From Podaxis mareebaensis (Eukaryota > Basidiomycota > Agaricomycetes > Agaricales > Agaricaceae): a stretch of DNA of 64,000 nucleotides. The notes below the pieces were generated by a model, which was given only the letters and a program-made list of their open reading frames with translations, did not search any database and had not been told where the DNA came from. Position numbers and translations under genes: made by a program. The stretch is taken from NCBI GenBank assembly GCA_018524725.1, contig JAEUWP010000373.1:1-64000 (forward strand), read 5' to 3'. This document shows positions 1 through 64,000 of the stretch, one piece after another; positions within the stretch are counted from its first letter, which is position 1, and the number at the start of each line of letters is the position of its first letter.

Positions 1-1073
1 CTTTACTTCTAAGGTCCAAATCTGGTAACTATGATGAAGTAAGGCTATGAGTCTGAGAGTCAATAGAAGTGTAGCTACAGAGTGGAGTGAGATAGGAATA
101 GGAACTAAGACAAGAATGGAAACTGAGACAAGAAAGGAAACTAACTAACTAAGGAAATAGTTCAGGTCTGAGTTCATCTGTGATACAGAGATATGAAGTG
201 AAGAGTCTGTAGACGAGATATAAGAAACTATTTACTGGTTCATATTACAAGTCTATATCAGGATAAAGGTGTCTGTCAGAGGAGTCAGAAGAATAAGAGT
301 CAGAAGACAAGGAGGAACTGGGAACAGTGAAGTTCCCTGCAAGAGGCATTGAGTCAGAGGAGTCTGACTCATGAAGGAAGATGAGACTGTGGTACAGGGA
401 GGATGACAATGATGATGATATGTCTGCAGTGATGTATGGTGGTGGGTATGGTGGAGGATCACCAATGGGTTCCTCTGGATTTGACTCATTGATACCTGGG
501 ACATTGGAGTCAATGCTGCAGAGAGGTGGAAGCTGAGTATGATGGGGAGGGATGGCTGGAGGATTGTCAGAGTTAGGATCGACATGGTAGACTTCTACTT
601 CTCAAAAGTAGAATCCATGGGCAACTTCATATTTGATAATGTGTAGGACAACCTCAGGCTGATACATCATGTAGGGATGGAGGAATACAATCAGTTCTCC
701 AGCATAAGGAATCATCTTCCAACCATGGGCCCAGGCAGGGTCGAAGTTGTTGTAAATCATTTGAATGTATAATACATTGGGATCAAAGATGTGGGTGAAG
801 GGAGCATTCTCCCAGGCAATGCGTAATATTTCTGTCATCATGTGATCAGTCTTGTAGAAGATTGGTCCAGGCATCAGCCAGTCTTCAGAGAATAAGGAAG
901 CATGGCCAGGAAGGCAACTGTTAGTGAAAGCTTCATTATGGTAGTGAGTTGAGTCTTCAGCTGGTATACCCATATCTTGAGTGGTAGAGCAGGAGGTGTT
1001 GGGAAGTCCAAGCTTGTGGACTAGGGCATGATAAATGATGTTGTGGCAGGAGGTACCAGGCTGGTTCATAACA
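1..1073 (-). repeat. 3' LTR of Gyp-A (partial)
   Basis: Closely similar to 38623-40002. In element orientation it begins TGTTATGAACC at 1073 directly after a polypurine tract. By comparison with the 1380-bp right copy, roughly 300 bp lie beyond the window start. It contains the whole 825-bp LTR reading frame. Confidence 0.88.
245..1069 (-). pseudogene. LTR-internal ORF, 3' LTR copy (one TGA)
   Basis: The frame begins at an ATG five bases into the LTR and ends at TAA, 825 bp, exactly the same length as in the 5' LTR copy at 39174-39998. One in-frame TGA at 602-604 splits it. The product is not recognised: it has a globular-looking first half containing FSEDW and IFLHPY-like motifs (here IVFLHPY) and a proline- and serine-rich tail ending in an acidic DIDL. 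No signal peptide, membrane segment or known domain is apparent. A diverged third copy lies on the plus strand near 41.5-42.3 kb. Being inside an LTR, its start would lie next to the U3 end, so any expression would need a promoter upstream of or within the start of the LTR. Confidence 0.6.
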
Positions 1074-1087
1074 TTATCCCCTTTGTT
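1074..1087 (-). other. Polypurine tract of Gyp-A
   Basis: In element orientation the sequence AACAAAGGGGATAA abuts the 3' LTR. Gyp-B has the closely matching ACAAAGGGGATGA at the same place before its 3' LTR. This is the expected plus-strand DNA primer site and fixes the LTR boundary. Confidence 0.8.
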
Positions 1088-2509
1088 ATTAGCGAGTTCC
1101 ATCTGACTACTACTATCTGACACTGGTGTCAGATGAGGGGTAGGTGGTCTAGGATCTTCCACTTCTGATGTCAGAGAAGGGAGATTCATGATGTCTGTCA
1201 ACTGTGTGGAGGTGTTCTGATCTCATTGGACAAGGGAGCAAATACACACAGCAGCTCTGCTGAGGAGGCTGTGTCATTCTCTGATGGATGTGGGGGAGGC
1301 CAAAGGTATAGGTGTTGGAGTGCGTGGTCTGCCTGTTTTGGGTACTGATAATGTTGTCAGTGAGGGCAGAGATGGCAGCATCAATGGATTGGTGCAGTTG
1401 CACACTTGATGGACTTGGACTTCTGGCACAATGGGGAAGGTAGGGGGTTCCATTATAGTCCTTAGCTTGTAAAGATGATTGGGTGAGGTAACTTCCTCTG
1501 TATCAATCAGTACACAGATACTGCTGGTGTTGATTGGCCCCTTGTGGAAAAGTGCATGAAGGGCGAAGTAGTGGAGGAGGTCAGGCTGGGAGTGGGTGCT
1601 TAGGAGGAGTGATAGGTCAGCTGGGAGGGCAGCAGTTGCCCAAATCAGAAATGTCTGGTGGGGAGTCAGGATGTTGTTGTATTCTTTGATGTGGAGCCAC
1701 ATAGTGGCTTGCATCAGTAGATTATGACAGTAAAGCCTTGGTTCACAATGGAAGGCTAACATCTTAATGATGTCTAACACTTCCCTGAATTGGAGGCAGG
1801 AGATGTGGACTTGGAGTTGAGAGAGTCCTGCTATGTAAGGTGCAAGTCTCGTGTAAAGTTGGATCAGGTTGTGATTGTCAATCTGTTTGCTGGAGAGGTC
1901 TGGATAGTGGAGGATTCAAAAGAGAGCTAGTTCTGCTAAGTGCATTGAGTTGTAGACCAATTTTATCAAGGAGAAGTTTGGTGGTAGAGCTTGAGCTCTC
2001 AATGTTGCTACATAGTTGAGGGGAGATGTTGTGGCTAATACAAGCAAGTTGGGCTGTCTCCATTGAGTTTGAAAGTTGAATGAGCATTCTAGCAGAATGC
2101 ATGATAGTAGCAATAGTTTCCCTGTAGACATTGCAGTTCTGAACCAAAAGTGGATTCCTTCAAAGAGTGGGGTCTAGGGAGGGAAGGTAGTTCGATTGGG
2201 GATCCAGTGTTGATTGGCCAGATGAATTCCCAGGTTCCAATGTGGGTTGAGTAGGCTGGGAGTGGGCAGAGTGGGTGTGAGATGAGGAAGGGTGTGGCAT
2301 CCTGCACAATTGTGGTCATCATGATGTGTTGTATGGCAAGGTGTTCTGTGATGGCATTCAAGTATTCTTGGAAGGTGGTGGGTGTCTCGAGGAGGGATTG
2401 GATGCTGTCAGTGTTGCAGCCAGTGCTTGTAGTAGAGTTGGGAGGTAATTGAGTATCTTAGCAAGCTTCAGTTTGAGTAGCAGGTTCTTGGGTGGTTGAC
2501 ATCTCCAGT
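1088..2509 (-). pseudogene. Gyp-A third ORF, downstream of pol (decayed)
   Basis: Between the chromodomain and the polypurine tract lies about 1.4 kb of degraded coding sequence read in shifting frames, with a likely start at 2509 (MSTTQEPATQ). Segments of 168, 90 and 89 codons survive. Nothing matches a known domain. Gyp-B has an ORF in the equivalent position (9831-11453) that carries cysteine-rich knuckles; no such knuckles are visible here. The position suggests a lineage-specific extra gene rather than chance coding, but the decay prevents a firm model. Confidence 0.45.
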
Positions 2510-2539
2510 GATTAGTGAAGTTTGTTCTTCCTTTTATAA

Positions 2540-2987
2540 GCATTAAGGATTTACTGTGCATTGGAGAATGTGGACTGCAGCTCCCATGTATTTTCAGAGT
2601 GTGGATAGCCAGTCCACTTGACTAGGAATTTGAGGCAGTTGTGCAGTTATCAATGATTTAGGATGGCTTCTACTTTGTAGTGTTCTTCACCATTGCACAG
2701 TTCTAGTGCAGGTCACAGATAGTGTTTGCCATATAGGTTATTCTTGGTTACTGGGGTGAGAAGAGTGGTGTAAAATACAGGATGGATTCTCCATGTTTTG
2801 GGTATCTTTAGTTTGAAGTTGACTGTGGATATTTTCTTGATGATTTTGAACAGTCCTTCACATTTTGGGGTGAGTTTCTTGATTTAACTTGTAATGGAAG
2901 GTTGCATGTATCTAGCCATACTTGGTCTCCTTTGGAGTAAGTGGGGAGTCAGTAGTTGGCTGTGCATCTTGCCATAATTTGACAGGC
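2540..2987 (-). pseudogene. Gyp-A pol C-terminus: integrase end and chromodomain
   Basis: On the minus strand this encodes an integrase C-terminal segment (IPKTWRIHPVFYTTLLTP) followed by a chromodomain core (FLVKWTGYPHSENTWE, about 2575-2630). The WxGYxxSxNTWE pattern is the signature of chromovirus integrases, which use it to bind histone marks. The upstream remainder of the same integrase continues at 12155 after Gyp-B. Several TGA and other stops break the frame. Confidence 0.85.
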
Positions 2988-2992
2988 ATAAT

Positions 2993-3639
2993 TGTTACAC
3001 TCCTCTCACTTCCGCTGCCATCTATGCCTCTTTCACACTCCCGCCTCATCGTTCATTAGCCACCTTTCTGTCTTCCGACTCCAAGCGTCCATCCTGACCC
3101 GCCTTCCACTGCAACTTCGGTCTCACCTCGGATCTTCCAAAGGAACACTATGTTTAGCACTTGGGCTCGGTGATATGTTGTGTAATAATAGCTTGCCTTC
3201 TGTAGATCTCATCTTACCTCGGGCTCAGTCTCCTATACTTAGAGTACTGAAGTAACTACGAAGATTTTCCTTAAGGACATGTAAAGTAGCAATCGCCCTC
3301 GTATTTAGATAGCTCGTAAAGTAAGTAGAACTTAGCTTTATGATCACTTGTACATAGCACGAGAATAGCGAGGACTGTCTTCTGCTTTATCTTCTTGCCA
3401 CATGAGAGCTCTACCTGCCTCGACAGGATAACTGGCATAACAGCTAAACCTATGGAGTAGCCTGCGACCTTACAAGTCGTATCTCTCCCTAGGCAGTCCC
3501 TGCGAGATTTCCAGCCAGCCTCTAGTTCTCTCTGGAGAACGGACGGGCGTTCTGCTTCAGGAACTTAATAGTGCTGGGGTGTCTTAGGACAGTATCTCTC
3601 CACACTGAGACGACGTGTAGAAACCGTCTCTATGTAACA
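2993..3639 (+). repeat. 5' LTR of Gyp-B
   Basis: 647 bp, TGTTAC...GTAACA, paired with 11503-12149. Differences from the 3' copy are almost all CG against TG or CG against CA. At several sites one LTR has TG and the other CA (for example ATATG here against ATACA there), which implies an ancestral CpG mutated on opposite strands. Confidence 0.96.
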
Positions 3640-3641
3640 GA

Positions 3642-3653
3642 ATCATAAAGCTA
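3642..3653 (+). other. Self-priming-type primer binding site of Gyp-B
   Basis: ATCATAAAGCTA begins at the third base after the 5' LTR and is the exact reverse complement of TAGCTTTATGAT at 3333-3344 inside the same LTR. No tRNA-like TGG start is seen. Tf1/sushi-group Gypsy elements are known to prime reverse transcription by folding the 5' end of their own RNA onto such a site. Gyp-A has the same arrangement with the same two-base spacer. Confidence 0.7.
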
Positions 3654-3767
3654 TACTTCCACTCCTTACCTTCTCTTTCATCCTCGTGGCTATGAGTTGA
3701 CTCAAGTCTCTTGCAAGATAACTTCAGTAGAGCACCCTCCGACCTTTTGTCCGGACTGTCGTCCAAC

Positions 3768-6110
3768 ATGTCTCGTCTACCCCTGCCTATTACTAGGTGC
3801 ACACCATCCAATCCATACCCTTGACTTCCTCCTCCTTCTTACCGACCCTTCTCCAACTCTTGCTTCGCAGAACTACAAAGCCTCCTTCAGAGAGCACGCT
3901 CCGAGAGCAACTTTCAAAATCAACTTGACAACTATACCCGCAGTACAGAGAATATAATCCTTATCAATGGCAAATCCTACACAAAACGAGAGCTACTAGG
4001 AGTCTACTACACCCTCCGTTATTCACGAGAAGGCGAAGCAGAACTTCCCAAATCTCCACTAGGTGTTTACCAAGACACCAACATCCTTCTTTGCTACAAG
4101 CTCCAGCACAGCTGGCAGTTTGAGACCCTTCCCACCTTTGTCGAACATCCCACTCTCTTCGCACAATTCGAAGAACGCTTTCAACAAGCCAAGCAGACCC
4201 AGAGTCTATATCTCCATTGGACAGGTTCCCCTCGAGAGATCGACCAGGCTGAAGCACTTCTCAGAGCATTCGAATGCCATTTGAGCCATTGACAGTGCAC
4301 AACTACACCGGTACCCCCTCACTCAACTACTACCTCAACCACCTTCCCTTCAGTCGAGCAGACGGCTATCAGAGAGTCCGAACCCTCGAACCTGCTGCGA
4401 CAGTTCTGAACTATCGAACCACCATCATATCATTCGACTCAACTGTCAACCCCAGAACCAGTCCCAACCAACATCAACCGAACTGCTTCGCACAGGCATA
4501 CCACATCGCTAACTGAGCAGTCAGAATCACAGAATTCTACATTTGCATCTGCGATGAGTGTACAACCCGAGACCCAGATTGATACACCTTCGCCCCTATC
4601 TCTGCACTCGTGGCTAGGACCGGATACACAGCCTTCCTCGAGGTACCCAGAAACGCAAACTTCACACTCAGCACACACTATCCAAACCTCAGATACCTTT
4701 GGAACCAACGAGTCACAATCGTATTCATCCCAAACCCCAATGCCAACCAATACTACACCTCTGAGCCAATCTACTACAGAGACGCAGAGGCCAGAGTTAC
4801 CTATCAATCAGACACACCCACAGAGACCAACTCATCCAACACCGAGAGTACCAGGTACTACATTATCGACCTCGACTCCGTTTAATCAACCATCTCCTCC
4901 CCCTCCTAACCCACCACAAGGACCACCAGCTCGTCAACAGAATGCAGCCATGGCCACACCTAAAGCTCCGAAGATTCAACCATTCGACGGTGAACCTCGC
5001 AACTTCCAAACCTTCCAGGATCAACTCTGACTTGTCTTCGATGACCATCGAGCCGCATTTCAAAATGCACAGAATAACATCGACAACCGAAAGAAAATCC
5101 TTTACATGCTCCAGTACATGACCAAAGGCAATGCTGCTGGATTCCGCAATGCTTTCATGAAAGAAAAATGGAATACCACCAATAACGCCTATGAGTATGG
5201 TACTTGGCACGACTTCAATATCCGACTCGAAGACCATTTCAAACCAAAGATTGAAGCGACGCAAGCTACAGAGAAGCTTCGATGTGCTCGTCTCAACATC
5301 TCCAAAATGGACATCACTGTTTTCAATCAGATGTTTACCTACCTTTTGAGTCAGGCAAACATCACCAATGACAACCATAAAGTCCATCTCTACGTCGACT
5401 CTATTCCTGATTGGGTACAGTGACAACTCTATTTAACGACCCAACCTCCCACTACCTATGCCCAATGGCAAGCCGACGTTGCTAGGATTGTTAACAACTT
5501 CCAACAATATCAGATGCGCAAGACCGGTAGAGGACCCTCTTCACAACTATCTTATTTTAATGACGCCTTCAACAACGCCCCTCGAAACAAGTTTGTCTAC
5601 AAAGAGCGCCAACTCCCACCAGGTGAACCTATGGATATCGATGCACTCGAAGAGTTCTCTTCTGGAGACGAAGAAGAAATCCCCGACTTCTCCTCAGATG
5701 AAGAAGACGATTATGCCAAGCAAGGCATCTCGATGAACGCTATTCTAACCGATTGACAGAAAGACCGAATGAAACATGGAGCATGTATCACCTGTGGAAA
5801 TATGAACCACTGGGCGTGCTCATGCCCCCTTCGTAAGAATCGACAATCTCCGACCAACCAGAGATGATTCCAGAAAGGAAAACGACCTTCCTCTCAGCCA
5901 TCAGCCTCGACCTCCTTCTCTTCCTCGAACCGATCACGTCCCTCTTCTTCCTCTTCTTCTAATCCTTCTCCATCTCATCTCAACACCCTTAACGCAATCA
6001 AGGTTGCTTTCGCCGAAATGACTGCGGAAGATCAGAACAAACTAGCTAACCATGCAATGGCCAAAATTGTCGAAGAAGAACAACAGTCTTTTCTGCAAGG
6101 ACTGGAGTAA
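3768..6110 (+). pseudogene. gag: Gyp-B gag (interrupted by TGA codons)
   Basis: One frame of 780 codons from an ATG at 3768 to TAA at 6108-6110. It is broken only by TGA, at 3822-3824, near 4290 and 4408, at 5028-5030, 5421-5423, 5754-5756 and near 5863. The N-terminal 170 residues include an LHWTGSPREIDQAEALLRAF segment with a weak counterpart in Gyp-A (LRKIKAALQEV). A proline/threonine-rich linker follows, then a retrotransposon gag core (about 4975-5500; PFDGEPRNFQTFQDQL), an acidic stretch, and a CCHC knuckle (CITCGNMNHWACSC, about 5786-5828) with a serine-rich tail. Pol follows in the -1 frame, so expression of pol would need frameshifting. Confidence 0.85.
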
Positions 6111-9100
6111 AAGCAACGCCTCTGAGTCCTTCTGAGTCTTCGAATTCTAGTATGAACTTTGAACCCCTGTTCGATATACAGAACCATTATGATTCCCGTT
6201 GGACCGCTCGAAAATATCTCACTCATAAAATAGAAAGTAGGAAACTGTCCAGAGAATCTCCTGTACAGGTTACAGATTCGAACTCAGAACAGATTTTGAC
6301 TACCCACTCTTCTACCAAGCCGATGATAGCTGAAATCTGTTTGTCAGCATCAACCAACAACAAATCCCTGTATATCCCAGCCATACTAAAGAATCTGAAT
6401 TCTTCCACAGTTGCCACTATATACCCGCTACTTGACAGCGGTGCTCAAGGAGACTTCGTCTCTCCCTTGACTGTTCAACGGCTTGGGTTAAGAACGATAC
6501 CCTTGACTAGACCCATACCAGTACAAAATGTCGACGGTACTATGAATGTAGGCCATGCTATTACTGCACAAGCAGAATTGCAGCTACACATAGATAATCG
6601 TGACATAGACATTACTTGCTATGTTGCAGAGATCGGAGAGTGACCAATGATCATTGGCCTCCCATTTCTTGAAAAACACAACCCCGACATTGATTGGTCA
6701 AAAAGAACCTTTCGATGGCGAAACAGGAGATCTAAGATCCCTGCTATAAATATCGATAACATGGATACCAAAAATGAGATCCAGATCGACCATATCCAGT
6801 TAGCCGAAAAGGCAACTGAGAATGTTCCGCATTCCGTCCGCAGGAAAGCTAGACTCGATTATGAAGCACAGCTTGACCTAGCACACGCTACCCTAGAGAT
6901 CAATACCAAGATCTCAGAAGCACAGAAGTCCTATCAGGCATACCACGGCTCAAAGAAGTCAGTGGATCTGAAGGACATCGTCCCAAAAGCTTATTGGGAT
7001 TATCTAAACCTATTCAGTGAAAAGGAATCGGAAAGATATCCTCCTTCATGACCGTATGATCATAAGATCGACCTAAAACCAGACTTTAAACCTGAAGCAG
7101 CTAAATTGTACCGCTTGACAGACAATGAACTGTTAGAGTTAAAGCAATTCTTAGATGATAACCAACGAAAAGGTTACATCAGGAAGTCTGAAAGCCTGCA
7201 AGCTGCACCCTTCTTCTTCATATTGAAGAAAGATGGAAAGCTGCGACCCGTTCAGGATTACAGACATTTGAACTGGTTCATGGTGAAGAATGCGTATCCT
7301 ATTCCTTCTATTTCTGGAATACTAGATCGCCTCAAGGGTGCCAAGTATTTCACTACTCTCGATATTTGTGCAGGATATAACAATATCCACATTCAAGAAG
7401 GTGACCAATGGAAAGGCACCTTCTGAACCCCTTTTGGTCTTTTCGAACCGAACATCATGTTCTTCGGAATGACTAACAGCCCAGCCACATTCCAAGCAAT
7501 GATGGACCACATATTTCGTGACCTGATAGACAAGCTTGGATGCACCGCAGTCATTGTCTACATGGATGATATCCTTATTTTCTCCGATGACCTCTCTTCT
7601 TTGTGAAAAGAAACTTGCGAAGTTCTGAAGAGGCTAAGAGAGAATGATCTCTATGTCAAACCTGAGAAATGTAAATTCAAACAGACATCTGTCGAATATC
7701 TTGGGATGAACATTTCTCACAACCAGATCAGAATGTCAAAAGACAAACTGGCTGGTATCAAAAATTGGCCTAGACCGAAATGTGTCTGAGATATACAGAA
7801 ATTCATCGGTTTCGCTAACTTTTATAGGAAGTTCATACAACATTACTCCCACCTATGTGCCCCTCTCAATGGACTCCTCTGAAAGAACCAAAACTTCGAA
7901 TGGAACGATGCTGCAGAGCAAGCCTTTACAACCTTGAAGGAGACCTTCCAGAAAGAACCTCTCCTTCGTACACCAGATACGTCCAGACCCTTCGTCGTCG
8001 AGACCGACGCTTCTGATTATGCCACTGGTGGAGTACTTATCCAGAAAGATGACAACGGAAATGAACACCCATGTGCATTCTGATCAAAGTCATTAACCCC
8101 AACAGAGTGAAATTACGCCACTCCTGATAAGGAACTCCTGGCAATCAAGCAAGCCTTCAATGAATGGCGCCACTACCTACATTCCGCTCCCTACGAAATC
8201 GAAGTTCGATCGGATCATGACAACCTCCGACACTGGCAAGATGCCAGAAAACTATCGAAACGACACGTCCGAACCTGGGTTGAATTGCAGGAATACAAGT
8301 TCTGCATCAAACACTATCCAGGCAAGGCAATACCAGTCGCTGATGCACTCTCTAGACGACCAGACCATGAAGTCGACAAGTTGAAAGAGAACATCGACAG
8401 AGTCCTCCTCCCGAAGGAGCTCTTCGTCGACGCTATCACAGCAGACAGTACATCACCTCCATTACCATCACTCCAGACTGCATCACAATCACCCCCACCA
8501 TCACAACCATCGATAGATGAAAAACACAAGATCCTCACAAGACATCACGATCATCACTCTGCAGGACATCCAGGCATTGATGAAACAATTCGCCGAGTCC
8601 ACACAGAAACCGATTGGCCAGGCCTTCGAGACTTCATTCGAAATTATGTAACAGGCTGCCATATCTGTCAACAATTTAATATTGACAGAAGACCCAATCA
8701 CCCTTCCCTTCACCCCTTGGAACCATCACCATCATTACGTCCCTTTGCAGACGTGTCCATGGACCTCATCACAGGTCTACCTGAGACCACTGAAGGCTAT
8801 GATGCCATATTGTCTGTGGTGGACTGTGGACTTACAAAGGGGATACTAGTACTACCAACTACGAAAACGGCGACCTTCAAAGACATAGCCACCTTGCTGA
8901 CAAAGCACTTCTATCCACGCTATGGAATTCCCACCTCAATCATAGCAGATCGAGATCCAAGATGGGCAGGGAAAGCTGCCAAAGCATTTTATTCCGCCCT
9001 AGGAATCGATTTACAACTATCCACTGCCTATCATCCACAATCCGATGGAGCCACAGAACACTCACATCAAGAACTTGAAGTATACCTATCGAAGTATTGC

Positions 9101-9844
9101 TACAAGGATCCCAAATCATGGGCCAACAAACTGTCACACTTCGAATACAAGTATAACTCAACCACACATGCTGGAAATGAGAAGACGCCATTCGAGCTCC
9201 TCTATGGATACATTCCCCCTCCCATTCCTGAACTCCTCATTTGAACCAATGCCCCTGCATCAAACGAATGACTATTTGATATAGATCAATCCCAATGCAA
9301 TGCCGCAGAAGTCATGAAGGAAAATGCTAAATGAATGATCGCCCGAAGAACGCCTCGAACAGAGATGTACGAAAAAGGTGACAAAGTTTGGCTAGATGCT
9401 AGAAACCTCCCATTGCAGGAACAGAAAGCGAAGATTTGTCCCCGAAGATATGGCCCCTTTACTGTCAAGAAACGAAAAGGACCACTCGCATACGAACTCG
9501 CCCTGCCTACTGCATGGAAGCTTCACCCTACGTTCCACGTCTCACTCTTGAAACAATACAGGAAGACTGATCAGAACATCTCCGAACCTGAGCCTTCTCA
9601 GCCAGAGTTAATAAATGGAGAAGAAGAGTATGAAATCGAATCTATTATTAACCACAGAATTTGCTGAAGCTGAACTACCTATCTCGTCCACTGGAAAGGT
9701 TATCTGAACTCAGACAACACTTGGGAAGACAAAGAAAACTTGACAAGGAATGCTTCGAAGATTTTAGTAGAGTATAAAAAGAGACATTTCATTCCCCCAT
9801 TCCAAAAGCTCGCCACTTCCAAACACACTCATGTCAAATGCTAG
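6110..9844 (+). pseudogene. pol: Gyp-B pol: protease, RT, RNase H, integrase, chromodomain
   Basis: One open frame, -1 relative to gag, interrupted only by TGA (6641, 7049, 7424, 7604, 9242, 9665 and others). In order: aspartic protease (LLDSGA, about 6430), RT with LKKDGKLRPVQDYR (about 7225-7270) and VYMDDIL (about 7556-7576), RNase H starting ETDASDYATG (about 8002), an integrase HHCC finger (HHDHHSAGH...CHICQ, about 8540-8670), a DDE core (SMDLITGLP near 8755; IADRDPRW near 8943; DGATEHSHQELE near 9044) and a chromodomain (LVHWKGYLNSDNTWE, about 9683-9727). Family comparison puts arginine at several of the TGA sites ([24 protein letters not shown]). The stop TAG overlaps the third ORF start by 14 bases. 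Confidence 0.93.
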
Positions 9845-11453
9845 TTCCTTCTCTGTCAATGACTATGCCGCCATCGAGCCAGCAACATCTGGAACGGAAA
9901 GTTTCACAGAGCTCCTCCACGGAGACTCTCCAACCAGAGGATCTGACAGTGACTATGTCGCAACGTCTCCCTCAGACCACCTCAAGTTTGCTACCATCCA
10001 GAGTGAACCATCCCCAATCACTAGTACCAACCCATTCCATCAACATTCATTCACTCATCCAACATCTATGACACCTACCTCTGATCCACCGCATGCCAGT
10101 CTTCCAAACCACACAACGACTGTTTTGGAAGATGAAAACTATCAGAATTTCCTTCAACAAGCCCTTGCCACCAATCCCCAGAGGAACCCAGATTGTAATC
10201 CATCGGGACAACACCATCGAGTGCTGGACCCATGAACATCTGGAAATCCGGCTGATATCTCCAATCCATATAACCCCTCGAGTCGTATCTACCAGACTGC
10301 TACCTCCCTTGCCCAGGCCACTGGTTATCCAAGCACAGCAGATGTACTCGCAGACCCAAGAAGCTGGAACCCACCAGCTCCAGAACCAGGAGATGAGTTA
10401 TGGTTTAACTTCCGAGACACAGCTACCCAAGCAGCACAACCCCTCTATAACGTCACCTCGCAGTATCGAACCCAGCATCAGGTCCAATACGTGAAGAACC
10501 TCGTCAGACAGGCATGTACCTTTCTCACCACTGCCTCGACCACAGAGACCCCTGCCTTCATCACCTCGCTCCATCAACAGTATGGAAGCAAGCACACCAC
10601 AGCACACTCTTCCCCCTCGAATCCCTCCTCCTCCACTCACGCCCAACGCACAGAGATGGATCGAGTATCTCAGTCTCGAGAGTCCAGTACAACAGATACT
10701 GGAAGCCAAACATGAGTTACACCAGAGAACTATCCCTGGCAGTATCAACGAGATCGAGGAATCCTTGTTGCTGAGGGAAGAGCCTATTCCCATCGAGCAT
10801 GAACCGACCCATTCGTCCCAGAGACCCTTCAGTCTCGAGCTAAGGCTTCAGTCGAACAAAAGCCTGACATCGCCACCTACCCGAACTTACCAACCCTCAT
10901 AAACGTCCTGACTCTGCAAGGAGAGTTGAATCCCATCTCTAAATACCCCAACTGGGAATGCCACATCCGACAACGAACTCTTCCCCTCACCGTCATGAAA
11001 CTTCTTCCCCCCAATCTTCTCAGAGTGTACGCACAAGGCTGTTGGCTTTGTTTAGGAATAGGGCATATCGCCTCAGACTGTCCAAACCACATGTGCCGAT
11101 TCTGTCAAGGACGAAATCACCACTCTTGGCAGTGCATTCAACGTCCCCAGACTCCCGTCATCCCATCTTGCTACCAATCCCCTGTTAACAGCCCTACATA
11201 TGAAGAAGCCAAGAAGCGTGTCCGGTTTCTCACCAACGCTCTGACTCTCGGCCAAAGAGGACAACAGAATATGTTATACGAAGACGCTTTCACCCTTATC
11301 CCTCGACCTATCCCTTGCGATTGCGGATCATTAGAGAATACCACTACTGAGTATACTTTCAATCCTATCACAAAACAGACCAAAGGATGACATGTCACCA
11401 CTAACAATGTTCCTATCCAAAATCAGTCCAAGCGACGCCTCGCTGAGATTGAC
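9831..11453 (+). pseudogene. Gyp-B third ORF with cysteine-rich knuckles
   Basis: An ATG at 9831 overlaps the end of pol (ATGTCAAATGCTAG), and one frame continues for about 540 codons, interrupted only by TGA (10233-10235, 10713-10715, near 10800, 11388-11390). The first 330 residues are proline/serine/threonine rich. The C-terminal part (about 10926-11390) has a compact segment with two knuckle-like clusters, CWLCLGIGHIASDC and CRFCQGRNHHSWQC, both C-x2-C-x4-H-x4-C or close to it. Canonical Gypsy elements lack a gene here. A second zinc-knuckle protein could bind RNA or DNA or act like a nucleocapsid; that is inference. It is not an envelope: no signal peptide or membrane segment is visible. 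Confidence 0.7.
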
Positions 11454-11488
11454 ACTTGTTATAGGTAGATCGATCTGGAGTTCGATCA

Positions 11489-11502
11489 TACAAAGGGGAT
11501 GA
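11489..11502 (+). other. Polypurine tract of Gyp-B
   Basis: ACAAAGGGGATGA sits immediately before the 3' LTR start (TGTTAC at 11503). The same purine core is present in Gyp-A, which shows the two elements are related families. Confidence 0.8.
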
Positions 11503-12149
11503 TGTTACACTCCTCTCGCTTCTGCCGCCATCTATGCCTCTTTCACACTCCTGCCTCATCATTCGTTAGCTGCCTTTCTGTCTTCCGACTCCAAGCATCC
11601 ATCCTGACCCACCTTCCACTGCAACTTCGGTCTCACCTCAGATCTTCCGAAGGAACACTATGTTTAGCACTTGGGCTCGGTGATACATTGTGTAATAATA
11701 GCTTGCCTTCTGTAGATCTCATCTTACCTCGGGCTCGGTCTCCTATACTTAGAGTACTGAAGTAACTACGAAGATTTTCCTTAAGGACATGTAAAGTAGC
11801 AATCGCCCTCGTATTTAGATAGCTCGTAAAGTAAGTAGAACTTAGCTTTACGATCACTTGTACATAGTGCGAGAATAGCGAGGACTGTCTTCCGCTTTAT
11901 CTTCTTGCCACATGAGAGCTCTACCTGCCTCGACAGGATAACTGGCGTAACAGCTAAACCTACAGAGTAGTCTGCGACCTTACAAGTCGTATCTCTCCCT
12001 AGGCAGTCCCTGCGAGATTTCCGGCCAGCCTCTAGTTCTCCCAGGAGAACGGACGGGCATTCCACTTCAGGAACTTAATAGTGCTGGGGTGTCTTAGGAC
12101 AGTATCTCTCCGCACTGAGACGACGTGTAGAAACTGTCTCTACGTAACA
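11503..12149 (+). repeat. 3' LTR of Gyp-B
   Basis: 647 bp, same termini as 2993-3639. The flanking duplication ATAAT follows at 12150-12154, after which Gyp-A integrase sequence resumes. Confidence 0.96.
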
Positions 12150-12154
12150 ATAAT

Positions 12155-15110
12155 TGTGAGCTTGAATAGTGCAATGGCAGGCTTCTGTTAATCGATTTAT
12201 GCATTCTTCTGCTGATGGGTTGTTTGTAGGTTCCATTTCTGTGGGAAACACTTTTGGGGTGTAACTATAGAGTAGTTGGAATGGGGTTTCAGATCATCCA
12301 GCATGAGGATGATTGTTGTGGCAAAATTTGTAAATTGGAAGGTACTTGCTCCATTCATTTGGGTTGCTTGAAGTGGCAATGGCCAAGTAGGTTTCAATTT
12401 CTTGATTAAAGCATTCAGTAGATCCATCAGTTTGTGGGTGGTAAGCTGCAGAGTAGGCAGGCTTGATGTCAAGGAGTTTGTACAGTTCTCACATTGCTTT
12501 GGATGTGAATCAGGGGCTGTGATCTGAGATGACCTTATCGGGAAGGCCATATTGTGAAAATAGGTGGTTGACCAAAATAGATGCTATGACTTGACTGTCA
12601 GCAGTCTTTGTAGTAGGGGCTAAAATTATCCCCTTCATTAGGCCATGGTCTACTATGGCCAAAATAGAATTGTATCCATGGGATGGAGGTAGATCTGTGA
12701 TTAGATCCATTGAGATTTGTGAAAAGGGTCATGTTGATTGTGGTACTGGGATTGGTTGGTAAGGTGGCTTGTCTGGTCACCTAATGATCTTGTGCCTTTG
12801 GCAGGTTGGGCAGCCTTTAATGTATTCAGTAATGTAGTCCTTCATGGCTGGCCAATAAATGTATTCAGTGAGTTTGTGTAGTGTTTTGGCTATTCCAGGG
12901 TGTCCTGCAGTTTGATGATCATGTACTCATTGGAGTAGTCTGTAGTGTAGTGATGGTTCATTGGGAATCAGGATTCTATTCCCATGAGTAGGCAGTTCTT
13001 GATCCAGGGTGTTGTCATCATTAGGGTCTATCATTTCTCAGTACTTCTTGATGACTCATTTGTTGTCTTCTGTAATGATGGCAATCATTGATTGATCGAA
13101 TACAGTAATATCATGGTTTTCCAGTTCTTGTGGTGTGTAGTTGGGTCATCTTGATAATGCATCTGCTGGTCCATTCCTTCAACCAGGGATGTGTTTGATC
13201 TTGAGGTTGGGTTGGAAACATTGCATGAATTGTACCCAGTGAACTTGTCACTTATTGAGGGTTTGAGGTTCCTTGTATCAGGATAGGTTTTCATGGTCAC
13301 TCCAGATGATGATTTCATGAGGCAATCCTTCAAGATAGTGGCACCATGTGCACAGTGCAATAATAATAGCTAACCATTCAAGTTCTGAGCAATGGTAGTT
13401 GTGTTCTGTTGGAGTAAAAGCCTTAGAATGGAAGGCTACTGGATGATGAATGGCATTTTCATCTTTTTGGTAAAGCACAGCTCCTGCTGCATATTGCAAT
13501 GCATCAGTCTCAATTTTAAAGGGCTTTGATGGGTCAGGTGCAATAAGAATAGGTCAATCTTTGAATTTCCTTTTGAGTTTATTGAAGGCTCATTTATGTT
13601 CAGGTTTCCATTTGAATTTGATGTTCTTCAACATCAGTGCATTTAGAGGTGCTGTGTGCTTGGAGTAGTTGCAAATGAATCATTGGTAGAAGTTGCAGAA
13701 TCTGATGAACTTTTAGATGTCTCAGGTTGTCTTTGGTGTGGGCCAATTCTTGATTCCTTTGAGTTTGGCAGTGTCCATTTTGATAGAGGTAGGAGTGACT
13801 ACTGCTCCTAGATATTTGACACATTGTTTCTCGAACTTGCATTTCTTGGGTTTGAGGTATAAGTCATGTTTTCATAGTATGTCAAGTACTTCATGGGTAA
13901 TTTGTTGTAACTCTTCTCGAGTCTTGGCATGGATGAGAATGTCATCCATGTAGATGAGTACTTGTCCTCTTCAGATGAGATGGGCAAATATGTGGTCCAT
14001 CATTGATTGAAAGGTTGCAGGGCTGTTGCACATTCTGAAGAACATGACAGTGGGTTCAAATAATCCTCTTGGAGTTTTGAAGGCTCCTTTCCATTGGTCA
14101 CCTTCTCAGATGTGGATGTTGTTATATCCAGCTTGTATATCAAACTTTGTAAACCATTTTGATCCTTTAAGTTTGTCAAGTAGGGAGGATATGAGTGGAA
14201 TTGGGTATGCATTCTTGATAGTGTGTGTATTGAGGTAACAATAATCTTGGCATGGTCATAACTTGCCATCTTTCTTTCCTACAAAGAAGAAAGGTGATGC
14301 CATAGGTGATTCAGATGGACAGATATATCCTTTTTCTAGATTTTTGTCAATGAATCTGTTGAGTTCTTGCATTTCAATAGGTGATAGTCAATAGGGTTTG
14401 AATGATTTAGGTTCGAATGAGTCCTTAAGTTCAATTTTGTGATCCCAAGGTCTACTTGGTGGAAATCATGATACCTTCTTCTCAGAAAATATATTGAGGT
14501 AATCATGGAATTCTTTTGGAATGACTTTTCGTGGGTCAGATTCTTTCTTCTAGTCACCATATTATTGTGCAATGGCTTGTGAAGCATTTGCTTTGAAGTT
14601 GATTTCTAGGAATGATTTGGGTTCCAAGGTGATGTGGTTGAGTTCATTGGCATCTTCTTCTTCCATTGTATGGAGGAGTTTTTGGTAGATGTGATCTGGA
14701 TCATTGTTTCTCCAGGTAAGGGTTTGTTTTCTCCAGTCAATGTTTGGGTTGTGCTCCATGAGCCATGGTGCTCCAAGGATAATCTTGAGTTTGCCAAGTT
14801 TAGTGACATGTGTCATAACTGGTGTGATCCAGTTGTTGATTTTGATATTAAGTAAGCATTCTTCAGTGGTCATTCCAGCTTTATTAATTGATCCATTGGC
14901 ATTACAGACTTCAATTGGTTTTGATAAGGGTCACATTTTGAGGTTCCACTGATTAATGAGGGTTTTGTTGATAAAATTTCCTCCTGCTCCTGAGTTGAGC
15001 AAGGTAAGTGTGTTGATAGGTTGTCACTGGTTGAGGTGGATGTGTGCTGGGAGGTATAGGATTTTGTTATGTTGTTGCACTGTGACTTGGTTAATAGCTT
15101 GAGTCAGTTT
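12155..15110 (-). pseudogene. pol: Gyp-A pol: protease, RT, RNase H, integrase core
   Basis: Minus-strand pol fragments in transcript order. Protease: LLNSGAGGNF near 15000, in which the catalytic DSG reads NSG. RT: GKKDGKL near 14270 and LIYMDDILIH near 13935-13965. RNase H: ETDALQYAAGAVLYQKDE near 13480-13520. Integrase: HHCC finger (HDHQTAGHPG...CPTCQRHK, about 12790-12930), SMDLITDLPP near 12690, YHPQTDGSTECFNQE near 12405-12450. The frame is broken mostly by TGA. The integrase runs into Gyp-B at 12155 and resumes at 2987. Sequence is close to 40 percent diverged in protein from Gyp-B by eye, so the two are separate families. Confidence 0.9.
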
Positions 15111-15195
15111 TCAATAATTAGGTGGGTTTCTCAGTCAGGGGTATCCATTGAATGAGTATTTGGAGTCACTGCTCATGATTTGCAAGTTGTCAGAA

Positions 15196-16403
15196 CTAGA
15201 CACAATGCTGGCTAGTTCCTTCTGGTAAAATCCTTTGCTTTCCCTTTTGGATCTTCTTTGTCACTTGACTCTTCTTCAGTGTTATTGAGTCTTGATTTCT
15301 GGTGTTTTTGGAATCATTTCCCATGTTGGTTTCAGGAATAGGAGGCTCAGTTCTTTGATCGTCACTTGTTAAGTGGGCACAATCATGCATAGTGTTTTCT
15401 GGTCTTGCAGATGAAGCATAAGCCTTTGCTTCTGAGTTTGTGGAGTTCTTGGGGTAGGAGGTTGTTGAGTTCTGCTTCAATTCTTGCTTTGACAATTTGA
15501 TTAACTTGTTTACTTGAGTAGTAGTCATCATCAAATGATACTTCTGAAGAGTCTTCTTCTGATGACTGTTCAGATTTGCTATCTGTTCTGTCAATATTAT
15601 TGAGCTCATTCATGAGGATGTTGTCAATGTCTATGGGACTGTATCCTGGGGGGTTACAAGTTGCTTGAGACAGTGTATATACTCAGAAGTTGTAGCTTTT
15701 GCTTGAAATACAAGATTTCAAATATTTCTTGTAATGGGAGTTCAAGTAGTGTCAGTACAAATTTCTTAGGCAATCAGCAAACAATTGAAAGTGTGCCAGT
15801 CCTCCTGTACAGCAGGCTGCTGTGTAGACAGCTTCAGAGTCATTTTCTGCAGGGCTCTGGTTAATGACACCTTTGTAGTAATACAGGTCCAGTCCTTTAA
15901 GGAATAATGCAACTTTGGTCTCATTATGACTAATGCCTGCTGAGGTGCATAGGCTTTTGAACTGGTTAATGTATTCTTCAATTGGTCTTCCATTTTGTTT
16001 GAGGTGTGTGAGGTGGTTGATGCTGACAACAGTGGTAGAGGCTTGTTTAAATGAGTTGTCCAACTCAATGAAGAATTGTGCCAGGGTTTGCAATGTACTG
16101 AAGGTGTTTCTGGTGGTATGGGAGGTGACATATGCTTCCTTCCATGTTGTAGCCAGTCCTTGCATATTGAGGAGGGTGAACATGATCTTGGCTGAGTCAG
16201 AGGAGAGATTGGTCAGTTGGCATGCATAGTAAATTTGTAAATCTCTTTTCCATCATGGGTAGTCAGATGGATCTCCATAGAATGGCTCAGGTTTTTCAAC
16301 TTTTGGGTCTTGTGAGGTCAATATGGTGGAATGTACTGGCTGAGGTGATTGGGTTCTGGAGGTTGAATGGAGATACAGGGTAGTTGGATTGTAGGGGTCT
16401 GGT
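15196..16403 (-). pseudogene. gag: Gyp-A gag, C-terminal part with CCHC knuckle
   Basis: Minus-strand gag core (EPFYGDPSDYP near 16270, capsid-like helices 16183-15752) followed by an acidic region and a CCHC knuckle (CFICKTRKHYA, about 15383-15415, with its last cysteine in the decayed continuation). The N-terminal part of the same gene is at 37371-37700, displaced by Cop-A. Joining 37371 to 16403 gives an uninterrupted gag frame across the insertion point, which confirms the Cop-A boundaries. Confidence 0.85.
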
Positions 16404-16408
16404 CTGTG

Positions 16409-17057
16409 TGATGAGGGGAGAACAGTTGCTGCTACACAAGCATAGTGTCAGTGGAGAGTAAACCAGTTACTCACAATCTGAGGCTGGTTGAATGGGAAGA
16501 TAGCCAGAGAAGTGTGGGAATGGCAAATCTTGAGGAGTACCAGAGAAGATAAGACTGAATTGAAAGTAGTGAGGAATGTTGAGCTTAAGAGAGCTGAGTA
16601 GTCGAGTAGATGAGGAATGTAAAACTCCAGTGAAGAAAGTATGCTACTACATGAAGGTTTAAACACCATAGAGCTACGACACTGGGTCAAGGGTAAAATA
16701 CATGCATGAGTCAGAAAGCATAAGGCATATGTGCATATATCATGAGTAATGTGCATGTAAAAGATAAAATAAGAAAGAACATGACTCTACTGTATGCTAC
16801 AGGAGTCATAAGAAACAATGAAACATTTCTACAAGTTATAAACCATGAGGATATGAGTAATACTAACACAGGCCATATGTCTATGCAATTGTATAAAAGT
16901 ATTATTAGAAACAGATCAATCTAAACATAGCACAAAGCTATGGAAGGTTCCAAAAATATATATGCTCAGTCAATGCAGAGTGTACAAGTTGAGGACACAG
17001 CATGTACTGCTGATGGCAAGTATACATGTAAGCATAATGCTGATTAATTCCTCAACA
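16409..17057 (-). repeat. 3' LTR of Cop-A
   Basis: 649 bp, matching the split 5' LTR. Differences include paired TG/CA sites such as CTGAA against CCAAA and GTGAGG against GCAAGG, which point to lost CpG. The purine-rich AAGTGAGGAGGAG (element orientation, 17058-17070) abuts its start and is the polypurine tract. Confidence 0.94.
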
Positions 17058-17097
17058 CTCCTCCTCACTTGAAATTGTCAAAGCATGAGGTTCAAAA

Positions 17098-18900
17098 GAA
17101 TTCGATGCCTAAAGAAGGCAAAAAGAAGTTGAACTTCTGCATGTTGAGATTCTTTGTTAATAAATCTGCAGGATTTTCTGTTCCTTTAATATTATACAAG
17201 AGGAATTTTTCATCCTCAAGTAAATTGTGGATATAGTGATACTTAACATCTACATGTTTTGAATGTTTTTCAGTAACCAGATTTTTGGCCCAAAATATTG
17301 AACCTCAGTTATCACCAAATAAGTGTGGTTTTTTAATCCATTCAGAATTAATGCTGATTTCAGTAAGCAAATTAATTGTCCATTCAATCTGTCAACTAGC
17401 ATCAGATAAAGCCATGTATTCAGCTTCTGTCAACAATAAGGCAACAGTCTTCTGGTGCCAAGATAGCTATGCAACAGCAGCTCTGGCAATTCTAATAAAG
17501 AAGCCAGTGACCGATTTCCTGGTTTCTGGATCTTGTGCCCAATCCGAATCTGAGAACATGTTGATTCCTTTGTTTGTTTGTCCATCAAAGACAATGGCAT
17601 ATTTAGATGTGCCATGAAAGTATCGCAAAGTATGTAAGCTGGCTTTATAGTATTCCCATGATGGATTCATCATCTGTTGAGATAACTTGACAACTGCAAA
17701 TACAATATTGGGACATGATCCAATCATCAAGTACATCAATGATCCAACCAGTTGTTGGTACTTCTGCCTAAAATTAGCAGATGCCTGATCTTTTGCCATA
17801 GTAAAGATGAAGTCTCTCAGCAATGGAGTAGATTCAGCTTTTTCAACTACATTGAAATGTTCTAACACCTTATCAAGGTAAGGTTGCTGATCAATCATGA
17901 TCAACTGATTATCATGGTCTTGTGTGATATGCATTCCAAGGAATTCAGTTAATTTACCTAGGAATCGACATTCCCATTTTTCCATGAATGCTTCCATCTT
18001 TTGATGAAGAACTTTTGATCCATGTGGTCCTAAGAAAGCTGCATCATCCACATAAAGTAGTGTGGTGATAAGAGATTTCTCTTGTGTATCATAATAGTAA
18101 TAGACTCCAGCATCAAGCGACACTTGTTTGAAGCCTAATTCTTTCATCAAATTGGTTACTTCAAGCCACCATTGTCTGCCAGCTTGTTTGAGACTGTATA
18201 AGGTGCATTTCAAATGCCATACTTTAGTTTCTTGTCCTTTTTAGATGAAACCTTCTGGTTGTCACATATATATCTCTTCCTTAAGATGTCCATAGAGATA
18301 AGCAGTCTTCACATCAAGACCAAACATATCCCAATCTTTGAGGGCAGCTATTACAAATAGCAATTGTGCAGTCTTGTACTGGACAACAGGAGAGAAGAGT
18401 TCATCAAAGTCTATGCCTTTGATTTGTGAGAACCCTTGTGTGACTAATCAAGATCTGAATCTACCATCAGATTTCAGAGTGAATACCCATTGATTACCAA
18501 TCACTTTTCTTCCTTTCAGAAGTTGAACAAGTTCATAGACTTGTCATTTCTTTAATGCATCTATTTCTTCAAGACAAGCTTTATACCACTTATTGCAGAT
18601 CTCTTTAGGGAGTTTCACTAGGTCTTTGAAGACTTTTGGGGTATATGACACATCAATTTTGTTTGTGAAAAGAAAATCAATGAACTGTACTCCTCCTTCT
18701 TTGCATAACTTATTCACATGATGTACCATCATTAGTTCCATCGACATAGAAGTTTGCAAAGAATCAAGTGTGTGTTCATCAGGTGGCATTTCATTTTCAA
18801 CATCAGGAAGTGCTACAGGGCTTCATTTGTGCACTTGCTTTAGTAATGGTTCTCCTTTTAGAGGTATCCATTCGAAGCCTCAATAATTGCATAGTACTTT
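17098..18900 (-). pseudogene. pol: Cop-A reverse transcriptase and RNase H
   Basis: Copia-type RT (RVT_2). TLYSLKQAGRQWW (about 18170-18207) and LLYVDDAAFLG (about 18025-18058) are the diagnostic motifs; an uninterrupted stretch of 248 codons covers 17467-18213. RNase H follows with FSDSDWAQDPETRKSVTGF (about 17505-17560) and LTEAEYMALSDAS near 17420. The C-terminus ends near 17098, next to the polypurine tract. Upstream TGA codons fall at positions where Copia proteins have arginine. Confidence 0.92.
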
Positions 18901-19600
18901 TGCTAGATGTTGATTTCCATATATATTTCCAGGTTTGGAAGGAACCTGATGTTCTCTTTGAGGATGTTGATTAGAAGGTGTTTGCCATTGTTGTATCCAT
19001 GGCAGTGACATGGCTTGACGCTTATGGGAAGGCCTTGGAGGGCTAAACCTAATAGGTGTCATTCTGATACCTTGTTGTCCTGGTATAGCCTTATCCTTTT
19101 GATAAGGTTCACTGGAAGATGTTCCAGGTATCAGATCACTGGATGATTCCCTATTTGGAGGATCATCACCATGTTGTTCAAACTCTTCCAATCTTGGGGA
19201 CTGCAGAACAGGGGGAGAGGCTGTAAATGGTCTATCATTGCCTCATTCTTCAAAGTCTTCCAAATATGGAGATGGATCTTGATCTTTATTTGGATCAGTG
19301 CTTGGCACAGGTGAATGTCTTTCTAGATCAGGATAATCTTTAGGATCAGCATATTCAAGATCAGAATCATGATCTTTTCTTGGACTATCATTGCTGTTAT
19401 CCTTATCATCATCGTTATCACATTCTGGAGTTCCATGCCAATGTCTAGGATCAGGTGATGGAGATGATGAACTTGAAGAAGGAGGGACCAGTGCAGGAGG
19501 TTGCTCCAGTGGTGGTGTCCTTCTGTTATCCTATCTAGGGTAAATTATTACCTCACTAGAAGGTGTAGGAGTTCTTAAAGAAGAACTTCGACTATCTTGT
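18901..19600 (-). pseudogene. Cop-A pol linker between integrase and RT
   Basis: Degraded low-complexity coding sequence rich in Asp, Ser, Pro and Glu, as is usual between the Copia integrase and RT domains. One 103-codon frame survives (18880-19191). No separate domain is visible. Confidence 0.5.
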
Positions 19601-21144
19601 TTTCAGTGCTTCTTTTCAGAATATTTAGGGAAGAATTGTTTGTCAAATATAGCAGTAGGCATGATGTATAGTACATTGCCTTGCAGATGACACATGAAAA
19701 GATAATTCTTCCAGTCCAGAGAATATTCCAGGAATATCATTAATTCTGATTTCAGAGATAGTTTGTCTTTTTGGACTTCTTTGGGTAAGAATGCATAAGT
19801 GCTATATCCAAAGGTTCTGAATTTAGAAACATCTGGTTTTACACCTGTTAAAACTTCTTGAGGGGTTTTCCAGTTTAAGCATAACATAGGAGTGCAATTG
19901 TAAAGATAGCAAGCTGTGTCAATTGCAAATTCCCACCAACCATTTGGAATACAAGCATGATGCTGCATGGCCTCAGCTTTATCCATTAAAGTATGATTGA
20001 GGTGCTCTGCTCAACCATTTTGTTGGTGAGCATGTGGAGCACTAGTCATATGGATAATCCCTTGAGAGTGTAAGAGAGCTTGTAAGCTTTCTTGAATGTA
20101 TTCTCCTCCTCAATCAGTATGTAAGAACTTCACTGGACCACCAATATATTTTCCAACTAGTGTCAAGAAGTTCTTCATCACTGTGGGAGCTTTGGATTTT
20201 TTACGGAGTAAATGAATCCAAGCATTTGAGGAAAAGTCATCCAAAATAGTCATTACCCATTTATATTTTTGATAACTGACTATAGGCAATTCTAAAAGAT
20301 CTAAATGGATTCTTTCTAGAGGCCTGGATGCTCTCTCAAAGTTTACATTAAAGCTTTTCTGATGCATTTTTCCCATAGCACAACCTTCACATGGTTTCAT
20401 GCTATTTTTGGGAATTTCAACATAAGGAAAGCTGATCATACTTGTCTCAAAATGTTTGAGGATATGATCTGATGGGTGTCCCATCCTATTATGGAGGATG
20501 TCATACCCTGGTACAGTACTAGTTGCAAATGCATGCATATCACTTTGTGATGTGATGATTTTGCTCTTTACATAATGAAGAGTAGGTGAACAACCTATTA
20601 GTAGTTGTACAACTAGTATTGGTTCACCAAGAGAGTCATTGATGTGTGAGCAAGTATCAGTTGTTTCAATTTTAGCACCAGCTTTAGCAAGTTGCCCAAC
20701 TGATAACAATCAATCTCTGCTACCTTGTAAGTAATGCACCAGATATAAATATGAATGATTAAGTATCTGTGTGCCATTATCTGTATTGATCATGGTTTCA
20801 ATCAAGATAGTACCATGACCAGGTGATATCATTGGATCACCTGCAGTATAAACAGTTATAGGTTCAGGGTAATATTGGAAGTCAATGAAGTCTTCCATAT
20901 ATGGCATATAATGGCCAGATGCTCCTGAATCTAATAACCAAATGGTGTTATACTCATCCATTCTTATTATATCTTTATCACAAAGATAGTTGATCTTTGA
21001 GGCATTCAGACTAGGTGGTTCATGCACAGAATGGATAACATTAAACTGAGATGTGCTTGTGCACATTACTACATAATCCATACATGATACATCACAAAAA
21101 TTGTCCAAATTTATGAGCCACCTAATTATCTGTTCCCTTGACAC
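19600..21144 (-). pseudogene. pol: Cop-A protease and integrase
   Basis: Protease motif LLDSGASGHY (about 20925-20955), then the GAG-pre-integrase and HHCC region (NRMGHPSDHILKHF...CEGCAMGKMHQ, about 20370-20495), the integrase core (LERIHLDLLEL near 20300; LHTD-GGEY near 20110 with TGA in place of arginine; HQQNG-AEHLNHTL near 20010, again TGA), and GYSTYAFLP near 19800. The order protease-integrase-RT is what defines Copia. Confidence 0.92.
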
Positions 21145-21169
21145 AGTAGGTGCTCATCTCCTCTTCCTC

Positions 21170-23313
21170 CTTCTGCCCAACATGGGCAACCCTCTAAACC
21201 TCACAACATTTGGCCTTGGTGCAGTGCTTCTTGCTGAGCTTGCCCTTCTTCTTCCCAAGAGGAAGCATTGTGACCAGTCTGAGTGTGGAGGTGATCAGTA
21301 TCTGATGATGGTGATAAGATATGGATTACATACCCCATGGCCTTCTTCTTCTCGAAGTCGCTGTCAGCATCACTCATGTCATCAGCATTGTAATCAACAT
21401 CAGAGAGGTGACATGGGCCATTGACAAGAGGTGGGTGATCTTCAACATCACTCCTGATGAGATCAATCTCATCATTGGGATGAGATACTCTGGGAAGATG
21501 TGGAGAAGAAGGTGGTGCAGGCAGAACATTGACTGAAGAGGTTGAAGGTGCCATCACTTCGTCCCATTCATGTTCTGTTAAACCTATTGAGTAAAGGTAT
21601 TCCTGATCTTTAGGATTGGAGGGATAACCTTCAGGATTCTTGTTGATGACAGCAAGAGCCTCTTGCAAGGCTCAAGAGCTTTGTTCTCTGTTTTCATTGA
21701 CTTTGTAAGTATTGTGAGGAATGTAGCATTCCCCTTGAACTTTAGCTTTCTTCTTGAAGTGAAGTTCACATGCCTTCCTCTGCTTCTCTTCCTCATGTTC
21801 ATGAAGAGCTTCTTTGACAACATCATACAGCTGCTCAGGCTTCTGCATGGAGGATGTAGCCTTCTCAATCAGGTGACCTGGTGGGAGAAGACCTGACTGT
21901 CCTGGAAGTGGAGGGAAGTCTTTATCGAAGGTTTTCACTTTCTCAGATGCATCATGGGTGTGATTGATGTTGCAATAGCAGTAGGTGTGGGTCACCATGT
22001 CCTGTCAAATCTGATCCAGTGATTTGGATGCCATATCAGTTTGTTGACATTTCATTGCCTTGAGGGTCTCTTGCACCTCCTGTGCAATATTGATTATATC
22101 TTGCTCAAGAAGGGTAACAAAACAGAGGTTACTCACCTCTATTTTAGACTCCTTAAACTTACACTTCTCCTGCAAGGCAGAAGAGTAAGTAGGGGTGATG
22201 GGAACAGGATTTTGGGACCATACCCATCGAGAAAGTGAAGGAAGCAGGGGACAATCCTGTGGGACTGTAGTGGCAAGGTATTGCTGGACCAGAGCCTGAG
22301 GTGGAATGCATGGAGCATTCTTGGGCCTTTGGATCCGATCCAAGAGGTCAAAAGGGTGCATGTCAGGACCTGTAAAAGGTCTACCAGCACCAGCAGGGGG
22401 AAGTGGAGGTGCTGCTGCTAGTCAGGCAGGTGCAGCAAAACCTGCCATGGAATTGGCTGGTTTAGCTGAGGCATTAGGGGACTTCTCCTTGGGAGCCCTT
22501 TTCTTCTTCAGCTTGACAGTCTGCCATTGACCAGGCTGACTGCCTTGTTGACTTTGAGGCTTGGGACCATTGGAGGTTTTATCCCAGCTGACAGGCTGAG
22601 GGACAAATCAACTCCAAGGTGGACCTGGACAAGATTTGTTCCAGGTGGAAGGACCACCTTGGTCATTGGGAAGTTTAGCTTTAGCAGTAAATTGAGCATT
22701 GGTGGGGTGAGTGGACATTTTGTTACATCCATTCCTCTGAGCCCATTCAGCATTTAAAGTGTCTGTGACCACTCGCTAAGTTAAGGCTGCAATCATAGTA
22801 TTGTTGGACCAAATCCCAATCGTCTAGAATAGCCAAAAGAAGAACCATAGCTCTGAGAACCTCAGGGATGGCAGCAGTAGCTTCCTCAACCTGAGTGAAG
22901 AGAGTTGCCATTTTGGCAATATCAATTGCAATATCTCTCTTGCCAGTGATTCTCTTCTTCAGAGCTCTGGTGAACAGTCCATAAATATTAGTAGGACCAA
23001 GTGTTCCAAACTGAGTTTGGAGGTGAGTCCATAAGGTGTCTGGAGCTGTTCTCCCATGAAGCAGTATGGAATCAGGCAACATGTTTTCAATAATCAATAA
23101 GGCTTGTGCCTTCATCTGATTCTGCTGTGCTGTTTCAGCTGCATTATTCTGAGCAGGTGCTGTCGCTGTTCCTTTGGTCAGGGACCAGCCTGTTTCCATA
23201 GAACCAGTGACACTAATCAAGGAAAGAGCTCCTTGAAGGTGACAAGCCCAGAACTTGTAGTTAGAAGGGCCCTCAAGTTTAGGAAGGGAAGAAGTAGCAA
23301 TAGTCAAAGCCAT
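21170..23313 (-). pseudogene. gag: Cop-A gag (long, decayed)
   Basis: Starts at 23313 with the Copia gag-type opening (KLEGPSNYKFWACHLQGAL) and an intact 188-codon N-terminal region similar to UBN2-type gag. A one-base frameshift near 22810 follows. The remaining frame runs to about 21170, rich in proline, lysine and charged residues, with occasional stops. At about 700 codons it is longer than usual Copia gag (about 300-400). No clear CCHC knuckle is visible. The extra C-terminal half (22005-21201) is not recognised. Confidence 0.7.
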
Positions 23314-23485
23314 ATTTGATGTATCAAAGAAATTGGCAGATAAGAAATCAACTAAGCATGAGAAATAGGGATATTAGTATAACATCGTATACAGATAATG
23401 ATAAAGGTAGAAATAGGCTTATTCCAAGATGTCTTTTATCTCAATCCTAAGTTAATAGGAGAGAATCCTTGAAAGGAGAGTCTCA

Positions 23486-23497
23486 GGGCCCATAACC
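23486..23497 (-). other. Cop-A primer binding site, initiator tRNA-Met anticodon type
   Basis: Directly after the 5' LTR, element orientation reads GGTTATGGGCCC. This is complementary to the anticodon stem-loop of eukaryotic initiator tRNA-Met (GGGCCCATAACC). Drosophila copia is known to prime from the 5' half of this tRNA at the same place. No match to a tRNA 3' end is seen. Confidence 0.75.
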
Positions 23498-23918
23498 TGG
23501 TGAGGGGAGAACAGTTGCTGCTACACAAGCATAGTGTCAGTGGAGAGTAAACCAGTTACTCACAATCCGAGGCTAGTTGAATGGGAAGATAGCCAGAGAA
23601 GTGTGGGAATGGCAAATCTTGAGGAGTACCAGAGAAGATAAGACCAAATTGAAAGTAGCAAGGAATGTTGAGCTTAAGAGAGCTGAGTAGTCGAGTAGAT
23701 GAGGAATGTAAAACTCCAGTGAAGAAAGTATGCTACTATATGAAGGTTTAAATACTGTAGAGCTATGACACTGGGTCAAGGATAAAATACATGCATGAGT
23801 CAGAAAGCATAAGGCATACATGCATATATCATGAGTAATGTGCATGTAAAAGATAAAATAAGAAAGAACATGACTCTACTGTATGCTACAGGAGTCATAA
23901 GAAACAATGAAACATTTC
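23498..23918 (-). repeat. 5' LTR of Cop-A, first segment
   Basis: Matches 16409-16833 and stops abruptly at the KDZ insertion. The remainder of the LTR is at 37138-37365. Confidence 0.93.
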
Positions 23919-24018
23919 CACATAGTCAACCTACAGTGTAGCGAGTGACTCGCTCTAGCGAAGCCATACAACGTAACGAGTGAGACGGGACCAGCGGGCC
24001 CGCTGGCCATACAATGGG
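23919..24018 (+). repeat. Left terminal inverted repeat of the KDZ element
   Basis: About 100 bp, reverse complement of 37031-37130 with six or seven mismatches, four of them CpG transitions. It contains a perfect 16-bp palindrome CCAGCGGGCCCGCTGG (23991-24006) and an interrupted palindrome AGCGAGT-G-ACTCGCT (23940-23954). Such symmetric sites are plausible transposase-binding or hairpin sites. Confidence 0.93.
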
Positions 24019-24187
24019 TTTGGACGGGTAAAACAGGCACCACAGTTCTGGCACCAGGAGCGAGCCGGAAGCTGACCGGCTCTTCACTCTGAGAGGAGAA
24101 GTGGGAAGTTGAGAAAATATATTCACAGATAGGGAGTGACTACGTGCAAAATATTACAGTCAAGAGATTGTGTGCATAATGATTACA

Positions 24188-26585
24188 TTAGTCGGTGAAT
24201 GTCGCATAGTCATCCAGCCCCAGATAGTTGTCAAAGTCAGCTGCAGTGTAAGGCCCCGGTGCCGTAGTTGTGCTGGATGGACCGGCCTCCATGTCGTCGT
24301 CAGAGTCTGGCATGATTAGGAGAATATGGTGAATATCTGTCACATCTGGGACAGACAGACCATCACTAGAATCTGTAGACGTCTGAGTCACATGGGAAGA
24401 AAGTAAAAGTGTATGGTAACAAACCGGCATCCGGCAAATCATCGGTTATGTGGGTGGGGGAGCTTTCTGTGCTGGAGGACATCTCTAAAAGTGCCCTGTG
24501 AACATCTGTAGATAGGCACATGGGCCGTCAGGTGAAAAAAGATGAAAGTAAAATGAGTGAGTGATTTACTGGCATACGGCATATCGGCATGCGAGTTATC
24601 AGGGGAGCTTTCAGCATCGGAGGACATCTCTAAAAGTGCCCTATGGATATCTGCGGCTAGGTGGGGTTGGTGAGGTGAACCTTGTAAAAACAAAGTGAGA
24701 GAAGGTGGGTTACTGGCATTCGGCATATCGGGTTGCGAGTCGGAGTGGGAGCTTTCGTCATCGGATGAGATGGCCAAAAGAGCCTGGTGAACGGCTGCAA
24801 ATAAGAGCGTAAGTTATAAGGAAGGAAGAGAGCAAGCAGAGGGGATAACAAACCGGCAACCGGCGCATCATGAGGTGAGCCGGCATGAGAACCGTCGTCA
24901 TCCGGAGACATATCCACTAAGGCCCGATGAATGCATGCGATGGAAGGGACGGAAACTTCGCTGCCGGAACTGCGAGATTCGGGAGAGGTATCGGCTGCAG
25001 CGTTGATAGCAACAAAGGTACGGGGAGATGGTGGCGAGACACCTGATGAGTCACTTGCAGCACATGTGTGGAGGGCAGCGAGAACAACGGAGGGTGAAGG
25101 TGGCAATGGTTGGGCCGAGCCGGCACTTGCATGGACACTGGCTTGGGCACTGGGAGTGACCGGCATTTGGACTTGGGCATCAGCACCGGCATCAGGAGCA
25201 TTGATTGTGGCCAGATCTGCTTCAGGCAATGACGGAGGAAACCAACCAACAGAAGATGAGGCGTGGTGGCACAGGGGCCTGAGGTGGAAATGGTCTGGGA
25301 CATCAGCAGATGCTAGTTCCGGCAAGGGAGAGGCCACATTGACGGACGAATGGGGCGCCGGTGCCGGGGTGGCTGAGTGAGAAGGTTGGCCAGAGTAGTA
25401 TGTGCCGGTGAAGCGTCCCCAAGGCAGGGGAGCATCGTAGCCGGTGTGTGGAATTTCAAAATTGTTGTCGCTGGCGTGCTGCATCCAGGAGATATCGTCG
25501 GTAGTCAGGTCGACTCCCCAGGTCCATTTGAGGGACGGGTGTGGGGCAACGCGATCTCTCTCAGCTTCAGAATGTTCCCAGACAAACCTAATGAGATCAT
25601 GCTTGGATACCTTGACAGGAGGCTTGGCTGCCTTTCCTTTGCCCTTGGAAGTCCGTGTGTGCCCGGTAGCCGGAGTTGATGCCGAAGGTGGTCCTGCCGG
25701 CATCGATTGTGATGTCAAAGACTCAGGGATGGTGCCCCGTGCCTCATATCCCTGGGCAGAGTTTTCGGCCTCTTTGCTGACGGCCTTCTCATACAACTGG
25801 TTGAAGCCGGATACACGGCGCATCGTTAACTGCCATTTCTCCCGGTGTTCAGCGCCGACGTGCCGGATTTGATGTTGTAACGCCTGGAGGTGCCGAAGGG
25901 CATCCATTGCTACCCCCCGGTAAAGAGTGCACATCTCGCAACTCAGTGGTATATGAGCTGCGGGAACCTCGTCAGTGTGGTCTGTGAGGTCCGGGAGAGG
26001 TGCCGGTTTGCCTTGTTCCTTCACCAGTTGTTGCTGGTGAAACAACAGGCACTCCGGCAACGATGCAAAGTCGAGGAAGAACGAGTCCGGAGGCGACCGC
26101 CTCTTGTTCCACCAGTCCTTTAAGTATTCGGTTATGGTGCTGAGTGGGAAGGGAATAATATCGCCAGCATCCAAGACGTGTTGAAGGTGCCGGTCAAATA
26201 CCAAGCACTGTTCCCGGTGGTTGATGGCCGAGGCAAGAGCGCGGATGACTGCCGGAACCGAGACTACCCGACGACCCCTGACAGCTTCCATTCCGAACCA
26301 GGACATCACAAAATACTGTATTCACATCAACTAACGGGTCATATGATAATTCAGTAATAATGTTGAACTTACATATTCCCTGATAAGGCCTTTTTCAAGC
26401 CATTCCGCCCTTTCGTAATCCCTTGTATTCTGCCTTTGAAGTAAGATGGCACGAAGGCGAGACTCAAAGTACTGGATAAGTAGCCTTGAGTCAAGGTCGG
26501 CCGGTGGTTGTGTTGCAGTGGGTTGGGGAATGGAAGGCATGGGAGCAGGAAGCAAAGATGGATGAGATCGGTTCAGGATATACAT
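24188..26585 (-). CDS. KDZ-element protein A with tandemly duplicated exon
   Basis: Not a recognised family. Spliced model of six exons: 26585-26373, 26315-24854, 24794-24714, 24650-24570, 24505-24425, 24372-24188, giving 700 residues. Introns of 52-63 bp all have GT-AG. Exons 3, 4 and 5 are each exactly 81 bp, separated by phase-1 introns, and encode the same 27-residue module (V/I-HRALLEMSSDxESS...DMPxA). A fourth version ends exon 2 (IHRALVDMSPDDDGS) and a fifth lies in exon 6 (IHHILLIMPDSDDD). The large exon 2 is rich in alanine, proline and serine after an N-terminal region with tryptophans and an LSCEMCTLY segment. The acidic, repeated modules resemble short interaction or activation motifs; that is inference. 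It lies between the left terminal repeat and the transposase, on the same strand. The start could also be at the internal Met 16. Confidence 0.75.
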
Positions 26586-26642
26586 GATGACATAACAAAA
26601 ATCTATATAAGCTTATCCGCAGCATTATCGATGGGTCCAAGG

Positions 26643-29600
26643 TCAAGTGCCAGAACATTGGACTACATATTGGTCATTGGTCTGGGCAAATGCAGTATCA
26701 GCTTTGTGAGCCATGCCTTGCCACATTGCCGATTTATGTGCGGCATAAGCTGCCGGTCCCGGAGATACCACCGACATCTTCCTATTTTCCCAGAGGGACC
26801 GGTTGAAAAGAAAGGAACAAACTACCCACTCCATTTCATATTGGACAAGTGTCACTTCTTCTTCCCAACGCATTTTCCTAGCTCGGGCATGTAAATAATG
26901 GACCCGTTGAACTGTCAGATAGATGAGACATAATGCCGAGGCACGGATAAAGCAGCGATCACCAGACTTACATTCACGGACAGTGCCAGGGGAGGCTGAA
27001 CTGGCACCTGGTCCATGTTGCCATATCCAGGAAAGGCGGATTGTAGTTGAGCCTGGCCGGTTTGGGTCAAGCAATGCTGTGCTAGCTTTGACATCCTCCC
27101 ATGCAAGTGGCCAAAACGCTGCCTGTGTTGCTGGATCCGGCTGAAGACGGAAGAGTGCTGATCGGCACTTGTTGTATGACCGACAATGAAATGAAATCTT
27201 CTTGTTAAGCTTTGCAATCTCCGCACGCGAGCGTGTTTTAAGGCTCTTCCGAGGAGCGACACGGATGACATGGGAATATTGGAATGATTTTTCTGCGATC
27301 AATTGCCGAAGTGCGGAGAGATGCCGGTTAGCCCTTTCCTTGCGCAGGGCAAGTTCAAGCTCTCTATATGTATCTCGCAGAGCCCTGCTCGTTGAGGGCA
27401 TTGGGATTGGGAATGTTGAGGCCGATGATTGACCAGGTGAGAAGGGTATTGCCGGTGCCGGATGCGCCATATCAGCGCTTTCACCATCCGTCTCTTCTTC
27501 AGCATTATTGTCTTCAATGACATCAAGCGGTGGGACCTCCTCCATATTTGGGTCAATGTCATAGGTATGTCCGGGTCGACCAGTGGCTTTGTGTTGCATT
27601 TGCTCCAGTGTAGCAAGCTGCACATGGAGAGCCTCTGACATTTGATGGAGCTCCTCAGATGTAGTTCCCTGAGCTATGTCCTGGAAATGGTCCAAGATAT
27701 ATTGTAATTCGGTTCTGCAATGCCTGAGCACATTTCCTAAATAGATACTAGGGTTGCCACTTACTGTTTCTCTTCAGTATCAAGGACCATCTCAAGCCAC
27801 CGTTCGGCGTCCGTACTCCCCGGGTTCGGGTCTTGCATCACGGGACTGGTAGAGGCTGGCACATTTTCGGCACGTAGTATGTCCATTGCTGCTGGGTTAT
27901 CGAACCGGCACTGCTCGGCTTTGACAATATCCCGTTCCCATTTTGCCCGGTCCTCTGGTCAGCTAGACCCAGCGATTTTTAAGAAATAAGTCTCCAACTC
28001 GAGTGCCATGGCTGATGCGTCCTGATGACGATTGCATAGTACTGTGACTAACATGAAACATAAGTATATTGTCAGCAGTTGGTGCAAAAAAGTTTACACC
28101 TATCGCCAAAAGCTTTTTGAAATTTGAGTCATTTGCATGATCATCAATTGTCTTGGCACGAGTGGCCGGAGTTGCCGTCCGTACAGTGGGGGTGATTGCA
28201 TTGAGATTTGACCACAACATTTCAAGAATCTCCCCAACTGTTACACCCGTATATGGGACGAACGACGTCGCATACTGGAAGAGGCATTCTTCCTTGTGGC
28301 CGTGGACGTGGAACATGCCGATGCCCCTATCAAGCTTTAGCTGATCCGGCAATAAATGCCTGATGCGATCTTGGAGATGAACGAAATACTGGCAGGCAAT
28401 ATCATAGATCAGCATAGCACCTTGTTCTGGGTCCATATTTGTGGTCTTTAGTGCCTGTAAGAGCACCCAGTCAATGTTTTTTTGCTGTTCACCCTTGAAG
28501 AGGTTGGCAATGGCATTCGGCGCAAAACAACCATGCCGGGCACATGCGATGCCCACAATGCCCGTTATATCACATGCCTTGGAGCCATGCATTGTGAGGT
28601 CAACCGCACGGAATTTGGCCTGACAAGGTGCTTTCTGTTTTCAAATATCAATCACAAGAAATCACCCCACCGGCACTACTGCCCCGGCACACAGAGATTG
28701 GCCACGCATGGTAAGACGCTCCACAGCCACCTCCAAAAATTTATGATATTGTTCACGGGTGGAAAACATTCCTGTCCCCTCGGAAAGCCAGATGTCCGAC
28801 GTATATGTCTGCCAAACATGATCTGCTTTCATGTTGCCGTCGGCAACAAAGAAGCGCCGGTACACCCAACTGAAATGAAGTTAAGGCTGGTGAATAATGT
28901 GTATCAAGACTACCCTCACTGTTGGGGATCTTCCTTCCAATTTTCAACCAGGTTGATACCGGGTTGAGGGCATGCCGGACAAAATATTGCAAGCTCACCC
29001 GGCACTTCCAGTGCCTGCATGCCAGATTTATGACCATGGCCGGCCCATTTCTTCTTTTTCAACCACCGCCAAAGTCTTGACATTCGAAGTAGCTCCTGGT
29101 ACAAGTTGGGCGTTTTGGATGGGTCCATTGGGGATGTGAGACGACGAAGCTTCTGGAAGTATTGATAAGCCGATGCTTTACATTCCAAGTTTGAGAGCCG
29201 AAAGTCATCAAGGACGGCCGTTGTAAAGAGTGTACGATAACAGCTGAATGTTGTTGGAACCAATCGGCAATACATGAGGTTGGCATGTACTGCATCGGCA
29301 CCCTGGCATGAGCATGTCACCAATGCCCGGTGATGAATTCCATTAACATGCACAATCTGGACATAGTGGTTGTTGAAGGCATCATATTTTGGGGCTTCCG
29401 ATTGAGGACCTGTTGCCAGGTGTGCTGGGTTGAGATATTCAACAATATCTTCTAGGTCGGCTGCCTCCTCATCTAGGTCTTCCCACCCTGGCTCATTATC
29501 ATTTTCTTCCGTGAAGTCCACTGGATGTTCTTTGTACTGGCGAGCCTGACCTTTCGGCATCTCAGGCGCAATGCCGGTTCTGAGCCATCTCACCAACACT

Positions 29601-30321
29601 CCCTGCTCCTCTTCATCCTTTTCTCGCTGCAGCTGCTCCAAAATCTCAGTCTGGCTAGAGAGACACTTAGCAGCATTCAATCCTGGGTGATGGGGCACCA
29701 AAATGTATGTGCCGACTTCCCACAGTGCTGCCGGACGAAAGTACATGCCGGTCCAACATTCCACATTGTGCAGAGGACTTTCGCGGTGAGTCTCTTGCAT
29801 GCAAAAGCGACACAGCAATTGGGGTAGTGTGCAATCTTTGCATTGCCATATGCCATGCCGGTTGGCCGGACATCGCATACATGATCCATTATTCAGCAAT
29901 GCTTCCCGAGCAAGTATGGATGCCAATAGCTCGTTTGAATGCTGGCAAAACTGCTCCGTCCACATTTGTTGCTGCAATATATGTACGGTTACAGATTTGC
30001 GGAAGGACCATTTAACTGTATATGTACCTTATTTGTGGATGGTTCATCCAGCAAATGCACACTGTCAAACACTGGTGTATCAGCAACCCCTTGTGGTATT
30101 CCCAACGTTTCTTGTTGAGGAGCTGCTTTTGGTGCAGCATTTGGTATTGGCCTCAATGCCATTTCAACACGCTGGGTTGATGGGCCCGCCGGCGTGTTTC
30201 TCACAACTGTATTGTATGTTATTACATCAATTGCTTCATCGTCGTCTTCAACCAACATGTGGCGCTTCTTGGTTCTTTGCCGCTTCTTCGGTGGCATGAC
30301 ATTGCGTGGGGAATCGGCCAT
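26643..30321 (-). pseudogene. KDZ transposase with CxC2 cysteine cluster (one in-frame TGA)
   Basis: Seven-exon model: 30321-30028, 29971-28920, 28869-28671, 28634 (or 28619)-28100, 28047-27765, 27723-26972, 26911-26643, about 1127 residues with GT-AG introns. The N-terminus has a basic nuclear-localisation-like KKRQRTKKRH. A CxC2-type cluster follows (CMRCPANRHGIWQC, CTLPQLLCRFCMQETH, about 29770-29890), ending in ECWTGMYFRP. The KDZ catalytic region includes GIVGIACARHGCF (about 28555), LIYDIACQYF (about 28400), FHVHGHKEECLF (about 28295), EMLWSNLNAITP (about 28200) and KTIDDHANDSNFKK (about 28130). These match the Kyakuja-Dileera-Zisupton transposase pattern. A TGA at 27959-27961 interrupts the spliced frame before PEDRAKWERD. 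It is probably an eroded CGA, so the protein would be truncated. The C-terminal 380 residues form coiled-coil-like helices. Confidence 0.88.
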
Positions 30322-30481
30322 GGTACTGAGCGATGAATAGAGATAAGGGATCCATAAAATAGCCATCTAAAGTTAGGCCTGATGTGCTATATACCACATG
30401 GTTTCTGCCAAATGATACATTGCCTCGTGGTCATCACCCCATGAGTGCACACGTGCATGCCGGCGTCAACGAACCTTCACC

Positions 30482-32593
30482 ATGCCCACAACCAAAGCCA
30501 GAAAGTCCAGAGGCACTAAAGCCAGAGCAGGGTGCCAGTATACACCTGAAGAACATGACACTATCCATGAATTCAAGGAAGAATACCGGTCCCTGGATAC
30601 AGCACTGGCTCGAGCACACTTATTCAAATCAAAGATATTACCGGCAATATTCAATTATTGGGCAAAGAGAGGGAACACAAAGCTCACTGAACAAGAGAAG
30701 AAAAGCCGTGCTAAGGTGAGAAAATACATATTGAATGCATATTCATGAAAACATTGTTAATATCTTTGAAGGAGCTTGGAAAATGGATTGTCAACAATTG
30801 GCGACCATATTCAACTGTGAAGGCCAACAAAAGCACTGTCCGCACTACTTACATTGAGGCAGTTTTCAAGAAACACAGGGAGGCAGTGGAATCGGAACTC
30901 CGGCACATGCTGAATGTTGAAACACTTGATCCGTCGAGCCCGGAATATTTTCGAAACTGCACACAGGCCACAAAATTAGTATATGAGCAGATGGCCGATG
31001 AACAGAAGAAGGCAATCTGGGATGAGGTAGAGTGATTCAAACAGGAGGGAAATGATATCAAGATGCGTCAGAAGTGAGTGCTGGTGATATTGCCATGTGG
31101 GAGAGACTGATGTGCCTATCTCAGATTGGCGAAAAAGAACTCATATAATCGAGTAAAACAATGGTCGAATAAAAGCTGGCTGGAGATGGGAGTCTTCACA
31201 GTTACACTGTGGGGGTATATTCGCCCTGATGGAAAATTCGCCATCGAGGTGTGAGTAGTTGGCAAAAAATAAGTGATATCAGCTATTGACATGTGGTTAG
31301 ATATGAGAACATGGCTGAAAACATGGGTATCAATACGCCAACATTCCTACAGCTACATGATGACTCAATAAAGTGTCTACTCTGCCAACTAGGGGACTAT
31401 ATAAAGGACCTGCAATGGATGAAGGACCAGGCCCCGGCGAGGCTGGTCCCAGATGAAGTGCCGGAGCAACCGGCACATGACAAAATCGGCACAGGTGCTG
31501 ATGGCTTTCCAGTCTTGCTGGACATACCAATCATGGAGATGAAAAAGGAGGAGCTGGAGGACGTGATGCGGCAGTACCTGAATAGCCAATACAGTATGTC
31601 ATCGAGATCTTGTCAAACCTGGCCATGGCTAAGAATGTAGTAATTGCAACCGGCAATTGGCGCAAGCACGTACCTTTTGGCAGCCTGACACGAAATACCG
31701 GGACCTTTGTAGAGCCTCATTATCTCCCGGCAAATTTCACATTCCGTGATCCACGAAACATGAAGAAAGAAGAGATACAGCGTTTTCTGCAACATATTAA
31801 GAACCGGCAAGAACAGGCACCTGGCGACATTTTCCGGTTTCGAGTCTATGAATTGAAACGGGGTCAATACCATCCTGCTATCTATGAGGATGCCCCAGAC
31901 CTGGAGAAAACGAGATCAAAGAAAATGAAAAGCTGAGCGAGGGATAAGCAGAAACAGAAGTGTGATGATGACTGGAGCACCACCGGGTGGGATTCGGGCA
32001 GCAATATCAGTCTGGGAGGAAGTGATCATAGGCCCCTGTGTTCCGAGAACACTCAGGAGTTGCCAGATATTGTCAAAGACTCGTGGGGTTTCACACAAAC
32101 GAGAGAAGTGGGCACAGCCAGTGATTCTGGAGCATCGCCGAGCATGCCAGTGGGAGAAGGGGCATACTGCCGGACAAACGTCGAAGAGGACAGATGTCCA
32201 GTTGTATCATCAAACATGACACCAAAGGATACCACATTTCAAAATACGATAATAATCAACCAGACAACGGCAAACGACTTACTGGGAGTTGGAATATGTC
32301 CCAGAGAACCGATCAATGGACCCAATGATGGAGAGCCACAATATGTTGTGCCGGCACCGGCAATGCCCCTCGTGTCACCGATATCTACGGGGAGAGACAA
32401 TGAAGAAGCGGTGGCCGGTATAGAAATTGACCCCATCTTACTTCAGATTGAAAATGTTGCTGGCAACAGCAAAGCTATCAAAAATCGGCAGCATAAAACA
32501 TCAGATCAGCTCACCAGTGAAGAGGCTCAAAAATTCACAAAGCAGGTTCACGGTCGCAGACAGCACAAACCTAATTGGCATTATAAACCTTGA
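30482..32593 (+). pseudogene. KDZ-element protein B, unknown (two in-frame TGA)
   Basis: Five-exon model: 30482-30715, 30772-31073, 31125-31250, 31301-31593, 31641-32593, all GT-AG and in phase, about 635 residues. Two TGA codons, 31033-31035 and 31934-31936, interrupt it; both fit arginine from CGA. The N-terminus is basic (TKARKSRGTKARAG) followed by an acidic helix. The middle has tryptophan-rich segments (KWIVNNWRPYS, QWSNKSWLEMG) and MADEQKKAIWDEVE, which resembles the third helix of an HMG box, but this match is too weak for a call. The C-terminal half is rich in Pro, Gly and Asp. It diverges from the transposase gene, with 160 bp between the start codons. Confidence 0.65.
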
Positions 32594-32739
32594 GAAAGCA
32601 ACCCTGGCAGTCTCTGAGGTGGGGTGCCAGCCTGGTGACCATCCCTTAACGATAGCCATTGTGGATTTTGTGCTGATGGAAATTTATATGTACCTACACA
32701 CAATATTTACAGTCAAAATATCTTACTACGAATGTCTGT

Positions 32740-35488
32740 CTAAGGATCTGTGTCCATCTGGTCTGATGCTGGCGGTTTTGCCGACAAGCGGGCGAGTGGG
32801 GATGCCGGTGCTGTCCTCAAGCGGCGAGACGACTCAGGCGAGGGGCGATTCAGGAGGGGGACTGAGGGCGACCGTGGCGTAAGCCCCACAACCATGATTG
32901 GGGAATATTGCGGGACGGGAGGCCAGTTGGCCCAGAATGCCGAATCCCTTACCGACTGCGGAGTGACGGGGGTGCCGGCATACGTGAAAGGGTATGCAAC
33001 TCCCAGCAACGATCCGGAAGCAAGAGTGGGAGCCTGTGTCGTGAGGGAAGCAGGGGGTGGGAGTGGCGCAGGAGTGAGGGGGTCAGCACTGATTGTTTCG
33101 GATGCCGGAGGGGCGGTGCCGGCGGGAGCTATGGCTGCCATGGGCATTGTGCCGGTGGGAGGTGTTGTTGCCGGGGGTGATGGGCCGGTCGGACGTTCGG
33201 GTGCCGGGGACGAGGACGCAGGTGCAGGTGCGGGCGCTGACAGTGGCATGCTGGTAGGGGATGCTGGTGAAGGGGGCGATGGGTTGGCAGGAGTTGCGGG
33301 CTTGTGGGGCGAGGGGACTGTGGGAGGTGGCCTAGGTGCCGGATTGAGTGCCGGTTCCGGCGAGTGGGCGGCGACTTCTTGTGGTGGCGGAGAGGGGAGA
33401 CGGGGACCTGGCAACCCAATGAAGACTGCTTCCGCTGACGGGGGCTCATCGATGGGAGGGTGAGTTTGCACCCAGAAGCCATCGTCATCGGCAAGGCCGA
33501 GGTACTCGGCTATCTCGCTCACCTTCTGGGTCAGCCGGTTTACTGCCCCCTCCAACCTTTCCAGATGCTCGGCCGTGTCTCCATGCTGCTGGGATAGCTG
33601 GCTCGAGCACCTGGTGATGATGGTGTCGAGTTGGCCAGTTAACGAGCGCATCTTGCCTTCCATATGCGCAAGCCAGGTTGCTGCATTGCTGTGGAACTCG
33701 TCAAATCGTGCGCTTGTTTGCGTAAGCATGTGGTCCCAAAGATCAGCCTCCTCCTGCACTGAGACAAGGTCAGCAGAATTGGGTAAGTGAAGCGAACATT
33801 GACTTACTTAGTTCGTATCGACTCCTGAGGGAGTTGATACGTGAAGGCCCAGCGACGGGAGATTGTGGGGGCTGGATAATATGAGGGGCTGGTGCCAGAT
33901 CTCTTTGCCTTGCTGGTCCCGGACTTCTTTCTCTTGCCGGTGCCAGTGCCCTGCTTGCTGCACTGTCAGATTTCTTTGCCGGAACCTGGCGCTTGGCGGG
34001 CGGCTCGTCTTCGTCGTCCGTCGTATCAATGTCGGTCCACTTCCTCTTGTTGGAAGGTTCCACTTCCCGCAGGAGTGTGAAGACGTTGTTGGAGGGTCCA
34101 ATGTACCGGCGCCTCCGATCTTGCGTCTCCATGCTGGTCACATTGGAGCACCTCATCTTCAGGCGCCGGCAATCGAAACACGCTCCCCCTCCTATCGCTT
34201 CATGACATTCTCGGTCTGCTTGTTCACAGCGGTCGCACGGTGGATAGTTGAGCCTGCCGCTTTTTTCAGGAAGCCGGCATGGGTACGTCTTGCATGCCGG
34301 TCGCCTCGGCACCTCTGTTTGAGTCTCCTCGCTGGCTGTTGTGTAGGCTTTTTCTTTCCCCTTGCCTTTTGGATGTGCCCTTCCCTTCCCCTTGCCAATT
34401 GCCCTTCCTTTCCCTTTTTTATCCCCCTTGTCTACGCCCGAAGTCGGATTGTAATCGTCCGATCCTGACTCCGACTCAATGACTGGTGGGAACGGCATGA
34501 CTGGCTTTGCTGCCACTCTCCTTCTTTGGCGACTGGGGCCAGCTAATTCTGCGTCTGGCATTTGAGCAGGCGGCTGGTTGGGCCGGTGTCTGGAAGGGGC
34601 CGAATTTTGTCCTGATGCCGCTGGCGCTCTTTGCTCATCAGGACACTGCGGAGGACTAACATTTCCAGGCAGCTCCAACGTGACTCGTGGTAGTCTCGAT
34701 GGAGCTTCCTCAGGCAGCGCAACCCAAGGTACTGCCGATGCAACCACTGTGGCCGGTGCCGGAGTTGTTTGCACCGGGGCCGGCGTCGTCGTGTCGATTT
34801 CCATGGGCTCGGGTGGGGGGACCGGTGTGTGTGTAGGTTCTCCCACGGGTGTCGGCTGGTCAACTCGTATCGATGTAGCTGCTGGCGTGGGTTCGGGGGC
34901 CAGCACCAGCACTGTTGTGGGTTCAGAGGCCGGCACCGGTGCAGATCTTGGTGCCAGTACAGGTTTGGGCCGGGGCACTGGCAATGTGTTTTTGCGCAAA
35001 GGATCTGTAGGGGGTGCCAGCGGAGATGTGGGTGCCAGTGGTCCTCGCCGTGCCACGGATTGTTCTTCCGGCGCAGCGGATGGGGCTTGAGGGACTGTTT
35101 TCTGCTGCTTTCCAATTAGACAAAACTTCTGGAATATATGTAAATGTGACTGACCTTTGACCTGTCATATTTCATCAATGCCTCCCGTTGCCGCTCCAAA
35201 AAGTCGCCACTCTTCCAGTTCTTTTGCCAGTCCATGATCAGGGAACCGACAAACGGCCGGTCCTTGAACGCCGACTTGATGCCGGGATCACTACTCGACC
35301 CATGGGCAAACAGTTCCACCTGTTTCATCTTATAACCAGTGTTTGGAACATATGGATATTAAACTCACCATGTCTTTTTTGTTTGCCTTCAAAACTTTCA
35401 GTATTGTTCCGTCTTCCAAACCCTGCCGGAATTTCGCTTCCAGGGCTTCAAGTTTTTCGATAACTGTGCTCGCGGTAATTGAAGACAT
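32740..35488 (-). CDS. KDZ-element protein C with Zn2Cys6-like cluster
   Basis: Four-exon model: 35488-35369, 35328-35155, 35104-33808, 33758-32740, giving 869 residues; introns of 40, 50 and 49 bp. The N-terminal 95 residues form a compact helical region (IEKLEALEAKF...SLIMDWQKNWKSGDFLERQ). A long proline/alanine/threonine linker follows. Near residue 370 (about 34140-34235) is CDRCEQADREC followed after nine residues by CFDCRRLKMRC. The spacing C-x2-C-x6-C-x9-C-x2-C-x6-C is that of fungal Zn2Cys6 binuclear clusters, flanked by a lysine/glycine-rich basic tract. Exon 4 starts with a coiled coil (about 90 residues) and ends in a proline-rich tail. It is likely a DNA-binding nuclear protein; whether it regulates the element or its host is unknown. 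No internal stops. Confidence 0.72.
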
Positions 35489-35703
35489 TTGTATTTCTTA
35501 GTACTGCCGGTGGGCCTTGTGGTCTGTACGGTATTCGTAAGAGGAAGAGATGGAATTTTTTAACTTCGTTTCCCCGGCAATGTTCAACTTGTCATGTGAT
35601 CTATCGAGCATTTTATTACATAATCACCAATTAGGTCATTTACTGTTATCTTAATATCTGGTGATTATCTCCCAACGCTTTCCACCCATACCCGCCTGCA
35701 AAC

Positions 35704-36670
35704 ATGGACACCCCCACCGCTAATTCTAAAAATCAGACGATTTCAGTGGAAATGCCAACTTCATTCTCATTTTGTACGACTCCACAAGGCGACCGGTACC
35801 TGGTCCCTACTTTCCTGAAGGAGGCAACAGAACATGCATTGCAAGCCGAGGCAATCAAGGGGTCTCTCGATGTTGACAATGCTCCCGGCAGTGTAAGTTC
35901 CTACCCATACATTTTTTGTTCTCTCCCAGATGTCCCACCCATACTCGTCACATCGTGCCAGTGGTTTTCCCCTTGCCAGTGTTCATTCTGAATTGTGTGC
36001 TGTGTTACGTGCCGGTCAAATGCTGGCCTGGGGGCGCTTGGATTCTGGTTGAATCCCGCCTAAGTGGCAGTCGAATCCCGGTTGAGTGACGTTTTGGATG
36101 CCAGTTGAGTGCCAGCTCGAATGCCCAGTTGTGTCCCGGTTTAGTTTCGGATGCTGGTTGAGTGCCGTCCGCGTGCTGGTTTCAAGCCAGTGGCTTTAAT
36201 GCCCTCTTAAAAGTTTTCTTCCTTTACTCCATACTTATTGCCATGCATCCCACATCAGCCACAGTCCCGACAGGCCCTTCCTTTTAATCGAATTAATGCC
36301 GGTAAAATCATGGCACCGGTGGTGCCAGTCTGTGCTTGTTCTTTGTCTGTCATTTAGTCCATAATAACCTGCCTCATTTTAGGGCTTGACAGAGCATGAG
36401 CTCCTTGCTCTCCATGCAGAAATTCAAGCACTGCAACAGCAGTATGGGTTGAGCTACAAGGATGCCTCCCATCGCCTATATCATGCCGAGGCACAGAAGC
36501 TCTGGGCAATCGAGAATGTGGCGAATTCGATCCTAGAGATCCGTCAACAAGCCGATACCTTTGCTGAAGAGGACATCATGAAAAAGATCCTCGACATTGA
36601 CAACCGCACTTCACAGAACACGGGTCAATCCTATGATCTGGAAGCTGATATTGACGTAGACCTTGCATAA
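35704..36670 (+). CDS. KDZ-element protein D, 158 residues
   Basis: Two-exon model: 35704-35892 and 36383-36670, phase 0, donor GTAAGT and acceptor TTTTAG. The 490-bp intron is far longer than others here and contains imperfect repeats built on GCCGG and GTTGAGTG. The protein has an N-terminal beta-like part and an acidic helical C-terminus (EHELLALHAEIQALQQQYG; EEDIMKKILDID). No known domain. It diverges from protein C with about 215 bp between starts. The frame is intact. Confidence 0.6.
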
Positions 36671-36770
36671 ATTGTAAATTGAATTCCATTTATACTATCA
36701 CTTCATTTCACTCGATGTTCAGTGTAATATGAATGCCGGTCTTGCACTGGGTTTCATGCCAGTGTCTGCA

Positions 36771-36930
36771 CCATGTGCCGGCCCCCTGCGCAATGTGCTG
36801 TTGCCTGCGCTATGTGCTGGCCCTCTGTGCAATGTGCTGGCCCTCTGCGCAATGTGCCGGCCCTCTGTGCAATGTGCTGGCCCTCTGTGCAATGTGCCGG
36901 CCCCCTGTGCAATGTGCCAGTGCCTGCATA
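36771..36930. repeat. 20-bp minisatellite at the right end of the KDZ element
   Basis: About seven tandem copies of a unit like CCCTCTGTGCAATGTGCTGG, the last five perfectly spaced at 20 bp (36821-36920). The unit is not a multiple of three and sits downstream of gene D, so it is not coding. Copies differ mainly by CG/TG at one site (GCCGG against GCTGG). Confidence 0.9.
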
Positions 36931-37030
36931 ATCTACTGGTGTAGTGCCGAAGTGGTGATGCCCGTTGAGCTATAATGGTGCAATACTTTCTTATGATCTT
37001 TGCCCATCGCAAATTCCTACTGGGTATATC

Positions 37031-37130
37031 CCCGTTGTATGGCCAGTGGGCCTGCTGGTCCCATCTCACTCGTTACGTTGTATGGCTTCGCTGGAGCGAG
37101 TCACTCGCTACACTGTAGGTTGACTACCTG
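37031..37130 (-). repeat. Right terminal inverted repeat of the KDZ element
   Basis: Reverse complement of 23919-24018. The 16-bp palindrome of the left repeat is here degraded by two CpG transitions. Confidence 0.93.
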
Positions 37131-37137
37131 ACATTTC

Positions 37138-37365
37138 TACAAGTTATAAACCATGAGGATATGAGTAATACTAACACAGGCTATATGTCTATGCAAGTGT
37201 ATAAAAGTATTATTAGAAACAGATCAATCTAAACATAGCACAAAGCTATGGAAGGTTCCAAAAATATATATGCTCAGTCAATGCAGAGTGTACAAGTTGA
37301 GGACACAGCATGTACTGCTGATAGCAAGTATATGCATAAGCATAATGCTGATTAATTCCTCAACA
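37138..37365 (-). repeat. 5' LTR of Cop-A, second segment
   Basis: Continues from the KDZ target site and matches 16834-17057. The Cop-A target duplication CTGTG follows at 37366-37370, then Gyp-A gag. Confidence 0.93.
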
Positions 37366-37370
37366 CTGTG

Positions 37371-38479
37371 TGTGTTGATGAGTCTGTTGAGGATGGCCTC
37401 TCAGTCAGTAGGTGAGGTAGTTCTGATGTACTCCTGTTGTTCAGGGGTGAAGGTGTTGTACCAGGCTTGTTGTACTGGGGTGAGGATGAGCAGATGGAGT
37501 GTTGGTTCTCCTGGGGATTCTGGTTGTTGGTTGCTTCCTGAGTGGTAAGAGTGTTCAGACTCAGTGTTGATGTGCTCATTATCTCCTCTGTGTTGAAGGA
37601 GGGGGTTTGGCTGGGTAGATTGTTCTGGTGTCATAGCTGCTTGGCTAATTTACTCAGAGCACTCTCCAAGAGAAGCTTGTCTGATAAGTCCTGCTGTGGC
37701 ACTGGTGGAAGGCTTGATGGGGGAGGAGTGTCATGAAGGGATTCAGTGCATTGGATGGGTGGGGGTGGTGAATATGGGGCTTGCTCTGGTGAGTGGGTAC
37801 AAAGCCAAAGTGTGGGATCTGAGGACAGGGTCAGTTGGTGTTGTCTTGATTGTTTGGATTTTCAGGATTGTGAGGAGGTAGATTGGTCAGGATCAGGCTT
37901 GGGTCTGAGCTCATTGCTTTCCTTTTCCTGAGAACAGGGTGGCATTGAAGAATCTGTAGTGGGGAAGGTATCATGGGGTGGTTACTGACTAGCTTGGACA
38001 AAATCCTATCTTGATCTCAAGTATCTCTGGGACTTCTTGCAGTGCAGCTTTAATCTTTCTCAAATCCAGTTGTGCCTCTGGATAGTGGACTATTTCTGTA
38101 GTGTGCAAAATCCACTCTTGTGCTAGGGGTCTATCTTTCCTTTCCAGTTACCCTTCAATCAGATACTCCTTCTTTGTACATGGCTTAGAGTTATTCCACA
38201 GCATGGCTATTGTCTCCCACAGCCAATCTAGTGCTTGATGTGGGTGCTTTTCTCCTTTACTTGTTGTCCAAGATAATAGCTGGTTATCCAGGCATTTAAG
38301 GATTGGCTCTGCCCTTTGTTATCAGTCTGGAGTAGGTTGTGGTTGTTTTCCAGGTTTGACAAGGTTCCTACAATCTGTCTAAATTGCTTTAGATGGAGCA
38401 GTTTCCTCTCTCCAATCTGCAGGCCTTTAAGATCTAGGTTGCTATCCTGATCACCATGTTCAGGCATATCTCCTGACAT
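37371..38479 (-). pseudogene. gag: Gyp-A gag N-terminal region
   Basis: Two surviving frames in transcript order: 38479-38228 (MSGDMPEHGDQDSNLDLKGL, 83 codons) and 37634-37401 (77 codons, QQAWYNTFTPEQQEYIRT). Between them are decayed pieces including a segment reminiscent of the Gyp-B gag N-terminus (IVHYPEAQLDLRKIKAAL). The second frame joins at 37371 to 16403 in register. Stops include TGA and some TAG, consistent with an older copy than Gyp-B. Confidence 0.75.
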
Positions 38480-38607
38480 AGATTTGCTGTCTACTCACAG
38501 ATCCGGTCTAGTGTTGGCTAGGTCCATAATGGGATTAGGGCCCATGTCACCCTAGAGATATTGTGTGTCTTCTAGTCACTTACAACAGACATGAGGGTTG
38601 CCAAGGG

Positions 38608-38620
38608 AAGCTTCCTATAT
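38608..38620 (-). other. Self-priming-type primer binding site of Gyp-A
   Basis: In element orientation ATATAGGAAGCTT starts at the third base after the 5' LTR. Its reverse complement AAGCTTCCTATAT occurs within the LTR (38891-38903 on the minus strand). The 13-bp complementarity and the two-base spacer repeat the Gyp-B arrangement. Confidence 0.7.
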
Positions 38621-38622
38621 AA

Positions 38623-40002
38623 TGTTAGGTTGGTCCTTATCACCAGTCACCTAAGCTTTGCTAGGGGGCAGCTATCTCACTAGATGGTTTGCAGAGGCAC
38701 TAGGATCTAGCAAGAAGGATCATGGTAAGTAGGTGGTGAGGCAAGTGTCCAATTAAGCACACTCAGATGTCAAACTTCTATCAGTCAAGGATATAACCAA
38801 TAGAAAGTTTACTACCACACTGATCATGAACTAACATCAATCCAGAGATAAAGCAAGAGCAATATCCAGAAATTTGAGATGGATTTAAGAATATAGGAAG
38901 CTTGTGCTTCCAGTACATGAGTAGCTATTTAAGCTTTACTTCTAAGGTCCAAATCTGGTAACTATGATGAAGTAGAGCTACAAGTCCAAGAGTCAATAGA
39001 AGTGTAGCTATGGAGCAGAGTGAGATAGGAATAGGAACTAAGACAAGAATGGAAACTGAGACAAGAAAGGAAACTAACTAAGGAAATAGTTCAGGTCCAA
39101 GTTCATCTGTGATACAGAGATACAAGGCAAAGAGTCTGTAGATGAGATATAAGAAACTATTTACTGGTTCATATTACAAGTCTATATCAGGATGAAGGTG
39201 TCCATCAGAGGAGTCAGAAGAATAAGAGTCAGGAGACAAGGAGGAACTGGGAACAGTGAAGTTCCCTGCAAGAGGCATTGAGTCAGAGGAGTCTGACTCA
39301 TGAAGGAAGATGAGACTGCAGTGTGGGGAGGATGACAATGATGATGATATGTCTGCAGTGATGTATGGTGGTGGGTATGGTGGAGGATCACCAATGGGTT
39401 CCTCTGGGTTTGACTCATTGATACCTGGGACATTGGAGTCAACACTGTGGAGAGGTGGAAGCTGAGTATAATGGGGAGGGATGGCTGGAGGATTATTGGA
39501 GTTAGGATTGACATGGTAGACTTCTACTTCTTGAAAGTAAAATCCATGGGTGACTTTGTATTTGATAATGTGTGGGATGACCTTGGGTGGATACATCATG
39601 TAGGGATGGAGGAATACAATCAGTTCTCCAGCATAAGGAATCATCTTCCAACTATGGGCCCAGGTGGAGTTGAAGTTGTTGTGAATCATTTGAATATATA
39701 ATATATCAGGATTGAAGATGTGGGTGAAGGGAGCATTCTTCCAGGCAATGCATAATATTTTTGTCATCATGTGATCAGTCTCATAGAAGATTGGTCCAGG
39801 TATTGGCCAGTCTTCAGAGAATAAGGAAGCATGGCCAGGAAGGCAATGGTTGGTGAAAGCTTCATTATGGTAGTGAGTTGAGTCTTCAGCTGGTATACCC
39901 ATATCTTGAGTGGTAGAGTGGGAGGTGTTGGGAAGTCCAAGCTCATGGACTAGGGCATGATAAATGACATTGCAGCAGGAGGTACCAGGCTGGTTCATAA
40001 CA
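38623..40002 (-). repeat. 5' LTR of Gyp-A (1380 bp, contains an ORF)
   Basis: In element orientation TGTTATGAACC at 40002 to CCTAACA at 38623. Matches 1-1073. The first 830 bp are an open frame. The remainder is AT-rich, non-coding, and holds the self-priming complement at 38891-38903. Confidence 0.9.
39174..39998 (-). CDS. LTR-internal ORF, 5' LTR copy (intact, 274 residues)
   Basis: Uninterrupted 825-bp frame from the ATG at LTR base 5 to TAA. It keeps the same length as the 3' LTR copy despite many substitutions. The protein has no recognised domain. Visible segments are an N-terminal CCNVIYHALVHELGL, a central hydrophobic-aromatic region with FSEDWPIPGPIF and ELIVFLHPYMMYPP, and a C-terminal region rich in proline then serine/aspartate. 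A related plus-strand gene (40842-42314) has an extra N-terminal domain, so the LTR may have captured the C-terminal part of a longer gene. Whether it is expressed is unknown. Confidence 0.6.
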   Translation of the reverse strand: MNQPGTSCCNVIYHALVHELGLPNTSHSTTQDMGIPAEDSTHYHNEAFTNHCLPGHASLFSEDWPIPGPIFYETDHMMTKILCIAWKNAPFTHIFNPDILYIQMIHNNFNSTWAHSWKMIPYAGELIVFLHPYMMYPPKVIPHIIKYKVTHGFYFQEVEVYHVNPNSNNPPAIPPHYTQLPPLHSVDSNVPGINESNPEEPIGDPPPYPPPYITADISSSLSSSPHCSLIFLHESDSSDSMPLAGNFTVPSSSLSPDSYSSDSSDGHLHPDIDL

Positions 40003-40841
40003 TCTCCTGTGGTTTGAAGCTCCATGACTGATGGAAGCAGTCACACCATTACCCCCTTTTTTTTTCTATTTTGTTGTTGAACCACTGCAGCCATCTCTTC
40101 AACCTTTTGCAGACATTGAAAGCAGGGAAAACTTCCTTTGCAAGCCCCCTTCCCCTACTCCTTCTCTTGGGACTAAAAGGTCCATATATACTGATTACCT
40201 TCTCTCCCTTCAGACTTGCAAAAGTCTGAAAGTCAATGATGATGACAACACTGCTTCCTCAGTTCACTCAGCCAAGGAAGACTGTTATAGTGAGGCTGCT
40301 TCAGTCTGTAAAGAGGCCTGATATATATCTGCAGATTGTATCAAAGGAGACTTCTTGTGTACTAACAGATTAGTTACCTCTAAGCACTAACAAGGTCAAC
40401 ACATTAAGATAACTTATATATATAGTTGCACAATTAGTCTATTATCTCAATAGAACTCTTAAGCAACTTTGAGAGCAATAAAGGTATAAGAACAACTTAA
40501 ATCATATCACTTATAGTTGATAAAGACTTTTACTAAAAATAGTTAGAAAGACTTCTTTATGAAAACTTCTTTAACATAGAAGACTTCTATCTATGAATAA
40601 AATAGAAAGCTTATCAATCTGTAAATGTCATATGACTTTGATATTTACATAATTGCAACCATTATTCAAGAGATATAGAAGTGAAGCAAACAAACTAAAG
40701 GCTAAAGCTTTTAGATAAAACAAAGGTAAATAAAATCAAAAACATAACTTTGTAAATGTATAGCAAACATTTACTAAGTTCATAACAAAGACTAAGAATC
40801 TGAAGGAGAAGTCAGCACTCCCTGCTCCCTCCACCCATCTC
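40003..40841. other. AT-rich low-CpG stretch, no supported gene
   Basis: Flank of the Gyp-A 5' LTR. A plus-strand frame of 96 codons (40031-40321) has no similarity I recognise. From 40320 to 40840 the sequence is very AT-rich with stops in all frames. It is probably the remains of another transposon, judging by the lack of CpG. Confidence 0.4.
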
Positions 40842-42314
40842 TTGCACCAGTTCATGAAGATATTGACCTATCTCCTGAAGTTGCTCCATCTTCACATCAT
40901 ATCCTTACTCACACTCAATCTATTGCTGCCTCTTGCAGCTTTGTCCCACCTACCCCAGGTGCAGCTTGGGATGAATTACAACCATCCAATCCTCTCTCCT
41001 CCCTATCAACTTTTACTCCCATTTCCCCTCTGCCAAATGCACAGCCTCATGGCAATGTGCAGCCATCCTGTGGAACAAATTGGTCAGCAATTTACAAGAC
41101 TATTTGTGATGCCTTATATGATGTTGATATCACAAACACAGAAGACATCAATGGCCTTGGACTATTGACTGCTCTTCTTAGCTTCACATCCAGTTGGGTT
41201 GCTACATGGGCTAACAATGGAGACCTATCTACTTTTGAAGGTACTAATCACATTGTGAACCTTCTCCAAACCATTGCATATTCTGAACAACTGTGCAATA
41301 AATCTATTCCTTACAATGATCATAGGCTTCAGCTTTATGACCTTATTTCAATGCAATTTCCCCCTTCCCATACTCTCTCCCCTACCCCTACCCTGATGTC
41401 CATGGGTTACCATAATGAACACTAGGCTAAAAAGGCACCAGCAATATCCTTCCCTTCCTCCAAAGATACTACTAGGTATCTCTAGGGCTCTTCCCTTATC
41501 CCTCCTAATGCTACTGAGTATCTCCAAGGTTCAGATTTGCAACTCAGCCTCCCCAATGCTTCTTGGGACACTACAACTGACACCAATGAGTCTGCCAGTA
41601 ACTCAACTTGCTACTGCAATGAAGCCTTTGCTAATTGACACCTCCCTGGTCACACCTCCCTCTTCTCTGAGGACTGGCCAACCCCTGGCCCATTGTTCTA
41701 TTCTACCAACTACATGATGACAGAGATATTATGCGTTACCTGGGAAAATGCTCCCTTCACTCATATCTTTGACCCTGACAGCCTTTATATTCAAACTATT
41801 GTGAATAACTTCAACTCATCCTGGGCACACAGCTGGAAGATGATTCCCTATGCTGGAGAATCAATCATATTCCTTCATCCCTACATAATGTACCTGTCAG
41901 AAGTCATCCCTCATATTATCAAGTATGAAGTCACCTGTGGACTCTACTTTTGAGAAGTAGAAGTCTATTATATCAATCCTAACTCCAAGGATCCACCTTC
42001 CATCCCTCTGTGGCATACCCAGCTCCCTCCACTCTTTAGTATTAATTCCAATGTTCCCAGTATTGATGAGTCACCTCCCAAAGAACTGGCCATTGCTCCA
42101 CCTCTACCTCCTCCTTACTCACCTCCCTATGTCACTGCAGATGTCTCCTTGTCATCCTCATCATCATAGTCACTACACTGCAGTCCTATGGTTGAGTCAA
42201 ACTCTTCTGACTCCCCACTCATTGGGAACTTCACAGTTCCCTCCTCTGCCTTGTCCCCTGCCTCATTTACTTCTGATTCTTCTAATGGACAACTTCACCT
42301 GGACTTAGACTTGT
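40842..42314 (+). pseudogene. Decayed gene related to the Gyp-A LTR ORF, with an N-terminal extension
   Basis: One plus-strand frame (through 41057-41425 and 41693-41953) with a few stops. From about 41590 it parallels the LTR ORF throughout: FSEDWPTPGPLFY, ENAPFTHIFDP, SWKMIPYAGE, IFLHPYIMY, then a proline/serine tail ending LDLDL. Before that are about 170 residues absent from the LTR version (WSAIYKTICDALYDVDITNTEDI...), helical in character. No LTR start or polypurine tract separates the two halves, so here they form one protein. Function unknown. It could be a gene of another retroelement or a captured gene. Confidence 0.55.
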
Positions 42315-42438
42315 AGTATATGCCTCTTGTCTATTGGTGTCAGTTGTAGTGTCTTGAGAAGCATTGGAGAGGCTGAGTTCATGGATGAGGGCATGGTAGA
42401 TTAGGTTAGTGCAGGATGTCTAGGGTGGGTTCATAACA
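42315..42438 (-). repeat. Inverted LTR fragment related to the Gyp-A LTR
   Basis: In minus orientation it begins TGTTATGAACCC at 42438, the LTR start, and parallels about the first 120 bp of the LTR (ISO-like text MNPP-TSCTNLIYHALIHELSL). It lies head to head with the plus-strand copy ending at 42314, and both copies contain the CAATGCTTCT...GACACTACAACTGACACC segment, so the arrangement is an inverted partial duplication. Confidence 0.6.
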
Positions 42439-43365
42439 CTAAATCCTTTATTAAATTGACAACCTTCCTTACTTTAGGGAGGATGGCACCCTTCACACTG
42501 CTAATGACATCAAACCAGCCATCAATGTCTCCCCCTATGCTGACATCATCAGTCATCTTGTTGGCAAACTACACTTATGCTGTGTCTCCCCCCACTCATA
42601 CTTGGCTATCATCTTATTTGACTTATGGGACTCTCAATCTGCCTCTAGGGCAAAATTATACATTAACCATACCATTCTTTTTGAGAATAGAGTATGCATG
42701 TTCTAAGGTGCCTCTATGAGAGTCACTAGTCCCTGATGTAATCAATGCTGGAGATGGGGCCACCCCACTCACCTCTGTAAAACACACAATGCTAGGTGTG
42801 CCATCTGTGGTGACCCTCACTACACCAATAACTACCATTGCAATGGGTACTGCTGTCATGGCAAGACTGGCCCCAATCCCCACTCCTGCCAACACCAAGG
42901 AGTGCCCTCATGTGACCTCCTTCCAATGCTTGTCATGTGATTCAAAGGATTATCACATGAACAGTGACAAATGCCTGTTCTTCTGTCATTGCTATGACAA
43001 GGAATGGATCATTAACAAACTCAGGGAGAAGAAGACTGAGAAAGCCAAGGCAGACTTCAATGTGAGAGCTGTCAATGTCTAGACATTCATTTGATAACAG
43101 TGCTTTTTCCTTAGATAATGTTTCAATTTGTTCCTTTAATGTTCAGCATTCATGGCAAACTATGGAATTTCTCTTAAATTCTCCTGTATTAAAAGACATC
43201 TACATTTTATGTCTTCAAGAACCCCCTTTCAACTTCATTCAAAACATCCCATCCACAATGCTCTCTGAAGGAGAACCTATGGAAGGACCCCCTATTCATA
43301 AAGATTGGCTGTTATTACACAACCACCACAGTCCTGGAGTTGTCACTGCAACTCGAACGGCTTGA
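42439..43365 (+). pseudogene. LINE fragment: ORF1 C-terminus and start of endonuclease
   Basis: ORF1 part: IILFDLWDSQSASRAKLYIN (about 42605-42665), then two knuckles, CNQCWRWGHPTHLC and CAICGDPHYTNNYHC (about 42738-42838), the typical arrangement in fungal non-LTR (Tad-like) ORF1 proteins. ORF2 part: 43075-43365 encodes the beginning of an APE-type endonuclease (SICSFNVQHSWQTMEFL, DIYILCLQEPPFNFIQ). The sequence then breaks off before the catalytic histidine and the reverse transcriptase. Losing the 3' part is opposite to the usual 5' truncation of LINEs, so later deletion or recombination is likely. Confidence 0.8.
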
Positions 43366-43908
43366 GACATTCAAGACACCCTTCGTAACCCATGCGGATG
43401 CCAGTCCACATGCGACTTGAGGTAAATCGTTCTTCGTTAAGGCGCCACATACATCACATGTGCTGCAAAGTCGATTGTGATTACTGATGCTGCACATGAT
43501 CTGGGTTAACTCAATGGTTGCCAGACCGGGCCTCGAGGCGTCTATTTGATACGCCGGGGATTAAAAGTTCCAGGTGCGTCGGCATAACACTGCCATAACC
43601 CTATCAAAATCCAGCAAGCCGAAAAATCTGATAATTGCAGAAGGCCAACATAAACGAAAAAAAAAAAATTATAAAGGTACAATGGCAAATTATGGCAACA
43701 GCACACTAAGTAGTATATCTGGGTCCTCAACCCGTTTGAAAGATGAAGGGCGAAAGCCTCATGAGGTTTTCCCGTGGTAATCACGGCAAAGACTCCACAG
43801 TCTTTTTGTCAAGGAATGGACGGCCGCTGTCACTTGGCGTTATTGATTGTTGCTCCGAGTCCCAGGTGCGAGGATTTTCCTTTAACATGAGATTATGTCA
43901 AATCGTCG
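43366..43908. other. Junction region, no gene seen
   Basis: Base composition changes from CpG-poor to CpG-rich, marking the edge of the transposon block. It holds an A12 run near 43658-43670 and nothing else I can identify. Confidence 0.4.
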
Positions 43909-45287
43909 TTAGTGTGTCTGAGCCGGAGAGTCTACCTGGAGCTCGACATCTCTTTCAGTTATGATATCCACGACCACGGACATAGAGGGTTGCTGGAAAT
44001 GTTTCGATCAGGATATGAACATTATTCTATCCTGCTGGGGTACTAACCTTTCTGCGAGTCAGTCGATCGAGGTTGGAACTGTTAGGATCGACTATGACTC
44101 CGCTAGTGTTCATAGTCCTGCGTAGTTCTTGTCTCCCATTAAGACTAAGCAGTTCAGATAAGAAGGTTAATTAGGGTTGCACAAATCATGACGGACTTAC
44201 GCCGACAGGAAGGAATTCGTGTACACTAGCACCAATAATCAATATGAAAATTCCAGCAGAAGTTGACATCACACTCACGTTTCGCCAAACAGCAATACAC
44301 ACCCACCCAGGTAACTGGATGGATTGCTCAGCACAGAAGTAATAGAACAGTGACAAGCATGTAACATACAGTTGTGCGGTGCGACTTGGAACTATGGCAA
44401 GGATTTAGCTAGCACCCTAAGTCAACTTCTCACTTTGGGACTTACACAGATTAGAACAATCACGGCTGTGATACTGGTTAACAATCCAGTACGAAGCGTA
44501 AATCCCAGCAATCGATCCACGATTCGCATCGTCCTAGTTCACGGATCAACGGATATTCGTTCGCGGGTCACTCGGAAGAGACAAAAAACTCACTGTTGCA
44601 ACGCGTCCCTTCGCTTGGTCATGAAGAAGTACATCATCGTCATCGCAACGCTAATGTCAAGTGCTGCTCCAACGGAAAGCAGCATCGTAATCAGCCACGA
44701 GGCTGAGGTTGTATACTCCAGCAACGAAATCGCAGAGATCGCTCGATATGCGAGATAGGCGCTAAACGCGCAGCGAACGACGGAAACGATAATACAGAGG
44801 AGCCCGATATATCGGTATGGGTTTGGTAGGAGACGCCATGCACGAAGGGAGAAGAAGACCTGATTAAGTGTGGGAGATCACCATGCCTGACATGCTGTTA
44901 AGCTGGAATATACTTACTTGGACGATCATGGTGATGATCCCACCTAGAAGCGTTGCAGCTCCCATACCCTCGAAATGACTGTAATCGAGGGGATTCCTGG
45001 CGTAGGTGACCGTAGTCCGATAAACTTCGACGCAAATGCCAATCGTGTGGCCTGCCTCAAGGAGCCTGCGTACAGGCTATTAGGACCTTACACGCGTTCC
45101 TCGCGATGTAATGGAGTACTCACCACACTAAGAACACGGTTCCCTTTAACCACTGCTTGTCATTCTGAAATTCGCGAAAGTAAAAGTCGGTTTGAAGGGT
45201 AACGACACCGAAGAGAAAAACGGCTATAAGAGTACCGATCTCCAAAGCTCCGAAAGTGCTGTCTAGAGAGACTGTCGGGCTCGCCAT
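43909..45287 (-). CDS. DUF6534-type seven-helix membrane protein
   Basis: About eight exons with short GT-AG introns; start ATG at 45287 (MASPTVSLDSTFGALEIG), stop TAA at 43909-43911. The family pattern is clear: an opening STFGALEIGTLIAVFLFGV helix, FYFREFQNDKQWLKG, LLEAGHTIGICVEVYRTTVT, MRIVDRLLGFTLRTGLLTSI (about 44515), then FTWVGVYCCLAKLYTNSF and ALNGRQELRRT (about 44140). The tail SVVVDIITERDVEL is also typical. About 310 residues with seven predicted membrane helices. This family is greatly expanded in agaricomycetes; its role is unknown. The promoter region is 45288-45540. No defects seen. Confidence 0.88.
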
Positions 45288-45539
45288 TATGCGCGCGGAA
45301 TATGGAATAATGCTATGTTGAGCACTGGGTAGAGGGTTTAGGTTGAGTGCGGGAGGTATACAGCACGGCAGGCGTCGTCGTCCACGGGTTGAAGTGGGGG
45401 GAGCGGAAAGGGAAAAGGAAAGGAACGGAAAGGAGAGTAAAGGAGGAACCAAAGAGTCCGGTTGAATGGGCAAAAAGAACCGAGGGAGGGATGCCTCGGT
45501 CAGCTATAGATAAGCACGAGCGTTATTAAACTTTGTTCC

Positions 45540-46328
45540 CCGAATAAGATATAAGACAAACTCATCCCCGTTCTTAAATCATCCTTGAACATTGCTTCCA
45601 GGGACACCTTCGAGGAAATTTGATCACTGATATTTAATTTGTTCGGCAGAGCTCCGATAAACTGGTGCAGATAGACCAGAATGGAGATTTTTCACCGATG
45701 GGCAATGGCTTATGTTTTAGGAGACAGCCACCAGCAGCCGCCACAACGCATAGCATCTCATTGTTTTCCTTCTATGGCGGCGCAATAGGGTCAACATGTG
45801 GGTCAGGCAGCTAAACAATGGCATCAGTCATCGGTAAAAGCTCAGGTTACACGAGATGATTCACTTGCTTTCACTGGCATCACCGAAGCCCGTACAGGCA
45901 CCGCTGTCTTCGTGAGTGTCACTATCTATTCACCATTCGACTCGTCCTTGTGCACAAAAATTGTATCACCGATCTGACATGTATGTTGATAATCCCGGTC
46001 ACCGGAATGGAAGGGAGAGCAATGTGGTGTTGGAACCTGCCGACACCCGTGATTGTCAACTTGCTTGTCATTGTTAGGATTTGTGGAGTCTCATGCACAG
46101 CCACTAAACTCTGACTTCAAGACCATTTGGTGCGCCCCCACAACTGTTTCCACACTCCGAATCCTATGTATATGTAACGGGGAAGTGTCAAAGGCAGCTG
46201 GATGTCCGATGTACTGTTCCAGCAGACTTGGAGACAAAACCCAAACGTCGATTTAACTCCGGAATGTTGAGTTCGGCTACGGCAAACAAGACATTCAGGC
46301 CTCAACGCCAACCAGTAACTAGAGGCTA
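45540..46328. other. Intergenic region
   Basis: Stops in all frames at short intervals; no RNA gene or repeat recognised. Confidence 0.4.
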
Positions 46329-46553
46329 TTAAATAAATCGGCAGCAAGTCCAGCATGTTGGACTATCTTGCCAAGGTCCCCATCCCGTGCTAGGAGGACA
46401 ACGAACCCGCTCGGGTTAACAAGTGTTCAAACAGAGGGATGGACGTTGAGGTTTCTGTGGTTGGCCTCCGGTCTGCGGGGCAGCAGTCCCAACACCAGTT
46501 GTTTGTGCACCACAAAGAATGGCGGTGGCAAAGAGAATGAGGATATACTTCAT
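46329..46553 (-). pseudogene. Small secreted cysteine-rich protein, broken copy 1
   Basis: Frame of 74 codons, with a signal-peptide-like start (MKYILILFATAILCGAQ) and a C-terminus with C-x3-C-x6-CP and CWTCC (CWTCC at about 46341-46355). It aligns in spacing with the intact member at 55801-56031. A TAA directly after the second cysteine (46416-46418) interrupts it; the region between is proline/glutamine rich. An alternative is that a short intron removes the TAA, but no good splice pair keeps the spacing. Confidence 0.65.
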
Positions 46554-47413
46554 ATCTAAGAGTAGCGTCAGCCAAACCTCAAATGATACCGGCTACAACG
46601 AACCAACTTGATTGGCGGAGTTCTGTTGTTAATTTGTTAATTAGAAATGTTTGCACAAACATGCAACCCCTGGGACTTACAGATATAGTGGTTTCGTTGT
46701 CGAACGGTGTTGTTTCTATGGAAGGGGTAGGGGCCTTTTAAACCCTCATAATGCTAGAGGTGGACAATTCGGTTTCGAGATGTCGGGAACAAACACTAGC
46801 GCATAGTGTGCTTCTAACCTATGATATATCCACCTTTCCATGCTAACCACAGTCCCTTGCATCTTGCATCTTGGGTTAAAGCCGCAATGGATGGACTTGA
46901 AAATTGCGTGTCAGGAAGCCAAGTGAACCAGTACCTCACCTATAGAATCCTAAACTTTTCCAATTCCGTACAACATGGCGATGGGAAGCCTTAATCGTCC
47001 CCGCTTCTGAGCCATTCCGCCTCCACCCAAAATCCCAAGACGCAACCCTGAACAACGTGCTCTTAGGTATAATCGCGGACTCCCCAATCATACGCCACCC
47101 CTAATGATATAGAAGCTGCGGTATTATTATCTGACTCGCGGTAGGCCTGAGATGAAGCTCACGACTCAGCATGTCGGAAGGCCTAACGCCGGTAACTAGG
47201 TACTGATTCTCTGACGTCTCTTTCATCTTGCTTCGCCAATTGATGGTGGAAGTGGGATAGAAGCACGAACGCTTCTGAGAACGGGCGTGCCTCCCTCCTC
47301 CCCTCCTCCCCTACTTCGACTACCTTCCGAAAACTTATCCATACATATGACCGAAACCAAAACACGTAGTCACTAAGTCACTTGGGGCAAAAATGAGGCC
47401 AAACAGTTAGGGA
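46554..47413. other. Intergenic region
   Basis: No supported gene or repeat. Confidence 0.4.
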
Positions 47414-47499
47414 TGGACACACCCGGAATTGAACCGGGCACCGCCCGCAAGCATTCCAAGATGCTAAGCGGGCGTGATAACCAACTACACCATGTGCCC
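47414..47499 (-). tRNA. tRNA-Ala(AGC) with 12-nt intron
   Basis: Minus strand. Acceptor GGGCACA pairs with TGTGTCC plus discriminator A; D arm GTG...CAC; anticodon stem CCCGC/GCGGG; anticodon AGC in TTAGCA; intron TCTTGGAATGCT after position 37; T arm CCCGG-TTCAATT-CCGGG. All stems are intact. Total 86 nt, 74 after splicing. Two degenerate relatives lie at 53655-53719 and 59483-59570. Confidence 0.93.
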
Positions 47500-48195
47500 A
47501 TGGAAATCCATGTTCTCCCATCAGCTCCGGTGGCAGGACGACTAGAGGACTTTGATGGGCTTCTACACGGTTCTAGTTTTCTTGTGGATTAGGAGTGTTA
47601 TCATCTGTCACCTCGCGGGCGCCCTTATATACACGTCCTGGATTGTATGCTCCTCTGAATCAACCCAGGCCTATGATCACATTCCCCAGCTAATGAGCCA
47701 TTCTGGATATCACTAATTCACTACTGTACACTTTACTAGCCGACGTCTTATGGCTACAACATTGGAAATCAGCATTAACAAATGAAATTGAAAACAGGCT
47801 ACAAAGAGCAGAGCATCAAACAGCGAAATCACGGAACAAAGTCAAACGGTAACGTCCAGAACACAAACACGAAAAAAAGGCGAAAAATGAAACAAAAACA
47901 AAACAAAAATTAAAACAATGTATAGAGGGAAAGTCAACAGGTTCAAGTCGATCCAGCAAAACAACCATGTGCGATGATGATCGGGCACATCGCAGTGATC
48001 GTACAGGATCGTACATACCCAAGTCCAAGAAGACGCTTGGCACAAGCCAAGGGTTGGAGTATGCACCGCTAGATCCCGGGACCGGGCCGTTACTATCCTC
48101 TCTCCCACTCTGAACCGACTTTCTTCTGGCAACTCTCAAATCTCGGTCAAGTCTGCCAAAAGTCTGCACGCACCCTCCTGCCCTCGCCCGCTCGC
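47500..48195. other. Intergenic region
   Basis: An A-rich stretch at 47800-47920 downstream of the monooxygenase gene; no gene supported. Confidence 0.4.
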
Positions 48196-49839
48196 TTATT
48201 CACTCAAATCCACTCCCGCTTCCACCGCACCAGAAGCAGGGTTACTCGCAGCTAGATGATCCCTGGCATACCTCAACGCCTCGTACTTCCTCGGGTACAT
48301 CTTCTCCCTATGCTTCTTCCTCTCTTCGTTAGGCGCCCACCTCGGCAAATGTTCATCAAACTCGGGATGTGCCTGTACAACCTCCCTCCTCAATCCCTCT
48401 GCATAGTCTTCCTCCGACGCGCCTAACACCGCATACGCAAACAACGCGGACGGATTATCTGTCTCACTACGCCATTTCTCTATCGCCTTGATGCGTTCGG
48501 ATTCAAAGGTGAGTAGAGCGGAAGGAGGGGAGGGTAGGAGAGGGATGTCCAATTTCCAAGTGTATGTGAGCCAGAGGGAGGAGATGTCGTTGATTGTGAA
48601 GGGCGTGAATGACATTGGGGAACCTATGAACGCCAGAGTTGGATTGTGGGCGTAGAGGATGTGGCGGTGGAGGGAGGGTACGCGCGTGCCTACGGACGGG
48701 CACGGATTTTGGTCTACCAGTCTCACAAGGGTTGGTTCATCTTCCTCACTTAACGAAGGATCGAGGACGTGGATGAAATCAGGATACGGCTTATAACCCG
48801 TCGCGATGTACACGACATCAATATCCGTCAGGGTTGTTCCGTCTTTCAGATGGGCGGTTATCTTATCCGATGCGCCATCTCCGGAGGCTGAAGAGCAAAG
48901 CTCATACTGTTCGACAGGGGCAACCATTTGTATCCGATCATCTGGTAGACTCGGGAAACCGGGGAACGCAGGTCGTCGGATCGACTGGTAAACTGGAGTT
49001 TTAGCGATCGGCGCGAGATGTCCTGCTATATCGTTTCCCGAATTTGCATTCCCGACGACCAGGGCACGCTGTGATGATAGGTAAATCGTTCTATGAGTTC
49101 TGTGTCTCTAGTCTGAATGCGAATGATAATGTTTAGCCCACCTTGCCTTCGTTACCCTGTGGACCTCGATACCACTTCGCGTGCACGGCAAGACCTCGTT
49201 CCCGCAAAATCTCTAACCCGGGAGTATCAGGCCACACAGGATGGTCATACCACCCAACGGCCACAACCACCGCATCCCAAACTTCCTCCACCTCTTCACC
49301 CTCCTTTCCCTCATTCCAATCCCTCACCTTCACCTTCCATCCCTGTCCCTCAGGCAACTCTTCCACACGCACTACCTCCATATTCAGCTTCATCTTCCCC
49401 TGCCGGACATACGGCTCCGCAAACACACGGAGGAATTCGTGTGTCTCGTCGAGCGTTGGGAAAGGCTGGTGTGGATCAATACGCGTCGGGAAAGGAAAAT
49501 GGGAGAAGGAAAGATATTCAGGGAGCACGTTGCCGATGAGCCCAGGGTATGATGGGGACGGCCATCGGGGGGTTAACGTTTTTGATGTGTTTTTGCTGCC
49601 CTTCGGCGGGTTATCTAGGTACCTGCAACGGCGGCGGTTTAAAAAATAAGCAAGCCCATCACAAGAATCGCCTGGATCGGAAGCCCGGGGAATGATGCGT
49701 ACCATACACCGCCAACCTCATCCCTTCGTTCATACAAGGTGACGGTATCGAATTTCCCGAATATTGAGAGGTTGCGGTAGGATATGAGGCCTGCTGGCCC
49801 CGCGCCGATGACGAGCACCTTTGAGGGAGGAAGTGGCAT
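48196..49839 (-). CDS. Flavin-containing monooxygenase (FMO-like)
   Basis: Three exons: 49839-49703, 49622-49142, 49068-48196; GT-AG introns of 80 and 73 bp; 496 residues, usual for the family. FAD-binding VLVIGAGPAGL lies at residues 8-18 and YERRDEVGGVW follows, the standard FMO opening. A second dinucleotide motif (VVGNANSGNDIA) near residue 210 has Asn and Ala in place of the usual glycines, so NADPH binding may be unusual. IATGYKPYPDF (near residue 305) is the conserved ATG-Y motif. The gene would oxygenate N- or S-containing or carbonyl substrates using NADPH and O2; the substrate cannot be told. The start chosen, at 49839, sits just before the FAD motif; an upstream in-frame ATG at 49938 would add 33 residues. 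It diverges from the MFS gene, sharing a 318-bp promoter region. Confidence 0.92.
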
Positions 49840-50157
49840 CGGTTGATCAAGGTAATAAAGAAAGTTTGGACTTTTGATGGGTTTTGTGTGATTGTCTATA
49901 CTGGGAAGGGTGCGTCTTTTCGTTGAGCCGGATAACACGTTTACATGCTTAGAGGCCCTCCCGTTCCCTTCGCCCAGATATACGATGGTCGAACGGTTAT
50001 ATACCCTTCGTCTTCCAATATGAAACCGAAGAAAAAAGAATCCGCTCTCCTTACCCTTGGCTTGTTCGCTCTATTCTTTTTCACATCCCCGCTTCTTCGC
50101 TCGCTGTCCCTGTTCCTGCCTTGGACTACCACAGCGCTCTGTGTAGAGTAGTGCGCG
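49840..50157. promoter_or_regulatory. Shared divergent promoter region, FMO/MFS
   Basis: 318 bp between the two start codons. No specific operator can be named from the sequence. The head-to-head layout suggests coordinated expression, by inference. Confidence 0.4.
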
Positions 50158-52235
50158 ATGCCTTCTGAACCCGTCGAAGCGGAATTTGCCTCCCCGCCCG
50201 TGTTGACACGGGCACAAGAAGAAGAATACCGACAACTAGAACGGGAAGGCCCTCTTACACCATATTCCTCCACGCAAGCACCCACACCAACTTATGCCGG
50301 TACATCGCCTGACCTAACCGAGCTCGAACAAACGCATGCGAAGGATGGGTACCTGATCGTGAGCTTCGACAAGGGAAAGGGCGAAGACCCGAGAGAATGG
50401 GATAAAGGACGGAAATGGTAAGCGACTTACCCTTTCGTGTTCGCTGACATTCTCGTGCTAAGTCTACGATTAGGCTGGTCACTCTAGGAACAGCGTTCCT
50501 CTGTCTCTCAGTCGCGTTAGGCAGTTCCATCATCACCGGAGAGTATGTCCTCCCCACTTCAACTAAAATCAAATACTGATCATTTTGTAGTATGCGCGGT
50601 CCAGCACGCGACCTTGGCACAACTCAAATCATCGCCAACTTGACTGTAACGTGCTTCGTTATCGGTTTCGGTATTGGCCCGTTATTCCTTTCGCCGCTTT
50701 CGGAGCTTTATGGTCGTAGGCCGATCTATATCGTCAGCGTGTTCTTGTTTTTCATTTTTACACTTCCGAGTGCGTTGGCGAAGAATCCTGCGACGTTGAT
50801 TGTGGCGAGGCAGATTGCGGGTATTGCTGCTAGTGCGCCGGTGTGTAATATTGGTGGGAGGTAGGTTGAGGATTGTTGATTGGCAGTGCCTTGGATTTTG
50901 GGAACTGACGTGGAGGTGTTTAGTATTTCGGATGTTTGGGCTGTGGAAGAGCGTGGTCTTCCTATGGCTGTCTTTTCGGCTACGTTGTTGTACGTCTCTT
51001 CTTTGCTTCGTCTCTCTCCTTCCCAACACTCACACGTATCTCTAGCATCGGACCGTGTCTGGGTCCAATGATAGGCGGGTGGATTGGCGAGCGCGCTGGT
51101 TGGCGTTGGATCTGTACGTCGTCTCACCTTATCCAAGTTTCCTTATCTGACACATGAATTCAGACTGGGTTCTATTCATCTTCTGCGGTTTTTGCTTCAC
51201 CGTCACTTGCATCATCCCCGAAACCCTCGCTCCCGTCATCCTTCGCAAAAAAGCCGAGACGCTCCGCAAAGAGACCGGGAACGACAAATATCGTACTCTG
51301 GAGGAGTTGGAGAGGCTGTCCTTCCAGGAAATGTTGAAGATCGCGTTGACGAGACCATTGATTATGTTGTTCACCGAGCCTATCGTGCTGTTCATGTCTT
51401 TCTGTAAGTCTCTTCCATCTTGATTTTGTGGGACGTGCCTCATACTGATCACATTTCTTGGGTGCAGATCTGAGCTTCGTATATGCATTGTTGTACCTGA
51501 TGTTCTTTGCGTTCCCGATCGCTTTCGAGGAAATCAGAGGGTTCGGTGGTGGTCTGACCGGTCTCACCTTCACTAGCATCATGGTACGCTGGACCCAGCC
51601 ACGTTTAATCTCTCACAAAACTCATGAGTCTCTACAGATTGGTATATTCCTCGCAAGCTTTGTCATGCCCAAACAAGAGAAACTCTACGCCAAAGCAACA
51701 CGTTATGGCCACTACCCGGAAGCTCGTCTCTTCCCGATGATGGCTGGTGCCTTGTACGTCCAACCCCCTCCTCAACGACCTACTGAAACAGTTAACTAAC
51801 TCTACTTTCAAACCCAGCATCATGCCCATTTCCCTCTTCATTTTCGCCTTCACAGGTGCTTACTCTTGGGTCCACTGGATCGCACCCTGCATCGCCGGTA
51901 CCGTCTTCGGCTTTTCCATGATCCTCCTCTACGTCTCCGCCAATTCATACATCATCGACTCCTACTCGGATTTCAGCGCTAGCGCTATGGCAGCCAAGAC
52001 GTTTATGCGGTCTGAGATTGGTGCTGTCGTACCGTTGTTTGTGAATCCCATGTTTCATAATATGGGATTCCAGTGGGCTGGGTTGTTGTTGGCGTTGATT
52101 GGGTGTTTGATTGCGCCGATGCCGTTTGTGTTTTATAAGTGGGGTGAGAGTGTGAGGAGGAAGAGTAGGATGGCGAGTAAGGGTGTGAGGAGGAAGACGC
52201 CCCCGAGTTTGAATGAGAAGGTCGGGGAGTTGTAA
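50158..52235 (+). CDS. MFS transporter, DHA1 multidrug type
   Basis: Nine exons: 50158-50417, 50474-50542, 50591-50860, 50924-50989, 51046-51113, 51164-51403, 51468-51583, 51638-51753, 51818-52235. All introns are GT-AG and in phase; 540 residues. A hydrophilic cytosolic N-terminus of about 85 residues precedes twelve predicted helices. Motif A is SELYGRRPIY (about 50698-50730), and GPCLGPMIGGWIGERAGWRW (about 51049-51110) is motif C of the antiporter group. A central cytosolic loop (LRKKAETLRKETGNDKYRT) separates the halves. Such proteins export drugs or metabolites by proton exchange at the plasma membrane. The neighbouring monooxygenase makes a detoxification or metabolite-export pair plausible. 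Intact. Confidence 0.93.
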
Positions 52236-52563
52236 AGTGTCGTTCGTTTTGGGTTTGTCGTTGTTCCTTCGTTTCTTTCGCTCGTTTTCTTTTTTCCCCT
52301 TTCTTTCTCTCCTTTCCCATAAATGTACGCGGTACATGCTCGCTGGACCTTGCATGGTTTTTTCAATTTTGTACCACGCCCCTGTTAATTAGGTTTATTA
52401 ATAGAAACATCCTTTAGACCTTATCTTATCAAATTGCGAAAGAAGCAGGGTCACCACACTTCGGGAATCTTCACGAACTCGTCCCGTGAGCACCACATTT
52501 GCTTCCTTCAGCGTTATAACACCGTCTTATGCAGCTGTGCACCTTGGTTCCCACCGTATCACT

Positions 52564-53487
52564 ATGAATACCAACCACTCAGCAGACATCGACAATCCCC
52601 CTCCACCTCGTCCTCCAGGACGACCTCACACAAAACCAGGGATCATAAACTGGGTCCCACCTCCCTCCGCATCTGAGTTCAAAGCAGGCCTATACAACCT
52701 CTACACCAACAACGATGGTCTGTGGGTTGTCCACGAGTGGAAAACCGGCAGGCCAGGGGCACGTATCGAACCATTCTACAAGCGTTGGCCTCCGAGTCGG
52801 ACTAGCCAGCGTGGATGTGCCTGGATCGTCGTCGATCGTGGTGGGCTATCACCCGCGCTACTAGATTCGCCACGTGAGGTTGCACAGGCCAAATTGAAGA
52901 AGGACGTCGAAGGGTTGAAAGCGGAGTTCAACGATATCGTCAACAAGGCTGAAGGGTATGATGAAGAACTTGAAGGAGGGAGCTCGGAGGTGCAGGTGAC
53001 GCCTGAGCTGATTGATGAATTGGCGGTCAAGTATGGTGTGTTGAGTGGGAAATGGATGGTCCATACGAAACCAGAGATGGTAGATACGCTGTGGCGAAAG
53101 ATCGTGCGTGTGGTGGCGATTGACAGAGGATATGGTGCTGTCAAAGTCTCTGCACGCAAAGTCATCGAACCCGATGACGCCGATTCTTTGCCTCGGCAAC
53201 ATCTCGACAATTTCGGAAAGGACAAATCCAAGTGGCAAGGGGGCGTTCCGATCCCGGAAGAAGGGCACGTTATATGCGCGTATGTGGATGACTATACCAA
53301 TAAACGTGAGGTGGACGAGTTGCGAAAGGCGCTGAGGGAACGTGCGGGGGTGTTCTGGAATATAGGGTTCAAGCCGGATGCGTATACGCATTTGGGGATA
53401 TATAAGGGGAATAGGTGGAGCTTGAGGCCGAGCAGGTACCATGACACGGATTCTGGTACCGAAGGTCGTGGATTCGAGAAGAATTGA
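52564..53487 (+). CDS. DUF1917/UPF0696-like protein, copy 1
   Basis: Single-exon, 307 residues from the ATG at 52564. That start aligns with the start of copy 2; an upstream ATG at 52486 in the same frame is less likely. After a proline-rich opening come WVPPPSASEF, EPFYKRWPPSRTSQRGCAW, KYGVLSGKWMVHTKPEMVD, GAVKVSARKV, GHVICAYVDDYTNKREVDEL and the end FKPDAYTHLGIYKGNRW. The last motifs match the BLES03/C11orf68 family (DUF1917), whose fold resembles eIF4E; the molecular role is not known. A tandem copy with about 60 percent identity by eye lies at 54114-55022. Confidence 0.8.
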   Translation: MNTNHSADIDNPPPPRPPGRPHTKPGIINWVPPPSASEFKAGLYNLYTNNDGLWVVHEWKTGRPGARIEPFYKRWPPSRTSQRGCAWIVVDRGGLSPALLDSPREVAQAKLKKDVEGLKAEFNDIVNKAEGYDEELEGGSSEVQVTPELIDELAVKYGVLSGKWMVHTKPEMVDTLWRKIVRVVAIDRGYGAVKVSARKVIEPDDADSLPRQHLDNFGKDKSKWQGGVPIPEEGHVICAYVDDYTNKREVDELRKALRERAGVFWNIGFKPDAYTHLGIYKGNRWSLRPSRYHDTDSGTEGRGFEKN

Positions 53488-53654
53488 ACGACGGGTGAGT
53501 GGGAGCGGGTCGAGCCAAGATGGGCTTTTGATTTCCTGCTCCCGCAACCTGAATATGCAACGAATCTGCTGTATTTTAGTTGTACAATATCGTGTTTATG
53601 TGTTTGAACATGTTCACTGCTGCTTGCGACTAAGACCCCCGAGTTCGGAGCACT

Positions 53655-53719
53655 AACGCACCGCCCGCAAACATGCTAAGATGCTAAGCAGTCGTGATAA
53701 CCAACCGCACTATGTACCC
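53655..53719 (-). pseudogene. tRNA-Ala-like pseudogene 1
   Basis: Minus strand GGGTACATAG, then GTTGGTTATCAC and TTAGCAT followed by TTTGCGGGCGG matches the tRNA-Ala at 47414-47499 through the anticodon arm. The T arm is lost (GTGCGTTAGTGCTC). It sits between the two DUF1917 copies. Confidence 0.75.
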
Positions 53720-54113
53720 ACAGATTTATCCAAGTTCCGTCATTTCATGCGGCTGGAACAGGATTGTAGACCTGGATGCAAAGGCTGGTTGTGACCTGCC
53801 AACTGCTTCGGAGCCTGACGTTGCCATTCTCTTCCACCAGTGTAAGTGCCCACAAGCGCAATAAATTGTGCTTATATTGTTCATTATCTATAGAAGCAAC
53901 CAAGTCTATTGATAGAAGCATTAACAACATCTTATCTTGCGAGTCGATGCTGTGAAAGAAGCGCCTCCTGGCCCACTCACCACATTTCGGGAATCTTCAC
54001 GTGGGCACCAGACAACGACCTTCGACGTTATAACGCCGCAGGATATCAATCCCACTGTGTACATTCTTGCCCACGAACCCAACTCATTACCTACCACACG
54101 ATTGTGAGCGTCG

Positions 54114-55022
54114 ATGAACACGCAGACCTCCACTCCTCCTCACCCGCCAGGACTACCCCACCCTCACTCTAAACCAGCATCCGCATCTATAAAGTGGGTT
54201 CCACCTCCCTCAGAGTCCGAGTTTGAGGCAGACCTCTACGACCTCTACACCGATGCAGAGGGCCTCTGGGTAATCCACCGTTGGAAACCCGAGGAGCCCA
54301 TCACGCAAGTTGAGCCGTTCTACAAGCGTTGGCCCCCAAGCCGAACTAGCGCCCGCGGGTGTGCATGGATCTCTGTTAGTTGCGGCTTACTGTCTCCTAC
54401 GTTACGAGCGTTGCCCCGGGAGGTTGTACGGGACAAGTTAAAGAGAGACGTCGAGGGGTTGAAAGCGGAGTTTAATAGCATTGTCGGAGAGGATGTAGAG
54501 GGTGAACCAGGAGCAGAGGTGAAGAACTCGAAAGTGACACCTGAGATGATTGATGCATTGGCGGTCAAGTATGGTGTGTTGAGTGGGAAGTGGCTGGTCT
54601 ATGCGAAACCGGAGGATATAGACAGGTTATGGCAAAAAGTCGTGCGTGTTATGGCAGTTGACAGAGGATACGGCTCTGCCAAAGTGTCTGCACGCAAGAT
54701 CATCGAACCCGATGATGTCGATCTGCCCCAACAACATGTTGATAATCTCAACAAGGACGAATCCGAGTGGGATGGAGGTGTGCCAGACCCAGAGGAGGGA
54801 CACGTCATATGTGTATATGTCGATGACTATACGAACAAACGCGAGGTTGACGAGTTGAGGAAGGCGCTACGGTTGCGCGCGGGAGTGTTCTGGAAGATCG
54901 GGTTCAAGTCGGATGCGTATACACATTTAAGGATATATAAGGGAAATAGGTGGGGGTTGAGGCCGAGCAGGTATCACGATACAGATTACGAGACTGGAGG
55001 TCGTGGATTCGGGAGGAACTGA
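54114..55022 (+). CDS. DUF1917/UPF0696-like protein, copy 2
   Basis: Single exon, 302 residues. It shares all motifs of copy 1 (KWVPPPSESEF, EPFYKRWPPSRTSARGCAW, KYGVLSGKWLVYAKPEDID, GSAKVSARKI, GHVICVYVDDYTNKREVDEL). Similarity also extends upstream: 53930-54010 resembles 52425-52500 (a shared CGGGAATCTTCACG). So the duplicated unit, about 1.5 kb, includes the promoter. Both copies are intact, which argues that both are under selection or that the event is recent. Confidence 0.8.
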   Translation: MNTQTSTPPHPPGLPHPHSKPASASIKWVPPPSESEFEADLYDLYTDAEGLWVIHRWKPEEPITQVEPFYKRWPPSRTSARGCAWISVSCGLLSPTLRALPREVVRDKLKRDVEGLKAEFNSIVGEDVEGEPGAEVKNSKVTPEMIDALAVKYGVLSGKWLVYAKPEDIDRLWQKVVRVMAVDRGYGSAKVSARKIIEPDDVDLPQQHVDNLNKDESEWDGGVPDPEEGHVICVYVDDYTNKREVDELRKALRLRAGVFWKIGFKSDAYTHLRIYKGNRWGLRPSRYHDTDYETGGRGFGRN

Positions 55023-55800
55023 GGCTTTCAATGGGTGAGGGAGCGGGCGCGCCAGGATGGGTGTTCGGTTTTGCCCTCTCACCAATTGAAGGCTGGAATA
55101 CTTATACATAAACACAGCAAATCTTGAATGTACAAATATCAGATATTGCCGTCGAAACGTGTTTCCAGAACCATGAATCCGAATAAGACCCGAAGCTGTG
55201 GGATTGCATCTTGACTCAAAACACAGTCTTTGACAACTTGCGACCAAAAGCGCAAGTGCTGGAGGAAGGGGATATTTCACGCCGTGGGATTGGTCAGACC
55301 CGGGAAGAACAAGCATCTGACCAGATAGGGAGCGGTGAAGATCCCATTATACGACCTCCATATTCACATCACCCTCACAAATATCGCTGAGACTTCAGCA
55401 GTCCGGCGATATGCCCCTCGCGACGCTAATGAGAACAACCCGATCTTGGTGCTGTTCTTGGAATCACCCAAAGTCGGCGATGCTGGCGTCCAGCGGCAAT
55501 GGCGAAAGACGGTCCTATGTCAATGATGTTTCCGAAGAGGACACCGAGGGAATCTCGCATGCATGTTCTGAGCTCTGGATACGGCGTACCATGGATAGAT
55601 TGCTGTACTCCAGCTTCTTCAACGCCTAACATCTTCACTTCAGGCGAAACAAAAACTAAAAATATACATTTCACTCCGAGCCGACAGTCACTTTTTTTGG
55701 GTTTCCATACAACGTACATACAGAGCACAAGACATCAAACACTCGGAACATTCGTTTCGTTACTTGAAGCTGGGATTGGTCGTTGAGATCATCGGTTGTC
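55023..55800. other. Intergenic region
   Basis: Overlapping frames on both strands without family similarity. No supported gene. Confidence 0.4.
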
Positions 55801-56031
55801 CTAGTACTTATAGTCTTTGCCGTGATCCTTGTCGTCCTTGCCATGATCCTTGTCGTCCTTGCAGCAAGTCCAGCACTTGCCGTAGCGGACAGGGCTCCAT
55901 TTGTCAGGGCACTTGAACTTGTGGTCCCGACAGATGCGTTGACAATGACGATCTTTCGGGTAGTCGTCAGCAACTACGCCCTGGGCCATCAACAAGAGGA
56001 GGGTGGTGGCGATGGCGAGGATTGACTTCAT
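55801..56031 (-). CDS. Small secreted cysteine-rich protein (intact member)
   Basis: 76 residues from the ATG at 56031 (MKSILAIATTLLLLMAQG, a signal peptide with likely cleavage after VVA). The mature peptide has six cysteines: HCQRICRDHKFKCPDKW, then CWTCC, then a repeated hydrophilic tail (KDDKDHG twice, ending KDYKY). The start was chosen because it begins the signal peptide and is matched by both broken relatives (46329-46553, 58174-58392). It is predicted extracellular, disulfide-bonded and small enough to be an effector-like or antimicrobial peptide; nothing shows which. Confidence 0.75.
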   Translation of the reverse strand: MKSILAIATTLLLLMAQGVVADDYPKDRHCQRICRDHKFKCPDKWSPVRYGKCWTCCKDDKDHGKDDKDHGKDYKY

Positions 56032-56779
56032 TTCTAGGTAAGATTTGAGCGAGTTTGATCGACAATCAAACCACTTAGATGGTGGCAAACCTGATGTTTA
56101 GGATGTGCCTATACAAAGAAGGAAATTGTGAGTCCTCTGCCTAGCTGAGATGAGATGAAACAACTTACAAAGGTCAACTGTGGGTAGGAGCGATTGCTGG
56201 AGAAAAGGCGAAGGATTCGAGGGCCTTTTATCCCTTTTTTGCTGACCAGACATAGCAATAACACGAGTTAGGTATGTTCTCTAACTCCGCTGCCTCATTG
56301 TGACAGGATGGATTTTAGGCTGCGATTGCGGCTTGGCATACACCAGAAATACATACGCGGCGCTGTGAGCGTTGAAGGTACTCGGACAGTCGACATACTG
56401 GAGATTAGGGGCATACGTCACTCGCAGTCCCCATGCGGATCTCGGGAATGTTCAACTTTCCTCGAAGGTTGAACGGGAATTATGATCCTTTTCTGTTCTG
56501 CAACGGTGTTGTGCGCTCTGGATGCTTACATTCTTTCCGTTCCTAGGCTGTCCTCGCCAAGGTATCTCTGGGCATGGAGGTACGAGACTCCTTGCTCCTT
56601 GTGCTTCTAGCGCAGAATGAACAGCTGCCCAGTTATTTTTGTCGTGGTATTTTTCCCCCCACCACCTCGAGGGTGAGCTCCACGGTGCATTCGCTACCGG
56701 AGTAACTCATTTCGTACCTTCATCCACATTGGACTATATCCAAGCTGAAGGATAGGGGATTATTCCCAGAAATGCTCGT

Positions 56780-56917
56780 TCACGCAATCCCACAATCGTC
56801 GCCATAAACGGTCTTGTAAACTCCGGTACCGTCACAACGAAATGTGCACTTCTCTTCACTTATCCCTGCCAAAGTGACACATAAGAACCCCATCAAACAG
56901 ACTATGCCATGAGGCAT
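56780..56917 (-). CDS. Possible 45-residue secreted peptide
   Basis: Short frame MPHGIVCLMGFLCVTLAG..., a hydrophobic leader, followed by KCTFRCDGTGVY and DDCGIA at the stop. The C-x3-C spacing recalls the neighbouring family, but CWTCC is absent. No paralog supports it and it could be chance or a single exon of something larger. Confidence 0.3.
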   Translation of the reverse strand: MPHGIVCLMGFLCVTLAGISEEKCTFRCDGTGVYKTVYGDDCGIA

Positions 56918-58173
56918 GGGATCCTGGCTGTCTGTATCGTACTGTGAATTCCAGACGTCTCGTGACAGTGGCGATGGTGAGGGTGTACTTCGTGCCCTGG
57001 AACATTTCGAGTCACTTTGACAGTCATGAAACTTCAGTGAGCGTGGGTGAATCCAAATGTATTGAGTGAATGATCGACGTTTGGAAGGATTCCAAGTAGC
57101 AACTTACGGAGGTAGACGGCTTTGGTTTAGGTATTGAGGGGCATTCGTCGCTGCGAGCCCATCAACAAGTCGAGTTTTCTTTGCGAGCCCTGGCTATCAG
57201 TCTCGGTTCCCTTTTGGATATTTTTGGTTTTTGTAGTAACAAGTCTGAGGTAATTCGTTGACGTCACCACCCCTTTGCCTCCTTTTCTCTCTTTAGGAGT
57301 TTGCCAAAGGAAATGAGGGCATCAGAAGAGGAAATCCTAAACTATTGATGCGCCGCTTAGGACAGTTCATGTTTCCTTGAAACTCTTGTGGCGAGGAACA
57401 GAGATTGAACACCGTGCTTCTAGACTGCAATATTTTTCATTTGGTGGCTGAAAAGACATCTATGACTTTTGCGTGGGTCCAAAGAAACTGGGGAAGGCAC
57501 TAGTGAAAGTGGAAAGTGTCTATAAATATCAAAATGTAATATCAAAATCACATGGCGGAAGCTCAGGAGAAATTGAATATGGCCTAGTCCAGTTACTCGC
57601 CTACAAAGTTGTCACGGGGGCTACGTCGAAACACCTCCCGGAGCTGGTTGGTGCTGGGCGATGTACTCAATCTCAGAACTTATACAAATATCCGGCGATT
57701 TTCACTCAAGATTGAAATATTCGCGTCCAATATTCAGACATGCTTGACCTATGCCCCTCCAGTTCCGCCTCTCACTTGAGCGCCGCTTCCCAGGATATTC
57801 GCAACAAACTCGACATATAGGGGTTAGCAAATGTTGTACGTTAACATCAGGTGGATCCGGGAAACGTTAAGGGCAGGTCAGCAATTACGAATGATTCAGG
57901 TGAAAATACGGCGGCATCGCAAATCACTGTCACAATCCTTGACAGACAGTGCCTCCAAATAGACGTCGATCAAAAGTCTAAAGTTAGACAGGTGTTCACC
58001 TCGGGGTTTCTCCGCATAACCTGATATTCACTGGGGCCCAGAGGCGGGTGGAGAAGACTGTCACGGTTGGATAGAATCCTTGCATTCAATACATTACATA
58101 GCATACAACCTGATTCTATTTCTACTGCTCCGACTCTCTTACTCCACTGAGTGCCAACAGTAAATTCACATCA
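56918..58173. other. Intergenic region
   Basis: No supported gene; short unrelated frames only. Confidence 0.4.
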
Positions 58174-58392
58174 TTAAATGCTGTAGCCATAAGTGGGATA
58201 TGACTTAGGATCTTGGCGACAGGTCCGGCAATTCCCACTCTTGTACGGGCTCCACCCTTCAGAATAAGTGGGTTTGTCAGCAGAGCATATCTTGAGGCAC
58301 ATGCGCGCTGGAAGCCGCCATCCTCAACCAGCATTGACAACGGAGGCTTGTGCGGCAAACACAGCAGTGATAAAAGTAGAGATAGACTTCAT
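58174..58392 (-). pseudogene. Small secreted cysteine-rich protein, broken copy 2
   Basis: Starts MKSISTFITAVFAAQASVV at 58392, then TGA two codons after the signal peptide (about 58321). The body RMCLKICSADKPTY...GWSPYKSGNC parallels the intact member, with the third cysteine changed to tyrosine and CWTCC reading CRTCR. Three independent lesions indicate an old pseudogene. Its closest match is the intact copy 2 kb away. Confidence 0.7.
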
Positions 58393-59482
58393 GATATCTA
58401 TAGGGACGTGAACATTACTAGTGGCCACGACCGGGGAGTCTAATGGAACTGGGACTGTTTGGAGATTTCCTGGGTAGTGAGTGTTAAGCTGTAAGGAAGG
58501 GGCGTTGCTTACCGATGATGCTTGCTAAGGTGGTACTGAAAACAGCGGTTGATATTCAAACGGCTTTTATCCCTCGTCCGCCGAAACCTCTTAGTACGGG
58601 AATGGTGCGTGAATAGCTGAGGAGCTGATTCAAATCTGGTAAAAGCCTGAGCTATTCTGCTTCACGGTGCTAGACTGGAAGGTGTGCACCCTATTGAGTG
58701 TGTTAGGGCACGTCTTCCATTCTTGGGACCAGCGGCTCTACTGGCTGGCTCGGCGCGATAGGAATGGTATATGTGGGGATGAGGCGGCGGCGTAGAAATG
58801 CGATGTGAGGGCTCACGGCAGGCGGCATGACGCTCATTCTACATATTTCGCGGAGTCTCTCGTACCTACTAGAGCACTATCTCGTAGAGCTGAATAACAT
58901 GCATTTGGGAGTTACGCTAAGATTATACCAACACAGATCTTAAACGACTGCACAAGTCAGCTGGGCTTGTTGCTCGGGAGGGGAGCCCCTATCTCTATTA
59001 CGATGATAGATTGAACGGTCGCCGGACCCCTGTCATAGTGACTATGAAAATTGTGCATCGTGCTAGTTGTTATTCCAAATTCCTCGTTCTATGTGAAACA
59101 TCTGTCGTAAGTATTGAACCGCATTCTCCGCCATGCAGTATGCTCACACTCACGTCATTGTAACCCGAGTGTTATACCTGAAATATGTGGAGGCCAAACG
59201 CGTCAGAGGCATCCATTCATGGAGAGGGAGCTATCCACAAAGGTCTCCCTGGCTCTATGATTATGTAGTAGACCATCGTAGCCATGTCGTTTCCGCATAC
59301 ACTGTGTAGGAACTCTGGTGGAATTTGGCAGGAGGGTGGTCTCTCAGTGTTCAATATTCGGCAGGGATCCCACTATCTGTTACTCGTTTATTACCTTGGA
59401 GACCTAGGCTAAGTCAATGATGGCAAGGCAGATAAAGCAAGTGGTGACACCAACAAAATATCCTGTAGGGCCATCGGTGCAT
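58393..59482. other. Intergenic region
   Basis: Nothing recognised. Confidence 0.4.
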
Positions 59483-59570
59483 TGGGCACACCCGGGATTG
59501 AACGGGCAACGCCAGCAAATGGCATGCTAAAATACTAAGCGGGCGTGATAACCAACTATACCATGTGCCC
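59483..59570 (-). pseudogene. tRNA-Ala-like pseudogene 2
   Basis: Minus strand keeps GGGCACA/TGTGCCC acceptor pairing and GTTGGTTATCACGCCCGC, but the anticodon reads AGT (TTAGTA). The 3' half of the anticodon stem is CTGGC instead of GCGGG, and the T stem has lost a base (CCCG-TTCAATC-CCGGG). Related to 47414-47499. Confidence 0.75.
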
Positions 59571-60517
59571 ATGAACTTATTTGAGCGCTATTATTTCGGG
59601 GGGGGGACAAAATGGTGAGTCTGTGCAACGGCTTGCTAGGTGCTTTAGCAGTTATTACAAGATGTCCAAGAGCCACCAAACTGCTTCTACCGCTGTCATA
59701 CCCTTAGCCCCGGTACTTACACCTGCTGGGAATAATTACGCAAGTACCAGAAGGATTGGTGCTGTAGGGTAAAAGCGAGTAGGAAAGAAAATGTATTGTC
59801 GTTTGCAAAAAGTGTCTAGAGAATCTACGCCGAATCTGAATAAAGGATACTCAGTTCTCCTGTGCTCCTGTTTAAAGCACAAAATAAGTAATTGTAAAGG
59901 CATCGACACATAGTCACTTCGACACCCTCGCAAGACTGTAGAGACCGACGATCGGTTGCTCGTGAAAACGGCAACCTCACGTCACCCTCTGACTAGCCAA
60001 ACGCGGGACACCACCTGTCGGAGCGCCCGTCGTCGAGCCGCCCATCGCCACCTTTGGAACACTTTATTTAAGTTTTGAATCCTTTCGTCGTCGTTCCTGT
60101 TTGCATTCACTTTCTACATTTCTTCCGTTGTCACCTGCTGCATGATTATAGTCTGACTTATTGTCCAATGTGTATTGGTATTTTAACGAGTATGCCTTGT
60201 GATCTTCAGCCAATATTTCAGTCCATTCCTTCTCCGTTTTGCTCCCGCCCTCCTGTTCTGTGTTTGATAGTGTACATTATCTGTTTTGCCTTCAGGTTTC
60301 CTTAAATCTCCAAGCCTTATTGCTTTATTTCATCTCTCGGCCAATTTTAGCTTAGCTGCCTTCCGTTTCGCCTCCTCTATGCCCTCCTACTTTGAGATCC
60401 CCTTTTTCTGAACCTCTAACGGAGGTTATCACTCTTCAAGACCTTTAATTATACCATCAGCTTTTCGGAAATCATGGATCGGCAGAGATCCCCAAAAATC
60501 AACTGGAAGCTTAACGC
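59571..60517. other. Intergenic region
   Basis: A G8 run near 59600; a pyrimidine-rich stretch at 60070-60420. No supported gene. Confidence 0.4.
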
Positions 60518-60588
60518 ATGGCACGCTTGGGATCGAATCAAGCACCACTCTCGACTTTTGTTTTTGAGTGTCTAAACGGTAAACATAT
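60518..60588 (-). other. Weak tRNA-like sequence
   Basis: Minus strand GTTTACCGTTTAGACACTC, then GATTCGATCCC and GCGTGCCA resembles D arm, B box and acceptor end of a tRNA, but the 5' acceptor strand is missing. It could be a tRNA relic or the head of a SINE. Confidence 0.3.
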
Positions 60589-60867
60589 GGCGGCTATTTT
60601 GTCAAAAAATATGGAGCCAAATCGAAGAAAAATGATTCTAAAAACATGATTCTACACTTGCTAAAACATGAATACTTGAATTTGGCCACTTCTAGTTTCG
60701 TGATCTAGTAGTACCCAGGCTCAGAGAAACTGAAAGTGTGTTATTGTGTCTCAGCCTAGAATGAATTTGGTTAATCTCAGCTTAGAAAAAACATACACTT
60801 GTTATTTGAAGTCAGATGAAATAGCAATTAGTTGATTTAGAAACTCCAAAAGCACAAACTTAGTTTT

Positions 60868-61075
60868 TGATGACTTCCGAGAATGTGAACTTGATTTTGA
60901 TGGCATCCGAAAACATGAACTTAATTTTTGATGACCTCTGAAAACACAAACTTTGATTTTGATGGCACCCGAAAACATGAACTTGATTTTGATGGCATCC
61001 AAAAACATGAACTTGATTTTGGAGAATCTCTGAAAACACAAACCTGGCATTTGAGCTGTCTGAAAACATGAGGTT
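60868..61075. repeat. About 30-bp minisatellite
   Basis: Six to seven imperfect copies of a unit like GAAAACATGAACTTGATTTT followed by GATGGCATCC, in 30-32-bp steps. It reads as repeated short peptides on the minus strand, but stops and the lack of a start argue against coding. Confidence 0.85.
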
Positions 61076-61214
61076 TTGTGATATTCTTTTCCAAATACAT
61101 GAACTAGCTTTCTTAGAGCAGAGGCCGGCTATCAAAGCACAGGCATGCATCAGTGCTGAGATATAGGAGGGGACAATGCCTATTATATAATAGCTATGAA
61201 GTCAGGGTAATCTA

Positions 61215-62956
61215 CTATCCTACTGAATGATGTACAAGTACCTTAAGTACAGCCTGGCAATAGACATCAATGCCATTATTATCATCATCCTTCATGACAT
61301 CAAAGTCCTTCAGGATCTGCCTGGCTTGAGCTATACCAGCACGATCACTGGCCTCGAAATTGAATCCCTGTCCCAAGTGATCCTCAACAAGTCCCTCTGA
61401 ATCCATCTCCTCCTCTTCACAACCATAATAAGGATCAATGTTGGCTGGGTTGTCTCCCAGATCTGTGAGCCAATACCCTTGAGTAATTGCACGTTGTTTA
61501 CTAATTTCATACAGTGCAGTTGGTGTGAGGTTGTGTTCAGTGCTCAACTTGTGGTTATTCCAGGAGTCCTTCATGGTATTCAGGCTGGCTTGGATACAGG
61601 GCTGGAAAATGATGACAATGCATACCTGGTGGACAAGAACATCCATGTCTGGCAGGCCAATCTCTTCGAGGTGCATGAAAATTTGCCTCCAAAATTCCAG
61701 GGACCCTTGTTGGACATCACGCCAGAGTCGCTCAATGCAAACATTGTGGACTGATCTACAGGTGAATTAGTTTCAGCTATATTTTCATAAGGATAGTCAT
61801 ACCTTCCATGTAGATAGGCCTTGTGCTCAGCCCCCCATTTTGCAATCATTTGACTTTCTACCCCATTATTCTCCGTCCCATGATCCCCATGGACTCGACT
61901 TGGCCACCCAAATGTCACTACTGCATCCAAGAAGATCCTTTCAACAGTGGCTGCCTGCTTGTCTGTCCTGCACTCAAGGTAGATGATAAGTCATGAGTGT
62001 CCATCAACATACCCATGAACATAGAAGCCCCAGGGATGCAGCTTCTCATTCCCATCATGGTGCCACAGTGCATTGCTTCCATGAACTTGGTACACATGAC
62101 ACTTGATTGCTGCTTGCCAGCTGAGTCACTGTGGTTAGCTCTATGATGTGAATAAACAAGCCAATCATACATACTATAAGAGGACACCAACAGGATTGAC
62201 ATGTCTGAGGCTTTCCTTGACTTGTTCCATTGGCAAAACAATGCCCCTAGACTTCAAGTGGCCATGAATGATTCTTGCACCAGAGGATGGGTTTTTGAGG
62301 GAGATGGTGGCAATAACTTCATTGAGATGTTGATTACTTATGTCAGAGAATACAGGACAAGTTGAAGGTAGTCCTGCAGTTGCAAGTCTGTTGTACAGTG
62401 TCTGCCGGCAGACTCCCATGGCTTCTGCAACTACTTCCCAGGAAGCACCAGTGTTATGAAGCTTGATTGCATGTTGTATGTTGACAGCTGCATGAGGACA
62501 ACCAGTGTGACCATTTTGGGGTTCAGTTGCTGCCTTTGGGTGACTAGGATTTGAGGCTTGGTGAATGAAATCCTCTAAGGACTGCACCAATGAATGGATA
62601 ATTTCCATGAACGATGTAAACTTGGATGGAGTCAAGTGTGAATCCTTGAAAGCAATGAGGACCAAGTGTACCATGTACAGCCACCCCAAAATGTGCTCAG
62701 CAGAAAACACCTCAGCATTTGGCAGGGATTCCACCAAGAGTCATGCTTCCTTGACTACATTATGGGCCTCAGAAAAGAAGAGGTAAATGGTATTGTCATT
62801 GGGGAGGTTGCTGGCCATGAACAAAATGATCAGAGATGCTATCAATGCAATACAGCATTCATCACTGACTAGTATCCCAAATCCATGGGGCTTGGGCATA
62901 CTTGCCAAGGCGAATGAGCAAAGCAAAAGTAGATAGATTGGAGATCCTCTATCCAT
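61215..62956 (-). pseudogene. DDE integrase-type transposase gene (decayed)
   Basis: Minus strand. The N-terminal segment is 62956-62174 (TGA at 62741-62743) with a helix-turn-helix-like ASWEVVAEAMGVCRQTLYNRL (about 62400-62460). The catalytic region holds ALWHHDGNEKL (first D, near 62060), TFGWPSRVHGDHGTENNGV (second D, near 61880) and, after a GT-AG intron (about 61757-61802), VHNVCIERLWRDV (E, near 61730). A C-terminal NHKLSTEHNLTP follows. This is the integrase core family scattered through agaricomycete genomes. Another TGA replaces arginine near 61990, and the splice or frame near 62110-62170 cannot be resolved. No terminal repeats were found within the window. Confidence 0.75.
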
Positions 62957-63542
62957 GTTTCATGCAGCTACAAAGATGCCCTGATCATATGTCTACATAT
63001 TACATGACATATGGTGCTCCATTGCTTTGAACAAATCCCTCCATTTTCCACCATGCCCAGATGGTTACAATCAGGGTGATAGACCTATTAATGTGGGCAA
63101 TCAGTTTATGAGAACCAATCATGTAGGACGAAATACATACAATCATGATCACAAGTGAGCTTCACCAGGGCAAGATGCCATAGCCCCAACTTCTTCCACC
63201 CGTTCACTAAAGGATAGGGTAGGTTTGATATGACAAAACAAGCAAGCTGATAAAAGTCATCATGCCACCCCCAATTCATCAGCTGACATTGGAAAGAGCT
63301 CCAGAAGGGAGTAAGACATGGGTTATAAACACGTGCATTAAGTTTTATTGGAAATTTGGCAAAACTGGCCAAGAGCTTCAGATCTCAGGGAATGGAAATT
63401 ACTTTATGCTATCTACAGATGCTTGTATTCAAGCACAAAATGATCACATGGCATTTGTCATGCCACTCTGGGGTGGATACTATGCCTCTTTCAAACCTCC
63501 TTCCAACAGCATTACGATCAGTGTGATAGACCTAGAGACAAG

Positions 63543-63997
63543 TCAGCCTACAAAGACAGATTCAGTGAGAAAAGGGACCTTTATGAATAGCTTCCTTGCT
63601 TGCAACACAGGCTTGGTGTCCCATCCTTGGAGTGTCGCCATCTCCTGTTCTGAGGGATGATGGAGATGTTTGACACAATAGCAGGCCATTTCACAGAATG
63701 TCATCAACTTTTCAAGCTCAGGTATAGTAACTGGAGGCCAGGGCATTTGAGTATCCCTCTTGGGTGCAGTTGATGTCTCTGCCAGAGGTGGAGGGCTGGA
63801 TGACTGTGTACCAGAAGACGTGGCACTCAAGGACGTTCCTGTTGCTTCCAGAGCAGATGGTTCAGTGCCAGCCTTCTTGTGGGAACTATATTTTGCCTTC
63901 TCTTCAGCAGCTGGCCTAGAAGTTAACAAACAGAAACTGTAAAGTAGATGAAATACACACTAGGTTCATATTCATGAACCTCGTCATCAGAATCCAT
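63543..63997 (-). CDS. Hypothetical protein, at window edge
   Basis: Minus-strand exon 63543-63917 (serine/proline-rich, then PELEKLMTFCEMACYCVKHLHH) preceded by a TTCTAG acceptor. It can be joined to a first exon MDSDDEVHEYEP from 63997 using a donor near 63955. The window ends here, so the start is uncertain. No domain recognised. A plus-strand frame overlaps it (63262-63660); the splice signals favour the minus strand. Confidence 0.35.
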
Positions 63998-64000
63998 ACC

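Follow-up and report, generated by a model that had tools for sequence, protein, structure and literature searches.

A KDZ DNA transposon of Podaxis mareebaensis with four constant companion genes and an element-wide array of the hexamer TGCCGG

The Kyakuja lineage of KDZ DNA transposons is characterized by a KDZ transposase domain, a 7-bp target-site duplication and CA..TG termini; its Laccaria members Kyakuja-1_LB and Kyakuja-2_LB are stated to be without terminal inverted repeats (Kojima 2025, PMC12730594, in the part of the paper available), and the same part describes a TET/JBP dioxygenase route for other KDZ elements. In Arabidopsis, VANC provides sequence-specific anti-silencing of the DNA transposon VANDAL21 (Hosaka 2017, PMC5735166; Sasaki 2023, PMC10398659; available parts). 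The Podaxis mareebaensis element analysed here is a KDZ DNA transposon of about 13 kb with termini CA..TG, located at 23919-37130 of the window, by which we mean the whole stretch of 64,000 nucleotides under analysis (contig C202 of the genome searched, which comprises 36.95 Mb in 429 contigs). It has the transposase domain, the duplication and the termini in common with Kyakuja, and by the latter two features appears Kyakuja-like; it differs in possessing terminal inverted repeats of about 100 bp at 95% identity and in carrying, with no TET/JBP gene, four other genes and a hexamer array. The available part of PMC12730594 does not mention the four companion genes for the Kyakuja lineage, that of PMC9674265 does not mention KDZ, and a search at the level of titles and abstracts, covering few subscription papers, found no published account of the five-gene set or of the hexamer. 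The earlier note on this DNA had recognized no TET/JBP gene, and a profile search agrees: there was no Tet_JBP match among the open reading frames and proteins of the element that were scanned, which distinguishes it from TET-carrying DNA transposons. Tet_JBP matches occur in at least seven places on seven contigs of the genome, and among the matches listed no contig has both a Tet_JBP and a KDZ match.

Alignment of the flanks and of the LTRs bears out what had been described from the sequence, namely both inverted repeats, the target duplication and an empty site, and confirms a KDZ transposon of real, defined limits (Table 1). The left junction reads ...aaACATTTC followed by CACATAGTCAACC, and the right junction reads ...GGTTGACTACCTG followed by ACATTTCtac; the inverted repeats, about 100 bp each, match end to end at 95% over 96 bp. 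The element was inserted into one LTR of a retroelement (window 16000-17500 and 23500-37500). The joined flanks comprise 781 bases, 648 of which align ungapped to the sister LTR with 96.8% identity, by which the age of the insertion is bounded; the empty site had correctly been sought in the sister LTR, but at 16828-16840, whereas ACATTTC sits at about 16823-16829. All three copies with both ends are flanked by 7-bp duplications (acatttc in the window, tcgtgtg on C227, cttgcaa on C70). The earlier description of the element as complete holds for its structure but not for its function: window T contains one in-frame TGA (27959-27961) and window B two (31033-31035 and 31934-31936).

Table 1. Coordinates of the element's features in the window.
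Feature	Position	Strand	Remarks
Left target-site duplication ACATTTC	23912..23918		flank read-out
Left terminal inverted repeat	23919..24018	+	CA terminus
Gene A, 700 aa	24188..26585	-	6 exons; GT..AG model
Gene A exons	26373-26585, 24854-26315, 24714-24794, 24570-24650, 24425-24505, 24188-24372	-	
TGCCGG hexamers across the element	24424..36900		73 (44 on +, 29 on -)
Gene T, KDZ transposase with CxC2 cysteine cluster	26643..30321	-	7 exons
Gene B, 635 codons	30482..32593	+	5 exons; last exon 31641-32593
Gene C, 874 aa	32740..35488	-	4 exons
Gene D, 158 aa	35704..36670	+	2 exons (35704-35892, 36383-36670)
Tandem repeat, period 20/40/60	36765..36918	+	holds three TGCCGG sites
Right terminal inverted repeat	37031..37130	-	TG terminus; 95% to left repeat over 96 bp
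Right target-site duplication ACATTTC	37131..37137		flank read-out

The gene models were derived by hand from GT..AG introns, without transcripts, and by these models the order and strands proposed earlier for five multi-exon genes are right. T matches the KDZ domain PF18758 at 139.4 bits (cut-off 26.6) and CxC2 at 61.2 bits (cut-off 27); the parts of A-D that were scanned match no Pfam family above cut-off. Protein A ends in an acidic tail of 152 residues (30 D+E versus 2 K+R) that includes short repeated exons encoding 'HRALLEMSSDxESS', and its predicted structure has a mean pLDDT of 34.8. Protein C has the cysteine cluster C-x2-C-x6-C-x8-C-x2-C-x6-C at residues 393-422, a spacing that we take to be that of Zn2Cys6. 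The resemblance to fungal Zn2Cys6 factors, already proposed for this protein, is confirmed at the level of spacing, which is present in four of the five copies tested (in two of them a stop falls within the cluster; the remaining copy has a deletion there) and is readable in the C protein of a sister family; C differs from those factors in scoring only 12.4 bits against Pfam Zn_clus, under the cut-off of 21. The cluster is likely followed by a coiled coil, as judged by eye.

Protein B possibly contains a domain of GTF2I-like fold, in the first part of its last exon as modelled on the Leucocoprinus relative P0001 rather than on window B: the ten best structural matches of that model are all GTF2I repeats, and the eleventh is NRF1 with DNA. 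The possible likeness to GTF2I repeat and NRF1 proteins is one of predicted fold; by sequence, one of the four pieces of B scores 12.9 bits against Pfam GTF2I, far below the family cut-off, and B differs further in having one such domain and in belonging to a fungal transposon. Window positions 31641-31936 of B also give a weak match to PF11001 (YDR124W-like helical bundle; E 0.035-0.12, with two different B proteins). Sequence searches of the PDB with B and A profiles gave nothing convincing, a viral-fold search with B gave no match at E 0.001, and viral contigs scanned with B and A contained no relative.

Recurrence in other species was sought at the protein level, with A and B as queries, and these searches found no near-identical database protein for either. 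Relatives of B numbered two in a first search and eight in a profile search: two from Leucocoprinus birnbaumii, three from Phlegmacium glaucopus, one from Pholiota conissans (species of three families of Agaricales) and two others. Among the loci concerned are NP233_g9994 and NP233_g13069 of Leucocoprinus, on contigs of 16.1 and 3.7 kb, BYT27DRAFT_7209334 of Phlegmacium (56 kb) and BDN70DRAFT_900849 of Pholiota (21 kb). Four relatives of A, all metagenomic, were obtained when the best 7993 candidates by shared words were scored; two of these (P0005 and P0006) end near FTxASF, which resembles YTAADF in A.

A second family in the same genome gives the best evidence that the five genes have evolved jointly as functional parts. 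A search for KDZ gave at least 28 matches, which correspond to seven loci of the window's family, four of the second family (C315, C423, C144 and C426 at 59 kb) and ten other loci (17 matches). The second family repeats the A-T-B-C-D order and the strands of the window's family at C315, C423 and C144, with the exceptions that C315 has only exon 1 of D and that A is interrupted at C144 and B at C423; among the matches listed, C426 at 59 kb has T, B, C and D with no A, and C154 is a fragment with C and D matches only. The left end at C315 is shared with the window's family: CAGGTAGTCAACCTACA. Amino-acid identity to the window is 59% for T, 49% for B, 45% for A, 41% for C and 52% for D (56 codons), and third codon positions are the most diverged in all five genes (position 3 versus position 2: T 0.56 versus 0.22; A 0.61 versus 0.32; B 0.62 versus 0.30; C 0.66 versus 0.39; D 0.68 versus 0.21 over 56 codons). 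Because the second family keeps both the set and its order and has diverged most at third positions, the five genes appear to have evolved together.

The earlier note had regarded the unit as a fixed gene set in a mobile element and had named two findings that would speak against this: terminal repeats enclosing the transposase without A-D, and A-D as ordinary host genes outside such repeats. Paired ends around T without A-D are absent among the element copies identified in this genome; the copies in the window and on C70, C227 and C426 carry the whole gene set. Nor is any of A-D found as an ordinary host gene among the tblastn matches listed for the same genome, which, as best candidates only, are lower bounds: they comprise the two KDZ families, C154 and strays of 29 aa at C55 and 41 aa at C328. 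The Leucocoprinus B protein, used as query, likewise matches the genome only at loci of these two families. The core interpretation is therefore supported, by the copies as well as by a second family at 41-59% identity: A-D are constant companions and not chance cargo. The ten other KDZ loci have no A-D match among the tblastn matches listed; five of them (C236, C225, C72, C412, C23) show 24-35% identity to T where they align with it, and for the remaining five (C415, C307, C168, C283, C103) tblastn gives no match to T at 1e-5.

The left 182 bases of the element have 17 matches in the genome, the window included, and parts of the element lie on ten further contigs. The copy on C70 extends from end to end. 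That on C227 has both ends, the whole gene set and insertions of about 2.7 kb (at element position ~4090) and 8.0 kb (within the right terminal repeat, at ~13112), and that on C426 has the whole gene set and one insertion of ~6.9 kb, and is without the last ~25 bp. Seven partial copies are cut at contig ends, truncated or deleted, with the left part of the element on C243, C230, C196 and C129 and the right part on C71, C32 and C366; C200 has a short right end and C347 a 33-bp end. The copy at C129:20354-21924 is internally deleted, with element positions 2-1221 joined to 3865-4208, and is possibly a non-autonomous derivative.

Counted by the window gene models, with splice sites of the copies unchecked and some copies partial, the genes are free of in-frame stops and frameshifts in 4 of 8 copies of A, 0 of 8 of T, 0 of 5 of B, 1 of 6 of C (the window) and 6 of 6 of D; all eight copies of T that were read contain in-frame stops. 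The stops are mostly TGA, and at CpG sites of the window the other copies are mostly changed to TpG or CpA. CpG decay is strong in some KDZ copies: the observed/expected ratio is 0.00-0.20 in the KDZ pieces of C426 (both), C196, C415 and C412, and 0.61-0.67 in those of C227 and the window. Since they are heavily mutated, the CpGs of transposons in this host are probably methylated. Within the family, naive dN/dS is 0.37-0.48 across the five genes; it was rejected as a signal of selection, a null that keeps the mutation classes having averaged 0.45-0.59, and for that reason the codon-position comparison between families was relied upon instead.

The 73 TGCCGG hexamers of the element, which the earlier note does not mention, compare with 7.7 expected from dinucleotide composition (z 22); the best hexamer in four flank segments reaches a z of about 5, and outside the elements TGCCGG occurs 10 times in 88.0 kb (0.11 per kb). 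In the window copy, coding exons contain 61 of the sites, introns 5 and intergenic stretches 7; the sites occur in several reading frames and on both strands, at a density of 4-8 per kb in the coding DNA of A, T, B and C, with no crowding near the ends. The coding counts of these four genes each exceed the maximum of 500 synonymous-codon shuffles (A 16 versus 4.0, T 14 versus 3.8, B 11 versus 2.8, C 19 versus 6.2), and D, with 1 versus 0.2, is within the shuffle range. Columns flanking the 73 sites carry at most 0.11 bits, so that the word is six bases and not a piece of a longer repeat. Over nine sequences there are 113 distinct sites, where the sequence in the other copies is for the most part TGCCGG or one of its CpG-decay forms, TGCCAG and TGCTGG; better survival of motif CpGs than of other CpGs was not consistently seen across copies.

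In the second family, at C315, TGCCGG occurs 27 times versus 4.1 expected and TGCCGA 33 times versus 3.8 expected. Over the 3.5 kb that can be aligned between the families, C315 has TGCCGG at 3 of the window's 11 sites, TGCTGG at 1 and another sequence at 7; because few sites are common to both families, sites evidently turn over while their density stays. When the word and its decay forms are counted in ~3.4-kb pieces around KDZ, all 11 loci of the A-D type stand at 2.1-3.2 times expectation (274 versus 102.2; 2.7-fold), and the 10 other KDZ loci at 0.67-1.80 times (67 versus 56.1; 1.2-fold), the highest being C415, C225 and C412 at 1.6-1.8. The same count gives 137 versus 31.6 for the element and 32 versus 31.3 and 47 versus 41.0 for the window flanks. 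TGCCGG itself occurs 0-3 times in the other KDZ loci, including 2-3 times versus 0.6-1.0 expected in C236, C307 and C168. Among the KDZ loci examined, enrichment of the hexamer is confined to the two A-D families. Genome-wide, same-strand TGCCGG pairs and triples barely exceed a reversed-pattern control in total (92 versus 70 pairs, 5 versus 4 triples); four elements contain 25 of the 92 pairs (window 12, C227 8, C70 3, C315 2). Of the 5 triples, 4 are in two elements (window and C227), and the one listed outside these elements is at C338:64599-64626.

To account for the companion genes and the word together, we propose with moderate confidence, by analogy to VANC, a system of self-recognition in which a companion protein binds the hexamer, coats the element and keeps its genes open. 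T would perform cut-and-paste transposition in an element of the KDZ superfamily whose normal complement is five genes, and the DNA of the element would have gathered the CpG-containing TGCCGG on both strands, genes included (TGCCGA and TGCCGG in the sister family). The putative reader of the hexamer would be C, in which a cluster of Zn2Cys6 type is likely followed by a coiled coil, or B, in which a GTF2I-like domain is predicted; once bound, it could cover the whole element, and A, whose acidic repeated tail is activator-like, may join it to keep the genes of the element open. We infer that such binding would counter silencing by CpG methylation and would replace the TET dioxygenase of other KDZ elements. 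More tentatively, the element may be writing a CpG hexamer along its own length as a barcode and encoding the readers of it, such that only its own copies escape methylation.

A different function, which we consider unlikely though deserving of weight, is that A-D are co-factors of transposition and that T or a co-factor uses TGCCGG as a binding site for compacting or pairing the element, in the way that the subterminal repeats of En/Spm or Ac are used by those elements' own proteins. The KDZ loci devoid of A-D do encode KDZ domains, yet are hardly or not at all enriched in the motif, which makes a co-factor plausible as the reader, and an array of sites 12 kb wide could help to join distant ends; however, subterminal arrays of known elements stay close to the ends, whereas TGCCGG is not concentrated there and is dense inside the coding DNA of A, T, B and C. 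Less probable again is that A-D constitute a transcription activator only, a Zn2Cys6 reader with acidic A acting on the element's own genes with no role in methylation. Zn2Cys6 proteins as a class are fungal transcription factors, and A has an acidic repeated tail whose final residues resemble those of two distant relatives, yet sites would then be expected in promoters and not, as for 61 of 73, in coding exons. It is very improbable that the hexamer merely arose from mutation or duplication and has no reader. Three of the 73 sites do lie within a tandem repeat, and CpGs inside the motif do not consistently persist better than other CpGs. Against this, the sites share no flanking sequence and occur on both strands and in several frames, their counts surpass those of synonymous shuffles in A, T, B and C, other KDZ loci show little enrichment, and CpG decay would destroy the word, not create it.

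Self-recognition through the hexamer would place the Podaxis element beside VANDAL21, likewise a DNA transposon that carries extra genes and is enriched in a short word. The comparison extends, as far as the available parts of the VANC papers describe, to a change of word between sister families (C-type versus T-type motifs for VANC; TGCCGG versus TGCCGA and TGCCGG here) and to tandem peptide repeats, which A has in common with the variable regions of VANC. According to the same parts, VANC sites are non-coding and often in tandem repeats, unlike the 61 of 73 TGCCGG sites that are coding and without shared flanks. The likeness lies in the organization of the element, its word and its peptide repeats, and anti-silencing in Podaxis is what we infer. 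The array raises an element with unknown cargo to a testable hypothesis of self-recognition, in a KDZ lineage whose set of five genes is fixed, in which no TET dioxygenase was found and whose element is filled by one sharply defined word. If a helper protein reads the word, this would be a compact system in fungi for distinguishing self from non-self and would add another example of sequence-specific anti-silencing to that of plant VANC; a hexamer might then also serve as a tool for directing demethylation or activation. If the element also writes the word that its own proteins read, the system would be the fungal equivalent of plant VANC and would do by other means what TET does for related KDZ elements.
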